Shown here one piece after another: positions 1 to 64,000 of a stretch of 64,000 nt of DNA. The position numbers and the translations under genes are program-made. The notes beneath the pieces are model-generated. The model saw only the letters and a list, made by a program, of their open reading frames with translations. It was not told the DNA's origin and did no database searches. Each line of letters starts with the position of its first letter. Within the stretch, counting starts at the first letter, position 1. Source of the DNA: Diprion similis (taxonomy: Eukaryota > Arthropoda > Insecta > Hymenoptera > Diprionidae); assembly GCF_021155765.1 (NCBI RefSeq), contig NC_060114.1, forward strand, positions 1,488,001-1,552,000, given 5' to 3'.

Positions 1-1
1 C

Positions 2-661
2 GTTGACTTCGCTTATAGGTTATTTGAGCATTTTGTTACATCTTTCGGGTTGATTTATGGAGAACATTATATGTCTCATAATATTCACAATCTGTTGCAC
101 ATCTGTACAGATGTGAAGAAGTATGGTCCTGTAGATGTGTTTAGTGCCTTCCGATTCGAAAATTTCATATCTTCTATATTAAAAAAGATCAGAAAACCTG
201 AGAAACCTCTCCAGCAGCTTGCAAGACGGTATGCAGAATTGGAATTACTCAAAGCACCTCCTCAAAAACATATAGATCAAAATGCTTTATCAAAATGTCA
301 CAATAATGGACCTCTTATCAATAGACGAAATGTAAAAAACCAGTACAAAAAATTACTAACATCGACCTATTCAATCCATTGTGATAATCTCGGTAACGAT
401 TGTTGCACTCTTCAAGATGGATCACTAGTAAGAGTTTTGAACATAGTTGAACATAGAGATCGGACAGTAGTCATCATAGGTAAAACACTCATTCCAATCG
501 ATGATGTATATACTTCACCATGTAAATCTGGAAAATTATCCATTCAAATCGTGAAAGAGGGCAGTAGACTATATGCCTGGCCTATTAACTCGATAAAACT
601 AAAAATGTTCAGAATGCCATACGGGCGAAATTTCGTAGTTTTCCCTTTAATACACATGTAA
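2..661 (+). CDS. C-terminal part of a transposase-like protein, cut by window edge
   Basis: The reading frame is open from base 2, so the gene starts outside the window; it stops with TAA at 659-661. The visible 219 residues contain a stretch around YGEHYMSHNIHNLLH, then SAFRFENF and a PLQQLARR stretch. These resemble the C-terminal part of animal proteins related to the TNP2/DUF4218 (CACTA-like) transposases; this is from memory of the family, not a search. The rest is basic and has no obvious catalytic motif. The DUF4806 gene starts about 430 bases downstream on the same strand, and together they may be the two genes of one DNA transposon (inference). No terminal repeat was found. Confidence 0.5.
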   Translation, partial: VDFAYRLFEHFVTSFGLIYGEHYMSHNIHNLLHICTDVKKYGPVDVFSAFRFENFISSILKKIRKPEKPLQQLARRYAELELLKAPPQKHIDQNALSKCHNNGPLINRRNVKNQYKKLLTSTYSIHCDNLGNDCCTLQDGSLVRVLNIVEHRDRTVVIIGKTLIPIDDVYTSPCKSGKLSIQIVKEGSRLYAWPINSIKLKMFRMPYGRNFVVFPLIHM

Positions 662-1088
662 CATCTCAAATTTGAAGTCGCAGGGCATATTATTTACTTC
701 TTTACTTAACTTTATACAAATTAACTGTTTTAGACTTTTCTACCATTTGCACATCATCGCAAGTTTATTTGGCATCACAGATTCTGAGATGGCTAGTTTG
801 TTGGACAATTTATAAGTTATGTATAGGTACCACGTACCGTCTAGTACCCTCACATACAAATGTTTGATTGTGGTGATATGCAAATGATGCGTGGTCCCAA
901 CAGAACTAACTTGCCAAACAAACCTATAGATTCTTCGATATTCTGTGTATAATAATATAACAATTGATCTGTTTCTGATTGATTGTTCTTTGACAAAAAA
1001 AACCCACACATTTCGTTTTACATATTTCCATAGTTATCTAAATGCTGCAGTACACTGCATGATCTATCTAGGAAATACTGCTGCTACA
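662..1088. other. spacer between transposase-like and DUF4806 genes
   Basis: AT-rich DNA of 427 bases without a supportable gene. It must hold the promoter and 5' UTR of the DUF4806 gene if that gene is transcribed alone. No clear TATA box or initiator was recognised. Confidence 0.5.
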
Positions 1089-3495
1089 ATGACAAAGTAT
1101 TCGATCGTTGAGTTTACTGATGGAATACAAATGGTACCTACTGCTTGGCTCCAGGAGGCAGATAGTATTTGCCTTTGGCCCAACTACACTAGCCAAATAA
1201 AAATTAATAAAGCTATTGCACAGCTTGAAACACCATGCCCATTGACTTGGTCGAAACAAACAGTCCTTCGCACATTTGGTACAGCAAGTAAGTCATATTT
1301 TCTATAAGCAGCATGCAAATCATCTTACGGAAGGTCTGAAAATTTATGTTCTTAGTTTTTGAGTAATCGATTCCGAAAGCAACCCTCTGAATCATGAACT
1401 ACATACATCAAATCATATATTTTTAGTGGCCAAATGATACATTGTGTTTTTCATCGCAAAATCATTCTTGTAGATTGAAAATGGGAAATATTAAACTAGC
1501 CTGTTGTGGTAAATGATTAATATTTGTTATTCTACAGAGACTCACGGGGAGGGAATGAGCAAACTGAAGATGGCTGAAAAACTATCTGATGTGGACACTG
1601 CAGCCTCGGATGAAGAACGTTTGACAGGCAGAAAAACTAGATATCTACGAGCTAAGCGCTGTCTAAGTTCTGACTCTGACGATGAAGAAAACCCACCGCC
1701 TCCAAAAAAATTGGCATTGCCACCATTTCCAAAAATGGCCAAGGATTTTGGGGCATCCAACTCTGTGGCAATGCAGCATCCGGTTGACGGTATGAATTTA
1801 ATATACTAGCTATTAAATAAATTCTGCCTCTAAATCGAATTTTTATAATTTATTTCATTCATAGAATGCATCAAGTTTTTAACCTCCAACTTGATACATA
1901 ATTATTTATCTTTACAAAAAAATATCTAGTAGCTGATCGTGACGAGGGTCATTTTTTGGAAAATTCCGAAGACGAGTGGACTAACTTTCCTGAGGTGAAT
2001 ACCTCAACGCAATACAAAGACACTACTGGACTGTGTGCATCATTTCAAAAAGCTTCATCAAGTTACAGTGGCAAGATAGTACCCGAAGCAGGACTAACTA
2101 ATTCCAGCAAATCAACTAAAAAAAATACCTCATGCTCAGATATCTTTCAAAGACCACAGTCTCTCGCAGGTGTTAATAAGTCGCAAGCTGCACTGCTGGA
2201 GTCTTCCAATAACAAAACAATAAACAAAATTGTCAACGATTCTCAAGGTTCTCAAGAAGCTGCGACACGACAATTAGGTAAAGCAAATGATATACTGAGT
2301 AAGTTTAATAAATTATTGCAATTTCTGATAACTGTCCATTGAGAGTAGCTTCTGCTTACAGTATTACTAGAAGATATCTTGACAAAAATTGTTAGAATCA
2401 TCTATTGGCTACGTAAATTGGAGGAGAAAATCGATGACAGAAATAGTACCAATATTGCTGAAGATGACGACGAAAATTTGATCGAAGAGGACCACGATTT
2501 CCCACTGAAGAACGAAAAAGCAGTGGAAAAGTTTGAAACGGCATTGCAGGATAAGACCTACATGACTAAAATGGTAATTCAATTATTATATTATTCAACG
2601 TAGTCTGATATGAGCAACCAATTAATAGTTCTTGTATTTTCAAATATTATATCATTTCTTCATATGTACGTACATACATATATCAAAAATTCTCCAGCTT
2701 GATACGCGATTACTGCCGTGCAATCATATTCAATTTGGAATATACTTTAATCAATATACTTTATGATCAAAAACAATCATCGCCCCCTCTGCGGGCTATG
2801 AGTTTCTCAAAAGTAATGGCTGTACATTTTAGATCCAATTTATGAAGACTATTGGCGGATCTGCATCGAATGCAATCATTGTGAATATTCTGAAATATAC
2901 GCTTTCGAATACGGTGGCACTGGATTATAGTTGGTCCGGTGCTAGAAAGAAGAAGCCGTTCAAAGACTTAAACATGTGTAAAATGTTGCTCAGTGAGTCA
3001 TTTTCACAATTCGATATTTATACAGTAGTCCTTCCTATATATAACTAACTTTTAAGGACAACGCTTTTATCTATTGAGTGTGATTTCTTGATGAAAACTG
3101 TAATCAATTAAACGATTTAAATAATCTGAAAAAATTTGAAACTTTCACGAAATACTGAAAATATTTTAGTTGATCTTGAGAATAACTATGTATATTAGAA
3201 TTATTGTTATATCCAATGTTTATATGATTTGCAGAAACTGTCCGTAGTGTCTCCACCACTATTTCCAATGATGATATCCGCGCTATTGTTTCAAAGTGGC
3301 TTGCCCAGGCGAAGCTAAGGCATACCCGAAGCACGTGTGTAATCTGATATATTTCCAAAACATCGTTAATTATACTTTGATTATTATAGTCATTTAATAC
3401 TAACTGTTTTGCGTTTTTTTAGTATGAAACTAGAACGTGGCATGGCCGCAGATGAGCAAAAAGCCAGCACAGAAAAAGATGCTCTAGATGAGTAG
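1089..3495 (+). CDS. DUF4806 domain protein, seven coding exons
   Basis: Exons 1089-1287, 1538-1789, 1933-2298, 2362-2573, 2833-2992, 3235-3334 and 3423-3495 all have GT/AG borders, keep the reading phase and sum to 1,362 nt (453 residues). The start was chosen because MTKYSIVEFTDG is the usual N-terminus of this insect family, followed by VPTAWL and LWPNY motifs (residues 1-60). The middle is acidic, serine-rich and low in complexity. The C-terminal DUF4806 domain (roughly residues 310-430) spans exons 4-6, with FPLKNEKAVEKFE, then IGGSASNAI, then SGARKKKPF and a final KWLAQAKLRH helix. The function of DUF4806 is unknown; such genes are often multicopy in insects and lie near transposase genes, as here. 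There are no internal stops, so this copy may be functional. Confidence 0.8.
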
Positions 3496-4197
3496 ATATG
3501 ACCCGAATCTCATTATATTTAAACTACACGTGGTATCATTTATTTATATACCATTACTTGTTATAGCATTCTCATACTCCTATATGCTATGACTTTAAAT
3601 TTACATACCATTACTTTTTATAACATTCTCATACTTCTATAATATGCTATGACTTCAAATTTAAGTATCATAACATATCCAAGTTCCTATTTAATTTTAA
3701 TTAAATGATTACTACGATATTCTATTATCATATATTGTTGCACATGTTGCTTTCCTTTTCTTTTTTACTTTGATATGAGGACTTTTGAGCATTAATTAAG
3801 GTATACTAAAGTTCAAATTCAAGTACCACGGTTTTATATAATCATATATCATTGCATATATGGTGATTCTTTTGTTTTTGTTTTAGCATTTTATGCTTTT
3901 ATGCAGAGTTATCAAGCATCACAGTATATATAGGTTTACCAAAGTTCTTATGTAATTCTAACGTCAAGTACAAAGACTTTATCTATCGTTGCATACGTTA
4001 TTCCTTAATTTCTTGCTTTCATTTAGTTTTTTGACATTTTTTTATCTATATATACTAACGATAAGATTTTCGAGTGATACCAAAGTTCCTATAATTAAAT
4101 TATTGTAACTTCAAGGACAAAGATAATATTTAATTATTATATATTATTTTTATACGGGTGATGTCACTTCAAGTAGCTAATATATACATATACGTTA
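3496..4197. other. AT-rich intergenic DNA with imperfect tandem repeats
   Basis: There is no supportable gene. A unit of about 60 bases containing ACCATTACTT, CATTCTCATACT and ATGCTATGACTT occurs twice in tandem around 3545-3665. Looser relatives with words such as CAAAGTTCCTAT recur to about 4100. This looks like degenerate tandemly repeated AT-rich DNA. Confidence 0.45.
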
Positions 4198-4206
4198 GTG
4201 TGTGTA

Positions 4207-4274
<68 letters not shown>

Positions 4275-4293
4275 CACACACACACACACACAT
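4198..4293. repeat. symmetrical compound microsatellite (GT)n(TA)n(CA)n
   Basis: A short GT-rich run is followed by about 35 TA units and then a CA run. The left GT run is the reverse complement of the right CA run, so the whole block of about 95 bases is one near-perfect palindrome able to extrude as a cruciform. Confidence 0.9.
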
Positions 4294-4486
4294 AGAATGT
4301 ACCTATATATCGTTGGATATTTTTAAGCACATTATATAATACTTGTTATCCTGTAAAAAAAAAATACGAAAAATATATATAATTTCAATTCAAAATGAAA
4401 ATTTCGATCTAGATTGTATAATTTATTTGAAAGTGACTTTCTATTTCGTATTAATAAAAGAAATATGGCAATATTGACGTAGGAAT

Positions 4487-4690
4487 TTTGCAATATTGCA
4501 GAAATTTTGCAATATTGCAGGAATTTTAGCAATATTGCAGGAACATTGCAGATGTTATGCAATAAACGCGGACATAGAGACATTGCTGCAACATTGCAGG
4601 AAAGTTGCAGCCACATTGCGCAACATAATCGCAATGTTGCCAATGTTGCAGATTTACGTTGCTGCAACGTTGTAGCAACGTTTCGGTGCT
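4487..4690. repeat. block of short palindromes, GCAATATTGC type
   Basis: About 200 bases are packed with variants of the palindrome GCAATATTGC(AG): first exact copies around 4490-4545, then more divergent TTGCAACATTGCAG, GCAATGTTGC and TTGCTGCAACG versions to 4690. It ends about 45 bases before the open frame of a truncated hAT transposase. It may be a subterminal or satellite-like repeat; no family was recognised. Confidence 0.6.
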
Positions 4691-4736
4691 GTATGGGATA
4701 GCAAGCAATGAATTAAGAAAAGCCACAGAAAAATAA

Positions 4737-5612
4737 ACAAAGTTAATTCAAGAAGTTTCAACAAGATGGAACAGCACTTATTATATGATTGAGAGATTTT
4801 TAGAGTTACGCATTGTAATCCATGATATAATATTTCGTCATAAAACAGCGCCACCTATGCTGAATGCATCAGAACTGTCAGTTCTTTCTTGTGTGTTACT
4901 AGTCTTAAGACCGCTCGTAGCTGCTACTAAAGAAGTTTCTGGAGACAGGTACTGCACAAGCAGCAAGGTGATTCCGTTAGTTCATTGCTTAGTTTTAAAC
5001 ATCCAACCTCTCCAATTGAAAGACACACTTGCCAATGAATTGAAATCGTTTGTGCTTAATGAAATTGAAAAAATAATGGGCGCTATCGAGAGAGTAACTT
5101 CACTCGCGATAGCAACTGTATTGGATCCCAGGTATAAAAAAATTCACTTAAGAGACGCACTTCCTTGCTCTACAGCAGTCGCAAAAATTAAAGACTTTAT
5201 AAAAAATACTACACAAAATGTCGAAATGTCCGAATCAGATTCTGATCAATCTGAAAAACAAGAAGAGAGATTTTCCTTATGGGATAATCATCTCATTCTA
5301 GTAAGCAAGAATTGGAAATCATCACAATCAGATGATGCAATTTCTGATGAATTATCAATCTACTTGCGTAGTCCAGTAGCGGGAAGGCTCAATGAGAATC
5401 CTTTAGAGATTTGGCAAGATCTAAAAATTCAATTTCCAAACCTTTGTAAGGTTGCCTTCAAATACTTAACTATTGTCGGAACTTCTGTTCCATCGGAACG
5501 TTCATGTTCAAAGACTGCTCAAATACTTAATCGACAAAGAAATAGAATGAAAGGTAAAAGATTAAGTAAACTTTCATTTTTGCAAAGTTTGTCTGCAGAG
5601 CATTGGTCTTAA
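4737..5612 (+). pseudogene. 5'-truncated hAT (ZBED-like) transposase
   Basis: The frame is open from 4737, directly after a TAA, to the stop at 5610-5612; the first ATG is at 4785. The first residues contain the STRWNSTYYM motif that in hAT transposases lies in the middle of the catalytic domain. Then come VLDPRYKK (about 110 residues further) and the C-terminal hAT dimerisation motif with GTSVPSERSCSK and RNRMK. The BED zinc finger, the first two catalytic Asp regions and the upstream exons are missing. About 292 residues remain of an expected 600-700. A polyadenylation-like AATAAA lies near 5710. It is most likely a dead 3' fragment. Confidence 0.8.
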
Positions 5613-6262
5613 ATAGGTGAAGTGAAAGTTAGTTTTTCAGGTACCTAGATCAAGGCTAGTAGTAAATATGTATTTTTTTTCTTTTACTGCTTTGAAGTTT
5701 TGTAGTATGTAATAAAATATTTCTATTAATTTGTCGTTTTTATTTCACTTACAAATGTGGGCATAACTCATCTCAGTCATCTCACCACTATCTTGGTAGT
5801 ACAATTCTATTCAATTAACACTCATAGAAAATCATTATTATTACACTACTAGCTAAACAGCTATGTCACTCTGGTTTCTGATTCTACATTTAAACATACA
5901 AAATCAAGGACCACAAACTTTGCGCGTTTCACTGGAAAAAGGTAATATTAAACTTTTGTCGAAAGTATTCGATAGTGAAAAAATATCGATGGTTTCTAGC
6001 GATATATCGATAAACATCGATGCTGGAATCCGATGTTTTATATCGAATATAAATATTAGGGTGGCCCAAAAAAACCGACTTTTTTTTCTGAGTCTCGTGT
6101 AACGAAATGTTAGTTTTTGATGTTTTAAGAGCCCACTCCGAAGGTTAGCTAGAAAACTTTTTTAAAGAGGTCGCTCCAAATTTAAAAGAATGTCAAGAAT
6201 CGTCAAAAAATTAAATTAAAAATATTGTATTTTCAGTATTTTGTTTGATTTTTAATTCATGT
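5613..6262. other. non-coding 3' flank of the truncated hAT
   Basis: There is no supportable gene. A polyadenylation-like AATAAA is at about 5711. Several TATCGATA-like words between 5965 and 6050 resemble the subterminal repeats typical of hAT ends, so the right end of the hAT copy may lie here. A TAGGGTGGCCC word near 6057 could be a terminal repeat, but no partner was found. Confidence 0.35.
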
Positions 6263-6500
6263 TGTTACGTCCCGGAAACGTTACATTGCTTTCCCACAGT
6301 CTCACAGTTACCCTACACCCAGTCCTTATCCTCGCCTAGTCAGCATGCCCATCTCTCGCGACCAGCTAGCTCTCCATGCCCGTGTAACGTACTTCACTTC
6401 AATCCCAGTTCCCACTCAAGCAACACACAAGACTTTTCTCTTCGGTAAGTGACTCGCTAACGTCCATTCAAACCTTTATAATAAATCAACACTGTTATTC
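6263..6500 (+). repeat. gypsy-1 5' LTR, left part
   Basis: This matches the first part of the 3' LTR at 21324 onward, starting with TGTTACG and containing the shared AGCATGCCCATCTCTCGCG block. It is broken after TATTC at 6496-6500 by the copia-1 insertion. Confidence 0.9.
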
Positions 6501-6811
6501 TATTGAGTAAAAAGAGTTATCGGACTTTTCGAATAGTCGCGCGCCTGCGTGCGCACTCGATGCGACGCCATTATTGTTTCTATGCGTGGCCGAGAGAGGT
6601 GTTATACGAGAACGTGGCAGGAAGGCGAGTCAGTAGTCTAGCATCCGCTGACGAGTACAACACGTCCTCGTGATATATTAAAAAAAAAAAACTTTATCTT
6701 TTCGCTGTACATGCGTGATTTTGTCTATCGTTATTTTTGTCCGAAAACATCCTGCTCCCTTAAAACCTCGAGACATTCGACACTGCAATAAACGAGTCGT
6801 TTATCTCAAAA
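6501..6811 (+). repeat. copia-1 5' LTR
   Basis: 311 bases, matching 11062-11372 with one visible difference. It contains CAATAAA shortly before its end (around 6785), a plausible poly(A) signal. Confidence 0.92.
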
Positions 6812-6823
6812 GGTTATGGGCCC
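6812..6823 (+). other. copia-1 primer-binding site
   Basis: GGTTATGGGCCC directly after the 5' LTR. The same word follows the 5' LTRs of the other three copia elements here (28865, 43430, 55879). Known copia elements prime from an internal fragment of initiator-Met tRNA with this sequence. Confidence 0.85.
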
Positions 6824-6973
6824 AGGCAATCGTGCTGCGGGGTTTTAAGTGAGAGCGCGGATTTTTCGAGTGGCAACGAGACGCGTGGGTCGGGAGTGTC
6901 GACCGCGTGGCGGACATTTTGGAAGCGTGTGTAAGATACCTGTGGGAGTGAAATATTCTCGTGTGGGGGTACA

Positions 6974-9900
6974 ATGGCCGACGAACAGTTGGTGAGAGGA
7001 ATAGTGAAACTCGATGGGACAAATTATGTGACGTGGAAATATCATATAATGTCGGTTCTCGAGTCTGCGGACGTCGATGACGTAGTGGATGGGACGAGAC
7101 CGAAGCCAGCGGATACCGCGAGTGCGAATGAGAAGAAAACGTGGAAGAAAGATAATGCGAAAGCAAAAGTATTAATTGCATCGTCGGTGGAAGCGGGAGA
7201 GCTGCGTTCCCTGGTCACGTGTGTGACTGCTAAAGAACAATGGGACGCGCTGAGTCAGATGCACGAGCAAAAGACTGCGCAGAATCGTCTGTTTCTGAGA
7301 CAAAAGTATCACGAGTACCGCATGGCACCGGGAGATACGATTGTTCAGCACGTGGCAACGGTGAGGGGAATGGTTCAACAGATGAAAGATCTCGGTGGGA
7401 CTATCGATGATGTCGACGTGATGGCAAAAATCCTCATGGGTCTGACGTCGAGATTCGATACGTTTCAGACAGTGTGGGATAACGTTGCCGAGACAAATCA
7501 AACGTTAACGAGTCTAATAGATAGCCTGATTCGCGAGGAAGCACGACTTGGAACCGGTGGAGAAAGAACGGAGGCTCTTTTGGCTGTGAAAAATACAAGT
7601 GCGAAGAATAGTAGTACGAAAAACGCGAGTGCGAAAAATGCGGGTATGAAAAATAAATCGAAGTCGACGGGAAATTCGAGAAAACCGCGCGCGACAGAAG
7701 ACGTGATGTGTTTCAAATGTCGAGAGAAGGGGCATTACGCGCGGGATTGTCCAACAAAGAAAAATAATCGTGAGAGGCGGGACGGTAGTGGTTCGCGTGA
7801 TTGTGCGTTCATGGTGTCGGGCGGCGAGGAGCGAGGGGGGCGGGAAGCGCGAGAGAGTCGTGCGAGTCCCTCGGCAGAGCAGGTTAGACGCTTGCTCGGT
7901 GCCGGCAGCGCAGATTCGTGGTTAACCGACAGTGGCGCGTCGCGACATACTACATACCGACGCGAGTGGTACAGCGATTTTCGTCCGAGTGAGGGCGGCA
8001 CTGTTGTTCTTGGGAACGACGGTGTGTGCAAGGTCGCGAGTGAGGGGACAATTCGAATAGAAAAATTCGTCGATGGTCGGTGGTACAAGGGCGTAATCGA
8101 AAACGTGTTATATGTACCAGAGCTGAGGAAAAATCTTTTCTCGGTGGGAACGTGCACGGGAAAGGGGTGCGATGTTGAATTTAACTCGACGACGGTTTCG
8201 ATAAAGAAAGGGGGTGAGATCGTGGCTATCGGTGCGAGGCAAAGTAATGCCATATATCGAATGTTTTTTCGTGTCGAGCTACCGCGAGTGACGAGCGAAG
8301 TGAATATCACGTCGATAGATCTCAGGCTGTGGCATGAGCGACTCGGACACGTCGGTGGTCGAGCTTTGTGCAAAATGGTAAACAACGGTCTCGTCGACGG
8401 TGTTAAAATTAAAAATGCGTCGAAATTCTTTTGCGAAACGTGTCAGTTCGGGAAGGCACATCGACTACCGTTTCGAGTGTGTGACACCAAGAGAAATACA
8501 AAGCCTGGTGAGATGGTACACTCCGATGTATGCGGTCGAATGCAAGTCAATTCTCTCGGAGGTGCGTCGTACTATGTGACATTTATAGACGATGCGTCGG
8601 GGTTCTGCATAGTGTATTTTCTCAAACACAAGAACGAAGTTCTCGAGAAGTTTAAACTGTACGAGAGTATGGTGGCGAACAAATTCGGTACGAGGATAAA
8701 AATTGTGCGGTCGGATAATGGGGAAGAATACAAAAACGAGAAAATGGACGAATATTTAGAACAGCGCGGTATCGTGTTAGAGAACACAGCACCGCATACA
8801 CCGCAACAAAACGGCAAGGCGGAGAGAGCGAATCGAACGATTGTCGAGTGTGCGAGGACCATGCTCAGGGCGAAGGGACTTCCGTTGAACTTGTGGGCGG
8901 AGGCAGTGGGAACTGCAGTCTACGTGTTGAATCGAACGGTACATTCCAGTCGTACAGGGGTGAAGACGCCGTACGAAGTATGGACTGGACGAAAACCGGA
9001 TTTGAGACACGTGCGAGTCTTCGGCTCGGTGGCGTACAAACACGTGCCGAAACAATTCCGAAGAAAATTTGACGACAAGTCGAAGAAAGTGGTCTTGGTG
9101 GGATACCAAGGAGAATCGTCGAACTATCACGATCCCGATACAAGGCGAGTATCAGTGTCGAGAGACGTTGTCTTCGATGAATCAGTGGGAACCGGAGATT
9201 GGCGACCGAGAGAACACGTGTTGGTGATACCTGGTGACAAGTTACAGGAAGAACGACATGAAGACGGTACTGATGAAGAGCCGAGAGTCGAGGAACGGGG
9301 AAAAGACGACGAAATCAGAGAGCAACGAGAAGTTATTCTGCAGCGAGTAAGAGACGAACCAGTGCAACAACAGGAACCTGAGCTCGGTCGGAGAGAGCTG
9401 AGAGTACGTGCGAACATCAGAAGACCGTTGAGATTTGCCGGAGGGGCGGATGAGGGCGCGTTTGAAATTGATTTCGTCGAGTATCATGCTCCTGAGACTT
9501 TTCGCGAAGCGGTAGGGGGTCAAGACGGCCCGAAGTGGGTTGCAGCTATCGAAGAAGAACTGCTGGCTCATGAGAAGAACAATACTTGGTCATTGGTGAA
9601 GAGAGACGAGAACATGAAGCTGATAGACTCCAAGTGGGTATTTAAAGTCGTACGAGGGAAGAAAGAAAATGCGCAGCGTTTTAAAGCACGTCTCTGTGCG
9701 CGTGGGTTCCTACAACAACGTGGGATAGATTACAATGAGACGTTTTCTCCTGTCATGCGATATGACTCGCTTCGGATGTTCTTGGCTCGAGTTACGCTGG
9801 ATGATCTCGAGTTGATACAGTTTGACGTCTGTACGGCGTTCTTATACGGTGAGCTCGAGGAAGAAATCTTCATGAAGATTCCTGAGGGGCTGGACGTAGG

Positions 9901-11071
9901 AGAAGAAGACTGTGACAGTGTGGTGTGTCGACTGAACAAGTCTCTATATGGGCTGAAACAAGCTCCCAGATGCTGGAATCGCAAATTCAGCGTTTTTATA
10001 AGAAAATTCGATCTTGAACAATCGACGAGTGATCAGTGCATATATACTGGGTGTGTCGAAGGTATGAGCGTGTATCTAGCGTTATTCGTCGACGATGGGC
10101 TTGTTGCCTCGAAATCGTCTCGCGTGCTTGAATCTATGATAACTTTCTTGAAGGGTGCGTTCGAAATAACCCTAGGAGATGCAAGTAGATTCGTCGGTTT
10201 GCAAATTATACGCGACAGAAAAGAAAAGTCGATGTTTATACATCAGAGTGAATACGTAGAGAAAATACTAGAGAAATTTGGAATGGGGGGTGCGAAAGCA
10301 GTGAGTGTACCTGCGGACCCTCACGCGGCGTTAAAAGCAGTAGAGTCAGACGACGAAGCTATAGAAAATGTACCGTACCGTGAAGCGGTGGGTTCACTTA
10401 TGTTTTTGGCGGTAGTGTCGCGTCCTGATGTTGCATACGCGGTAAATTCGGTGTCAAAATTCTTGAACAAGCATAGTCTCATACATTGGAGAGCGGTGAA
10501 GCGTATCTTCGCGTATTTGGTCGGCGCAAGAGATCTCGGTATTGTTTACAGTAGCAAGGGCAAAGAAACTGAGCTCATGGGTTTTTGCGATGCAGATTAC
10601 GCGGGCGATCTTGACACTCGTCGGTCAACGACGGGCTACGTGTTCAGCTTTGCGAACGGGCTAGCGGCGTGGGCGAGTCAGCGGCAGAAGCTAGTCACGC
10701 TGAGTACCACAGAGTCGGAGTATGTGGCGGCTACAGCAGCGGCGGGCGAAGCGATCTGGCTAAGAAATTTGTCGCTTGATCTGGGTTCGACGTATGATAA
10801 AGCTGTTGAACTGTTCATAGATAATCAAAGTGCAATTCGGTTGGCGAAAAATCCGGAATTTCATAAGCGCACGAAGCACATTGAAGTGAGATTTCATTTC
10901 ATTCGAGAAAAGGTAGCGAGTAAGGAAATTCTAGTAAAATACGTGCCCACGGAGAGTCAAAGGGCGGATATATTTACCAAAGCCGTGCCGAGAGATCGGT
11001 TTGTGAAACTTCGCAGTATTTTAGGGTTAATGTCATTCGAAGAGTTCTCAAACAGTGAGTGTATTGAGTAA
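6974..11071 (+). CDS. copia-1 gag-pol polyprotein, intact
   Basis: One uninterrupted frame of 1,365 residues starting at the first ATG after the leader. In order: a gag domain opening with VKLDGTNYVTWKYHI (residues 10-24); a CCHC zinc knuckle CFKCREKGHYARDC at 246-259; a retropepsin DSG with Asp319; the integrase zinc site beginning at His454 (WHERLGH) and ending CETCQFGKAH; the integrase triad Asp518, Asp581, Glu617 (the last pair 35 residues apart as in retroviral integrases); RT with CARGF, SLYGLKQAPR and the FVDD active site at Asp1040-1041; and RNase H with CDAD at about 1206 and STTESEY. Every catalytic residue looked for is present. The last codons and the stop lie in the 3' LTR. It is probably competent for retrotransposition, judging only from the intact frame and young LTRs. 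Confidence 0.95.
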   Translation: MADEQLVRGIVKLDGTNYVTWKYHIMSVLESADVDDVVDGTRPKPADTASANEKKTWKKDNAKAKVLIASSVEAGELRSLVTCVTAKEQWDALSQMHEQKTAQNRLFLRQKYHEYRMAPGDTIVQHVATVRGMVQQMKDLGGTIDDVDVMAKILMGLTSRFDTFQTVWDNVAETNQTLTSLIDSLIREEARLGTGGERTEALLAVKNTSAKNSSTKNASAKNAGMKNKSKSTGNSRKPRATEDVMCFKCREKGHYARDCPTKKNNRERRDGSGSRDCAFMVSGGEERGGREARESRASPSAEQVRRLLGAGSADSWLTDSGASRHTTYRREWYSDFRPSEGGTVVLGNDGVCKVASEGTIRIEKFVDGRWYKGVIENVLYVPELRKNLFSVGTCTGKGCDVEFNSTTVSIKKGGEIVAIGARQSNAIYRMFFRVELPRVTSEVNITSIDLRLWHERLGHVGGRALCKMVNNGLVDGVKIKNASKFFCETCQFGKAHRLPFRVCDTKRNTKPGEMVHSDVCGRMQVNSLGGASYYVTFIDDASGFCIVYFLKHKNEVLEKFKLYESMVANKFGTRIKIVRSDNGEEYKNEKMDEYLEQRGIVLENTAPHTPQQNGKAERANRTIVECARTMLRAKGLPLNLWAEAVGTAVYVLNRTVHSSRTGVKTPYEVWTGRKPDLRHVRVFGSVAYKHVPKQFRRKFDDKSKKVVLVGYQGESSNYHDPDTRRVSVSRDVVFDESVGTGDWRPREHVLVIPGDKLQEERHEDGTDEEPRVEERGKDDEIREQREVILQRVRDEPVQQQEPELGRRELRVRANIRRPLRFAGGADEGAFEIDFVEYHAPETFREAVGGQDGPKWVAAIEEELLAHEKNNTWSLVKRDENMKLIDSKWVFKVVRGKKENAQRFKARLCARGFLQQRGIDYNETFSPVMRYDSLRMFLARVTLDDLELIQFDVCTAFLYGELEEEIFMKIPEGLDVGEEDCDSVVCRLNKSLYGLKQAPRCWNRKFSVFIRKFDLEQSTSDQCIYTGCVEGMSVYLALFVDDGLVASKSSRVLESMITFLKGAFEITLGDASRFVGLQIIRDRKEKSMFIHQSEYVEKILEKFGMGGAKAVSVPADPHAALKAVESDDEAIENVPYREAVGSLMFLAVVSRPDVAYAVNSVSKFLNKHSLIHWRAVKRIFAYLVGARDLGIVYSSKGKETELMGFCDADYAGDLDTRRSTTGYVFSFANGLAAWASQRQKLVTLSTTESEYVAATAAAGEAIWLRNLSLDLGSTYDKAVELFIDNQSAIRLAKNPEFHKRTKHIEVRFHFIREKVASKEILVKYVPTESQRADIFTKAVPRDRFVKLRSILGLMSFEEFSNSECIE

Positions 11072-11372
11072 AAAGAGTTATCGGACTTTTCGAATAGTCG
11101 CGCGCCTGCGTGCGCACTCGATGCGACGCCATTATTGTTTCTATGCGTGGCCGAGAGAGGTGTTATACGAGAACGTGGCAGGAAGGCGAGTCAGTAGTCT
11201 AGCATCCGCTGACGAGTACAACACGTCCTCGTGATATATTAAAAAAAAAAAACTTTATCTTTTCGCTGTACATGCGTGATTTTGTCTATCGTTATTTTTG
11301 TCCGAAAACATTCTGCTCCCTTAAAACCTCGAGACATTCGACACTGCAATAAACGAGTCGTTTATCTCAAAA
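11062..11372 (+). repeat. copia-1 3' LTR
   Basis: 311 bases paired with 6501-6811. The gag-pol frame runs 10 bases into it and uses a TAA inside the LTR as its stop. The sequence just upstream (CAGTGAGTG) is only weakly purine-rich, so the polypurine tract is short or unusual. Confidence 0.92.
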
Positions 11373-11377
11373 TATTC

Positions 11378-11536
11378 TACCCGTGTCTCAATTCTCTTCC
11401 TGCACTGGGGAAAGGGACGCACGCAAGTGTATAATCGACGTATACGAACCCATAAATAGCCAAATAACATCTTGGCTGGGCGTAGAGTAGGTTCCGGTTA
11501 CCGCTCATCGTAACCTACGCAACCTACCCCGTAACA
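11378..11536 (+). repeat. gypsy-1 5' LTR, right part
   Basis: This resumes the LTR sequence interrupted by copia-1 and ends CCCCGTAACA, as does the 3' LTR. The following TTCTGGTGGCAGCGG is the likely primer-binding site and is identical after the LTR of the second gypsy copy at 63076. Confidence 0.88.
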
Positions 11537-11985
11537 TTCTGGTGGCAGCGGTTTTGCCGTCGACCTACCCTTCGTGCAGTGCTTCGGAAAATCTACGCAA
11601 GAAAAGTGTTAATACGCAAAACTCCCGATACCATATCAATAAGTGATAGCCACGTCGAGAGTGTTCGCCGGCAGATCAAGTGTGTACCTGACTAATTCAG
11701 AACTCGCAACGAACTGTACAACGAGTGGAAATACACGGACGACAGCCGAGTTATACCACACATCATCTTTCGGAACACAAAATTGTGATTAGCCCCCACC
11801 CCTTTCTGGACACCTGCGACGCTGGAACAAGAATCTGGACCCAAGATTGGCATCACTCAGATACCTGGAACACCAAACCGAGACTCTTCAACACGCAGCG
11901 GACTTCCCCACCCACACCCTCCTCGTGCTGACGGACGACGTGCATCACCTCTTCAAGTCTCACCTGCCTTCAGTCGCCTACAACC

Positions 11986-12020
11986 ATGCCGTACCTTGTG
12001 TTTGTGTTCATCTTTGCTCT
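11986..12020 (+). CDS. env: mini-exon: start codon and hydrophobic leader for spliced env
   Basis: Eleven codons plus two bases beginning with a well-placed ATG (CAACCATG) and encoding a strongly hydrophobic stretch, directly followed by a consensus donor (GTAAGT at 12021). If unspliced, the frame ends at a TAA inside that donor after 12 codons. If spliced to the acceptor at 18618-18619, the phase is correct to continue into the env frame. The same exon and donor, with two substitutions visible in the peptide, are conserved in the second copy at 63655-63689. Known errantiviruses make env from a spliced mRNA. The role as signal-peptide exon is inference. Confidence 0.7.
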
Positions 12021-13213
12021 GTAAGTTCGTTGTAATCCTTAGTAATAAGTTGATATTTCATCTCTGTACCCATTGCGCATCTACGAAAATCGATACGGCA
12101 CCAACTAATGAGACCGGTTCATCTTTTTGGTCGGTAAAAGACGTCTTACCGACGATCCCTGCGTTCGATGGCAACAACATGCCTTTTGACCAATTTATGG
12201 AACAATTGCGCCACGTGAAAACCCTCATTAGAGCTTCAGACAAATTGACTCTTGCTAAATTTGCACAATCAATAATTACCGGTCCCGCTTCCCGATATTT
12301 AGTAGGCATTAATTGCAACGACGTCGAAGACCTTATAACAGCCCTCAGCCGAGCATACCGTCCGGATATCCCCGTACGTCAATTATCAACTCAATCAGAT
12401 AGAATTACCCAACAACCGCGTGAGCGCATCATCGATTACTCATGCAGAATAAGAGTAATATTAAACGAAATAAGCAAAGCTATCGAAAAAAAATACCCGC
12501 CAGACATAGCAACCGCCTTGCTAAATGACTTAAGAAAAGACACTGCTAGAACGTTCATTAGAGAGCTTGGACCAGAACTAGAGTGGAGAATAGCTACCAT
12601 CAGACCACTCCCTACCTTTGATATCGCCATCAGCATCGCCGAAAGTGAGGAGACCGAGTTAAATAACCGTCAAATGCAACCCTTTGCACAATATTGTACC
12701 CCTCCTACACACATGTATCCCCCAATTTCCCTCTCTGCCTGCCAAAACGATGCCCCTCCACCTCAGGTGTCCATAACCCCCTCCCTCATTCCCCCTCTAA
12801 TGTCATTGCCCACACCTGGTTACGCGCATCAGCAAGCGCCCCGTATCGAAACCATGTCCTACGCCCAAGCGCTCGGTGCAAGCACCCTCGCGCCTCCCGC
12901 AGATCGAACGAGGACCTCGCCGACTAGTTGCCAATTCTGCAACCAGCGAGGTCACCTGATCACGGAATGCCATCGCCTGCAAAATACAAGATACTGTACC
13001 AAATGTCGCAGAATGGGCCACTTTTACAATGAGTGCAACCAACCCAGCAGAAGCGACAAACTGTACTGCGATAACTGTAAGCGCAGAGGCCACACATCAG
13101 ACCAATGTAGATTTCCCCCGCGTGATAACCAAAACCATGTAAGTTCGAATCAAGATTTAAACGGCAACACTGCCCGCGGGGAGAACGCGCCCGCGAGCTA
13201 TGCAAACAACTAG
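11996..13213 (+). CDS. gag: gypsy-1 gag-like protein with three zinc knuckles
   Basis: Open frame of 405 codons. In the second gypsy copy the frame begins with ATG at 63764 (MAPTNETG); here the matching codon at 12095-12097 is ACG, so either translation starts at an upstream in-frame ATG (11996, overlapping the env mini-exon in another frame) or the start has been lost. A capsid-like helical region (PAFDGNNMPFDQFMEQL to about residue 220) is followed by a proline-rich linker and three CCHC knuckles in a row: CQFCNQRGHLITEC, CTKCRRMGHFYNEC and CDNCKRRGHTSDQC. These package genomic RNA in retroelements. Stop TAG at 13211-13213. Confidence 0.85.
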   Translation: MCLCSSLLCKFVVILSNKLIFHLCTHCASTKIDTAPTNETGSSFWSVKDVLPTIPAFDGNNMPFDQFMEQLRHVKTLIRASDKLTLAKFAQSIITGPASRYLVGINCNDVEDLITALSRAYRPDIPVRQLSTQSDRITQQPRERIIDYSCRIRVILNEISKAIEKKYPPDIATALLNDLRKDTARTFIRELGPELEWRIATIRPLPTFDIAISIAESEETELNNRQMQPFAQYCTPPTHMYPPISLSACQNDAPPPQVSITPSLIPPLMSLPTPGYAHQQAPRIETMSYAQALGASTLAPPADRTRTSPTSCQFCNQRGHLITECHRLQNTRYCTKCRRMGHFYNECNQPSRSDKLYCDNCKRRGHTSDQCRFPPRDNQNHVSSNQDLNGNTARGENAPASYANN

Positions 13214-13272
13214 CGTTCCGATCCACAAGCCACATCTTAATAACAGCTTCAGCTGATCCCCCTTTAATTTAA

Positions 13273-14127
13273 ATCGATGCCCCTGAATTGACAAAGATTT
13301 CTAAATTTATTATTGACACCGGTGCAGACGTAAACTCAATCAAAGAAAATTGCGTTAAGCCCTTCGTACGACGCACCACAGACGAACGTTTGACATTGAC
13401 TGGTATAACGGACGAAAAGATGGAAACCATCGCAAAAACGGAAATATGCTTTAATAACAACTCCCATACCTTTCACTTGGTCCCTGACTCATTCCCAGTC
13501 CCACATGACGGTATTTTAGGCCAACCCTTTTGACGAAAAGAGAAAGCAACTATCTTGTTCAACTCAAACTCGGTAATGCTTGGATCCTCATTGCCAATCC
13601 ACTTCAACAAAGTCGAACAACCTCCTCCTGAAACCGCTCGTGTTATTACAATAAAGGTCCGCACCGCGAAAGTCATCCCGATAATAGTTGCAAACCCAGA
13701 TAACAAAGTAGGCTACCTTAAACGCATTAATTTAGGCAACAATGTTCTTTGTGGTGAAGCAATAGTTCGAAATCAGAACGGCATCGCTTATTCCTACGTG
13801 TTCAATTGCAACGAATCTGTCGTAGAGATAGCATCTCCAACGGTAACCCTGGAAGAATTCGACAAACCACTGAGCACAGCCATGCCCGAAATTACGTCTA
13901 CCCCGCCGAATAAATCCGACAAAAATAATGAACAAAAATCCCCCCTTCCTACCCAAACCACTTGTCATAATAATTCATTAATTCTTTCTACCAATAACCA
14001 CATATCCCGTCCGCCCCATTACCCCATCTCCTACCCCCGTCAGCTCACTGACCCGCACATCAGCAACCTGAGTCCCGCATACCTGATAACAGTGCACCTC
14101 GTCGTGGCGCCGCAACAGTCCTCTTGA
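13273..14127 (+). pseudogene. pol: gypsy-1 protease and pol N-terminal part, broken
   Basis: Open after a TAA at 13270, in a different frame from gag, as expected if pol is normally reached by frameshifting. The aspartic protease signature FIIDTGADVNSI lies near the start (13303-13338) and GILGQPF near its end. An in-frame TGA at 13531-13533 follows directly, after which the same frame continues to 14127 with a region containing ARVITIKVRTAKVIPI and GNNVLCGEA, then a low-complexity Pro/Ser/Asn tail. The RT continues in another frame from about 14124, so at least one stop and one frame change separate protease from RT in this copy. Confidence 0.8.
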
Positions 14128-15737
14128 CTGACAGTAGGTCAGAGAGATTGGACGCCCTAAAGAATAGTGTGTACCTCGATCATCTAAATGACACCGAAAA
14201 ACAATTAATACTCGACCTGCTAACAGAATTTAACTATCTTTTCTATCTCCCGGGAAATAAATTAGGCCACACCAATCTAACCCATCACACTATCCCCAGG
14301 ACGGAAGACACACCAATTCACACCAAACAATACCGTTTTCCAAAAATCCACAAAGATGAAATCGAATCCCAGGTCAATAAACTCCTTTGGCAAGACCTTA
14401 TTAAACATTCCGCATCTCCTTATAATTCTCCGGTTTGGATCGTCCCCAGAAAATCCGATATTGACGGTAATAAACGATGGCGCATGGTGATCGACTACCG
14501 AAAGCTCAACGAAAAAACAATCGGCGACGCCTACCCAATGCCCGACATCACCGAAATTCTTGATCAACTTGGCTCAGCTAAATATTTCTCTACATTCGAC
14601 CTTGCTTCCGGCTTTTATCAAATTCCCATGCACCCTGATCATAGTGCAAAAACTGCATTTTCGACGCCCCGGGGCCACTATGAATTCTCCCGAATGCCCT
14701 TCGGATTAAAAAACGCCCCTGCCACGTTCCAAAGGCTTATGGATCAAGTCCTACTAGGCCTACATGGCAACAAAATGTTCGTATATTTAGATGATATAGT
14801 AATTTACGCCCGAAACCTAAAAGAACATGAGATTAAATTCCGAAAGTTAATGAAGAGACTAACTGACGCTGGTTTGACTCTGCAGCCAGACAAATGCCAA
14901 TTTCTGCGCAAAGAAGTCGTTTACCTCGATCACTTGATAACCGAGTCGGGAGTGAAACCTGACCCTAGTAAATTAGTAGCTGTAAAAGAATACCCGGTCC
15001 CCAAAAACCCCAAAAATGTTAGACAGTTCCTTAGTCTGCTAGGCTACTACCGCAGGTTTGTCCCAAATTTCGGAAAAATTGCGAAATGCCTTAATAATTT
15101 AACAAAAAAAGATACCCCTTTCATTTGGACATCCGAGCACCAATCTGCCTTCGAAACTTTACGTGATTGTTTATGCACAGAACCAATCCTTCAATACCCT
15201 GACTTCAGCAAGCCGTTCACGCTCACTACCGACGCGTCAAATTTCGCCATTGGTGCAGATCTGAGTCAAGATAAGGATGGCACCGACCTACCGGTAGCTT
15301 ACGCATCCCGAGCACTCAAATCCGCTGAATTAAATTACTCAGTGCCCGATAAAGAATTTTTGGCCGTGTACTGGAGTATTAACCATTTCCGTCCGTCTAT
15401 CTATGGCCAGAAATTTACTTTAGTGACAGACCATGAGCCGCTCAAATGGATAAAAAGCGTCAAGAAACCGAATTCCCGTTTACTACGTTGGAGTCTGGAA
15501 CTGGCAGAATATGATTTCGATACAAAACATAAATCCGGCAAATCTAATACCAACGCCGACGGTCTGTTCACAAACACGCCCCCTGATACCGCCCAAATCC
15601 TCCCTAAAGACGCAAAACGCGCCCGTCCCACGACTGAATCCTCTAGCGACAAATCAAAAAAACGCATTGAAACACTCATCAGTTCCCCCGACGCCCCCGA
15701 CAGACCACAGACGAACCTACAAACCCAGCCCCACTGA
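14124..15737 (+). pseudogene. pol: gypsy-1 reverse transcriptase and RNase H
   Basis: 537 open codons. Motifs in order: VWIVPRKSD and WRMVIDYRKLNEKT (fingers), FSTFDLASGFYQIPM with the first catalytic Asp, the KTAFSTPRGHYEFSRMPFGL block, the YLDD active site at residues 221-224, then the Ty3/gypsy-type RNase H with TTDASNFAIGA, YSVPDKEFLAVYW and DHEPLKW. The end of RNase H reads NADGLF where most relatives have an NADALSR-like motif. A Pro/Ser-rich tail follows and the frame stops at 15735. The domain itself looks undamaged, but it is cut off from protease and integrase by frame changes in this copy. Confidence 0.92.
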
Positions 15738-15769
15738 AACACCCAAAAACCTCTCATCCCACCTACCAC

Positions 15770-16009
15770 ATGATATATTCCTCCGGTTCTTCCGATCTCT
15801 CAGATGACGAATCTAGCGATAAAGAAACCCCGACAGCTCCTAAAACCCCTCCCGTCGCCCCCCCATCGATCCCGACGCACCGCCAACCTAAACGCCACCG
15901 TGAAACATACTCTCCGACAAATTCTGGTCCACATAAAAGATCGCACCTGAGCTACTTCTCAGATTCCTCCTTTAACTCAGATGACCTACAAACTCCGGAA
16001 ACCGACTAA
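15770..16009 (+). pseudogene. Ser/Pro-rich linker upstream of the macro domains
   Basis: 79 codons in the same frame as the macro/integrase region, separated from it by a single TAA at 16007. It contains acidic serine runs (SSGSSDLSDDESSDK) and Pro-rich segments and no known domain. It is probably the linker joining RNase H to the macro region in an undamaged element; a frame change of one base between RNase H and here would join them (inference). Confidence 0.6.
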
Positions 16010-17509
16010 AAAACAATTGACATTGAACCAGCCACCGACCTACCGGACTCTTCGCATACCCATACCCCCTCCTACAGCGATTTCCTCCTAGAAAGCGAAA
16101 CTTTTCCCACTACGCGTAATAAACGTATTAAAGAAATAAAAGCTGACCTATTACAACAAGAAGATAACCTGGCTCATTGTATATCAGTTGACTGTCAAAT
16201 CTCGAAAGGAATCGCGTCGCAGCTAGCAGAACGTAAATTCATAAACCGCGAACAACTCAGAGAATACGACCCGTCTGTGACCGACGTTATTCCTACCGCT
16301 CACGGAAACCGGCAAATTTATAACCTAGTTACAAAGCAAAAGTACAGTGACAAACGCTTGCCAGGCGTCTTTTTTGATACCTTGATCAACTTTAGGAAAA
16401 CCTTGGAAGAAGATGGTGTAACATCTGTCTCAATCCCGTTAATAGGCTGCGGACTCGACAAACTAGAATGGAGCACGGTGCGCAAAATGATCCACTATAT
16501 TTTCAAAGATATAAAAATGAATATCACCGTTTGTCACCTTGACCCTCCGCTTTCAACCCCCACACACCACGACGACACAACGGTGTCCGTTGATAACGCC
16601 TCACCTGACCCCATCCCTCCCACATCTGGTAACCCCGCTCCTTCTCTTCGTTCGCCGCGTAAGAAACCGCAACTTCCGACCAAATCAGTCGCACCTCTTG
16701 CCACCCCACCACCCCTCCCAGCCACGAACATCACCATCCCCCCGCCTGTAGGACCCCCGCGCCGTGCTAAGAGACGCCCACCAGCTGTTCCCAGGCCAGC
16801 GAACTCTACGACTCACCCCCCTCCACCTCCTCCCTCAGAACCCAGACTGGCCTCTGATAACGACAACAGCTCCAACTTGCTCACGGATACCGAATACCAT
16901 ACATGCGCCCAACAATCCGACTCCGATATGGAAACCACACACTCTGACCATGACATTGATCCCAATGTTAACAATGATTTGACCGATACCTCCCACGATT
17001 TCACGAACTTTGTTGACAACTTGGACGACATACCGGTATCTGACAATGTCAAAGATACCAATGCTGGTCTTTTGATGCTCAAAACCAATTATGCACACTT
17101 TATATCAACAGACTGCTCTTGGACTAAAGGCATACCATCACAACTTGCCCACGATAATATCGTTGACCCAGATATAGTTATGAGGCACCCTCCACAGAAA
17201 TTTGATATTATCGAATCCAAGCACAACAACCGACGGATTTTTACTCTAGTACTAAAATTAAAAGAATCAGATAACAGCAACCTATATGATATTTTTCAAC
17301 TCTTGTCTAAACTGAAAACAGTCTTGACCGATTTAATTCCGAAATCCCTTGCTTTCCCAATAACGGACGATAGTTTAGGTGGACTCGACCCTCGTGTTAT
17401 CCGAAAACTCTTATCTTACCTCTTCGCAGACTTACAAATTCAAATCACGCTTTGCCGCAACACGACTGTCACCCCAGACGAATGTTCATGTAAAGAAATA
17501 ATTGAATAA
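16010..17509 (+). CDS. tandem macro-domain region of gypsy-1 pol
   Basis: Open for 499 codons between the TAA stops at 16007 and 17507. Macro domain 1 (about 16124-16543) shows the order typical of TARG1/Poa1p-type macro domains: NLAHCISVDCQISKGIASQL (16166 on), YNLVTKQKY, IPLIGCGLDKLEW and NITVCHL at the end. Lys at 16352 and Asp at 16457 align with the catalytic Lys84 and Asp125 of human TARG1 (OARD1). A linker of about 170 residues, proline-rich then acidic, follows. Macro domain 2 (about 17063-17463) repeats the pattern (HFISTDCSWTKGIPSQLA, later GGLDPRVIRKLLSYLF and IQITLC) but the Lys is replaced and the GCGLD loop is altered, so it may only bind or be inert. Macro domains bind ADP-ribose and some remove it from proteins; the role here is unknown. 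The integrase follows directly in the same frame. Confidence 0.82.
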   Translation, partial: KTIDIEPATDLPDSSHTHTPSYSDFLLESETFPTTRNKRIKEIKADLLQQEDNLAHCISVDCQISKGIASQLAERKFINREQLREYDPSVTDVIPTAHGNRQIYNLVTKQKYSDKRLPGVFFDTLINFRKTLEEDGVTSVSIPLIGCGLDKLEWSTVRKMIHYIFKDIKMNITVCHLDPPLSTPTHHDDTTVSVDNASPDPIPPTSGNPAPSLRSPRKKPQLPTKSVAPLATPPPLPATNITIPPPVGPPRRAKRRPPAVPRPANSTTHPPPPPPSEPRLASDNDNSSNLLTDTEYHTCAQQSDSDMETTHSDHDIDPNVNNDLTDTSHDFTNFVDNLDDIPVSDNVKDTNAGLLMLKTNYAHFISTDCSWTKGIPSQLAHDNIVDPDIVMRHPPQKFDIIESKHNNRRIFTLVLKLKESDNSNLYDIFQLLSKLKTVLTDLIPKSLAFPITDDSLGGLDPRVIRKLLSYLFADLQIQITLCRNTTVTPDECSCKEIIE

Positions 17510-18532
17510 TGCCACGAATTATTAATTGGCAGTCATCAAGGCGTCACAAAAATATACAACCGCATTAGACAAAAATATTTTCGGCCGCACATGAAAGAAC
17601 AAATCCAAGACTTCATAAGAACTTGTGAGAGTTGCCAAAGGAAAAAACTAGTAAGAGTAAAAACCAGGTTGCCGATGGTGATAACAGATACTCCTGCCGA
17701 TGCATTCGACAAAGTAGCACTAGACATCGTTGTACCTCTCTCCCTTACTAAATCAAACAACAAATATCTTTTGACGATACAATGCAACTTGACGAAATTT
17801 CTGGACACCATCCCTTTACCTGACGCCACTGCCAAAACAATAGGTGCAGCATTCGCGAAAGAATACATTACACGTTACGGTGCCCCTCGAGCAATACTTA
17901 CAGACCAAGGACAGAATTTCATGAACACAGTCATTAAGCAACTTTGTTAACTTTTTAAAATAAAACAAATTCGAACTACAGCTTACCACCCACAGTCTAA
18001 CGGATCGCTAGAACGCAGTCACCTTGTTCTCACCGAACACGTCAAGCATTACAGGAATGCTGGTAAAGACTGGGATGAATACATCCGCTTTGCTATTTTC
18101 TGTTATAACACCGCGAAGCACGAAGGCACTAACTTCACTCCCCATCAGCCAATTTTTGGGTTCCATGCCAGACTTCCGACAGACGCGAACCCTGCCAGCG
18201 CTGACACCCGTTCCTACGATTCCTTCCTTCTAGATTTAATCTCTAACCTATCCAGCATACGAAAAAACGCCGCGGCTAACCTTATTTGAGCAAAGCACCG
18301 TTCCAAGACGTATTACAACCGTCGTACCAATAACCAAAATTTCGAAGCAGGTCAAAAGGTCTATCTACTAAACGAAACCCGATCTAAATTTGACGACCAC
18401 TATAAAGGAGCATATACGATCGAGCGTATAATTGACGATATCAATGCCGAAATTTTCATCACCCTCCATAAGACCAAAATTGTCCATCTGAATAAACTCA
18501 AATTAGCACAGGAAGAGAGTGATTCAAATTAA
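17510..18532 (+). pseudogene. pol: gypsy-1 integrase, broken by two stops
   Basis: This follows the macro region in the same frame after one TAA (17507). The HHCC zinc site starts at once (CHELLIGSHQG ... CESCQRKK), then the catalytic core with Asp in ALDIVVP, Asp in LTDQGQNF and Glu in SNGSLER. A TAA at 17948-17950 lies just before the segment leading to that Glu, and a TGA at 18287-18289 lies in the C-terminal domain. The frame ends with TAA at 18530. In an undamaged copy the macro domains would be joined directly to the integrase N-terminus. The three stops make this copy unlikely to integrate by itself. Confidence 0.85.
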
Positions 18533-18619
18533 ACCCACTTTAGAAGCCAACAGCCGTATATTATCAATCTACCCGTAACTGCATCATATTACGCCTCATG
18601 CCCTCGCATATCGTTGCAG

Positions 18620-20669
18620 GTGCAATGCCCTAAACAGCGAGACAGACGAGTTATCCAATGTCATGATTAAACAACTGGAACAAAACCCGGGAATCTTCTT
18701 CGAACAACTGCAAGACCTGCGTACATATAACAAAGAATGGACCCTGCTAAACTACGTGGACCTCCACAACCTATTCGACCGACTTGACCAAGCATCAGAT
18801 TTCTTGAATAAAAAAGGGGAAAAGAGCCATTGCCAGACCGGTAACCACATCCCAATGTTGGCTAACAGAATAAGAACCATGAAAACATATCAAAAACGAA
18901 TCGAATATCTAGTCGGCCATCGCACAGGCAAATTGACTCACTCTGAACTTGCAAAGCTAGCCCACCATCGCAAAACACGAGGCGCGATTAACTTCATTGA
19001 CAGCATATCAAAATCTCTATTCGGTACCCTAGACGTAGAAGACGGAGAAAATTACAATCAACAAATCGACAACCTTTACAATGACAGCAGACACTTAGCA
19101 TCTCTCCTTAATAAACAAACTAATATCGTCCAGTCAACACTAGGCGCCTACAAAAAAGAACTCGACAGCATTATAAGCCACGACCACGAACAAGATACGT
19201 TACTTACGATTCTCTCGAATGATGCAGCTATCTCAAAAGCCTTAATTGCTGACAACACCTTTAGAACAACCCTACTCAACCGACTAATGGACTTGGACCG
19301 ACACTTGAACGAATACGAACTTGACCTGTACAGCCTATCAGACGCCATTCTTTCCGCACAAAAAGGTATTGTCTACCCCAAAATTCTATCACCGAACCAA
19401 ACTATTTCTAGCCTCAAGCATATCCAGTCACTTAGACCGCAAATAGAATTCCCTATCCCATTGGACCCAAGCTACGCCGAAAAATTAATTCGCATCTCAC
19501 AAATCGACATAGCGTATTCCAAGCCCAGCCTCCTTTACGTAATATCCATCCCACTGCTCAACCCCGACGCCTTTAACCTATACAGATTGCTCCCCGTCCC
19601 TGTAAGACAGACGTACGACTCAACAAATAACAAATTCGCCTACATCCAACCTGGCAGTGATTACGTAGCTATAGCACTTAACCGAGCGTCATACTTCCAA
19701 ATTTCAGAATCTAGATTCACTGGATGCGTTTTGTCTTTGGGTAAATTCATATGCAAACTGACACAACCACTGTTTCATCACTCATCTCGTCGACTCTGTG
19801 AGGTTGGTCTTTTTCTAAACCCCTCTGAGAAAATTGCAAAAGAATGCGATATCAGACTGACCGCATTCGATGGTACCTACTGGACAGAATTCTCTACATC
19901 CAATTCTTGGATTTTCTCGTCTTCGACACCTGAAACTCTACATATTCTCTGCCCGAATGACCACACCTCCCGTGTCACGATCTCCGGCTCAGGCATTATC
20001 TCCCTGAATGACTTATGTACGGCTAGTACCTCTGAAGTAACCCTCAAAACCTCGAAACGTTCTCAATCTACCGAGATACATTCCTACGTTCCCAAGGTTA
20101 CCCTAGATTTAAGCCAAATATCCGTTAGTCTTGATTTTAATGTTTCCATTGACTTATCCCTCGTCGCCATCCATCCCTTGCGTGAACCTTCACACATTAA
20201 CTCCCATGACCTTGCCATCACTGGCGTTGCCATGATTGACGTGCTCAAACGCTCAGCCGATCTAAGCACACACTATCGTACTCGAAATAACATGCATCGT
20301 CTCACCACCAGCCTCAGCTATGGCGGAATCGCCTTCGCGTCCCTCTCAGCAGTTTTCTTTTGCTACAAATTCTCATTATTCAGTAAAATCTCAAAAGTAT
20401 ACTTTTGCTGTAAATCCAGGCGGACACGCCACAACCTCAACTCACGTCATCCAAGACCCCAAACCCTTTCCCACCATGCCATTTCCCACCCTCACCTAGA
20501 AAATAGGTCATTCCCTAACGACCTGGCTCTTCGCACTTCGTCGCTGCTCCGAGCTCATTCACAAATTGAACTGATGGAAATGTCCAAGCTACGACAACAC
20601 CCACGTAAACTGCCCCGCGATCAGAGCCTTGACGCTAGTTCCGACTCCCTCTTCATCTGGACAGACTAA
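18620..20669 (+). CDS. env: errantivirus-type envelope fusion protein, downstream exon
   Basis: The exon is taken from the acceptor AG at 18618-18619, which keeps phase with the mini-exon at 11986-12020; the first in-frame ATG is at 18663 and the stop at 20667-20669. There is no internal stop (668 codons from that ATG). Residues 103-106 (counting from 18663) form a furin-like RKTR followed by a GAINFIDSISKSLFGTLD stretch, the arrangement seen at the fusion peptide of baculovirus F-like proteins, which errantiviruses carry. Coiled-coil-like heptads follow. A single membrane anchor lies at about residues 553-573, with a cytoplasmic tail of about 95 residues rich in Arg and Ser. It is described only; the frame is open although pol of the same copy is broken. 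Confidence 0.85.
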
Positions 20670-21323
20670 GCCCTCTACTACAGACTTATAAGAACATACC
20701 CATTGTTATGCCCAAATATCGTTTAATAAAAATGTCTCGATTTACGCTATTATAATAACCGTATTCCGTATCACAATGAAAACCCTAAAATTATAATTTA
20801 ACTATAATCGTATCTATACTATCTACAATTATACCCTGACATTGTCATTTAACTTTGATTGTATCTATACTATCTACAATCAAAACCCTAAAATTACAAT
20901 TTAACTATAATCGTATCTATACTATCTACAATTATACCCTGACATTGTCATTTAACTTTGATTGTATCTATACTATCTACAATCATAACCCTAAAATTAT
21001 AATTTAATTATAATTGTATCCTTATAATCCTAAAATTCTAATTTTACTATGATTGTAATTTCCCTATCACGGTTATGTCACTACTACATACTTAAACTAT
21101 GAGAACATATCTATTGTTACATTCAAAATTTGAAAAAAAAACATTCCTGCTAAAAATGTATACTAACCCGCTTAAACGCGCATTTACCCTAGGCGCTATA
21201 CTCTTTCAGGCAAACTGTATTGTAATCTTTTGTAAGTGAGTCAGTACATTACCCAAAAACTTGGTTTTCCTTCGAACATTCGGCTCTGTACCCTCACCGA
21301 ATGTTCTTCCCGAAGGGGAGGCG
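20670..21323 (+). repeat. gypsy-1 3' untranslated region with 103-base tandem repeat
   Basis: A 103-base unit starting AACCCTAAAATTA begins at 20781, 20884 and 20987, about 2.5 copies, each made of two similar halves around TATCTATACTATCTACAAT. The region ends with the purine tract GAAGGGGAGGCG just before the 3' LTR, the likely polypurine primer for plus-strand synthesis. Confidence 0.85.
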
Positions 21324-21719
21324 TGTCACGTCCCGAAGAAGTTACATTGCTTTCCCACAGTCTCACATTACCCTACACCCAGTCCTTATCCTCGCCTAGT
21401 CAGCATGCCCATCTCTCGCGACCAGCTAGCTCTCCATGCCCGTGTAACGTACTTCACTTCAATCCCAGTTCCCACTCAAGCAACACACAAGACTTTTCTC
21501 TTCGGTAAGTGACTCGCTAACGTCCATTCAAACCTCTATAATAAATCAACACTGTTATTCTACCCGTGTCTCAATTCTCTTCCTGCACTGGGGAAAGGGA
21601 CGCACGCAAGTGCATAATCGACGTATACGAACCCCTAAGTAGAGAAATAACATCTGGGCTGGGCGTAGAGTAGGTTTCGGTTACCGCTCATCGTAACCTA
21701 CGCAACCTACCCCGTAACA
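21324..21719 (+). repeat. gypsy-1 3' LTR
   Basis: 396 bases, starting TGTCACGTCCCG and ending CCCCGTAACA, uninterrupted. It shows the undisturbed sequence (TGTTATTCTACCCG, about 21553-21566) at the place where copia-1 entered the 5' LTR. Confidence 0.92.
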
Positions 21720-22167
21720 CAATGATAAATATTAATGTTCAAATAACAGTAAAATTTATTTGTTTTTTTTCTTTTTTTACTCGATTTTATTAACGGTATA
21801 TTGACGTCCAATGTTAATGTTATGTTATTATGTATTATAAAATAATAAAAAGATCCAAATTTAATTATAGATGTTCATTCAATACATACAAATAAGATAA
21901 TTATTTTTAGGCAAATATTCGCGCGCTAAATAGAAATAAAAATTTAAATACAGTCCACCAGGGAAAAGTTTAGTGGTTTTTCCGTGGAATTGATTGGTCG
22001 TCCTAGTGGGAGAGAATTTAGAGTGTTGGCAACACTGCTGAAAGATGTGTCCGTGTATGCGTGTCACCGGGGTGACTAACCTAACACTGGAAAGTGGTGC
22101 CCAGCGTGGACCCATTTTATTAGTGTGCGTCAAGCTTGGTTTCATTAGTATACCGTATACTGACATC
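21720..22167. other. upstream flank and leader of hAT-A
   Basis: No supportable gene. From about 22020 the sequence becomes less AT-rich and includes a TGGTGCCCAGCGTGG word that recalls a retroelement primer site, but no LTR was found next to it. Confidence 0.35.
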
Positions 22168-22393
22168 ATGGAAAAATTCATCGTGAAAGAGACAAAGAAA
22201 GAGACAGAATTGGAGAGGGAAACGAATAAGCCTGATTCTATACTTGTTAGAGACCCCAGTCCAACTTTTCAAAACAAAGAATCCGAACAAAATTACAGTG
22301 AACATCATTCGATACCGTCGAAAAGTGTTGACTCGAACCAAAATCTTAGACACTTCACATCGAACGACCGCCTAAATTGTCGAATAGAGCAAC
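22168..22393 (+). pseudogene. possible first coding exon of hAT-A
   Basis: 75 codons plus one base from an ATG (MEKFIVKETKKE) to a consensus donor (GTAAGT at 22394). The product is charged and Ser/Asn-rich, like the N-terminal region before the TTF-type zinc finger of ZMYM1-like hAT transposases. The next matching exon would start near 25088 after an AG, with a phase that continues into a PPQPPSFSDWKD stretch. The assignment to hAT-A is inference from position and phase. Confidence 0.4.
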
Positions 22394-22494
22394 GTAAGTA
22401 ATAATTAAATACTGAATACATAATTTTTATGCAAATCAATAAGGCAGATGTTTTCCCTTACGAGCAAGCAACGGCCGATCAGCTGACTAGCTGA

Positions 22495-24816
22495 TGTTAC
22501 GTCCCGACGTACCGCCTCGGCGAACCTTTTTCAAAACTAAAACATAACCAAAGAATTGCTTTACTCAATAGCCACAGTGCTTGAGAGTTTCGTTCCGATG
22601 ATTATAACGCAAAATATCATATTGCTTCAACCGACGAGTTCCAGCCCTCCTAGAGAAAGTCACGTACAGGCCCGCGTATTAGGTTTAACTTAGTGCCATA
22701 TTTAACATTACCGAGAACGCAAAGCGTGAAGTGGTGAGATAAACCCCAGCGGGGTTCAACCCAAATGTATCTCTTCTTTTCAAGTCAATATTATAATCAA
22801 CAATTAGGCTAAGCCATGCATACAACATGTACCAAATTAAAATAGGTTGTTTATTAAGATGTATGGATGAATGTGTGAGAATAACACCTCAATATCTTTT
22901 GTTCGTAATTATAGTATGTAACCGACGAGATTGAGAATCGTCGGAACACCGTCGGAGCACTCGAGTCAGGCCCGGAGTGACGCTGACCATGCCGATTCTG
23001 GCACCCGGAGGTCGCCCTAGCATCTCATTGGCTAATTACCGCTGTAACTTTGTTGCACCGAGGGCTCTTGGACCGTCAGGCCCAAGAAGCCATGTCTTTC
23101 GTCTATCAAGTCGCGAGGTGCGTGGACGTCAACCCGTATTAGCCCTTCTGGTCGATAGTAGTGTTCGGAAAATCTTCATTGTGACCGGCCTAAAGTACCG
23201 TGCTAACTCGTTAACCTCAAGCTTTCAATTTGTATTGTGAATTGCAAAGACTTACTATCACCTTATTTCAAATTCTTTCCTGTTCTGTACTGACTCTTTC
23301 ATCTTCGCGAACAGACATTTTCATGATATTCATTTCCTTAAATAAAAATCAAATCAAGTTCTGCCCTGATTCTACCGGGTCAGGTAATTTTAAGTGATTA
23401 TTAATAATAAGATATAAACATTCGACTCTTTGTTTAATTATATTTCAACCCTACATAACTTTTAAACAGCGTTAACCAATAGATTCTTCCAGCAACATAA
23501 TTGATCCAAATTTAACGTACTGCTTGAGTGACTGTAATCCGAACCTACGATCATCAACCCCTAAGCCTGCTCTGGTGGCTGATCTCGAGCTTCAACATCC
23601 ATACGTAATCCATCTATTCGTACGACTTGAGGTGAGGCTCAGGTCCAGATTACTAAGACCCTGACCGACACAATCCGACGGCACTCAATCTCGACGCACG
23701 ACTCTTCAAAAGCCAAGTCAATTCGAACGTTTCACTCCAACATCAACCGAATCTAGATTTTCACCAATTTGATTGATTTATATTCCCATTCAAATATTGC
23801 CCACTGGTAATTAACATTCTGTTTATTGGCCAGCTTCTCTAGCCAAAGCAAAAATTGTCTTTTCATTAACTCATGTCTTGGTGGCAAGCTTCACTAGCCA
23901 CTTCTTTAAACCACCACTGATTGTTCACCAATATCTATATTATATGAATTCAAAAATTAAATCAAACAATAGAATTAGTTAATTGGGAACCATATATTAT
24001 CACCTGTGTTTTTCGCTTAAATCAAAAGTATAAGAATAAGTATATATGTTCAATCTGATCGACGGAACCACACGCACAGGATCTGTCTAAACAAGGTTAT
24101 CGTTCGTGGATCCTCCTGGACACACTGCAGAGTTACTCTCCTGACGATACCTTGATTATTAAATTTAGACATTGAAGATCCTGTATATCTTTGTCCTGTA
24201 CGGTTATCGTTCGTGGATCCTCCTGGACACACCGCAGAGTTACTCTCCTGACGATACCATACACGATTAGGACTTTATTAATAGACAAACAAGTGTGTGT
24301 GTTTCCGAAATTCAGCGGAACATAATATATTTTGTAATTTAACTTGAGAATGCATAAATCTAAAAAGAGAGATACGAATTACTAAAACGACCAGTTAGAC
24401 TTAATGCGCGTTCATTATAGATCTTGCGGCCTTAGTTTATCATTTCATGTTGTAATAACAAATTATATGTAATCTATTTATAACTTCAGCCATCACCATT
24501 TCATAAATCGTTGAAGAATATATTTTATCTTTTACTAGTTAAACCATAAAACCCGTTTATTTCGAACGACGACCTTTTCCCAATTTCAGGATTAAATTAT
24601 CATTATTATAAATTAGCCTCAACCTATTTAAACCAATCTCGGAGACCTGTATAGGACTATAGCAACACGATCCTACAAATACCGGCGTACCGAAAGGTAG
24701 GTCTTTCTTAGTTTTTAATTTTTATTCAGTGCTGTTACGTGGGTGCATAATCGACTATTATCCTTAATAGTCGTAAACTTTTATCGCTCTTCACACGTCC
24801 ACCCTCCCACGTAACA
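22495..24816. mobile_element. 2.3-kb solo-LTR-like block
   Basis: It starts TGTTACGTCCCGACG and ends CCCACGTAACA, the same kind of ends as the two gypsy LTRs here, and is flanked by a perfect 4-base duplication CTGA (22491-22494 and 24817-24820). No coding region of any size is supported. A 57-base segment containing CGTTCGTGGATCCTCCTGG occurs twice (about 24092-24149 and 24200-24258). At 3' end an 11-base inverted repeat TGTTACGTGGG / CCCACGTAACA (24733 and 24806) frames 84 bases. I read it as a solo LTR of a gypsy-like family with a very long LTR, sitting in an intron of hAT-A. Confidence 0.55.
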
Positions 24817-25087
24817 CTGACATACGAGTGCAAGAGAGATAATAGCTCAAATTTTCGGACCGGGATTTCTCGCAGATAAATTATAACATTTAGAGCAAAA
24901 GAAAAACGTCAAGCTCTCTGCCAATAAATTCTTGACGGGGTGACGTTTTGTTTTTTCTAAAAACCTCAACCATCTATGAGAAAACTCTGTCCGAAAATTT
25001 GCGTTCAAGCAAAATTGAGGCAAAGCGGCCTTATTAAGAGCGACCATTTTACCAGAGCAGACTGTATAATTTAATCTTTTTTTCAAG

Positions 25088-26512
25088 GCCCACCTCAACC
25101 ACCAAGTTTTTCTGATTGGAAAGATCCCTTCCGATAGCTCGAATCAAACGATTTCGGAAAAGCAGTCTGTTCTATCTGTATAGAAGCTAGCGAAAAGAAA
25201 TTACCTCTCCCGAAAAACAGAAACTGTAACGTTTCTCGTGAAGCTTACGTCAGCAAAGGTTTTGATTGCTGGGAAAACGCCGTTGAATCGTTCAAAAGTC
25301 ACGAAAAAGCCAGTTACACTGCAGTGCTTTGCAATTATTGGACGCCTCGAAACGAACAAATATTTTAGAACGTATATCCGACCAAAAAAAAAAAGATATG
25401 GCGTATTCGAGAACAGCACTGAACAGAATATTTAGTTCAGTCAAATTTCTAACTATTCAAGGATTAGCTTTGCGGGGGCACGATGATGCACGCTCAAAGT
25501 TTCAAATCTTGGCTGGATCGAACTGGATGTAAATGAATTCATCATGACATTATCAACGAAATCCTCGCCTCAATAGCCGGGAAAATAACCAGGCTGAATG
25601 TGGAAGAGATAAAATCAGCACCGTATTTTTCCTTTATGATAAATGAAACATCCAATTTGGCACGACTAGAGCAAGTTTCGATTCGCGTTTGCATAGTTTT
25701 AGAAGATCTGTCCGTGAAAGAGATTTTCATGGGTTTTATCATACCCCAAATACCAAATCATCGACGTTGCTCAAAATCGTCGAAGATGTGCTGTTAAGGT
25801 ACAATTTGCAGTTTTGTAATCTGGGAGGACAATGTTACGACGTAGCCGCTGCCATGAGCGGAAAAATATCCGGCCTGCAAAAACGAGTAAGAGAAATCGA
25901 ACTCCGAGCGCTGTACGTCCATTGCACTGCACATTCTCTCAATCTAGTCGCACAAGATGCAGTGAAAAACATCGACATTGTGAACAACTTTGTTGAAGTA
26001 TCAAAGGATTTGATAAATTTTGTACGAGATTCTCCCAAAAGAATGGAAGCATTTAAAGATATACAGCTGCAGTCTTCTGAAAAAACATTTTCGGCGACTA
26101 ATCTCTCATAATTTTGTCCAACTCGGTACGTAAGAACTAAAATGGAAACATAAAAATCACCTCATGTTATTGTTGGTTCGTGTGAAGCAAATAATAAAAG
26201 CGCATTCCGGAATATGTTGCATTCAGAAACAGGTTTTCACTAGTATTTTAACATTCAGTAGTAATTCTCGATATTCCCGAAATTTCATTTCGTCACGTCT
26301 ATTGTATCACTTGTTAATGATATTATATTCCGAGACTTCGAACTTTTCCAGGTAGTGCATGAGAGTGAAATCTCTCAAAACAATAGTTTCTAATTGCGAC
26401 ACTATTCTATCCTTCTTAAAACAGATGAAGGCTGAAAAAACCGATGACAGTGGCAAAGCAGATGGTTTTCTGAAATATCTGGAAGGTTTCGAATTCTATT
26501 TTTTATCTCTAT
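25088..26512 (+). pseudogene. hAT-A transposase, left part, degenerate (ZMYM1/TTF type)
   Basis: Fragments in three frames can be followed in order: PPQPPSFSDWKD and a TTF-like finger region with CSICIEAS and GFDCWENAVESFKSHEKASY (25150-25320), GLALRGHDDARSKF (about 25465-25505), the DUF4371-like catalytic start SAPYFSFMINETSNL (25616 on), GGQCYDVAAAMSGK (25824 on) with the second Asp, and HCTAHSLNLVAQDAV. Several stops and frame changes interrupt it. The last codons (KYLEGFEFYFLSL) stop abruptly at 26512 where hAT-B begins; the sequence resumes at 51162. It is clearly dead. Confidence 0.8.
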
Positions 26513-26616
26513 TAGGGATGGCCAAAAATAATCGATTAATCGTTCACCAATTATTGTCCTCCGATGGATCAAGTATACTCGATTATTTTCATCACTCGAT
26601 TAATCGACTGCATTGA

Positions 26617-27088
26617 TTATTTTTCGTAATAATCGAAATTTTCCAGCGAATATTTTATTCGACTTTTCATTGGTCTTTTTGGTCAGATTCGAGTTGTGAT
26701 TGGGTATAAAAAACTCGGGTTCAACCAATCACAGGCAACCTTCATTAGTGCAACAAAGTTTAACGACCGTTATTTCGCAGTTCCTGGTTCAAACAGGCTA
26801 CTTGAGGCTCAGGCCAGTGGCGTCTATTAGTTTTTAAGGTATGTATGTTGTACTTCTTGCAATCTAGATAATTATATACATAAATAATCAAATTGCTTTT
26901 ATAATGTATAAGAATATAGAAAAAATGAATCTCTAATTATAGGTATATTGATGTGAAAAATGATTAGATTAGGTTAGGTATGGTCAGATTGGCCATATAA
27001 AATGTCGAAAAGATAGTACAGGCTTATAGAATTCGAACTAAAAGCACAATAAAGCATTGTTTATTTTTAGTTTGTACTTTGCAATTCA
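26617..27088 (+). promoter_or_regulatory. hAT-B left subterminal region and 5' leader
   Basis: Subterminal CGATTAATCG repeats lie at 26531-26615 and weaker versions continue to about 26655. A possible non-coding first exon ends at AAG/GTATGT (26839), and an acceptor TTTTTAG lies at 27065-27071, 18 bases before the transposase ATG. No TATA box was identified. Confidence 0.5.
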
Positions 27089-30000
27089 ATGACAAAAATG
27101 CCAAGTGATGTCTGGAATTTTTTTAAAAAGGACAAAGCGAAAAACTGTGTCTGCAATTTGTGCGGCAGCAAATACAAAGATTCGGGCAACACAACATACT
27201 TGCGAAACCACCTTAAAAGCAAGCATTACCATGCATTTGTTGCTTGTCCTTCCAAGGAAAAATCAACCGGTAAGGAAAACAATCAACCATCATCTTTAGT
27301 TAACACTTCTCGTTCGCGCTCACCCATACAGGCCATAATCCCAGCCAAGCAACGTCCTCCTGCTGTGTCAATCCAGGTATGCAATTCATCACTTTTATAT
27401 TTACAGCACTTGTCCTCTTATTAAGTTATAACATGCAATAACTTTACCTCACAACATTTAGAATGGCGAGAATGAAGACGATAACTTGCTGGATCATAGT
27501 AGTATACGGTTGGGCACAGAATCTGCAAGTGCATTGACAGATATAACTAGATACTGTCACTCCGATACGGCACAGTCAGATGCAGAGACTGCAAGCACAT
27601 CGATAGGTCTAACGAGATACAGCTGTCACTCCGACACGACACGATCGCAGCAGAATTTTTTTGATATTTTCAAAGGACAGCGTACTTACGCAGGTATGCA
27701 TAAAATGTCCTGTGACTGATAAGCCAACAGGTAATGTGGCCATATTCAATTACATAACATGGTTCATTGTTCACAGATGGTGGACTGAAAGAGGCAGCTA
27801 TTACTCAGTCACTTTTATATATGATATGCAAGGACAACCATCCCTTGAGTTGCACAGAGAAAGATGGGATGAAACACTTTTTAAAAACTACTGTACCCTT
27901 ATACAACAGGAAGAGTAAACAAACGGTAGGCATCTGTACCAGATATTATTGAATTGAAGAATGATGAAATTCCAAAAGTAGTATGTACTGTGACGCTAAA
28001 TTCTGTTACCCTCTGACGAGGACTTACCGTTAGCACTTTGGCGCGATTCTCCAATTATTCGGTACGATGTTTAAAGATACGAAAAGATACTCGTTGGGCG
28101 CCAGACGCTTCAGCGTTAATTTTTAGCGAAAAGGAAAAGATACGATACGGTAATAATAATTAGAGAACCCGTTGTATGGCTGGCTAGGCTCAGGTACTCA
28201 CACGAACTGGTAGAGTGGCGGTATCCAAAGGCAGTTACAACAATTACGGAAATAAGGAAGTAAAGAGATCAAGAAATAAGCTCGAATTGAGGAAATTAAC
28301 AAGTCAATCAGTCGTATATTATTAATCAGTTCACAAGCGGTAGATGAGTCAATTTTGTTACAGAAAGGTAGCAAAAAGTAATTAGTCAACGAGAGTAGTT
28401 TACAAGATTTTCGATAGAAGAAGCTAAGCGGTAATCCGCGCAAAAATAATAGTTAACAAAAGAAGTTAGTCGTAGGTCGGGAGAAGCGATATAATACAAA
28501 AAGTCTGCTTAAATTAGACGTCACTGGGCGACGTGATTTTACCCAAATTTCAGAAGGCAACACTACGAGAACTGTTAATTTGTTAAATTATAGCAAGAGT
28601 GAAACTTTAGCGAAAATCGGTAGTTGACGGAATTGACGATAGCTTAGTGTTAAAGTGTATATTCAAATATTCGCGGCTGACGCCATATTGTAATAATCTT
28701 AGTCTATGCTGAGGGGTGCATAAAAAGGCTAGAATTCTTCTTCACTTCCGTTCCTTCTTCTATCTTGCAAAGTATTTTTACTGTAACAAGTGTTTATAAT
28801 AAAGATGCTTCACAATCTTAATTTTACTCTGCAATCAATACGTTTAAACCCACCTGCACCAACAGGTTATGGGCCCAGAAGATTGTAGACTTGAATAAAC
28901 ATAAAAGTCAAGTGACGAAAGTTGGATTAGTGATTATTTTGCGAGTAATTCAAAAGTTCCTTTTTGAGGTTAGCCGGTCTCGTGGTTGGACGCGAAAAAT
29001 CCTTTAGTATTTAATTCGGAATTATATTCAACATGGTGGATCAGAATACTTCGGGAAATATTATCACCGTCGGAGGCATGGGCCATTCAATTGAAAAGCT
29101 TGAAGGAACAAATAATTATAACAACTGGAAGTTCTCAATGAGGATGCTATTATTCATGGAAGGCCTTTGGAACTGCGTACTAGGTACGGATCTAGATATA
29201 AACAAAGATCAAAAAGCTTTGGCAAAAATTCGCTTGAGTGTAAAACCCTCGTGCTACGCACATATAAGGCAAGCAGAAAAATCTAAAGATGCTTGGACCA
29301 ACCTTCAAAAAGCCTTCGAAGACAAGGGCTTATGTCGCAGACTCTGTCTTCTGAGGAAATTACTTCGAACGAAATATGAAGATTTCAAGACTATGGGAGA
29401 ATACGTAAGTGGTCTAACTTCTTTGGTACAAGAATTGGCGGACATAAATCACATTGTTGATGATAAAGAAGTGGCAATGCTCCTATTGGGGGGTCTTCCA
29501 CCAGAATTTGATCCTCTAGTCATAGGCTTGGAAGCAACCAATCTCAAGTGAGACAGTAAAATCCAGGCTGATGCAAGAGGATTATCGTAGAACCGAAGCA
29601 GCTACAGGACCCTTGACTGATGCAGCATTTGCAGCTAAGACGATGAACAAGTATGCAGAACAAAAGAAGAAGATCGTTTGTCACCACTGTGGCAAGGAAG
29701 GTCACATCAAACCTAAATGTCGTCAATTAATGAAGAAAAAAGAAAACTCAAACAAGAAGTCCGAGAATTCTTTACTACTGACGACTGCTTTATCTGTCGA
29801 CACCTTTAAAAATGACGACTGGTATGTAGACTCAGGCTGTACTGCTCATATGAGTATGCGCCAAGATTGGTTTTCGGAATATTCTGCAGCAGAAGTTAAA
29901 CAAGTTACTGTCGCAAATAATAACAAACTAAGAAGTGAAGGCACTGGCAAGATTAAGGTAAAATTAACTAATAATGTACACAAAACCATCGCAGATGTTA

Positions 30001-33000
30001 TGTATGTGCCAGGAATTGCAGCTAATTTATTGTCGGTCAGCAAGATGACAGAAAAAGGACTCATAGTGGTTTTTGATGACAAAAATTGCCGTATATATGA
30101 TAAAGATAAATGTAAGATTGAAGGTTACAGCCAAGTTACTGCAACTAACATGGATGGAGTATACAAATTAGACCAAGCCGATGAACGAAGATGTCAAGCG
30201 CCGGGAAAATGTATGAGCACAACGATGGAGCCTGTTGCCATGGCGGTATCACAAGAGATATGGCATAGGCGACTAGCTCATCTCAGTCAACGAAGTTTAT
30301 TAATGATGCGAAATGGACTGGTCACTGAAATTGATTTCTCTGATGAAGGTGAAATCAAGGATTGTATACCATGCATCGAAGGAAAGCAGAAGAGGAACTC
30401 ATTTCCAAAAGGCAGTGCTAAAAGGGCTAAAGAAAGACTGGAATTAATACATTCTGATCTTTGCGGTCCAATGACCGAACCAACTTGGAGTGAAGCTCGT
30501 TATCTGCTTACATTTACAGATGATTATTCGTGAAAAACATTTGGATACCTACTAGAATCAAAGAAACAGGTATTTAATCAATTCATTGAATTTAAAAAAT
30601 TGGTAGAAAATCAGACAAACTTAAAAATCAAAAAATTACGAACCGACAATGGATTGGAATATTGTAATAAAATTTTTGAAGATTTTCTCAAGCAACAGGG
30701 AATAATTCATGAAACGACAGTACCTTATTCGCCACAACAGAATGGTGTAGCCGAGAGGCTAAATCGAACAATTGTTGAAAAAGCAAGGACGATGCTGCAA
30801 GACTCAAAATTGACGAAGCGCTATTGGGGTGAAGCGGTGATGACAGGAATATACCTGAAGAATCTGAGTCCAACCGTGGCTGTCCCAGGAGCAACGCCAG
30901 AAGAAATTTGGACTGGATCCAAGATTGATATAAGTCACTTACGAGTATTTGGGTCCAGAGCGTACGCTCATGTACCAAATGATCTAAGGAAGAAATTTGA
31001 CACCAAGTCAAAAGAATACTTGATGGTTGGCTATTGTGAAAACACAAAGGGATACAGACTTGCGGATCCAAGGCAACCTGGGAAAGTGACAAAAGCAAGG
31101 AGTGTCATATTTCTTGAAGATACCACAAAGAAAAAACCTGAACTAAAGACTGAAATAATTATTCATGAAAATTTACAAAATGAGGAATATCAAAATGTAC
31201 CTGAAGACGAAGACAGCGTAGATTCAGGGAAAGCTTCGGTCGCTGAGAGTGAGACATCTGAGGATTATGAGCCTATTGACGATAGTTCAGATACGCTTGT
31301 TTCTGCCAGTGAAGACGCTGATGATGCAACCTACGTAGAAGCTCAACCAGTTATGATTGAGGAAGACAATAACGCAAGACCGATGAGGGAAAGACGCAAA
31401 CCAAACTGGATGGAAGACTATGAGATATCGGCAATATCCTTTGTAAATAATAATATAGATTCACATGAACCGTTAAGTTATGCTGAGGCAATCTCATGCG
31501 CAAATGGAAGAAATTGGAAAATAGCTATGCAGGCTGAATTTAATTCACTAGTTGAAAATAATGTCTGGGAATTAACTGATCGACCTAGGGATGTAAATGT
31601 GGTTAAATGCAAATGGGTGTATAAAATTAAGAAAAATGCAACTGGGGATTTTGAGCGCTATAAAGCACGCTTAGTAGCTAGGGGCTTTAGTCAGCGATAT
31701 GGTATAGATTTTGAAGAGACATTTGCACCTGTAGTAAGGCATTCAACTATAAGATTGTTATTCGCTATTGCAAATGAACGAGACATGGATATGGATCATT
31801 TAGATGTTAAAACGGCCTTTTTAAATGGCGAGCTAGATGAACAAATTTATATGGAGCAACCTCCAGGCTTTGAAATAAATGAAACTAACAAAGTATGCTT
31901 ATTAAAGAAAAGTATATATGGTTTGAAGCAAGCTAGTAGGGCATGGAATAAAAAGATTCATTCAGTTTTGAAAAAGAGTGGATATATACAGTCAAAATAC
32001 GAACAGTGTGTTTATGTAAAGAAAAGCAAGGATGTATTAATAATTATAGCACTTAATGTAGACAATTTTTTCATATTTAGTAACTGTAAGACTGAAAAAC
32101 AGCAACTCATTGACGCACTGAAAAAGGAATTTGATACAAAATTCTTAGGACCAATCAAAAATTGTCTTGGTATGAGTGTATCACGAAACAGAGAAAAGGG
32201 TACGTTAAAGTTGAGTCAAAGTGAATACATAAGAAATTTACTTGTCAGATTTGGAATGTCAGAAGCGAAAGCTGTCGAAACGCCAGTAGCAACGAATATG
32301 AAGTTAGAAAAAGCGAAGGTAAATGTAACCAAATATCCATATCAAGAGTTGATAGGGGGACTACTGTACCTTGCCGTTTGTACACGACCAGACATAGCTT
32401 ACGCTACAAGTATGCTCAGTCAATTCAATACTTGTCATGACGATACACATTGGGTAGCGGCTAAGAGAATACTTAGGTACCTGATTGGTACAATTGACTA
32501 TGCACTAACGTTCAAACGCAATAATGAAAAAGTCGAAGCATTTGCAGATGCTGATTGGGCTGGCGATGTAGTAGATAGGAAGTCATACACAGGTCTAGTC
32601 GTAAAGTTAGGAAATAATGTAATAAGTTGGGAATCGAGAAAACAAAAAACTATTGCATTATCAAGTACAGAGGCTGAATATTTAAGTTTAAGTGATGCAA
32701 CCAAAGAAGCTATCTTCATAAAGAACTTGTTAAAAGAAATTATTAATGAAATAAGAATAGTAACATTATACAATGATAATCAGAGTGCACAGAAGATAAT
32801 CAATAATAGTCAACATCATAGGAGGACAAAACATATAGATGTGAGGCATCACTTTGTTAGGGATGCTGTTGAAAAAAAAATAATTGAGATAAAGTACAGG
32901 CAAACAGATGATATGATATCAGATATATTAACAAAACCCTTGACTGGAAAGAAATATGCTCAATACACTAAAGATTTAGGCTTAAACTAGAAATAAGAAT

Positions 33001-36000
33001 ATTTGTCTAAGGGGAAGTGTTAAAGTGTATATTCAAATATTCACGGCTGACGCCATATTGTAATAATCTTAGTCTATGCTGAGGGGTGCACAAACATTGG
33101 CGTAGCCAGCACTTATTTCTGGGGGGGGCCTAGGAGGGGCTGGTTTGACGAAAAAAAACTGGCTTTGTTTACAATCATGTTTTTTTATGAATAAAATTTA
33201 CATAATAATCAACAATCATGTAACACACATAAAATATGACACTTGTTTTGCTTTGATCACACGTTCATATTGACATTAATATCAAACTTTGGCAATACCT
33301 TAAAAAATAATGAATGAATTTTTATTCGTTCTTTAATTTTGTCTTTAAACCAGTATCAGTCTTTAAACATTACTTTCAGTAGATACTCAATTAAATAAGT
33401 CTTAGTTTTCTATTTTTTTCTGCAAATCGGTTCAACACTTTTTCAGCTGGAATTTTTTTTTTAACAGTGTCATTCTCTATGTTGAGCAGTGACATATGAG
33501 AGAATCGTTCCTGAAGCATTGTGCTTCTAAGCCACGTTTTTATCCGCCTCATAGCAGAAAAACTTCTCTCGCAGCCGGCGGAACTCACTGGGAGTACTAT
33601 TGCTGCTTGGAGAAGTTTATATAAATTAGGGCAGTACTCTTTTTTAATATGCTTTCTAAAATTTTCAGCATTCATTTCGTCATTTTTAAATTGAAGCATG
33701 TTTTTCATGACCATCGCTTCAGCTTCTAAGGCTGAAGTATCAATTATTAAGATTTTTTTATAATTATTGATGAAATCCTCTCCGTTCTTCATATCCAATT
33801 TCAAAAAAGCATCAACTGCACGAGCTAACGGTACATTTTCAAATCGGCGTTTTAGATTTACAATAATATTATCAACTACTTGGTAGTAAATGTTGATCTT
33901 CCAGTACTCTTCTGGTGGTGTATCGGCCGGCAAATCTAATGTATTACTTTTGCCCACAGTTAACTCAGTATAAAAGTCCTTTTGTTGACGTCTCCGTTTT
34001 GATACTCTAACAGGTTCTAGTGAAATCTCTTGCTTTATAGCAAACTGCTCGATATCTGTCCAAATTTTGAACTGATTCCTGCATGCTTCAAAAGTACCTA
34101 TAGTACTTTCTATGAGATCACTAGCCTGACCAAGAGTTGCATTTTGTGTCTGAAAAAATTTACTCAGTACATTCACTATAGCGAGAACTGAGTGAAATGT
34201 GTGTAAAGAGACGACAAACTCTGGTTTCGTAATAATTGTTAGCAATCCGAGTGCTTCTACTGTGTGCTTGTCTCGGTTTTTAGTGATCTCTTGTTCCAGA
34301 GCCAATTTAATTGCCTCATAATTTGTCAGTAATGCTTTGCAGTTTTCGTAGCGACAACTCCATCTGGTAGTACTTAGACTTCCCATTTCACGGTTGGTAT
34401 TAATTCCAAGAGTGCTTTGTAATTTTTTTAGGCTGGCATGATGACCAGGTTGTGAGAAGTGGATATACAAAGCTTCAAGGCCGTTAAAAAATGTCTTTGC
34501 CAGTGAAACATTTGCGCACGAATCAACAACCACCAGATTAAGCTTGTGTGCTAAACAATGAATGTAAATTGCGTGAGGGTGAGTTTCTTTTATAATCGCC
34601 TGTAGGCCTCGATTTTGACCAGACATGACGCTGGCGCCATCATAAGACTGCGCAAGAATTGGAACATCACCCAAACGGTGTTTATTCAAAGTGTCCAAAA
34701 TTAGTGTAGCCAGTCCTTGCGCATCTCTAGAGGTGGAACAATTAATGAAACCTATAAATCTTTCGACAATATCCAGACCGTTCGCATATCTTATGGTCAT
34801 TGATAATTGTTCCTCTTTAAAGCATTTGGCCTCATCCACACTCAAAGAAAAAAAGCCACATGCTTTAGCTTCTTTCACAATTTCCTCCAGAGTAAGGTTT
34901 GCTATCAAGTATCAGTTAGAAAAGATGGCTGTCACCTGTGGTCTATGTCAATCTGACGTTACAAAAATTTCGTACTCTACAACGTGTAAAGGTCCGTGCA
35001 AAAAATATTTCCACCATGCATGCATCAAGAAAGAGAGGGGAATCCCGCAGGATGACGTACTTCCGAGGGGTTACCAGTATGTGTGCATAAAATGCACAAA
35101 AACACAGGAGGAACCAAAAGCTACCGCTGTACCAGGAAAATCAACCAACAATGATGCTGGTGAATCAGGCAATATGGAGGGAATTCTTGTTGGATCACAT
35201 CATATTAGACAGGATAGTACTGCAAATAACATTCAACAAATAAAAATAACGCACGAAAACCTAACCAAAAAATTCGACACCCTAGACAGAAACATGAATC
35301 ACAACACCGCCGAAGTCGTCAATATGAGGGCTGTGGTGACATCTTGCGAACAGGCTGCCAATTTCTGTTCTGACAAAGTAGACGAGCTGACCCGGATGGT
35401 AACGGAGCTAACGAGAAGCAATCGAGAAATGGAAGCCACATGTAATGAAATGAAAAAACAAAATTCCGAACTGAGCACAAGATGTGACAACCTTGAAAAA
35501 AAACTCAACGAAATTGAGCAAAAAGGAAAAAACAATGAGATTGAAATCTACGGTTTGCCGGAAGTGCAGCAAGGTAACCTCACGAACGTAGTCCACAATA
35601 TAGCAAAAACCATTAACGCCAATTTCAAACACGGAGACATTGTAGATATCTTCAGGGCAAAGGCAAAACCAAACAAAAAGCAGCCTATCATAGTCAGGAT
35701 GAACAACAATGAAAACCGCAACATCTGGCTAGAAAAGCGAAGGACACTAATTCAGACAAATCATAATATAGAAGGCATACCAAAAACGACCAAAATATAC
35801 ATAAGTGAAGCTCTAACAATCGCAAATAAATCTCTCTTGTATCACACAAAATCTTTCGCGCACGAAAATAATTATAAATTTGTATGGGTGAAAGACGGTA
35901 AAATCTTTCTTAGGGAAACAGAAGAAAGTAGAATTATTAGGATTGACTCATTGACTCAACTCCAAAAACAACGATCGATAAATGCAGTATCATCGGAAAC

Positions 36001-39000
36001 ATAATATATCGAAGTAAAAGACTAAAAGAACAACAACATGGATAACTGGATCACACATATAGAGAATCACGAAGAAATTGGTACGAAAACATACAACACT
36101 GATTACCTAAACATATACGACGAAACCGATAATCTGAAACAACAGCTCACAGAGAGAAACGAACTCACCATATTCCAGATGAACATTAGAAGCATTAGAC
36201 GACACGCCGACGAACTCGTTATACTCATGCAGCAACTACAAGTAAAACTGGACATTATCATACTTACAGAAAGCTGGATGGACAAATATGAAGAACATAT
36301 CAAAGACGGAGATTACACAACCTTCTGGACAGGAAACAAAATCTCCGACAGAGATGGAATTGTAATTCTGGTAAAAAAAGGGCTACAAGCTAAGAAGGGT
36401 GTATGCCAGATTGAAGCGGCTAATGTGATCAAACTCCAAATACGCACACAGAAGGAAGAGTTCGTGATTTATGCGATTTACAGGTCGCCTTCAGGCAAGG
36501 TAGATGAGTTTCTAAAAAGCCTCAATGAAGAAATGGAAAAAGAAACATCAAACAACATTATACTTGCTGGAGACGTTAACATTGACACCCTAGATCGGAT
36601 CAGATCCAAGGAAAAAGAGAACTACTTGAACATAATGTACAACCACGAATTTATATCCTGCATAAATGTTCCAACTCGGGTAACAGACAACAACAGCACA
36701 TGTATCGACCACATCTTCGTTAAACAAAAACATGCCAAAAACGTCAAAGCAAGTGTCATCCAAACTAACATAACAGATCACTTCTCGACGATGATACAAA
36801 TGAAGACCGTCAAAGCAGTGCAACCGGATATAATTGAAATAAAAAAAATCGACTACAACAAAACCAGAGAATCTCTGGGGAGAGAAGAATGGCAAGAAGT
36901 GACAACACAAACTGATGTCAATAAAGCCACGGAAGCCCTGATTAAAATAATAAAATGGACAATCAATGAAGCAACAAATACCAAGACCATAATAACAAAC
37001 ACAAAATGGAAAAAAATAAAACCATGGATCACACAAGGCATAATCACATCTATTAGAAAGAGGGACGAGATGGCGAGAAAGCTTCGGAGAAACAAAAACG
37101 ACACCGTACAAAAAGAAGAATACAGGATATACAGGAACAGTCTCACAAGACTTATAAAAGCAACAAAAAACTCTTATTACAGTAAGCAAATAGAAAAAGC
37201 AGGCAATGACCAGAAGAGGATCTGGCAAGTAATCAACGAAAATCGATATGAAAAAGTGGACAGAAACAAGGAACGTGTATGTACAATAAAAATAGGAGAA
37301 ACGAAAATAACCGACCCTAAACAAATTGCCAACAGCTTTAACGAGTTTTACATCAGTATGGGTAAGAATCTCGCCAAAAAAATCCCAAAAACCAAGATGA
37401 AAAACACAAAAAACGAAATAAACATAAAGGACTCAATATTCCTGACACCAATATACGAAGCAGAAATAAAAAAACACATAATGGAGCAGAAAAACAGTGC
37501 ATCCACGGGACATGACAACATTAAAGCCGAATTTCTCAAACACAATGTAGAATACCTTACAAAACCCCTAGAATACATATTCAATCTTAGTATAGAAAAA
37601 GGAATATTTCCGATACACTTTAAGACAAACACCATAACGACTATATATAAGACAGGGGATAAAATGGACATGGCCAACTATAGGCCCATAGCTATCACCA
37701 GTGCGATAGGAAAGCTCCTTGAGAAATGTATGAAAACTAGGCTGATAAAACACATGGACAAGCACAACATCATTTCAGAAAATCAATATGGATTCAGACA
37801 AAATTGCAGCACACAGGATGCGATCTACTCACTAACAAAGTACATATACGGGAAGATAGACAAAAAGAAGAAAGTAGTAGGAGTGTATCTAGACCTAGCG
37901 AAAGCTTTCGACACGGTGCCACATCAAAGACTGTTGGAGAAAATGGAAGCAATAGGGATCAGGGGCATCTCTCTGCGATGGTTCGGAAGCTACCTGACAG
38001 AAAGAACGCAACAAGTAAAACTAGGAACATCATATAGTGAACGAAAAATTACGGAATGCGGAATACCCCAAGGGACTGTCCTATCGGCAATCTTGTTTAA
38101 CGTATATGTAAATGATATATGCAACATGAAAATGTCATCGAAAATATTAGCATACGCCGACGACACTGTCATATTGACTGCAAAGGATACGTGGAAACAA
38201 GCCTTTGAAACAGCAAACCAAGACCTGAATGCAGTATATGAATATCTTAACGAACACCTACTATCCCTGAATGAGAAAAAAAACCAAATATATGACATAC
38301 GCATCCAGCAAAATAGGAGAAGAAACAAGAGGACCGGAATTTTCAATTAAACTACATAGATACGATACAACAAACAAGAAATGTACGTATGAAGAAATTG
38401 AAAAGACAGAAGAAATGAAGTACCTAGGAATAATCATTGACCAAAAACTAACATGGAAGACACATATACTTCAAACATCGGCAAGAATCCGAAAACTGAT
38501 ACACACCTTCATCAATTTACAAAATATGGTAGACAAAACAACAATGAAAAAAGTATACTATAGTCTCGTGAACTCCGTACTAGAATACGGTATAATAGGC
38601 TGGGGTGGAACATACAGCAAACATCTAAAACCGCTGGAAATAACTCAGAAGCTAATCCTAAGAATAGCGTACAAGAAGGATAGAAAATACTCCACCGAGA
38701 AATTATATGAAGAAACGGGACTACTGGACATTAGACAAACTTACATGAAGGCTGCAGCAATAAAGATTCATAAATCGAATTTAACGGACGAAGAATACCA
38801 GATCGTACACGCGCATGATACAAGGGCAAGAGTCAACAAAGAGGTAACAAACCTGAAAACAAACACAACGAAAGGACAACACCAAGCTGACTACATGGGC
38901 CGAAAAATATATAACGAACTCGATAACGAAATGAGAAAACAACCAACACTCAGATTCAAAAAAAACATGAAACAATGGATTTTCAGCAGAGGAAGAGAAT

Positions 39001-42000
39001 ACTTCAACAAAATTACAAGCCAGGAATGAAACAGATAAAACCTACAAATCAGAACACAGGACGGACAACACAGACAAAATAATGAAAATAAGTAAGCCGA
39101 ACCCTTGACACCCTACGCACAAGTTTCCGAACTTATGTGGGGAAGGGCGACGCACTCTACATGGAGGTACACATCGTAGATTATAAGTTAATTTTCACGC
39201 AGACAGAAATGAAAAAAAAAAAAAAAAAAAAAAAACATTGTATAAAATTACAAGTATAACTATGTAGCGTATTTTAAAAAAAATGTATTGTGTTCACCGA
39301 AATGGATATCCAATAAACTAAACTAAACTAAACTATCACCTCAATTATTTCATTTTGTATATCTGGGCTGCAGTAATTGTAGTGTTTTTCAAAGTGGAGT
39401 GAAAATTTGTCATCGTATTTAGAAAAAAATTTAGCAATTTCCAAGAAGTTACCTCTATTTTTAGAAGATGGGTCCTCTCGGTGCCCTCTTAAAGGCAAAC
39501 CCTGCCGAACAAGGGTCAGTACTATGTCAATAAGTTTTGTTAAGTATTCTCTGTTTTGAACAATTTCTTCCTCTTGCTGTTTCATAAGTTGTTGATGAAC
39601 ATCTCCAACTGTAAAAGATTGACGGTAGGAGACATACATTTGGCTGCATTCAGCGTGAGGCGATGATTCTGAGTGTTTTTTTAACGCCTCTGCTAGTTTT
39701 TTCCAGTTGTTAAAACCACTTTTCACAAATTTTTCATTTTGATCGCGTATATTTCCCTTGTTGAAGTGTCTGCATACGAAACAGTAGACTTTATCTTCTT
39801 CTTTGCTGTATTCCAACCAGCTATTATATGATTCATAATATCTCGACGAAAATGATCTCAATTTTGTTCCAAATTTTGTTTTTGGGAAATTTATAACGGG
39901 TTGTGATGGTCCAACTTGAAGAGTGCCTAATTCGTTTGGTTTGTCAACATTTTTAGAAAAAGATCTCGTGGAATCACTGACGACGATATCCGTTTGTACG
40001 GCTGAGTCGGCTGACTGTGACGTTGATGCTGGCAAGCATACAAGGGAGTTTTCTGAATCCTTTGTACTTTGAACCTCCTTTTTTTTGTTCAGACAAGATT
40101 CCTGTATTAAGTTTGTTGATGATTCGCATGTAGGAATACTAGGTCTTATTACATCTACCTCCGTGTTATTTCCACGTGTCCTTGGAGGATTGGTTTGGGT
40201 TTGAAAAAAAGATCTGATATCTTTAAATTTCTTCATGTTCAAATCTAGAAAAAAAGTGTTTGTATCCTATTAAACTGAATCCATAATTGTACAATCGTAC
40301 TTAGACAATTGAAATTATTTTACATATTATTAATAGGTACAGTAGAACCTCGACCTCGATTATCCGAACCCATTGGGACCGGGCATAGCTCGGATAATAG
40401 AAACGGGTAGCCGTGGGTAGCGCCAGCGGTTTTACATGTTGCATACGAACAAAAAAAAAGACAAATATTATAACGTTAAAAAAAAATCACTAAAATTTTA
40501 AACCTTTTTTCGCTCACTCAAGCATTCATCAGTGCCACTGAAAATGTTCGGATAACGGAGGGTTCGGATAATGGGAGTTCGGATAATCGAGGTTCTACTG
40601 TAATTGTCAAAAGTACAAAACAAAACAACGCATGAAGAAGTAAATATAGCTAGTAGGTATAGGCACCAGTGGGCAGTGGGCACTAACAATATTACATGTA
40701 ATGCAACTTAATATTTATTTTCAGTATTAATTTGGAATTCCTGTGGCTGTTTAAGTAAAATATGTTACTCTTGATTTTAGATGTACAGGACAGACAATAA
40801 TAACAGAACACATATGTATTTAACAAATTTTATATTACCTTTAGTATGCAATACATTTTTTTATCAAGTATTTTCACAAAGAGAAACTGCTGTTTCTGAG
40901 CAGAGAAATAAAATCAGATTTATTAAGTAATAAAATTTAGTCTATGAGATAAAAGTGTCTGTTCATATTGTGTTTTATAGAAATCAATTGATATCATAGA
41001 ATGTCTAGACAAATGACTATAACCTACAACAACAAAAACTTAAAATGTTGACTCACCTGTATAGAACTCTTTCTGTGCATCATTCATCAAGATTCAAAAA
41101 CCACGTCGTTAATATCAAATATCAAATTACATTGTTAGGAAATAAAAAACAAAACAATAGACAGTTCATTCGTCGTATGTACGTAGCACGTAGCGAACTC
41201 GTCTGACGTCTGATCAGGTTCGCGCGCGTCCACCGCACGGCACGGGCCGCGTTCCGAGCGCATCAGATCAGAGCCAGATAGTTCTCGCGGTCTCCGCGTG
41301 TACTTCTCGTCCATATACGTGTGTCGACAGTTTGCCATCTGATGGTATTACGTGCGACAATCGCGGCGTTAGCGTTCGATTCCCGATTGACACTTTTATT
41401 TTTGATTTTTTAAATAATTAAAATAAGTTGAATGTTTATTTCTTGTAATGAACTTACGAATAAGTAATACTAGTATTCAATTTATTTTAATTAAAAAAAT
41501 AAAAATAACAGCGTTGGTCGGGAATCAAACCGAGAACTCGGGTCTTGCAGCAAAAAACCAGTAAAATAGTGCATGCTTGGCTTTACTTCATTACCGACTG
41601 AATTGATTTTTATTTATATGATAATATTATCGGTAATATCAATCGATTACTTGAATTTAATTATTTTGGATCGTCTTTTTCTGGGGGGGGGCACCGGGCT
41701 TTCTGGGGAGGGCCGTGCCCACCCCTGCCCCCTCCTGGCTACGCCAATGTGCACAAAAAGGCTAGAATTCTTCTTCACTTCCGCTCCTTCTTCTATCTTG
41801 CAAAGTATTTTTACTGTAACAAGTGTTTATAATAAAGATGCTTCAGAATCTTAATTTTACTCTGCAATCAATACGTTTAAACCCACCTGCACCAACACTT
41901 AGAACGATAGTGACAAGAAAATAATATTGAAATTACGACAAAACGGCAATTAGCGAAAGAGATTGACAGTCATTTTGTTAAAATATAAAACAATGATTAC

Positions 42001-45000
42001 TTGATTAAGTAAGAATAATAAGTTTAAATATGGGCGCGCTTTCCTATTAGATATAGTTGGCAGTGTGTTCAACCATTTCGTCCATACCTCCTTACCAAAG
42101 ATGTAGAAGTGCCCCCACTCCTCTCTACTCCCTGTCTCTCTTTCTCTCGATATATATGATGTAAGATATAAATGTGCGCAATAAAAGTTCAAGTACTCTG
42201 TCAATAACAAATCGATCCCTAATTATTCTTAACATCCACAAACCTTCATAACACATTTACAATTCACAAATATCGGTAGCTTATACAAGAGAATTATTCA
42301 CGGCAAGTGAATCGATAACTAACAACAGTCAAATTACGGTATTAATTTAACAAGGAAATTCGAAATTACGATAACGAGAGAAAATACAAAAATTATACGA
42401 GATTAAGAGATTTAGAGACGGGATCGCGAGATAAAAATAATACTGTTAAATTATCTCTACTTTGTTTTTTCGGTGAAAATAAATGTTTATAGCATTTCTC
42501 TTTATGTCCTGTTATCATTACTATTTCTATTTTTTTATTTTTAACGATTACATTTCTTTTTCTCGATTACTCTCGATAAGGTATACCCGGCATTCCTTGC
42601 ATGCTTTCTCCTACACCTGTCTCTCTGTACCTCTCTTTCACCTCTTTGCGCAGTGCTCGGTGCGCACGCACATACGCCTTGCCGTCATGCATGAATTCAC
42701 TTATACATATATCTCAACAAATACACTAAATACACCTGTTTACAACAAGCAACTTACGATAACAAAGAAATACGATATTCGGGAAACAAGAAAATATTAC
42801 AAGGCAATAAGAAATGTAAATCAATAATAAGCGATAGAAAACAAAGGTGCGGTAGTATTTAGCGGCTTAATCTACGCTCAGCTGTACTCCAAGTAGCTCG
42901 ATATACGATACGAAATTCATGCACAAAGTAGATAATATAAAATAGGCGATACGATACAAAGCGATAGGCAACACTAGTAAAGAAAATTAAAGATAGCGAT
43001 AGTAATAGACAGTAGAAATTACACAAGCAATTCTAGCATAAAAGTTACGAGAAGCAAAGAAATTCAGAAATACAAAAGATAGTTATTCGGTAGTTACGAG
43101 TCGCTCACGATAAGTTTTCGGAAATTGATTACGAAACGAAATCATGCAGTCGCACGGCGGCTTACTGTTGGAAAAATGAGTTTATCGAACTCGTATCTCC
43201 CGCTCCTGCGTGCGCTCTAAGGGAAAGACGGTTTGAGCTTTTGACGAGAGGAGTGCTGGTGTGGACGGATGTGTGTGGAGCGTTCTGTCTTCCGGCGAAT
43301 GAGTAAGAGAAACCACGACGTTGTTAATTCAGTATCAATAAAATATTTCTTCTTCATCAAGTTTCATCCGGCGTTTATTGTTTACCGATTAATACAAAAC
43401 CATTCCTTCTCATCCGAAATATCCCAACAGGTTATGGGCCCAGGACGTTTCGAGAGGAATTGTGTATTAAGCAGTTATTTTTCGTCGAGTTGCTAAGCAA
43501 CAGGTCGGTCGTACCGTGGAGCACGTGGCAGCCATTGTGTGTGCCGGTCCGTGAGAGTGTCGTGTTGAGCGACGGTAATCGGAATAATAAGCGTGTGCGG
43601 GTCGAGGCTAGGCGAAAATGTCGGACGATTTTTCGGTGAGACGGGTCGAGAAGCTTGATGGCTCGAATTTCCTAACGCGGAAATTTGAGATGAAGGCAGT
43701 GTTTCGAGCAGCAAAAGTGCATAGTGTCATGGACGGTTCGGACGTGCCGGCGGCGGATGCCACAGCGGCGGAAAAGAGCGCGTGGGAAGAGAAAGATGCG
43801 AAAGCAAAAGTGCTGATCTCGACGTCGATCGAGAGGTCGCAGTTGATTTCTCTTATAACGTGCGAAACCGCGAAAGAAATGTGGGACGCGTTGTCCGGAC
43901 AGTACGAACAAACGTCGTCGTCGAGCAAGTTGCATTTGCTGAACAAGTTTCACGCGTATCGAATGGAATCGGGGGACACGGTGGTGCAACATGTTGCGAA
44001 AATTAAAAATATGGCGTTGCAACTAAGGAATGTCGGTGCAGTAGTGCCCGACGACACCGTGATGGCGAAAATTCTTTCGGGTTTGCCACCGAGTTACAAC
44101 GGGTTTCAGACGGCGTGGGATAATATCGACAGTGCGCATCAGACGATTCAAAGCTTAACAGAGCGACTCGTGCGCGAGGAATCAAGGCACGTGACGAGTG
44201 GTGACGCAGTCGAGGTATTGGCCGCGATCAAGAGCGGCGGTACGAAGAAAAAAACGCAGAGCTCGAAACCAAAGAAGGACCTGAAAAACATAAAGTGTTT
44301 TAAGTGTCACGAAAAAGGCCATTTGCAACGTGACTGCCCTCGGAAGACCAGTGGTGGGGGAAAAGCCAAAGATGGAGATGAAACAAAGAAGTTTGTGCTC
44401 GTGGCGAACGTGAAAAATGATGGACTGACGACGTCGAATGGACGCGTCGGTATCTCGGACAAACAAGTGCGACGCTTACTCGAGGTCGATAAGGCAGAGA
44501 CCTGGATTGGCGACAGCGGGGCTTCTCGTCATCTTACTTATCGGCGTGAGTGGTTCGTAAATCTCCGCACGGGTGTTGGTGGCTCGGTCGTACTCGGTAA
44601 CGGCTACGAGTGTAACATCGAGGGAGAGGGCGATATCGAACTCGAAGCTTTCGTCGATGGTCGATGGAATTCTGTGCGGTTCGAGAAAGTGTTGTATGTT
44701 CCGGAGATGAAGAAAAATCTGTTAGCGTTGGGAGCCTGTGCCAAGAAAGGTTGTTTCATCGGAATCGACGAGGACAGTGTAACAGTGACGTTGAAGGACG
44801 AAATAGTGATGACTGGTGTGAGTCTCGGCAACTCGATTTATCAAATGCTTGTTCGCGTGGTGTTACCGACAGAGTCGATGGAAGTAAACGTATCGACGGC
44901 CGATCTGAAAAAGTGGCATGAGCGTTTAGGACATGTTGGTGCGCGTGCTCTCGAGGACATGGTGAAAAATGAACGTGTGACTGGCGTAAAGCTAAAGAAC

Positions 45001-48000
45001 GTCGGAAAATTTTTCTGTGAGCCCTGTCAGCTTGGAAAAGCACACCGAAAGCCGTTTAAAGAGAGTTCGAGGTCGCGAGAACTGAAGCCGGGTGAGTGCG
45101 TGCATACCGACGTGTGTGGACCGATTCAGGTGAATTCACAGGGTGGCGCTAGCTATTTCGTTACGTTCATCGACGAAGCTTCGAATTTTTGTCATGTGGA
45201 CTTTCTTCGTCACAAGGATGAAGTGCTCGAAAAATTCAAGGCTTACGATAAAATGGTCGAGAACAAGTTCGGTGCGAAGCTGAAGATCGTGAGGTCGGAC
45301 AATGGCGGTGAATACAAGAACAAAAGGTTTGCCGCGTACCTGAAAGAGCGAGGGATAGTTATGGAAAATTCAGCACCACACACGCCGGAACAAAACGGGA
45401 AGGCCGAGAGAGCAAATCGTACGATTTTTGAGAGTGCGAGGACGATGCTTCGGGCGACGAATTTTCCCAAGGCACTGTGGGCTGAAGCCGTGAGTACGGC
45501 GGTCTATATTCTCAACAGGACGACCCATTCGAGCAGAGAAAATATAAAAACAGCGTTCGAAGAGTGGACCGGAAGGAAGCCAGAGCTGGGACACGTACGA
45601 GTTTTCGGGTCGATTGCGTATGCGCATATCCCAAAACAATCTCGCAAGAAGCTCGACGACAAGGCGAAAAGGTTGGTACTGGTGGGATACCAGGACGAAT
45701 CCTCGAACTATCGATTGTACGATCTGAAAAAGAAATCGATAGTTGTGTCTCGCGATGTCGTGTTCAACGAAACTTTTGCTGACGAGAGTACGAGCGTGGG
45801 CGAGTCCGAAGAAGAGTCGCTGAAATTCAGTGAAGAAAACGAGGCGTCTGATGGATCGGACGTGGAAGCTGAGTGCGACGAGCAGCGAGAGGGTCGACGC
45901 GACGAGCAGCGAGAGGGTCAACGCAACGAGCAGCCGAACGAGGAAGCAGAGGCCGAGGATCGTGAAGAACCTGTCGGACGTCAACTCAGGGATCGGAGAC
46001 TGATTCGACCGCCCAACAGGTATCTATACGACATTGATTTTGCAGAGTGCAAGGCGCCTACAACATTCCGAGAGGCTGTAAACGGACCTGATGGGGAAAA
46101 ATGGTCAGAGGCCATTGATCAGGAGCTGCTCGCTCACGATGAAAACGGAACTTGGACCGTGGTTGGAAAAAAATCGAGCAATAAACTGATAGACTCAAAG
46201 TGGGTGTTCAAGGTTGTTCAGGAGTCAGCAACGGGTGAGTGTCGATACAAGGCACGTCTATGCGCTCGAGGTTTTTTGCAGCGAGAGGGTGTAGATTACA
46301 ATGAGACGTTCGCGCCTGTCATTCGTTATGACTCTCTTCGGGCATTTCTGGCAAAGACGACGCAAGAGGATTACGAGCTGGCACAGTTCGACGTCTGCGC
46401 GGCTTTTCTCTACGGCGAACTCGAAGAGGACATTTTTATGAAAATTCCCGAGGGCCTTATCGTCGAAGGAAGTGCGGAAGGGCGTGGCGAATATGTGTGC
46501 AAATTAAACAAGTCGCTCTACGGATTGAAGCAGGCACCCAGGTGCTGGAACTTTAAGTTTACTGAATTTTTAAAGAAATTCAGTTTTTCCCAGGGCAGTG
46601 CGGATCAGTGCATAGTTAAGGGGTGCGTCGAGGATGAGAATGTTTTCTTGGCGTTGTTTGTCGACGATGGCCTTGTGGCCGCGAAAACGAATCAAGTGCT
46701 CAGTGTCGTGTTGAACCACTTAAAGAGTGCGTTCAAGATAACGATCGGTGACGCGTCGCGATTTGTAGGCTTGCAGATCGAACGAAATCGTGTTAAGAAA
46801 TCGATGTTCGTGCACCAGTCCGAGTATGCAGAAAAAGTGTTAGAAAAGTTTGGTATGCTGAATGCGAAAAGTGTGTGTGTGCCTGCTGATCCTAATGTCA
46901 CTTTGTATCCGGTAGAGCATGAAAATGAGTGTGAGGATGTGCCGTATAGAGAAGCGGTTGGGTCGCTCATGTTTTTGGCGGTTGTATCTCGTCCCGATAT
47001 CGCGTTTGCGGTTAATTTAGCCTCGAAGTACCTGAATAAACATAGTCGCGCACACTGGATGGCTGTAAAGAGAATCTTCGCGTATTTAGTCGGAACACGG
47101 GGTCGAGGTATACTCTACAAGAGTGGTGGAAACGAACCAGAGCTAGTCGGTTTTTGTGATGCTGATTTTGCGGGCGACATAGAAACGCGTCGATCGACGA
47201 CCGGGTACGCGTTTATGTTCGCGAACGGGTTAGTTTCGTGGTCGAGCCAGCGGCAGAAAATTGTAACGCTTAGCACCACGGAGTCGGAGTACGTGGCTGC
47301 GACAGCTGCTGCACGCGAGGCTGTTTGGCTAAGAAAATTATTCGAGGAGCTCGGTGTGCACGAAAGCAAACCAACGGTAATCTGGATCGACAATCAAAGC
47401 GCGATTAAGCTTGCGAAAAATCCAGAGTATCATAAGCGCACAAAACACATAGACATTAAGTTTCATTATGTACGTGAGAAAGTAGCTAGTCGAGACATCG
47501 AACTGAAATATGTTCCTACCGAGGGCCAAAGAGCCGATATATTTACTAAAGCGTTGCCGAGAAAGCAATTTCAGTTATTGTCTAGTTTGTTAGCAATAAC
47601 GAGTTCTCAAACGGTGAGTGTGTTGGAAAAATGAGTTTATCGAACTCGTATCTCCCGCTCCTGCGTGCGCTCTAAGGGAAAGACGGTTTGAGCTTTTGAC
47701 GAGAGGAGTGCTGGTGTGGACGGATGTGTCCGGAGCGTTCTGTCTTCCGGCGAATGAGTAAGAGAAACCACGACGTTGTTAATTCAGTATCAATAAAATA
47801 TTTCTTCTTCATCAAGTTTCATCCGGCGTTTATTGTTTACCGATTAATACAAAACCATTCCTTCTCATCCGAAATATCCCAACACTTACAGCACCTCAAT
47901 GTCCGTGGACCATTATTCACAAAGATACTGGCATCATTTGATGCAACCAGAACGATAATTAGGATACGATAAGAGAACTAGAAATTAGAGCAACTTCGTA

Positions 48001-50877
48001 ACGGTACGATACAGAGGCAAAAGCCTTACCTTAGTCGGCGACGATAATAACACTGATTTTATTTTAAAATGAACTTAGTTGAAACGAAAGAAGGAAGAAG
48101 TTGACTCTACGGAAAACGAAAAAAGCTAATATTCGAACGATAGTGGGTGCGAAAAAAATAAACGGTAGCGATAGCGATAAGAAGAATACGGAAAGTAGAA
48201 GGAAGTCTAAAGTAACGAGAGCAAGATATTCGAAGCTGTCTCCTGGCGGGTTGAGCGTAGAATAGGCAGAGTTCGGAGTTCGGATCAGCGATCTCGCCAT
48301 TGTCGTCAGGTGATCCTTCTTCCCCTTCGGTGGTCATTCAATCCCCACCATAATTGGGTCATCCCTCTGGCGAATATCGGCTACGCGTTGCCGACGATTA
48401 CCGTTAGATGAGCGTAGTTGACATCACACGTACTTTTTTTCGGCTGCTGCGTCGTAATGTCCAGGTTGCCTGTCATTGGGGGTTCCCTCCACGAAGGCAG
48501 GTACGTAGGCTACCTCCGGAAGGTTACCGGATGGAGTGCAACACCACATTGTTTGCCTCCACCGGCTTCGTCGTCTAGGCAGTGGCCAACTGCCCACGAT
48601 ATGTCACGAAGACCATGCAGTCACGCGGCGGCTTACAACACCTCATCGTCCGTGGACCATGACTTACAATGATTGTAGCCCTTACTGACAGGAAGGCTGC
48701 GTCGATCCTCAGAACGAGGGCTTTATCAACTTTGGACGTAGTGTTTTGGGTTCGGTCCGGCTCCTGGCCGGTAAGTCGGTGGACGACAGGCTGCGGTCTG
48801 CCCTTAATGTCGAACTTACGGCATCCGAAAAAGTAGGCATTTGAAGTTGTGCGGGAGATTCATATTTACGGAACGGTGGTTGAATTCGTCGGTAGCTGAA
48901 ACTGTAGTTTTCGGTAGACGGTATTTTTCGCCTATATTGTATCGAGCTTGCTTGGAGTACCCCGCCAGGGACGCGTTATCGGTAGTTTCCTTCAGACTTT
49001 TAGCCTTGGAACGGGCCATTCCGAAATGCCACGTTACAGTACATACATTCATGTATGTCTGTATGCAATGCAACGCATTTTTATTATTGGGGTAGTTCAG
49101 AGCGTGCGACGTCGGTATAAGTAGAGCGCCGAGGCATCGGCGAGGTTGCGAGCGTATCGAGATGCGTCTCGTCTAACAATGACGCATGAGAGTCAGTTGA
49201 GCACGAGCTGCTATCACGAACGCCTCGAGCGAAATAAAAGTTTACCATTGTTTTCTAATAACCATACACGTGTGTAAGACTAAATTTCTTTTCCCTTTTC
49301 ATTCTCCTCTTCCGATCTACAGAATATTAATCTGCATCAATATTTATTTTTACAGATGACACGTATGATTGAAAACAAATGTGAGTTACTTCCCATAGTC
49401 GTGAGTAGATCAATTTCAAACGTCAATCACTTATTATTAACAACAGACATCGCAGCTGTGATGAACTCGACGAAGAGCTTTATTGTTCTTACAGGACATT
49501 TTATAGGTGAATATTGATGTTATAAGAATTTATTCAGTATCACTCTGATGTTTTTCCTTGTCAAATTTCTTTATTTGTAATTTTTTGTGATGTTTTTTTA
49601 CAGATGAATCTTCTGCAATGATGCAGTCTTTTTGCTTGGGTGCAAAACAACTACAGCCACATCATCCGGCCATACACATTAAGGAAGACCTTAAAGTGAT
49701 GTTGGATCAATTTAAGGTTGATAAATCGAAAATTGTGTCAGCTCCTACCGACGGAGGAGCGAACATTCTCGCAGCAGTCCGTATCCTGCTTGGATCTTCT
49801 AGGCTTCATATTCCTTGCTTAGCGCACATGATTAATCTCGTAGTACAAAATAGTATAGATGCTGTGCCTGAATTTAAGGAGATTTGTGAAAAAGTAAAAG
49901 CCCTGGTCACATATTTCAAGCGCAGCAATGTTGCTATGGATGATCTACGGGCTGAGCAGGCAAGAGAAGAAGAATCTGAGGGGACGTTTTTATATCTTAT
50001 ACAAGATCTTATGACAAGATGGAACCCTACTTTTCATGCGTTACATCGTTTTATAACACTATCAGGGTACATAGGGAAAATTTTACTACTAGGTAAACAT
50101 AAAAACGCACCACCTATGCTAACCCCGATGGAAGTTGATGTGGTTAGAGACTGCATTGCTGTATTGAAACCATTTGAGATAGCGACTAAAGAGATCTCTG
50201 GCGAAAAATATGTAACCGTTAGCATGGTCATTTCTATCATCAACTTCGTGCGTGGTCAATTGCAGAAGACTTCACCAGAATCGGCAACAGCTAAGAAACT
50301 CAAGTTTCAACTGGAAGATAAAATGAATCGTCGTATGGCGGATCTGGAGAAGGTTGAGCTCCTTGCAGTTTCTACAGTTTTAGATCCCCGATTTAAGAAG
50401 CTTCATTTTCAGTCAGCTATTAATGCCTCTACTGCAATTGCTGTTATTTCGCGTGAGGTTCGTCATCAACTACATGCTTTAGATGAACAACTCTCAAGCT
50501 CATTTATCGATGAAGCACCACCTGATCCAAAGAACCTCTGGAGTATACATGATAAAGAGGCTGCAAAGAATGCCCCAGAGTCACCTTCACTAACGGGACA
50601 TTCACTTCCCCACGAACTGAAATTGTACTTGCAACAACCATTTCAAGCACGAACATCAAATCCAATAAAATTTTGGCGGGATGGTAAAAATGCGTTTCCT
50701 GGAACCTATCGGGTCACTATGAAGTACCTCACTGTATTAGGTACATCTGTTCCATCTGAACGAACAGTATCACGCCTTAATTATGTCGCATCAGATAGTA
50801 GAAGTCGTCTGACCGCAGTCCATACAGATATGTTGGTGTTTCCAGGATCCCTTGACGAAAAACTATGGTTTGCATAG
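27089..50877 (+). CDS. hAT-B transposase, five exons, open throughout
   Basis: Exons 27089-27376, 27462-27693, 27777-27925, 49356-49506 and 49604-50877 have GT/AG borders, matching phases and a total of 2,094 nt (697 residues). Exon 1 encodes a BED zinc finger (CVCNLCGSKYKDSGNTTYL then HLKSKHYH). Exon 2 is Ser/Thr-rich. Exon 3 has GGLKEAAITQSLLYMI. Exon 4 carries TTDIAAVMN, the place of the first catalytic Asp, without the Trp usually near it. Exon 5 has SAPTDGGANILAAV (second Asp), HIPCLAHMINLVV, LMTRWNPTFHAL, VLDPRFKK and the hAT dimerisation region (KYLTVLGTSVPSERTVSR). Intron 4 is 21.4 kb because of nested insertions, yet both splice sites are kept. Whether it is spliced correctly is unknown. 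Confidence 0.8.
27926..28647. other. unassigned non-coding DNA, segment 1 (hAT-B intron 4)
   Basis: There is no gene. The sequence is rich in GATACGATA-, GAGATTA- and CGAAAA-like words and differs from the AT-rich hAT flank. Together with 41903-43165 and 47890-49355 it forms one continuous sequence of about 3.4 kb once copia-2 and copia-3 are removed (the CTTAG and CTTAC duplications mark the joins). It may be an undescribed non-autonomous element; a candidate left end is TGTTACCCTCTGACG near 28004. Confidence 0.45.
28648..28864 (+). repeat. copia-2 5' LTR
   Basis: 217 bases. It contains ATAATAAAG shortly before its end and is followed immediately by the GGTTATGGGCCC primer site. Confidence 0.9.
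29033..32990 (+). pseudogene. copia-2 gag-pol, broken
   Basis: Gag starts at 29033 (MVDQNTSGN) with the LEGTNNYNNWKFSM motif, and stops at 29551 by a frame change. The rest runs in one frame from about 29553 to 32990: zinc knuckle CHHCGKEGHIKPKC, protease DSGCTAHM, integrase WHRRLAHLS ... CIPC, HSDLCGP, then a TGA at 30531-30533 inside the integrase core (a one-base change from the Arg codon CGA would explain it), RTDNGLEY and QQNGVAERLN. The RT has ARGFSQRYG and SIYGLKQASR, but the usual YVDD reads NVDN, losing the second catalytic Asp. RNase H (ADADWAGD, SSTEAEY) looks intact. It cannot be autonomous. Confidence 0.9.
33018..33094 (+). repeat. copia-2 3' LTR, left part
   Basis: The first 77 bases of the LTR up to and including TGCACAAA (33087-33094), the 8-base target copied by hAT-C. 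Confidence 0.9.
33095..33390 (-). other. hAT-C 3' untranslated end
   Basis: AT-rich region between the left inverted repeat and the transposase stop codon, with a GGGGGGGCC run near 33122. No gene. Confidence 0.6.
34925..36004 (+). CDS. LINE ORF1 with PHD-like finger and coiled coil
   Basis: 359 residues from ATG at 34925. The N-terminus (residues 1-60) is a PHD-like zinc finger: CGLCQSD, CKGPCKKYFHHAC and YVCIKC. A long helical, probably coiled-coil, segment follows (about residues 95-205). The C-terminal part (about 205-350) resembles the FP25K/L1-ORF1-like nucleic-acid-binding domain, with NNEIEIYGLPEVQQGN, IVDIFRAKAKPNKKQPIIVRM and KIYISEALT. ORF1 proteins of this layout act as RNA chaperones in LINE particles. 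No internal stop. ORF2 begins 33 bases downstream. Confidence 0.8.
   Translation: MAVTCGLCQSDVTKISYSTTCKGPCKKYFHHACIKKERGIPQDDVLPRGYQYVCIKCTKTQEEPKATAVPGKSTNNDAGESGNMEGILVGSHHIRQDSTANNIQQIKITHENLTKKFDTLDRNMNHNTAEVVNMRAVVTSCEQAANFCSDKVDELTRMVTELTRSNREMEATCNEMKKQNSELSTRCDNLEKKLNEIEQKGKNNEIEIYGLPEVQQGNLTNVVHNIAKTINANFKHGDIVDIFRAKAKPNKKQPIIVRMNNNENRNIWLEKRRTLIQTNHNIEGIPKTTKIYISEALTIANKSLLYHTKSFAHENNYKFVWVKDGKIFLRETEESRIIRIDSLTQLQKQRSINAVSSET
36038..39029 (+). pseudogene. LINE ORF2: endonuclease and reverse transcriptase, one frameshift
   Basis: The first frame runs 36038-38350 and the second 38271-39029. They join at a run of eight A (38276-38283) after LSLNEK, where a one-base insertion shifts the frame. 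The APE-type endonuclease shows NIRSIRRH, ILTESW, AIYRSPSG, LAGDVNID, CIDHIFV and ITDHFS. The RT has NYRPIAITSAIGKLLEKC, QYGFRQNCST, YLDLAKAFDTVPH, GIPQGTVLSAILFNVYVND and the YADD active site at residues 706-709. After the frameshift MKYLGIIIDQKLTWKTHI and the usual C-terminal region follow. The catalytic residues are present; the homopolymer error is the only visible defect. Confidence 0.88.
39030..39332 (+). other. LINE 3' untranslated region
   Basis: No gene. It contains a run of about 23 A near 39210 and ends in the AACTA-type tandem array that abuts the target duplication. Confidence 0.75.
40340..40600. mobile_element. pogo/Tigger-like MITE
   Basis: 261 bases between TA dinucleotides (40338-40339 and 40601-40602). 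The left end is CAGTAGAACCTCGA and the right end TCGAGGTTCTACTG, a perfect inverted repeat, with further TTATCCGAA words inside each end. Non-coding. The CAGTAGAACCTCG-type ends and TA target are characteristic of pogo/Tigger elements of the Tc1/mariner superfamily. Confidence 0.88.
41363..41535. repeat. inverted repeat with tRNA T-arm-like ends
   Basis: GCGTTCGATTCCCGATTGAC followed by a T-rich tail at 41370 faces a similar copy in opposite orientation ending near 41533 (complement GGTTTGATTCCCGACCAACG). Each copy resembles the T-arm end of a tRNA-derived sequence followed by ATTTTTNATTTTTTAAATAATTAAAATAA. It could be two inverted SINE tails or a fold-back; no full tRNA can be drawn. Confidence 0.4.
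41758..41897 (+). repeat. copia-2 3' LTR, right part
   Basis: The remaining 140 bases of the LTR, ending ACCAACA, followed by the CTTAG target duplication. Confidence 0.9.
41903..43165. other. unassigned non-coding DNA, segment 2
   Basis: No supportable gene. Same style as 27926-28647 (GATACGATAC, CGATAACGAGAG, AAGTTACGAGA words). It ends with CATGCAGTCGCACGGCGGCTTAC, of which a slightly changed copy occurs at about 48615 further along the same sequence, showing an internal duplication. Confidence 0.45.
43166..43429 (+). repeat. copia-3 5' LTR
   Basis: 264 bases, almost identical to 47621-47884; contains CAATAAAATATTTC, a possible poly(A) signal, near 43337. Confidence 0.92.
43618..47634 (+). 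CDS. copia-3 gag-pol polyprotein, intact
   Basis: 1,338 residues in one frame from ATG 43618. Gag opens with VEKLDGSNFLTRKFEM. The zinc knuckle CFKCHEKGHLQRDC is at 227-240, the protease DSG with Asp299, integrase WHERLGHVGARAL ... CEPCQLGKAH, catalytic HTDVCGP with Asp498, then RSDNGGEY and EQNGKAERAN. RT shows CARGFLQREG, SLYGLKQAPRCWN and FVDD at Asp1016-1017. RNase H has FCDADFAGD and STTESEY. An acidic, repetitive linker (DEQREGRRDEQREGQRNEQ) lies between integrase and RT. The stop TGA is inside the 3' LTR. All catalytic motifs are present, so the copy may be active. Confidence 0.95.
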   Translation: MSDDFSVRRVEKLDGSNFLTRKFEMKAVFRAAKVHSVMDGSDVPAADATAAEKSAWEEKDAKAKVLISTSIERSQLISLITCETAKEMWDALSGQYEQTSSSSKLHLLNKFHAYRMESGDTVVQHVAKIKNMALQLRNVGAVVPDDTVMAKILSGLPPSYNGFQTAWDNIDSAHQTIQSLTERLVREESRHVTSGDAVEVLAAIKSGGTKKKTQSSKPKKDLKNIKCFKCHEKGHLQRDCPRKTSGGGKAKDGDETKKFVLVANVKNDGLTTSNGRVGISDKQVRRLLEVDKAETWIGDSGASRHLTYRREWFVNLRTGVGGSVVLGNGYECNIEGEGDIELEAFVDGRWNSVRFEKVLYVPEMKKNLLALGACAKKGCFIGIDEDSVTVTLKDEIVMTGVSLGNSIYQMLVRVVLPTESMEVNVSTADLKKWHERLGHVGARALEDMVKNERVTGVKLKNVGKFFCEPCQLGKAHRKPFKESSRSRELKPGECVHTDVCGPIQVNSQGGASYFVTFIDEASNFCHVDFLRHKDEVLEKFKAYDKMVENKFGAKLKIVRSDNGGEYKNKRFAAYLKERGIVMENSAPHTPEQNGKAERANRTIFESARTMLRATNFPKALWAEAVSTAVYILNRTTHSSRENIKTAFEEWTGRKPELGHVRVFGSIAYAHIPKQSRKKLDDKAKRLVLVGYQDESSNYRLYDLKKKSIVVSRDVVFNETFADESTSVGESEEESLKFSEENEASDGSDVEAECDEQREGRRDEQREGQRNEQPNEEAEAEDREEPVGRQLRDRRLIRPPNRYLYDIDFAECKAPTTFREAVNGPDGEKWSEAIDQELLAHDENGTWTVVGKKSSNKLIDSKWVFKVVQESATGECRYKARLCARGFLQREGVDYNETFAPVIRYDSLRAFLAKTTQEDYELAQFDVCAAFLYGELEEDIFMKIPEGLIVEGSAEGRGEYVCKLNKSLYGLKQAPRCWNFKFTEFLKKFSFSQGSADQCIVKGCVEDENVFLALFVDDGLVAAKTNQVLSVVLNHLKSAFKITIGDASRFVGLQIERNRVKKSMFVHQSEYAEKVLEKFGMLNAKSVCVPADPNVTLYPVEHENECEDVPYREAVGSLMFLAVVSRPDIAFAVNLASKYLNKHSRAHWMAVKRIFAYLVGTRGRGILYKSGGNEPELVGFCDADFAGDIETRRSTTGYAFMFANGLVSWSSQRQKIVTLSTTESEYVAATAAAREAVWLRKLFEELGVHESKPTVIWIDNQSAIKLAKNPEYHKRTKHIDIKFHYVREKVASRDIELKYVPTEGQRADIFTKALPRKQFQLLSSLLAITSSQTVSVLEK
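47621..47884 (+). repeat. copia-3 3' LTR
   Basis: 264 bases paired with 43166-43429; the polyprotein frame runs 14 bases into it. Confidence 0.92.
47890..49355. other. unassigned non-coding DNA, segment 3, with promoter-like end
   Basis: No supportable gene. A copy of the GCAGTC...CGGCGGCTTAC...GTCCGTGGACCAT segment occurs at 48614-48662. Near the right end a GTATAAGTA box (about 49117) is followed by GC-rich sequence, an AGTCAGTTGAGC initiator-like word (49191) and AAATAAAAG (about 49233), which is the order of a TATA promoter and poly(A) signal in an LTR. The acceptor of hAT-B exon 4 lies at 49354-49355. Confidence 0.4.
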
Positions 50878-51161
50878 ATACTTTAAGTTGAAGATATGAA
50901 AACGTATATACGCAAATAAATATACATATTCATACTGACGAGATTATTGCCCTAACTTATCTACAATCGTAAGACTAAATAAATGAAACCTGAAACAAAT
51001 AGAAATGATCAATACCAATAATGATTTAAATATTTCCAAAAATTATCAATTAATCGATTAATCGATTATTTTTGGCCGATTTAATCGAGTTATGTTCGAT
51101 TTTTTTTTTCATATTCGATTGATCGATTAATCGATCATTTTTCACCTAGTGGCCATCCCTA
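50878..51161 (+). other. hAT-B 3' end with subterminal repeats
   Basis: AT-rich 3' UTR. From 51045 onward repeated ATTAATCGATTAATCGATTA words mirror those at the left end; the segment closes with the inverted repeat GGCCATCCCTA. Confidence 0.75.
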
Positions 51162-51985
51162 ATTTCTATTTACAATCAAAGAATTAGAGAGAACCGAAAT
51201 TTTGAACAAAGAACTTCAAAAGAGTGATCTTCGTGTCAAGGAATCGCACGAAAAAGTCAAGTTGATTCTGGATGCTATGCTAGAACTCAGAGAATGTGGT
51301 TTTGACACATTGTGGGAAAATGCGACGGTGAACGCAAAGGATCTTGACCTGGAAAAACCACAACTACCCCATACCCGGAGAACTCCAAAGCGGTTGGAAA
51401 AAGCGGCCGTTCACCAATTCAACGGACCAGAAGATTACTACCGTAAAATATATAATATATCGAAATGGTGAATCAAGTGTTTTCTTCCTTAAATAATCGA
51501 TTTCAATCGGAAACAATTGAATTCTTGAATTTCCGTGAAAATTTCGTTCTGGGTAAAGAAACCGAATCAGCAGTGATATCAGACTTCTACCGGGATGATT
51601 TCCATCCGAACACTCTGCAATTACATAGAGATATGTTTCTCGATATTGTTCACCAGAGAAATCTGCAGGTAAAAACTTGGAAGACGTTGTGAGAGTTTTG
51701 AAGAACGATCAGCCCTTAGCCAAGCTATTGTCAGAATTAGCAAAGCTAGTTCACTCACTTTTGACCATACCAGCGTCTTCCTGTACCGCAGAAAGATCAT
51801 TTTCCGCGTTACGTAGGCTTAAAACTTACCTGAGAACGACAATGGTACAGTCACGCCTAAATAGCATCGCTATTTTACACGTTCATCAGGACGTAGCCGC
51901 AAGCATAGATTTAAGCAGACATGTGAATACGTTCATCAATAAGAATAATACTCGGCTATGCCACTTCGGGAAAAGTGCTCAATAA
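51162..51985 (+). pseudogene. hAT-A transposase, right part, degenerate
   Basis: This continues the frame cut at 26512 (IKELERTEILNKELQKSDL at 51178 on), then passes through three frames: LDAMLELRECGFDTLWENA and PHTRRTPKRL (to 51471), VNQVFSSLNNRFQ (51468 on), and finally the dimerisation region SCTAERSFSALRRLKTYLRTTM (51779 on), stop at 51983-51985. At least two frame changes. A C-run (about 52020-52029) lies just downstream and may mark the old right end, but no matching left terminus was found. Confidence 0.8.
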
Positions 51986-52044
51986 AACTTTGGATAAAAA
52001 TATTGTGAGTTCTATGTATCCCCCCCCCCTTCCCCTCGGCGCCA

Positions 52045-52786
52045 TCCAAGGAACTCCACACCCTGAAAAAGGGTTGCGCTCAAATCAAAAAACGCTATGA
52101 TTTCGCTGACAATGTACTGTCGATGATCAACATTTTGAAGCCAGAAAAAGCTTTGTCAGCCGCAGAGAGGGATGTGATGTCGTCGTTAATGCCGTTAACC
52201 GTGAAGCTGCCACGAGCAAGTCTGAGTGATGCTGTTCAACTGCAAAGCTTGGATGATGAGTGGAGACAAATGCCATTGATTAAATTTCCGGAAGAAATAA
52301 TCAACTGTGCCCAAGTCGCCGTCTTCTAGGAAATAGTCAGTCTCTTTCGTATAAAAAATATAGTTGTTATAAAAAAAATTCTATTTTGAATGAAGAATAT
52401 CTTTATTTCTATTTGCTCATTTGTTTTAGGTTTCAAAATATCAGGATTCCGAAGACGATCCGTACTTAAAAGTGCTTCCTTCGTTTGATCTTGGAGCACT
52501 AGCTATACCACGTTCCAACGCACAATGCGAACGAGTTTTCAGCAAGGTGAACTTGGTGAAAAAGAAGACTCGGAATCGCTTGATTACGCCCGCCATCACT
52601 GGCTGCTTACTAGCTAGTGAATGCGTCAAAGGAACGCTGCAGAAGCAATGTTGTGATACATTCGAGCCTGCAAAAGAAATCTTTCATCGGATGACTGCAA
52701 CGAATTTATATTCAGGTGGCAAAACTGAAGAAGCATCAGCACTACCTGATGATGATACTTTTACTATCTCGATCCTCGATAACTGA
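52045..52786 (+). pseudogene. 3' end of another hAT-type transposase (hAT-D)
   Basis: Frame open from about 52045 (SKELHTLKKGCAQIKKRYDF) to a stop at 52329, then a second open part from the acceptor at 52428-52429 to 52786. The second part has the C-terminal dimerisation motif LPSFDLGALAIPRSNAQCER then VFSKVNLVKKKTRNRL, typical of an insect hAT family distinct from A, B and C. The two parts join in phase if 52315 (GTCGCC, a weak donor) is used. The N-terminal two thirds are absent. It is a dead fragment or the last exons of a gene cut by the hAT-A junction. Confidence 0.65.
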
Positions 52787-54580
52787 GACTGGTACCAAAG
52801 TTGGCTAATGCGATATAGATCACGCAGTTGGCTTTTACGCAACTAAGTACAAATTCATTATGAAAATGAAACATAATAGTAAAAAAGAAAGATATTTATA
52901 AAGAAACTATAAGAAAAGTATTTATATTACGTATAAGTATTAAAAGTTCCGTTTAAAGTTTTTCATACTGCAACAGTATGTTTGTTGCTACTAACTAAGG
53001 TATGAAGCATTATGATGACATACAATAAGTTTACATATGTCTAAATACAATAGCTATGTTCGAAAAATCCAATTTTGAGAAAAAATGTTAATGAATGTCA
53101 TATTATAATACTATTTTGCAAAAGAAAATATTTATCCGAAGGATTTAAAAACGTATATGATACTTTAATCAAGTGATTATCATATGTGAGTAGTTCAGTT
53201 TTATAATCAGTTGGTGCAAATATAGTTCGACTCAATATTTCCTTCTGAATTTATGATCCTATAACGATCATTTGACGGGGCGGGGGGGGGCTCCACACTT
53301 CGTTTCACCGTGGTGAAAATAGAATCGCATCGGAAATCTCAAACGAGCGATTATTGGTAATCGTTCAACAATCATGTTGACGAATATTCAGGTCTGAATC
53401 TAACAAATTAAAGGTGAATGTGCATTTTTTCGAGATAAGAAAAACATTTTTAAAACAGCACTTACACAATTTCTTATACACCGATCGAAACTTTTTTTTA
53501 TACGACGAGAAAAGCATTTTGACCAAACTCTCGTGTCGGATTGTTGATGCGATTTTTTTTTCGCTAAATAAGAAAACAAAACATGTTTTTCCTCTCTTTT
53601 AAGCGAGAACCCCCCCCCCCCCCCCCCCTCTTCAAAAAACCAAACTTCTCATATACGTTTTCATATAGACACCGGCTGATTTTTTCATGCGATCAGAGAA
53701 GTATTTCAAACAATCTCTCGATTTTTTATATCATTTTTTCTCACAAAATATCGAAAATGAAAGGGGTGTGATAATTTTTTTTTCATTTCGGACGTTATGG
53801 GATACTATTCCGAAAAAAATCAAAACTTCAATAAAACTTGGTAGCACGCTGCAAGCATTGATTCAAGTAGTTACTTTGGAGCGTGCAGCCCTCTCTTAAG
53901 ACGATGTGAAAGTTACGTGACCGCGTGACTCAGTGCGAGAGAGTTCACGCATTTACTTCCGTCCCAAAATTCTTCTAAATTGTTGACTTTTCGATCACAA
54001 AACGAAAACAGTCAACTGCAGAATTGTTAGGCGCAGTTTGCTGTTCTCGTCTTTTTTCTGAAAATGATTAATCGCCTCGGAGAAATTTAGATAACAGTTT
54101 TTGTTACCAACAGAGAAGTATCACGTTACCTTGAGGGTATGGAAGAATCTCATATGGGTACATGACTGATAGCTGCAATTTGCGGAACAGTCATTCTAAA
54201 AGGTGATTCACCATCGCACACAAATTGGGCCAATTAAAAAAAGTTAACATGTTTGAAGGAGCTGCCACAATCTTCATTAGATATCAGCTCTATTTTTAGT
54301 GAAAAAAGACGCTGGTTCAAGATCTCAATGCTTTTCCACTAAAAAAAATTATTGGTTATTATAGTAATAACCAAAGAACAAATATAATACCTTATTATAT
54401 TTAATGACCGTATACGGGGAAAAAGTACGATAATATTGTACGGTATTCTGTAATAATGTACTATAATTAGTACGATAAAACTTGTTACCATGGTACGATA
54501 ACTATACGATAATTTTTTGCAGCTGCGTACGATACTTATGGGCCGAGGCATCTAGCAACACTGGTGCAATTCGCAAGTTA
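52787..54580. other. gene-free AT-rich DNA with G and C runs
   Basis: No supportable gene in about 1.8 kb. A G-run (CGGGGCGGGGGGGGG, about 53277-53290) and a run of about 19 C (about 53611-53629) frame a segment of 350 bases. GTACGATAAT-like words recur at 54425-54535. Possibly decayed element ends. Confidence 0.5.
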
Positions 54581-55637
54581 AAAATGACTTGTATGTTCCA
54601 AAAAAAAAGGAAAAACTTGTTCTCGGTCGGAGCATGCATGTCAAAAGGCTATGACGTAGCTTTCAAAGGACAGCATGTCTTTTTAACACGTGAAAATAAA
54701 ATGTATGGTCAAGGGGTGAAACAGGACAATGGAATACATAGAATGATGTTTCGTGTGAAAGCCAAAGTGAACCACGAAGAACTCAACGTCGCGACCACTA
54801 ACCTAAAGCTGCTGCATGAACGGCTTGCGCACGTCAACAAGACTACGCGGAAGCAGAAGATGACGAAAGGAATCGTACAAGGTATAAATGCAACCGAAAT
54901 AAATGATTTCTTCTGTGACGCTTGTCTATTAGGAAGGTCGCACCGACTGGAATTTAAGACGAATGAAAATTCAAGGGCAAAACAAGCGGGTGAGTAATCT
55001 CACTCAGATGTTGTAGGACCAATGTCTGTAGAATCCCTCGGAGAGGCAAGATATTTTGTTGTCTTCAAAGATGATTTTTCTGGTTTTCGACACATATTCT
55101 CTCTGAAGCACAAGTCTGATGTAGTTGACAGATTCAAAGAATCTGAAAATATGATATCAAATAAATTTAATCAGTCTATGAAAGTACTTTGGACAGATAC
55201 TGGGCGGGAGTACTGCAACAAGGAAATCGAGAAGGAAACGACTGCCCCCTACACACTGCAGTGGAATGGACGAGCGGAGCGGGACAACCAAACAATTGTG
55301 AAAAGCGCCAGGACTATGCTACAAGCGAAGCAACTCCCAATGTTTCTATGGACAGAGGCAATAAGTACGGCAGTGCGCATTCTAAACCGAACAACATCAA
55401 GCAGAAACAATAGTACTACGCCTTATGAACTTTGGACAGGTAAGAAACCCGGTCTTTCCTATCTCAGAGTATTTGGATGTGAGGCATACGAACATATCAA
55501 TAAACAGTTCAGAAGAAAGTTGTATGCAAAGGCGAAAAAGGTTCTGCTAGTGGGGTATTAAGCAGAGTCAACAAACTATCGACTATATGATCCCTAAACC
55601 AAACGTGTCTCAGTTTCACGTGATATTGTATTCAATG

Positions 55638-55878
55638 TGTTGCTACATGAATATGTACCATATAATCATTCGCATCCCTAGTACCTGATTCACTCACTAG
55701 TCTGTTGTAGTTTCGCGGCTAGAGCCTATCTACCCGTCTAGCGAGTTCTACGGTATCTATGTAACCAACCACACGCATTCCATTCAGCGTCGTACATATA
55801 CTTCATACACCGATAATAAAAGTACACGTCTAACCATTCACACTGCTGCTCTGCTCCTATCCTTTATCTCAAGCATCA
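55638..55878 (+). repeat. copia-5 5' LTR
   Basis: 241 bases; ATAATAAAAG near 55813-55822 is a candidate poly(A) signal. Confidence 0.92.
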
Positions 55879-56009
55879 GGTTATGGGCCCAAATGCACCA
55901 ACGCAGCGCTCATAACGAAGTAGTCAGTGAAAGTAGTGGAAGCCGATATTCTTTTCAAAAAACGAGAAGCCGGTCGGCCGTACATGTGTGAGTTTACCGG
56001 TATGACAAA

Positions 56010-59000
56010 ATGGCGGCAAGTGGCAGTGCAAACCCGTACGGACATATCCAAATCGAAAAGCTTCGTGGCCGTGAAAATTTCCACGATTAGAAAGAAACCA
56101 TGCAAGCTTGCCTTCAAATAGAAGGCCTGTGGTCCACTATTGAACCCGCGGAAGGCGGAACCGTCGACTCCGACCCCACTAGAAACACAAAAGTGATTGC
56201 CAAGCTCAAACTCTGTGTAGAGAACGACGTCCGTGCACATTTTCGCCAAGCGAGAACAGCAACAGAGGCCTGGAGAGCTCTCACGTCAGCTTACGCAGAT
56301 TCGGGAGTAAATCAGCAGATCACTCTGTTAAGACAGCTCATCGAAAACGCTCTCTCGGAACATGAGTCGATCGACAAATATGTAAATCATGTTATGAACA
56401 CAGTGCACAAATTGCATGCCACTGGCTTGCCCTTTCCAGACGAACTCGTCGCCGCTTTCATGCTTGCCGGCTTGCCACAAGAATACAGACCCCTCGTAAT
56501 GGCGCTCGAAAGCTCAGCAACCAAGCTTTCATCGGATTACGTTAAGTCGAAACTTCTGCAAGAAATAAACACTTGTGACCTTGCAGACACCACATCAACA
56601 GAGGCAGGCTATTACGCATCGTTTAACCGTCGAAGGCAACGAGGCCGAGGTCAATGGAGTCGAGGCAGAGGAACCGGCCGATCAAAACAAACGAATTTTG
56701 GCAACAAAGGCAATTCCGGTGTACGCTGTTTCAATTGCAACGAAAGAGGGCACATGTCCTCCGAGTGTACCATTCCAAACAAAAAGGCTTACCAAGCGGA
56801 AGGTGAAACAGAAGACAGTGATGACGAAGTACTATATAGTGGCATCAGTCTCGTAGCATTACTGGCAAACAGCGCGGACACATGGATAATAGACTCTGGT
56901 GCGTCACGCCATATGACTTGTAACCGCCAGTTGCTAAGTGAAGTTAAACCCACAAGAGTACGCCACATTACCGTGGCAAACAAACAAAAGCTAAAAGTAG
57001 AGTGTGAAGGCTCACTGGTAATGACATGTGAGAGACATATACAATTAAAGAAAGTTCTCTATTTACCTAACTTAACCTCTAATCTACTTTCTGTCAGCGC
57101 TTTAAACAGAAGCGGTTTCAGCGTTATTTTTGAACCCGATAGATGCAGAGTCCTCAAAGCTGGGTTAACCGTCATCGTAGGAGAATTAATGCCCAACGGC
57201 ATATACATTGCAAAATCCAAACCATTGTCGTCAGCGCCATCCTCACAGATAGAACACAAACCCGAAGTCCACTGCAACAAGGCCACTGCAGACCTGGACC
57301 TTTGGCATCGACGCTTGGGGCACCTTAATCCTGTATACATCAAAAAACTGCAACAATCAAGCGGGGCAGGTATACAATACGAAGACGCAGGTATGCATCA
57401 ATTTGACTGCCAAAAGTGTGTGGAAGGTAAATATCAAAAGCTACCTTATCCTCCAAGCTCATCGAGAGCCGAACGACTGCTCCAGTTAGTACATTCCGAC
57501 ATCTGTCAAGTTGATGAGCCAAGTATTAATGCTTACAAATACTTCATAACGTTCTTAGATGACCACAGCCGAAAAGTCTTCGTATACTTCCTGAAGAAGA
57601 AGAACGACACGTTCAAGGCGTTCAAACAATTCAAGGCTATGGCTGAAAACTGCTCAGGCCACAAACTTGAACAACTCAGAAGCGACAACGGACGAGAGTA
57701 CCTCAGCAATGAGATGCAGCAGTTCCTCCAAGACGAAGGTATCCGTCATCAAACTTCAGTCCCGAAAAACCCTCAACAGAACGGCAGAGCCGAGAGAATC
57801 AACCGTACACTGCTAGACAAGTGCCGTTGCATGCTTCTGGATTCTCAACTCCCAAAAAGTTTCTGGGTAGAAGCCGTAAGTACAGCAGCTCACTTAGCCA
57901 ACAGATCACCGAAAAATATTCTAAATTGGAAATCACCCGAAGAAATCTGGACAGGGAAGCCACCAAATCTATCGTATCTAAAAGTTTTTGGCTGCAAAGC
58001 TTTATACCACATTCCCAGGGATTCCAGAACAAAACTAGATCCAATCATGAAGGAATCACGGTTTGTCGGCTACCCAACTGACAAGAAAGCATATCGACTC
58101 TGGAGCACAGCCGAAAAGAAGTTCATAGTCAGCAGAGATGTCGTCTTTTACGAGGAACCTCGCCCCAAACCAGAGGCGATCTGTATCCCACTTGAAAATC
58201 CACTCGAAGACGACAACCACCAACAGCATCCCGGAGAAGAAACTGAAGTAAACAAAACCACAGAACAGACCCCTCCCACATCAACGAAGCCACCAAGTCG
58301 TGCAAAAGAAAAACAGATGGCGCTACCCATCCAGAGAGACAAGAGGACAACCAAACCCCCTTCCTACCTGCAAGATTATGTCTCCTCACTAGCGGTCGTA
58401 GAAATCGATGAAGATCTTATCACGACAGACGAATACCAAGCTTTCTACAGCATAACCGATGAAGCCGCACCAGATGACTTAACCATAGAAGAAGCAGTCC
58501 GAGGGCCTGAATCCTCGAAATGGGTTGCAGCCATGCAACACGAAATCAATTGTTTTGAAAAAAATCACACTTGGACTCTCACCACTCTACCTCATGACCA
58601 GAAGGCCATAACCTGCAAATGGGTACTGAAAAAGAAACGCCAACCGGATGGAAGCACCAAACACAAAGCCAGGCTAGTAGCCAGGGGCTGCCATCAAAGA
58701 GAAGGAATCAATCACTCGGAAACCTTTGCCCCTGTTGCCAAGCTTTCGACCGTAAGGATGCTGCTAGCGTATGCAGCCAGACACTCTCTGCAAATATACC
58801 ACTGGGATATCGAGTCAGCTTTTCTACACGGAGAACTGGAAGACGAGGTATACCTTCAGCAACCCCAAGGTTTGATCGCGCAAGGCAGAGAACATCTCGT
58901 CTACAAACTACACAAGGCCATCTATGGACTAAAACAAGGATCAAGAGCATGGAACCAGAGATTAGACAAAATCTTAAAGGGTATGAACCTACAAAGGTCC

Positions 59001-60020
59001 GAACGAGACCAATGTGTATACTTTTCGACAAATGACTCCACAGTTATTTTCGTGGCCGTCTTCGTCGACGATTTAATTGTCTTCTCCAACTCAACTGACT
59101 GGATACAATTAGTTTTCAGTCGTTTGGGAGCACAATTACCCGTCAAGAACCTAGGCGTAGCAACAAAATGCTTTGGTATCAATATTAAGAGAAATACTTA
59201 CCTAGGAGCGGTCTACATCGACCAATCCGACTACATTGAATCTGTTTTAACCAAATTCAATATGTCTGATTGCGCACCAGTAGCCACACCCATGGAGACA
59301 GGTCTCGTACTAACATCATGCGAAGATCAAACCCAAATGGAAAAATACCCATTCCAGAGTGCCCTTGGCTCGTTAATGTTTATACTCCAAGGAACCAGGC
59401 CCGACATAGCCCATGCAGTGAGTATGCTAAGCCGATTCAACAACTGCTATGGCAAACCACATTGGGAAGCTGTAAAAAGAGTTCTTCGATACCTCAAGGG
59501 CACAATCAACTACACTATCAAATATGACCGATATAAAACATCTCAGATCCAAGGTTACTGCGACGCAACTTGGGCGAGCGACAAAACAGACGCCAGATCC
59601 GTCTCAGGCCATGTTTTCACGGCGTATGGTGGCGCAATAAGTTGGAGCTCAAAGAAGCAGCCTACAACAGCATTATCCAGCACAGAGGCAGAATACACAG
59701 CTATGACATCTGCAACTAAGGAAGCTGTATGGCTAAGATCCCTCGCACTCGAGCTCAACCTCATCCACAAAACAACAGTCGTCTTAAATTGTGACAATAA
59801 GGGTGCAATACAACTAGCCAAGACAGGCAGCGTCTCAGAAATGACTAAACACATCAAGGCAAAACATTCCTTCATCAGAGAAAAAATAGAAGACGGCGAA
59901 ATCCAAGTGCCATTCACACCCTCTACCGAGATGGTAGCCGATGGCCTGACGAAGGCCGTACCCAAAGCGACACTAGAGTTATTGATTCAGAACATTGGAC
60001 TAGGAAAAAACTACACGTGA
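56010..60020 (+). CDS. copia-5 gag-pol, one early stop codon
   Basis: ATG at 56010 opens the natural N-terminus (MAASGSANPYGHIQIEKLRG), but codon 27 (56088-56090) is TAG, in the place where related gags usually have Trp. Translation could restart at ATG 56100, from which 1,306 codons are open. Counting from 56100: zinc knuckle CFNCNERGHMSSEC at 210-223, protease DSGASRH with Asp265, integrase WHRRLGHLNP ... CQKC, HSDICQV with Asp467, RSDNGREY, QQNGRAERIN; RT with ARGCHQREG, AIYGLKQGSRAWN and FVDD (first Asp about 990); RNase H with CDATWASD and SSTEAEY. All catalytic motifs are present. The stop at 60018 is well before the 3' LTR, unlike copia-1 and copia-3. Confidence 0.9.
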
Positions 60021-60239
60021 TAAAAAAGTGCAAAAAAAACATATAAATATAAAGTGCATAAAATAGACTAAAAAAACAAGACTGTCTAAATAAGTTGTTA
60101 ACCGCATGTTCATAGGATACATTTAGAAACTCGTTATTATTTGTTCTACTATGTTGTCATGTCCTAAATGAGGAATATCGTATATCTTAAAAAAATGTAA
60201 ATGTGAAACCCTGAAACTATGCTCATAATTATGGTGGCG

Positions 60240-60480
60240 TGTTGCTACATGAATATGTACCATATAATCATTCGCATCCCTAGTACCTGATTCACTCACT
60301 AGTCTGTTGTAGTTTCGCGGCTAGAGCCTATCTACCCGTCTAGCGAGTTCTACGGTATCTATGTAACCAACCACACGCATTCCATTCAGCGTCGTACATA
60401 TACTTCATACACCGATAATAAAAGTACACGTCTAACCATTCACACTGCTGCTCTGCTCCTATCCTTTATCTCAAGCATCA
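60240..60480 (+). repeat. copia-5 3' LTR
   Basis: 241 bases, same as 55638-55878. Upstream lies about 220 bases of AT-rich 3' UTR (60021-60239). Confidence 0.92.
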
Positions 60481-60560
60481 CAATGAGCAATTCCAGAACG
60501 AAGAAGTCCCGACACAAGAACCTAACAATCTCAATAGTATAGATGTGAGAGCTCTGGAAC

Positions 60561-61117
60561 AGAATCAGAGGGGGGTTCCCCCCGATTCCTACAGGCCAGC
60601 CGGCGCAGCGGCGCTGTGCGGGAGGGGGGGTGTCCACGATGGGCGCGCGGGAGGGCCGGCAGGGGGGGGGGGGGGAATTTCCTGTCAGGTCTTGTTCGAC
60701 GGCGGGAAGCTCTAAGTTAGATAACGCTAGACCATTTGAAGAAAATCCTGAGAATGCAGCCTGTCAGGTCATGCTGATAACGAACGCAGTGGGTGGTAAT
60801 GTAAATGAATCTGCACATACGAAATTTTATCATAAATTCCGGATGCAGCTGTTGAAATGAATCTGTCGCACATACGAAATTCGTAAATAAAGTTATTACA
60901 AAATGCCAGATGTCGGTTACGGGACGATGGAGAGCGGGGGCGGTGCATAAAAATTTTTCCCACGAAATGCAGGTCGAGTCATGTTTGACGGGAGAATCGT
61001 GGTGGAGATGGATGGTATATAAAATACCGACTCATTTCGATAGTCACTCTGTTCTCGTCGTCTTCTCGTCGTGAACTGTTCGCACTTGTGAAAGAAGAAA
61101 CTCTCAACGAAAACGCT
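60561..61117. promoter_or_regulatory. GC-rich block, then TATA promoter of the OB-like gene
   Basis: 60565-60680 is strongly GC-rich with a 14-base G-run and several GC inverted repeats. CCTGTCAGGTC occurs twice (60679 and 60760). Words around GAATCTG(T)CGCACATACGAAATT are duplicated near 60808 and 60862. A TATA box GTATATAAAATACC (61015-61028) precedes a TAGTCACTC initiator-like word (61041) and the ATG at 61118, the order of an arthropod core promoter. Confidence 0.55.
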
Positions 61118-61429
61118 ATGGATTTGGGAAAAATCAACTACGTCAGCCACCTGGAGAATCTGCCGACCAAGAAGATGTCAGAACTCGAAATTGGAGAGGT
61201 TTATGACGTCACAGGACTACGACTGGTCAAAACGAAATTCGGGGTATGTGTTCTGGTCGAGATTGAGGGGGAATACGTCTTCTTACCAGCAAGAATCGCG
61301 AGAATTCTGCAAGAAGATTCGAATCAGCTGACTGAAATTAGTAATATGGCTGGGGCAAATCGTCTACAGTTAAAATACTACGGAGGAGAGTTCAAAAAGT
61401 TTGAATTTTCGTGCAGTTACGTGCCATAA
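61118..61429 (+). CDS. small orphan protein, OB-fold-like
   Basis: 103 residues from the ATG at 61118 (a longer frame opens at 61088, but 61118 lies at the expected distance from the TATA box). The pattern LPTKKMSELEIGEVYDVTGL, then TKFGVCVLVEIEGEYVFLPA and a C-terminal LKYYGG is that of a small beta-barrel (OB-like) protein. I recall similar short proteins in several arthropod genomes, apparently mobile or of viral origin, without known function. No membrane segment or signal peptide. The next gene starts 125 bases downstream with its own promoter. Confidence 0.6.
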   Translation: MDLGKINYVSHLENLPTKKMSELEIGEVYDVTGLRLVKTKFGVCVLVEIEGEYVFLPARIARILQEDSNQLTEISNMAGANRLQLKYYGGEFKKFEFSCSYVP

Positions 61430-61554
61430 ATAATTTACACCATCCCCTCCACTTCCGCCAAATTCGAGGGGATAAAAGCTGGTGAGCGGGGGGAACGAAT
61501 AGTCAGTCTTCTACAGATATTTGAAAAAAACCGAGCTCAGCATCCCTCTGCAAC
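61430..61554 (+). promoter_or_regulatory. second core promoter
   Basis: GGGATAAAAGCTGG (61479-61492, TATA-like) is followed about 30 bases later by ATAGTCAGTC (initiator-like, 61499) and by the ATG at 61555. The layout resembles the promoter of the gene before it, which suggests that the two genes come from one compact element. Confidence 0.5.
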
Positions 61555-62544
61555 ATGGAGATGATCCTGGACGTGCAATGTGTCATCGGTCAAAGCAACC
61601 AGCTTGTACCCAAAGAAGTCGCAGTCATCTACATAAACGATTCGGGTTTGGAGCATATCCTCATTAAAATACCCGGTGATTTGACCAGCTTACCAATCGA
61701 ATATAGAGCTACTAACGCCTGGTCGTCAACGCGCAATCATCACGGAATACCATAGAATGCCGACAACAAATCTCACGGTGAAGTACCGAAGATTCTGAGA
61801 AAAATGGTGAGAAATGCGTGTTACGTATACGTCAAAGGAGCGGAGAAGACAGCATGGTTGACGGAGATCCTCGGTGGCACAACGCCAGTTACTAATATGG
61901 AAGATTTGCACATCGCACCCCCTATACTGGGAAAATTGAAATATCTGGAAGCGGCACCCTGGCACGACCTAAACCACGGATACTTCCCATCGGACAATAT
62001 TTGGAAACACGCGGGAGAAGGATTGATTTGGTATGATGACAACCCTAAATACATCCCGGGACCCAACTGCGCCTTTGAGAACGTGCAGTGGCTGAGAAGT
62101 TGATATTTGAAGGAGTGTACCGGCTCTCTCAAGAAATCACTCCGCCTGTACAAGGAATTGGCTGGTTTGAGAACAATGAGGTCTGAGGATATCGCTTTTT
62201 TGTCGAAAGAATTCGTCTACACGTTCGCATCAAATTCCATCAATGATGCGTGGGATAAACTGGCTGAGAATATGAAAATGGACGCCAGCATCACCAGTTG
62301 CCGCAGATGTACCCTGCATTACATACCAGGACCCGGTGAAGGTATAGTGGATGGTCCAATCCGTCTAGTTAAAGACTGTTTGGAATGCAATCGTCTGCCT
62401 AAAAGATGTAGGGCAATATGTTTGAAAATACCAAGAGAATTTACAACAATTACATCCCCACTGACACATAGAATTAAAATGCAGTATTCAATAAAATTAT
62501 TCACGTATATAGAAAAAATAGAATTTATTGCAATTACATCCTAG
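61555..62544 (+). pseudogene. orphan gene, possible exonuclease-like fold, two stops
   Basis: One frame of 330 codons interrupted only by TAG at 61753-61755 and TGA at 62101-62103. It starts MEMILDVQC, continues with IKIPGDLTSLP and YVYVKGAEKTAWLTEILG (61828 on), NMEDLHIAPPILGKL, NCAFENVQWL, and in the last third SINDAWDKLAENM, CRRCTLHY and DGPIRLVKDCLEC, possibly a Cys-based metal site. I recall an arthropod family opening with ILDVQGF and carrying a KG.EK.WL motif that is often next to the OB-like gene; an RNase H-fold (DEDD) exonuclease is possible but unproven. No stop-free version is present here. Confidence 0.5.
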
Positions 62545-62633
62545 CACATACATAGAATTAAAATGTTATATGTAATAAGATTATTATAGAATTTATTACA
62601 ATTATACATAAATCTGTATAACTTTCATCCGTT

Positions 62634-63075
62634 TGTTACGTCCGACGTCCCGCCTCACGTTTCTCCCACCTTCCTCGACGCTTGTCTTTACCTACCATTC
62701 CCACACTCCATATCTTGTCATCCTATTTCCATCTTGGCTTACACCACTCGCTATCGCCCTTACCTTGCTATTTCGATCCCCCTCTACCCTGTATCCTCGC
62801 TCATTTTCTCATGCAAAAGACTCACGCTGATTCCAACGCTCTTACCTCTTGCATTCAACTTCAACTCCCGTTCCCCAAAACCATTGTCTCAACTACTCCT
62901 CATCGACTTCACTCAATTTCCGAATCAAAATAAAAGTTATAATCATTCTGTAATTACTGTTCTTTCCTTTCCGTTCCCTGAACGAAAACGGCGACGACTA
63001 CGAACCTACAAAAATATCACCCGAACCAACATCATCGGGTGGGTACATGGACTGCCGTCCCCCTGTACCGTAACA
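62634..63075 (+). repeat. gypsy-2 5' LTR
   Basis: 442 bases with the terminal inverted repeat TGTTACG/CGTAACA, C- and T-rich in its first half. No partner LTR in the window. Confidence 0.75.
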
Positions 63076-63654
63076 TTCTGGTGGCAGCGGTTTTGCCGTC
63101 GACCTACCCTTTGTTCAGTGCTTCGGAAAATCTACGCAAGAAAAGTATTAATACGCAAAACTTCCGATATCATATCAATAAGTGATAGCCACGTAGACAG
63201 TGTTCGCCGGCAAATCAAGTGCGTACCTGACAAATTCAGGACCCGCAACGAACTGTGCAACGAGTGAAAATATACGACGCAAGAAAAGTGTTAATACGCA
63301 AAACTCCCGATATCATATCAATAAGTGATAGCCACGTCAAGAGTGTTCGCCGGCTAATCAAGTGTGAACCTGACAAATTCAGAACCCGCAACGAACTAAA
63401 TATACGGACGAAAGCCGATCTATACCACACATCACCTTTTGGAACCCAAAATTGTGATTAGCCCCCACCCGTTTCTGGACGCCTGCGACGCTGGAACAAG
63501 AATTTGGACCCAAGATTGGCATCACTCAGATACCTGGAACACCAAACCGAGACTCTTCAACACGCAACGGACTTCCCCGCCTACACCCTCCTCTTGCCGA
63601 CGGACGACGTGCATCACATCTTCAAGTCTCACCTGCCTTCAGCCGCCTACAACC

Positions 63655-63689
63655 ATGCTGTACCTTGCGTTTGTATTCATCTTTGCTCT
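63655..63689 (+). CDS. env: gypsy-2 env mini-exon
   Basis: Same 35-base exon as 11986-12020, with ATG in the same context, hydrophobic codons and donor GTAAGT at 63690. The changes between copies keep the frame, length, hydrophobicity and splice site. Confidence 0.65.
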
Positions 63690-63763
63690 GTAAGTTTGTT
63701 GTAATCCTTAGTAATAAGTTGATATTTCATCCCCGTACCCATTGCCCATCTCCGAAAATCGAT

Positions 63764-64000
63764 ATGGCACCAACTAATGAGACCGGTCCATCTTTTTGGT
63801 CAGTAAAAGACGTCTTACCGACGATCCCTGCATTCGATGGCAACAACATGCCTTTTGACCAATTTGTGGAACAATTGCGCCACGTGGAAACCCTCATTAG
63901 AGCTTCAGACAAAATGACCCTTGCTAAATTTGCACAATCAAAAATTACCGGCCCCGCTTCCCAATATTTAGTAGGCATTAATTGCAACGACGTCGAAGAC
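63764..64000 (+). CDS. gag: gypsy-2 gag, N-terminal 79 codons
   Basis: Begins MAPTNETGPSFW and is open to the window edge. It is almost identical to gypsy-1 gag over this length (PAFDGNNMPFDQF, TLAKFAQS, LVGINCNDVED). It shows that the natural gag start is here and that gypsy-1 has ACG at the matching place. Incomplete because of the window edge. Confidence 0.85.
   Translation, partial: MAPTNETGPSFWSVKDVLPTIPAFDGNNMPFDQFVEQLRHVETLIRASDKMTLAKFAQSKITGPASQYLVGINCNDVED

What the first reader, a model, noticed from the sequence alone, without database searches (positions are those of the whole stretch)
16010..17509. Tandem macro domains built into a gypsy/errantivirus-like pol, between RNase H and integrase
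The frame encodes HCISVDCQISKGIASQLA ... NLVTKQKY ... IPLIGCGLDKLEW and, 300 residues on, HFISTDCSWTKGIPSQLA ... GGLDPRVIRKLLSYLF: a macro domain and a diverged second copy. In copy 1 the Lys at 16352 and Asp at 16457 fall where TARG1-type ADP-ribosyl-glutamate hydrolases have their catalytic pair; copy 2 has lost the Lys. Several plus-strand RNA viruses use macro domains to reverse host ADP-ribosylation, and some lentiviruses carry dUTPase at this same position of pol. A retroelement that removes or reads ADP-ribose, perhaps against PARP-based DNA-damage or antiviral responses at integration, would be a notable system. I do not know whether it has been described.
Basis: partly seen in the sequence, partly recalled or inferred. 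Interest (0 to 1): 0.92.

Follow-up and report, generated by a model that had tools for sequence, protein, structure and literature searches.

The report
TARG1-like macro domains inside retrovirus-like pol
Virus-like jumping genes in what is probably an insect genome carry, inside their polymerase gene, an enzyme-like domain related to the cell's own remover of ADP-ribose tags plus a worn second copy, which suggests that they may have to undo this host chemical mark in order to multiply.

Summary
The central observation holds. A gypsy/errantivirus-like element (LTR 6263 to LTR 21719, Baculo_F-type env) carries two macro domains in pol between RNase H and integrase. Domain 1 matches human TARG1/OARD1 by sequence (E 3.6e-19) and predicted structure. 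It keeps the TARG1 Lys84/Asp125 pair, but the Lys codon is 16334, not 16352. The window copy is broken, but of the 20 longest genome matches 18 have no stop in the region. Seven related families in this 269-Mb genome carry such domains, six with a catalytic domain 1. Between diverged copies dN/dS is 0.06-0.36 for domain 1 and 0.10-0.57 for domain 2; against its nearest copy the window shows no constraint. Domain 1 of three families groups with this genome's own TARG1 genes, suggesting repeated capture (not proven). Two further lineages place the domain elsewhere in pol. Best reading: a pol-encoded ADP-ribosyl hydrolase acting at reverse transcription or integration; activity is inferred. My searches showed no paper describing it.

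The parts
6263..6502 (+). 5' LTR of the gypsy-like element, first part (TGT...; interrupted by a nested copia-like element)
   Evidence: 97.5% match to 21324-21562; sequence at both edges read
6503..11372 (+). nested copia-like LTR element (LTRs about 6501-6811 and 11062-11372, 99.7%; RVT_2 ORF 6974-11071), not part of the system
11373..11536 (+). 5' LTR, second part (...AACA)
   Evidence: 95.7% match to 21556-21719
11789..13213 (+). gag-like open frame with CCHC zinc knuckle
   Evidence: zf-CCHC E 0.0019, just below its cut-off
13273..13533 (+). aspartic protease piece
   Evidence: RVP E 2e-4, above its cut-off
14052..15737 (+). reverse transcriptase and RNase H
   Evidence: RVT_1 6.2e-37, RT_RNaseH 1.9e-37
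16106..16546 (+). macro domain 1 (M1), TARG1-like, catalytic pair kept
16334..16336 (+). Lys codon aligned with TARG1 Lys84
16457..16459 (+). Asp codon aligned with TARG1 Asp125
16547..16990 (+). proline-rich linker, less conserved than the domains
17000..17470 (+). macro domain 2 (M2), degenerate, directly before integrase
17255..17257 (+). Lys codon of M2 aligned with TARG1 Lys84 (retained; the Asp125 column reads Gly)
17510..18532 (+). integrase (zinc-binding and core parts; later part by similarity), broken by stops at 17948 and 18287
   Evidence: the later part matches P0002 at 78%; Pfam finds nothing significant beyond 17950
18579..20669 (+). env, Baculovirus-F-type, open frame
   Evidence: Baculo_F 3.4e-50
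21324..21719 (+). 3' LTR (396 bp)
63068..64000 (+). start of a second copy of the same family (leader and gag, about 92.5%); its macro region is probably the match just beyond the window edge (locus L016)

Best explanation
The element's pol polyprotein carries a captured TARG1-type macro domain (M1) that most likely works as an ADP-ribosyl hydrolase: the Lys attacks the distal ribose and the Asp resolves the intermediate, as proposed for TARG1. Because it sits between RNase H and integrase, it should be packaged with the replication enzymes and act at reverse transcription or integration, removing ADP-ribose from the element's own RNA or cDNA ends, from its pol proteins, or from chromatin at the DNA breaks made by integrase. 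The integrase-adjacent domain (M2) is an older macro fold kept by selection after losing the catalytic loop; it most likely serves as a binding or structural module of the integrase. Shown here: domain identity, position, catalytic pair, predicted fold, purifying selection between diverged copies, presence in seven families. Inferred: enzyme activity, packaging, substrate, benefit to the element.
For: TARG1 match E 3.6e-19. AlphaFold2 model of M1 pLDDT 86.4, pTM 0.83; its eight best PDB matches are all human TARG1, TM 0.82-0.91, then DarG. M2 model pLDDT 86.8, pTM 0.83; best PDB match TARG1, E 8.7e-9. Lys84/Asp125 columns kept in 14 of 14 M1 rows: 13 chosen from six families of this genome, plus P0002. 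LVTK in 20 of 20 and GCGLD in 19 of 20 of the longest copies of the window's family. In the two other lineages Lys in 42 of 44 and Asp in 44 of 44 rows. dN/dS M1 / M2 where both were compared between diverged copies: family 3 0.06 / 0.17; family 2 0.16 / 0.10; family 5 0.19 / 0.22; window versus L028 0.27 / 0.19; window versus L025 0.24 / 0.16; M1 only, family 6 0.35; M2 only, family 7 0.16. M1 is 76% identical to the Neodiprion lecontei copy, like RNase H (80%) and the integrase C-terminus (78%), while linker pieces are 39-71%. A macro hit lies within 3 kb of 85 of the 110 closest integrase hits, but of 1 of the 40 most distant of the 150 scored. TARG1 chemistry and its action on nucleic-acid ends: PMC7050489 and PMC6582358 (passages).
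Against: No activity was measured. The window copy itself is broken. Against its nearest copy (L003) its M1 shows no constraint (dN 0.033, dS 0.011) and M2 0.96, as expected of a decaying insertion. Against eight other copies of its family M1 (0.29-0.36) and M2 (0.38-0.57, on dS under 0.1) are far less constrained than RT (0.04-0.09) and RNase H (0.04-0.06), though more than or like the linker (0.42-0.67). Family 8 elements (L054, L059), in open frames of up to 1896 codons, show only a degenerate macro next to integrase and no detected catalytic M1, so M1 is not needed by every relative. Some decayed copies have altered motifs (L024, L030). The 13 M1 rows are chosen representatives, and hits in public data were recruited by shared words that include the catalytic motifs, which inflates those counts.
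Confidence: 0.62

Rival explanations
1. Reader, not eraser: M1 and M2 bind poly- or mono-ADP-ribose on chromatin and tether integrase to PARP-marked sites, as chromodomains do in chromoviruses. Catalysis is incidental.
For: Macro domains flank or abut integrase in the mapped families, and in lineage B (which includes named beetle proteins) the macro domain sits C-terminal to integrase followed by a CCCH finger. M2 is maintained without an intact catalytic loop.
Against: A pure reader does not need the Lys/Asp pair, yet it is kept in 14 of 14 M1 rows. In the lineage of P0004 the macro domain lies before RT, far from integrase.
Confidence: 0.22
2. Structural spacer or scaffold: the macro folds were captured by chance and are kept only as folded linkers that hold RNase H and integrase apart or help polyprotein processing.
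For: M2 has lost catalytic features in several different ways. Family 8 shows only M2. The linker is also under some constraint between diverged copies (dN/dS 0.26-0.31).
Against: M1 keeps the TARG1 pair in all six families in which it was found, and the domain occurs in at least three different positions of pol in different lineages. A spacer would not need either.
Confidence: 0.1
3. Ordinary insertion of a host TARG1 gene copy in one old element, with no function in the element.
For: The host has such genes, and the window copy is decaying.
Against: 20 near-full-length matches of this family, 18 without a stop in the region, six other families, and purifying selection between diverged copies.
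Confidence: 0.02
4. M2 is itself an enzyme with DarG-like chemistry (only the Lys kept), acting on ADP-ribosylated DNA, while M1 acts on protein or RNA.
For: In DarG only the lysine of the pair is conserved (PMC7050489, passage). M2 keeps that Lys in 9 of 12 rows, and DarG is the next fold match after TARG1 for both domains.
Against: M2 of families 5 and 8 and of one family 1 copy has lost the Lys. The GCGLD motif is gone in 12 of 12 rows.
Confidence: 0.06

Closest known systems
TARG1 / OARD1 / C6orf130 (ALC1-like macrodomain hydrolase of animals)
   Same: Fold, sequence class, Lys84/Asp125 pair, GCGLD loop in M1
   Different: TARG1 is a free cellular enzyme; here it is a domain of a retroelement polyprotein, paired with a degenerate second copy
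DarG antitoxin macrodomain
   Same: Next fold match after TARG1 for both domains; NCBIfam DarG model E 3.2e-13 but 49.7 bits against a cut-off of 250; like M2 keeps only the Lys of the pair (PMC7050489, passage)
   Different: Bacterial toxin-antitoxin context; no DarT domain was listed in the Pfam scans of this element's frames
Macro-domain ORFs in epsilon-like endogenous retroviruses of ray-finned fish (Basta et al. 2009, as cited in PMC4977317; passage only; original not held)
   Same: A retroelement that gained a macro domain
   Different: There described as additional open reading frames; class of macrodomain not given in the passage; here inside pol, tandem, TARG1 type, in Ty3/gypsy
Orchid Ty3/gypsy elements with an AlkB m6A demethylase domain (PMC9289625; abstract and section 12 read)
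   Same: A Ty3/gypsy element that captured a host eraser enzyme
   Different: RNA demethylase in an extra ORF in plants, with activity shown in vitro
Viral macrodomains of plus-strand RNA viruses (alphavirus nsP3 and others)
   Same: Macro fold; proposed use against host ADP-ribosylation (recalled)
   Different: MacroD-type rather than TARG1-type (recalled; PMC6582358 calls those of VEEV and SARS 'MACROD-like'); weaker fold match here (TM about 0.75 by query length)

Membership tests
TARG1-type (ALC1-like class) macrodomain hydrolase - M1 | Sequence and fold closest to TARG1 among solved structures | tested here: met
TARG1-type (ALC1-like class) macrodomain hydrolase - M1 | Lys84/Asp125 catalytic pair | tested here: met
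   14 of 14 chosen M1 rows; LVTK 20 of 20 and GCGLD 19 of 20 longest copies of the window's family
TARG1-type (ALC1-like class) macrodomain hydrolase - M1 | Hydrolysis of ADP-ribosyl esters | not testable with these tools
   needs an enzyme assay
TARG1-type macrodomain hydrolase - M2 | Catalytic Lys and Asp with the GCGLD loop | tested here: not met
   Lys 9 of 12, Asp 5 of 12, both 4 of 12, GCGLD 0 of 12 rows
TARG1-type macrodomain hydrolase - M2 | Macro fold closest to TARG1 | tested here: met
   the alignment used for the model contained TARG1 relatives, and single-sequence PDB search found no macro domain
Ty3/gypsy LTR retroelement | LTRs, gag-like CCHC, PR-RT-RH-IN order | tested here: met
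Errantivirus (insect endogenous retrovirus) | F-type env downstream of pol | tested here: met
   Baculo_F 3.4e-50; the trait as described in PMC12992720 (passages)
Errantivirus (insect endogenous retrovirus) | Placement with errantiviruses in an RT tree | not tested
   no reference errantivirus sequences were fetched; hence 'errantivirus-like'

The most novel reading that the evidence does not exclude
A running arms race over ADP-ribosylation in an insect germline: errantivirus-like elements have captured the host TARG1 gene more than once, through spliced RNA, and renew the catalytic copy while the older copy next to integrase loses catalysis and becomes an integrase module. Other gypsy lineages took the same domain at other places in pol. 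This would make host ADP-ribosylation of retroelement RNA, cDNA or integration complexes a general and unrecognised barrier to LTR elements in animals.
Probability: 0.4. Interest if true: 0.93.

Novelty: new variant of a known kind. Interest (0 to 1): 0.82.

Why it matters
If M1 is active, it is a retroelement-encoded eraser of ADP-ribose built into the replication polyprotein. It would point to ADP-ribosylation (of RNA ends, cDNA ends, integrase or target chromatin) as a restriction on reverse-transcribing elements in insects. The system offers natural experiments: families with and without a detected catalytic domain in one genome, and host TARG1 genes beside them.

Tried and rejected
Rejected: an ordinary spacer (profile, fold and selection say otherwise); a chance resemblance of copy 2; a lone curiosity of one broken copy; copy 2 as a dead sequence (copy 1 versus copy 2 dN 0.69, dS 3.43, saturated; 1 of 300 neutral simulations stayed open, superseded). 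A first dN/dS try was misregistered by one residue and is discarded. Led nowhere: close relatives in IMG/VR with P0001 (none, with an alignment, gave one stand-alone gene on a viral contig); a single capture event for all M1 could not be rejected (AU p 0.14; for lineages A, B and C together p 0.22); a clear target-site duplication was not seen at the LTR edges by eye. Basta et al. 2009 is known only through PMC4977317; a DOI that I guessed was not held. Literature searches. Searches found no paper; some searches listed only the top 20, 15, 15 and 10 of 34, 280, 545 and 476 papers. No listing or passage that I saw describes a TARG1-type macro domain in Ty3/gypsy pol; subscription papers and bioRxiv are not held.

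Full report
What is there. The window holds a retroelement with LTRs at 6263-6502 plus 11373-11536 (split by a nested copia-like element) and 21324-21719; the two parts match the 3' LTR at 97.5% and 95.7%. Inside are a gag-like frame with a CCHC knuckle, a protease piece, RT and RNase H, the finding's 499-residue frame, integrase pieces and an open Baculo_F-type env. This is a Ty3/gypsy element of errantivirus-like build; I did not place it in an RT tree, so I do not call it a member of Errantivirus. The pol of this copy is broken by a frame change and several stops. The nearest public protein found is a Neodiprion lecontei gene model of unknown name, P0002 (72% over 34% of the query), with RT and RNase H and one macro domain. 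The window's genome has 269 Mb in 60 contigs; its species is not given, and 'insect' is my inference from P0002 and the env type.

The two domains. Copy 1 (M1) matches human TARG1 over about 140 residues. Its AlphaFold2 model (pLDDT 86.4, pTM 0.83) has eight TARG1 chains as its best PDB matches, followed by DarG. Copy 2 (M2) is a diverged duplicate or an older relative: 33% identity with copy 1, 31.6 bits against a TARG1 profile without element sequences versus at most 6.0 in 2000 shuffles, and a model (pLDDT 86.8) whose best PDB match is TARG1. The alignment behind that model holds TARG1 relatives, and single-sequence PDB search with copy 2 found no macro domain. In the window M2 keeps the Lys (codon 17255) but has DDSLG where TARG1 has GCGLD. 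Relative to the public pol P0006, the stretch between RNase H and integrase is about 530 residues longer.

A family, not one relic. In the window's own genome P0001 has 98 matches (86 of 205 candidates scored, so a lower bound). The 20 longest (L002-L021, window included) begin by residue 15 and reach residue 498; 18 of these have no stop in the region, and open frames run up to about 1800 codons. In these 20 the Lys motif LVTK is found in 20 and GCGLD in 19. A TARG1-like query gave 128 matches (150 of 226 candidates scored). Mapping RT, RNase H and integrase beside chosen matches shows seven families by my own informal grouping, numbered 1, 2, 3, 5, 6, 7 and 8; L043, first called family 4 in my notes, is counted with family 3, and family 1 is the window's. 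Families 1, 2, 3, 5 and 6 have the order RT, RNase H, M1, M2, integrase. M2 of families 2 and 6 is faint: best E 2.6e-6 and 0.036, the latter not significant alone. Family 7 (L046, L050) has both macro domains after integrase, the degenerate one first. Family 8 (L054, L059) shows only a degenerate macro domain before integrase. L055 has a still fainter trace there (E 0.0021). Three more distant gypsy families used as controls (L056-L058) have a gap of about 100 residues and no macro hit. Of the 150 integrase hits listed (150 of 541 candidates scored), 85 of the first 110 (down to about 42% identity, some partial) have a macro hit or 100 within 3 kb, on either strand, against 1 of the last 40; that one is a 60%-identical fragment of the close clade. 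Of the 25 without, I looked at two: L054 does have M2 by profile, L055 only the faint trace.

Selection. Between diverged copies in this genome dN/dS is: family 3 M1 0.06, M2 0.17, linker 0.26, RT 0.01, RNase H 0.04; family 2 M1 0.16, M2 0.10; family 5 M1 0.19, M2 (part) 0.22; family 6 M1 0.35; family 7 M2 0.16. Window versus L028: M1 0.27, M2 0.19, linker 0.29; window versus L025: M1 0.24, M2 0.16, linker 0.31. Window versus eight closer copies (L004, L005, L013, L014, L016, L019, L020, L021): M1 0.29-0.36, M2 0.38-0.57 on dS under 0.1, linker 0.42-0.67, RT 0.04-0.09, RNase H 0.04-0.06; there M1 and M2 are much less constrained than RT and RNase H. Against its closest copy, L003, the window shows no constraint (M1 3.07 on dS 0.011, M2 0.96), which fits a decaying insertion. 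These are Nei-Gojobori estimates from pairs; a few have small or saturated dS. Window versus L004 dS also jumps along pol (RT 0.37, RNase H 0.66, pre-macro 1.77, M1 0.24, M2 0.04), which suggests a recombinant origin.

Catalytic residues. In one search M1 keeps both residues in 14 of 14 rows, 13 chosen from six families of this genome and P0002; GCGLD is intact in 12 of 14, the two family 7 copies being damaged there. Among decayed copies not put into that count, L024 and L030 have altered motifs. M2 keeps the Lys in 9 of 12 rows, the Asp in 5 of 12, both in 4 of 12 (families 2 and 3), and the GCGLD motif in none. So M1 looks like an enzyme site under selection and M2 does not, although M2 is kept as a fold. 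DarG also keeps only the lysine of the pair (PMC7050489, passage; that paper writes Glu125 where the aligned human sequence has Asp), so M2 need not be inert.

Origin. The genome has two tandem TARG1-like genes whose frames are best joined across GT-AG introns of 176 and 526 bases at the same place (no transcript was seen); the element copies have no intron there. In the tree, M1 of families 2, 6 and 7 joins these host genes (98/93), while M1 of families 1, 3 and 5 lies elsewhere. In one search, M2 of family 2 joins M2 of families 1 and 3 (89/86), with a warning of long branches. The simplest reading is an old macro domain next to integrase shared by the clade and a later fresh capture from the host gene in families 2, 6 and 7. 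A single clade of all M1 is not rejected (AU p 0.14). In public data, two further lineages carry the domain at other places. Lineage B has it after integrase with a CCCH finger, in long pol proteins P0006 and P0008 of unnamed source and in Molorchus minor proteins such as P0012; proteins of Pyrocoelia pectoralis and Brassicogethes aeneus join it in the tree. Lineage C has it before RT in P0004, with P0025 and others from unnamed sources as kin. The sets A (window and P0002), B and C are each one clade; B and C are, and A is joined by copy 2. One origin for all three is not rejected (AU p 0.22). Lys is kept in 42 of 44 and Asp in 44 of 44 rows of B and C, with the caveat that the search words include these motifs.

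How it most likely works. TARG1 removes ADP-ribose from Glu/Asp and from phosphorylated nucleic-acid ends, through a Lys-bound intermediate (PMC7050489 and PMC6582358, passages; a K84A protein fails to rescue TARG1 loss, PMC10933786, passages). A pol-borne copy would travel with RT and integrase in the particle. It could clear ADP-ribose from the element's RNA or cDNA ends, from pol, or from chromatin at integration breaks. Packaging, substrate and benefit are inference.

What is known. Extra domains in LTR elements are known: chromodomains (PMC12440569, passage) and an AlkB demethylase in orchid gypsy elements (PMC9289625, abstract and section 12). Macro-domain ORFs in fish epsilon-like retroviruses are mentioned in PMC4977317 (passage). 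In the listings of my ten searches (named under Tried and rejected, several of them capped) I saw no paper describing a TARG1-type domain, a tandem of active-looking and degenerate macro domains, or re-capture of TARG1 in Ty3/gypsy pol. I therefore call it a new variant of a known kind (a retroelement with a captured host enzyme), with high interest. In checking this report against the calls I corrected the number of families with M1 (six, not seven) and the dN/dS ranges; my odds did not change.

Noticed in passing
6503-11372: A copia-like LTR element with a 1365-aa open frame is inserted inside the 5' LTR of the gypsy-like element; its LTRs are 99.7% alike.
   Followed up: partly
20773-21029: A 103-nt tandem repeat lies between env and the 3' LTR.
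   Followed up: no
window versus L004 (family 1): dS changes sharply along pol (0.37 RT, 0.66 RNase H, 1.77 before M1, 0.24 M1, 0.04 M2), suggesting a recombinant subfamily.
   Followed up: partly
L023 4857-5102, L047 6067-6462, L051 1187-1579, L053 4743-4985: Family 5 elements have a third, very diverged macro-like stretch upstream of RT (E about 1e-10 to 1e-12); by eye it lacks the catalytic residues.
   Followed up: partly
L054, L059: Family 8 has about 670 residues between RNase H and its lone degenerate macro domain that I did not identify.
   Followed up: no
L048: The host genome has two tandem TARG1-like genes with a likely intron at the same site.
   Followed up: partly
L001 5998-6432: A stand-alone 144-aa TARG1-like protein with the Lys/Asp motifs is encoded on a 203-kb IMG/VR viral contig.
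   Followed up: partly
P0005: A 701-aa protein couples a GDSL-like esterase domain (E 3.1e-5, below its cut-off) to a TARG1-like macro domain; its nature is unknown.
   Followed up: no
P0009-P0023 except P0020: Fourteen Molorchus minor proteins with a TARG1-like domain; several carry a UniRef label beginning 'Cleavage and polyadenylation specifi', perhaps because of their CCCH finger.
   Followed up: no
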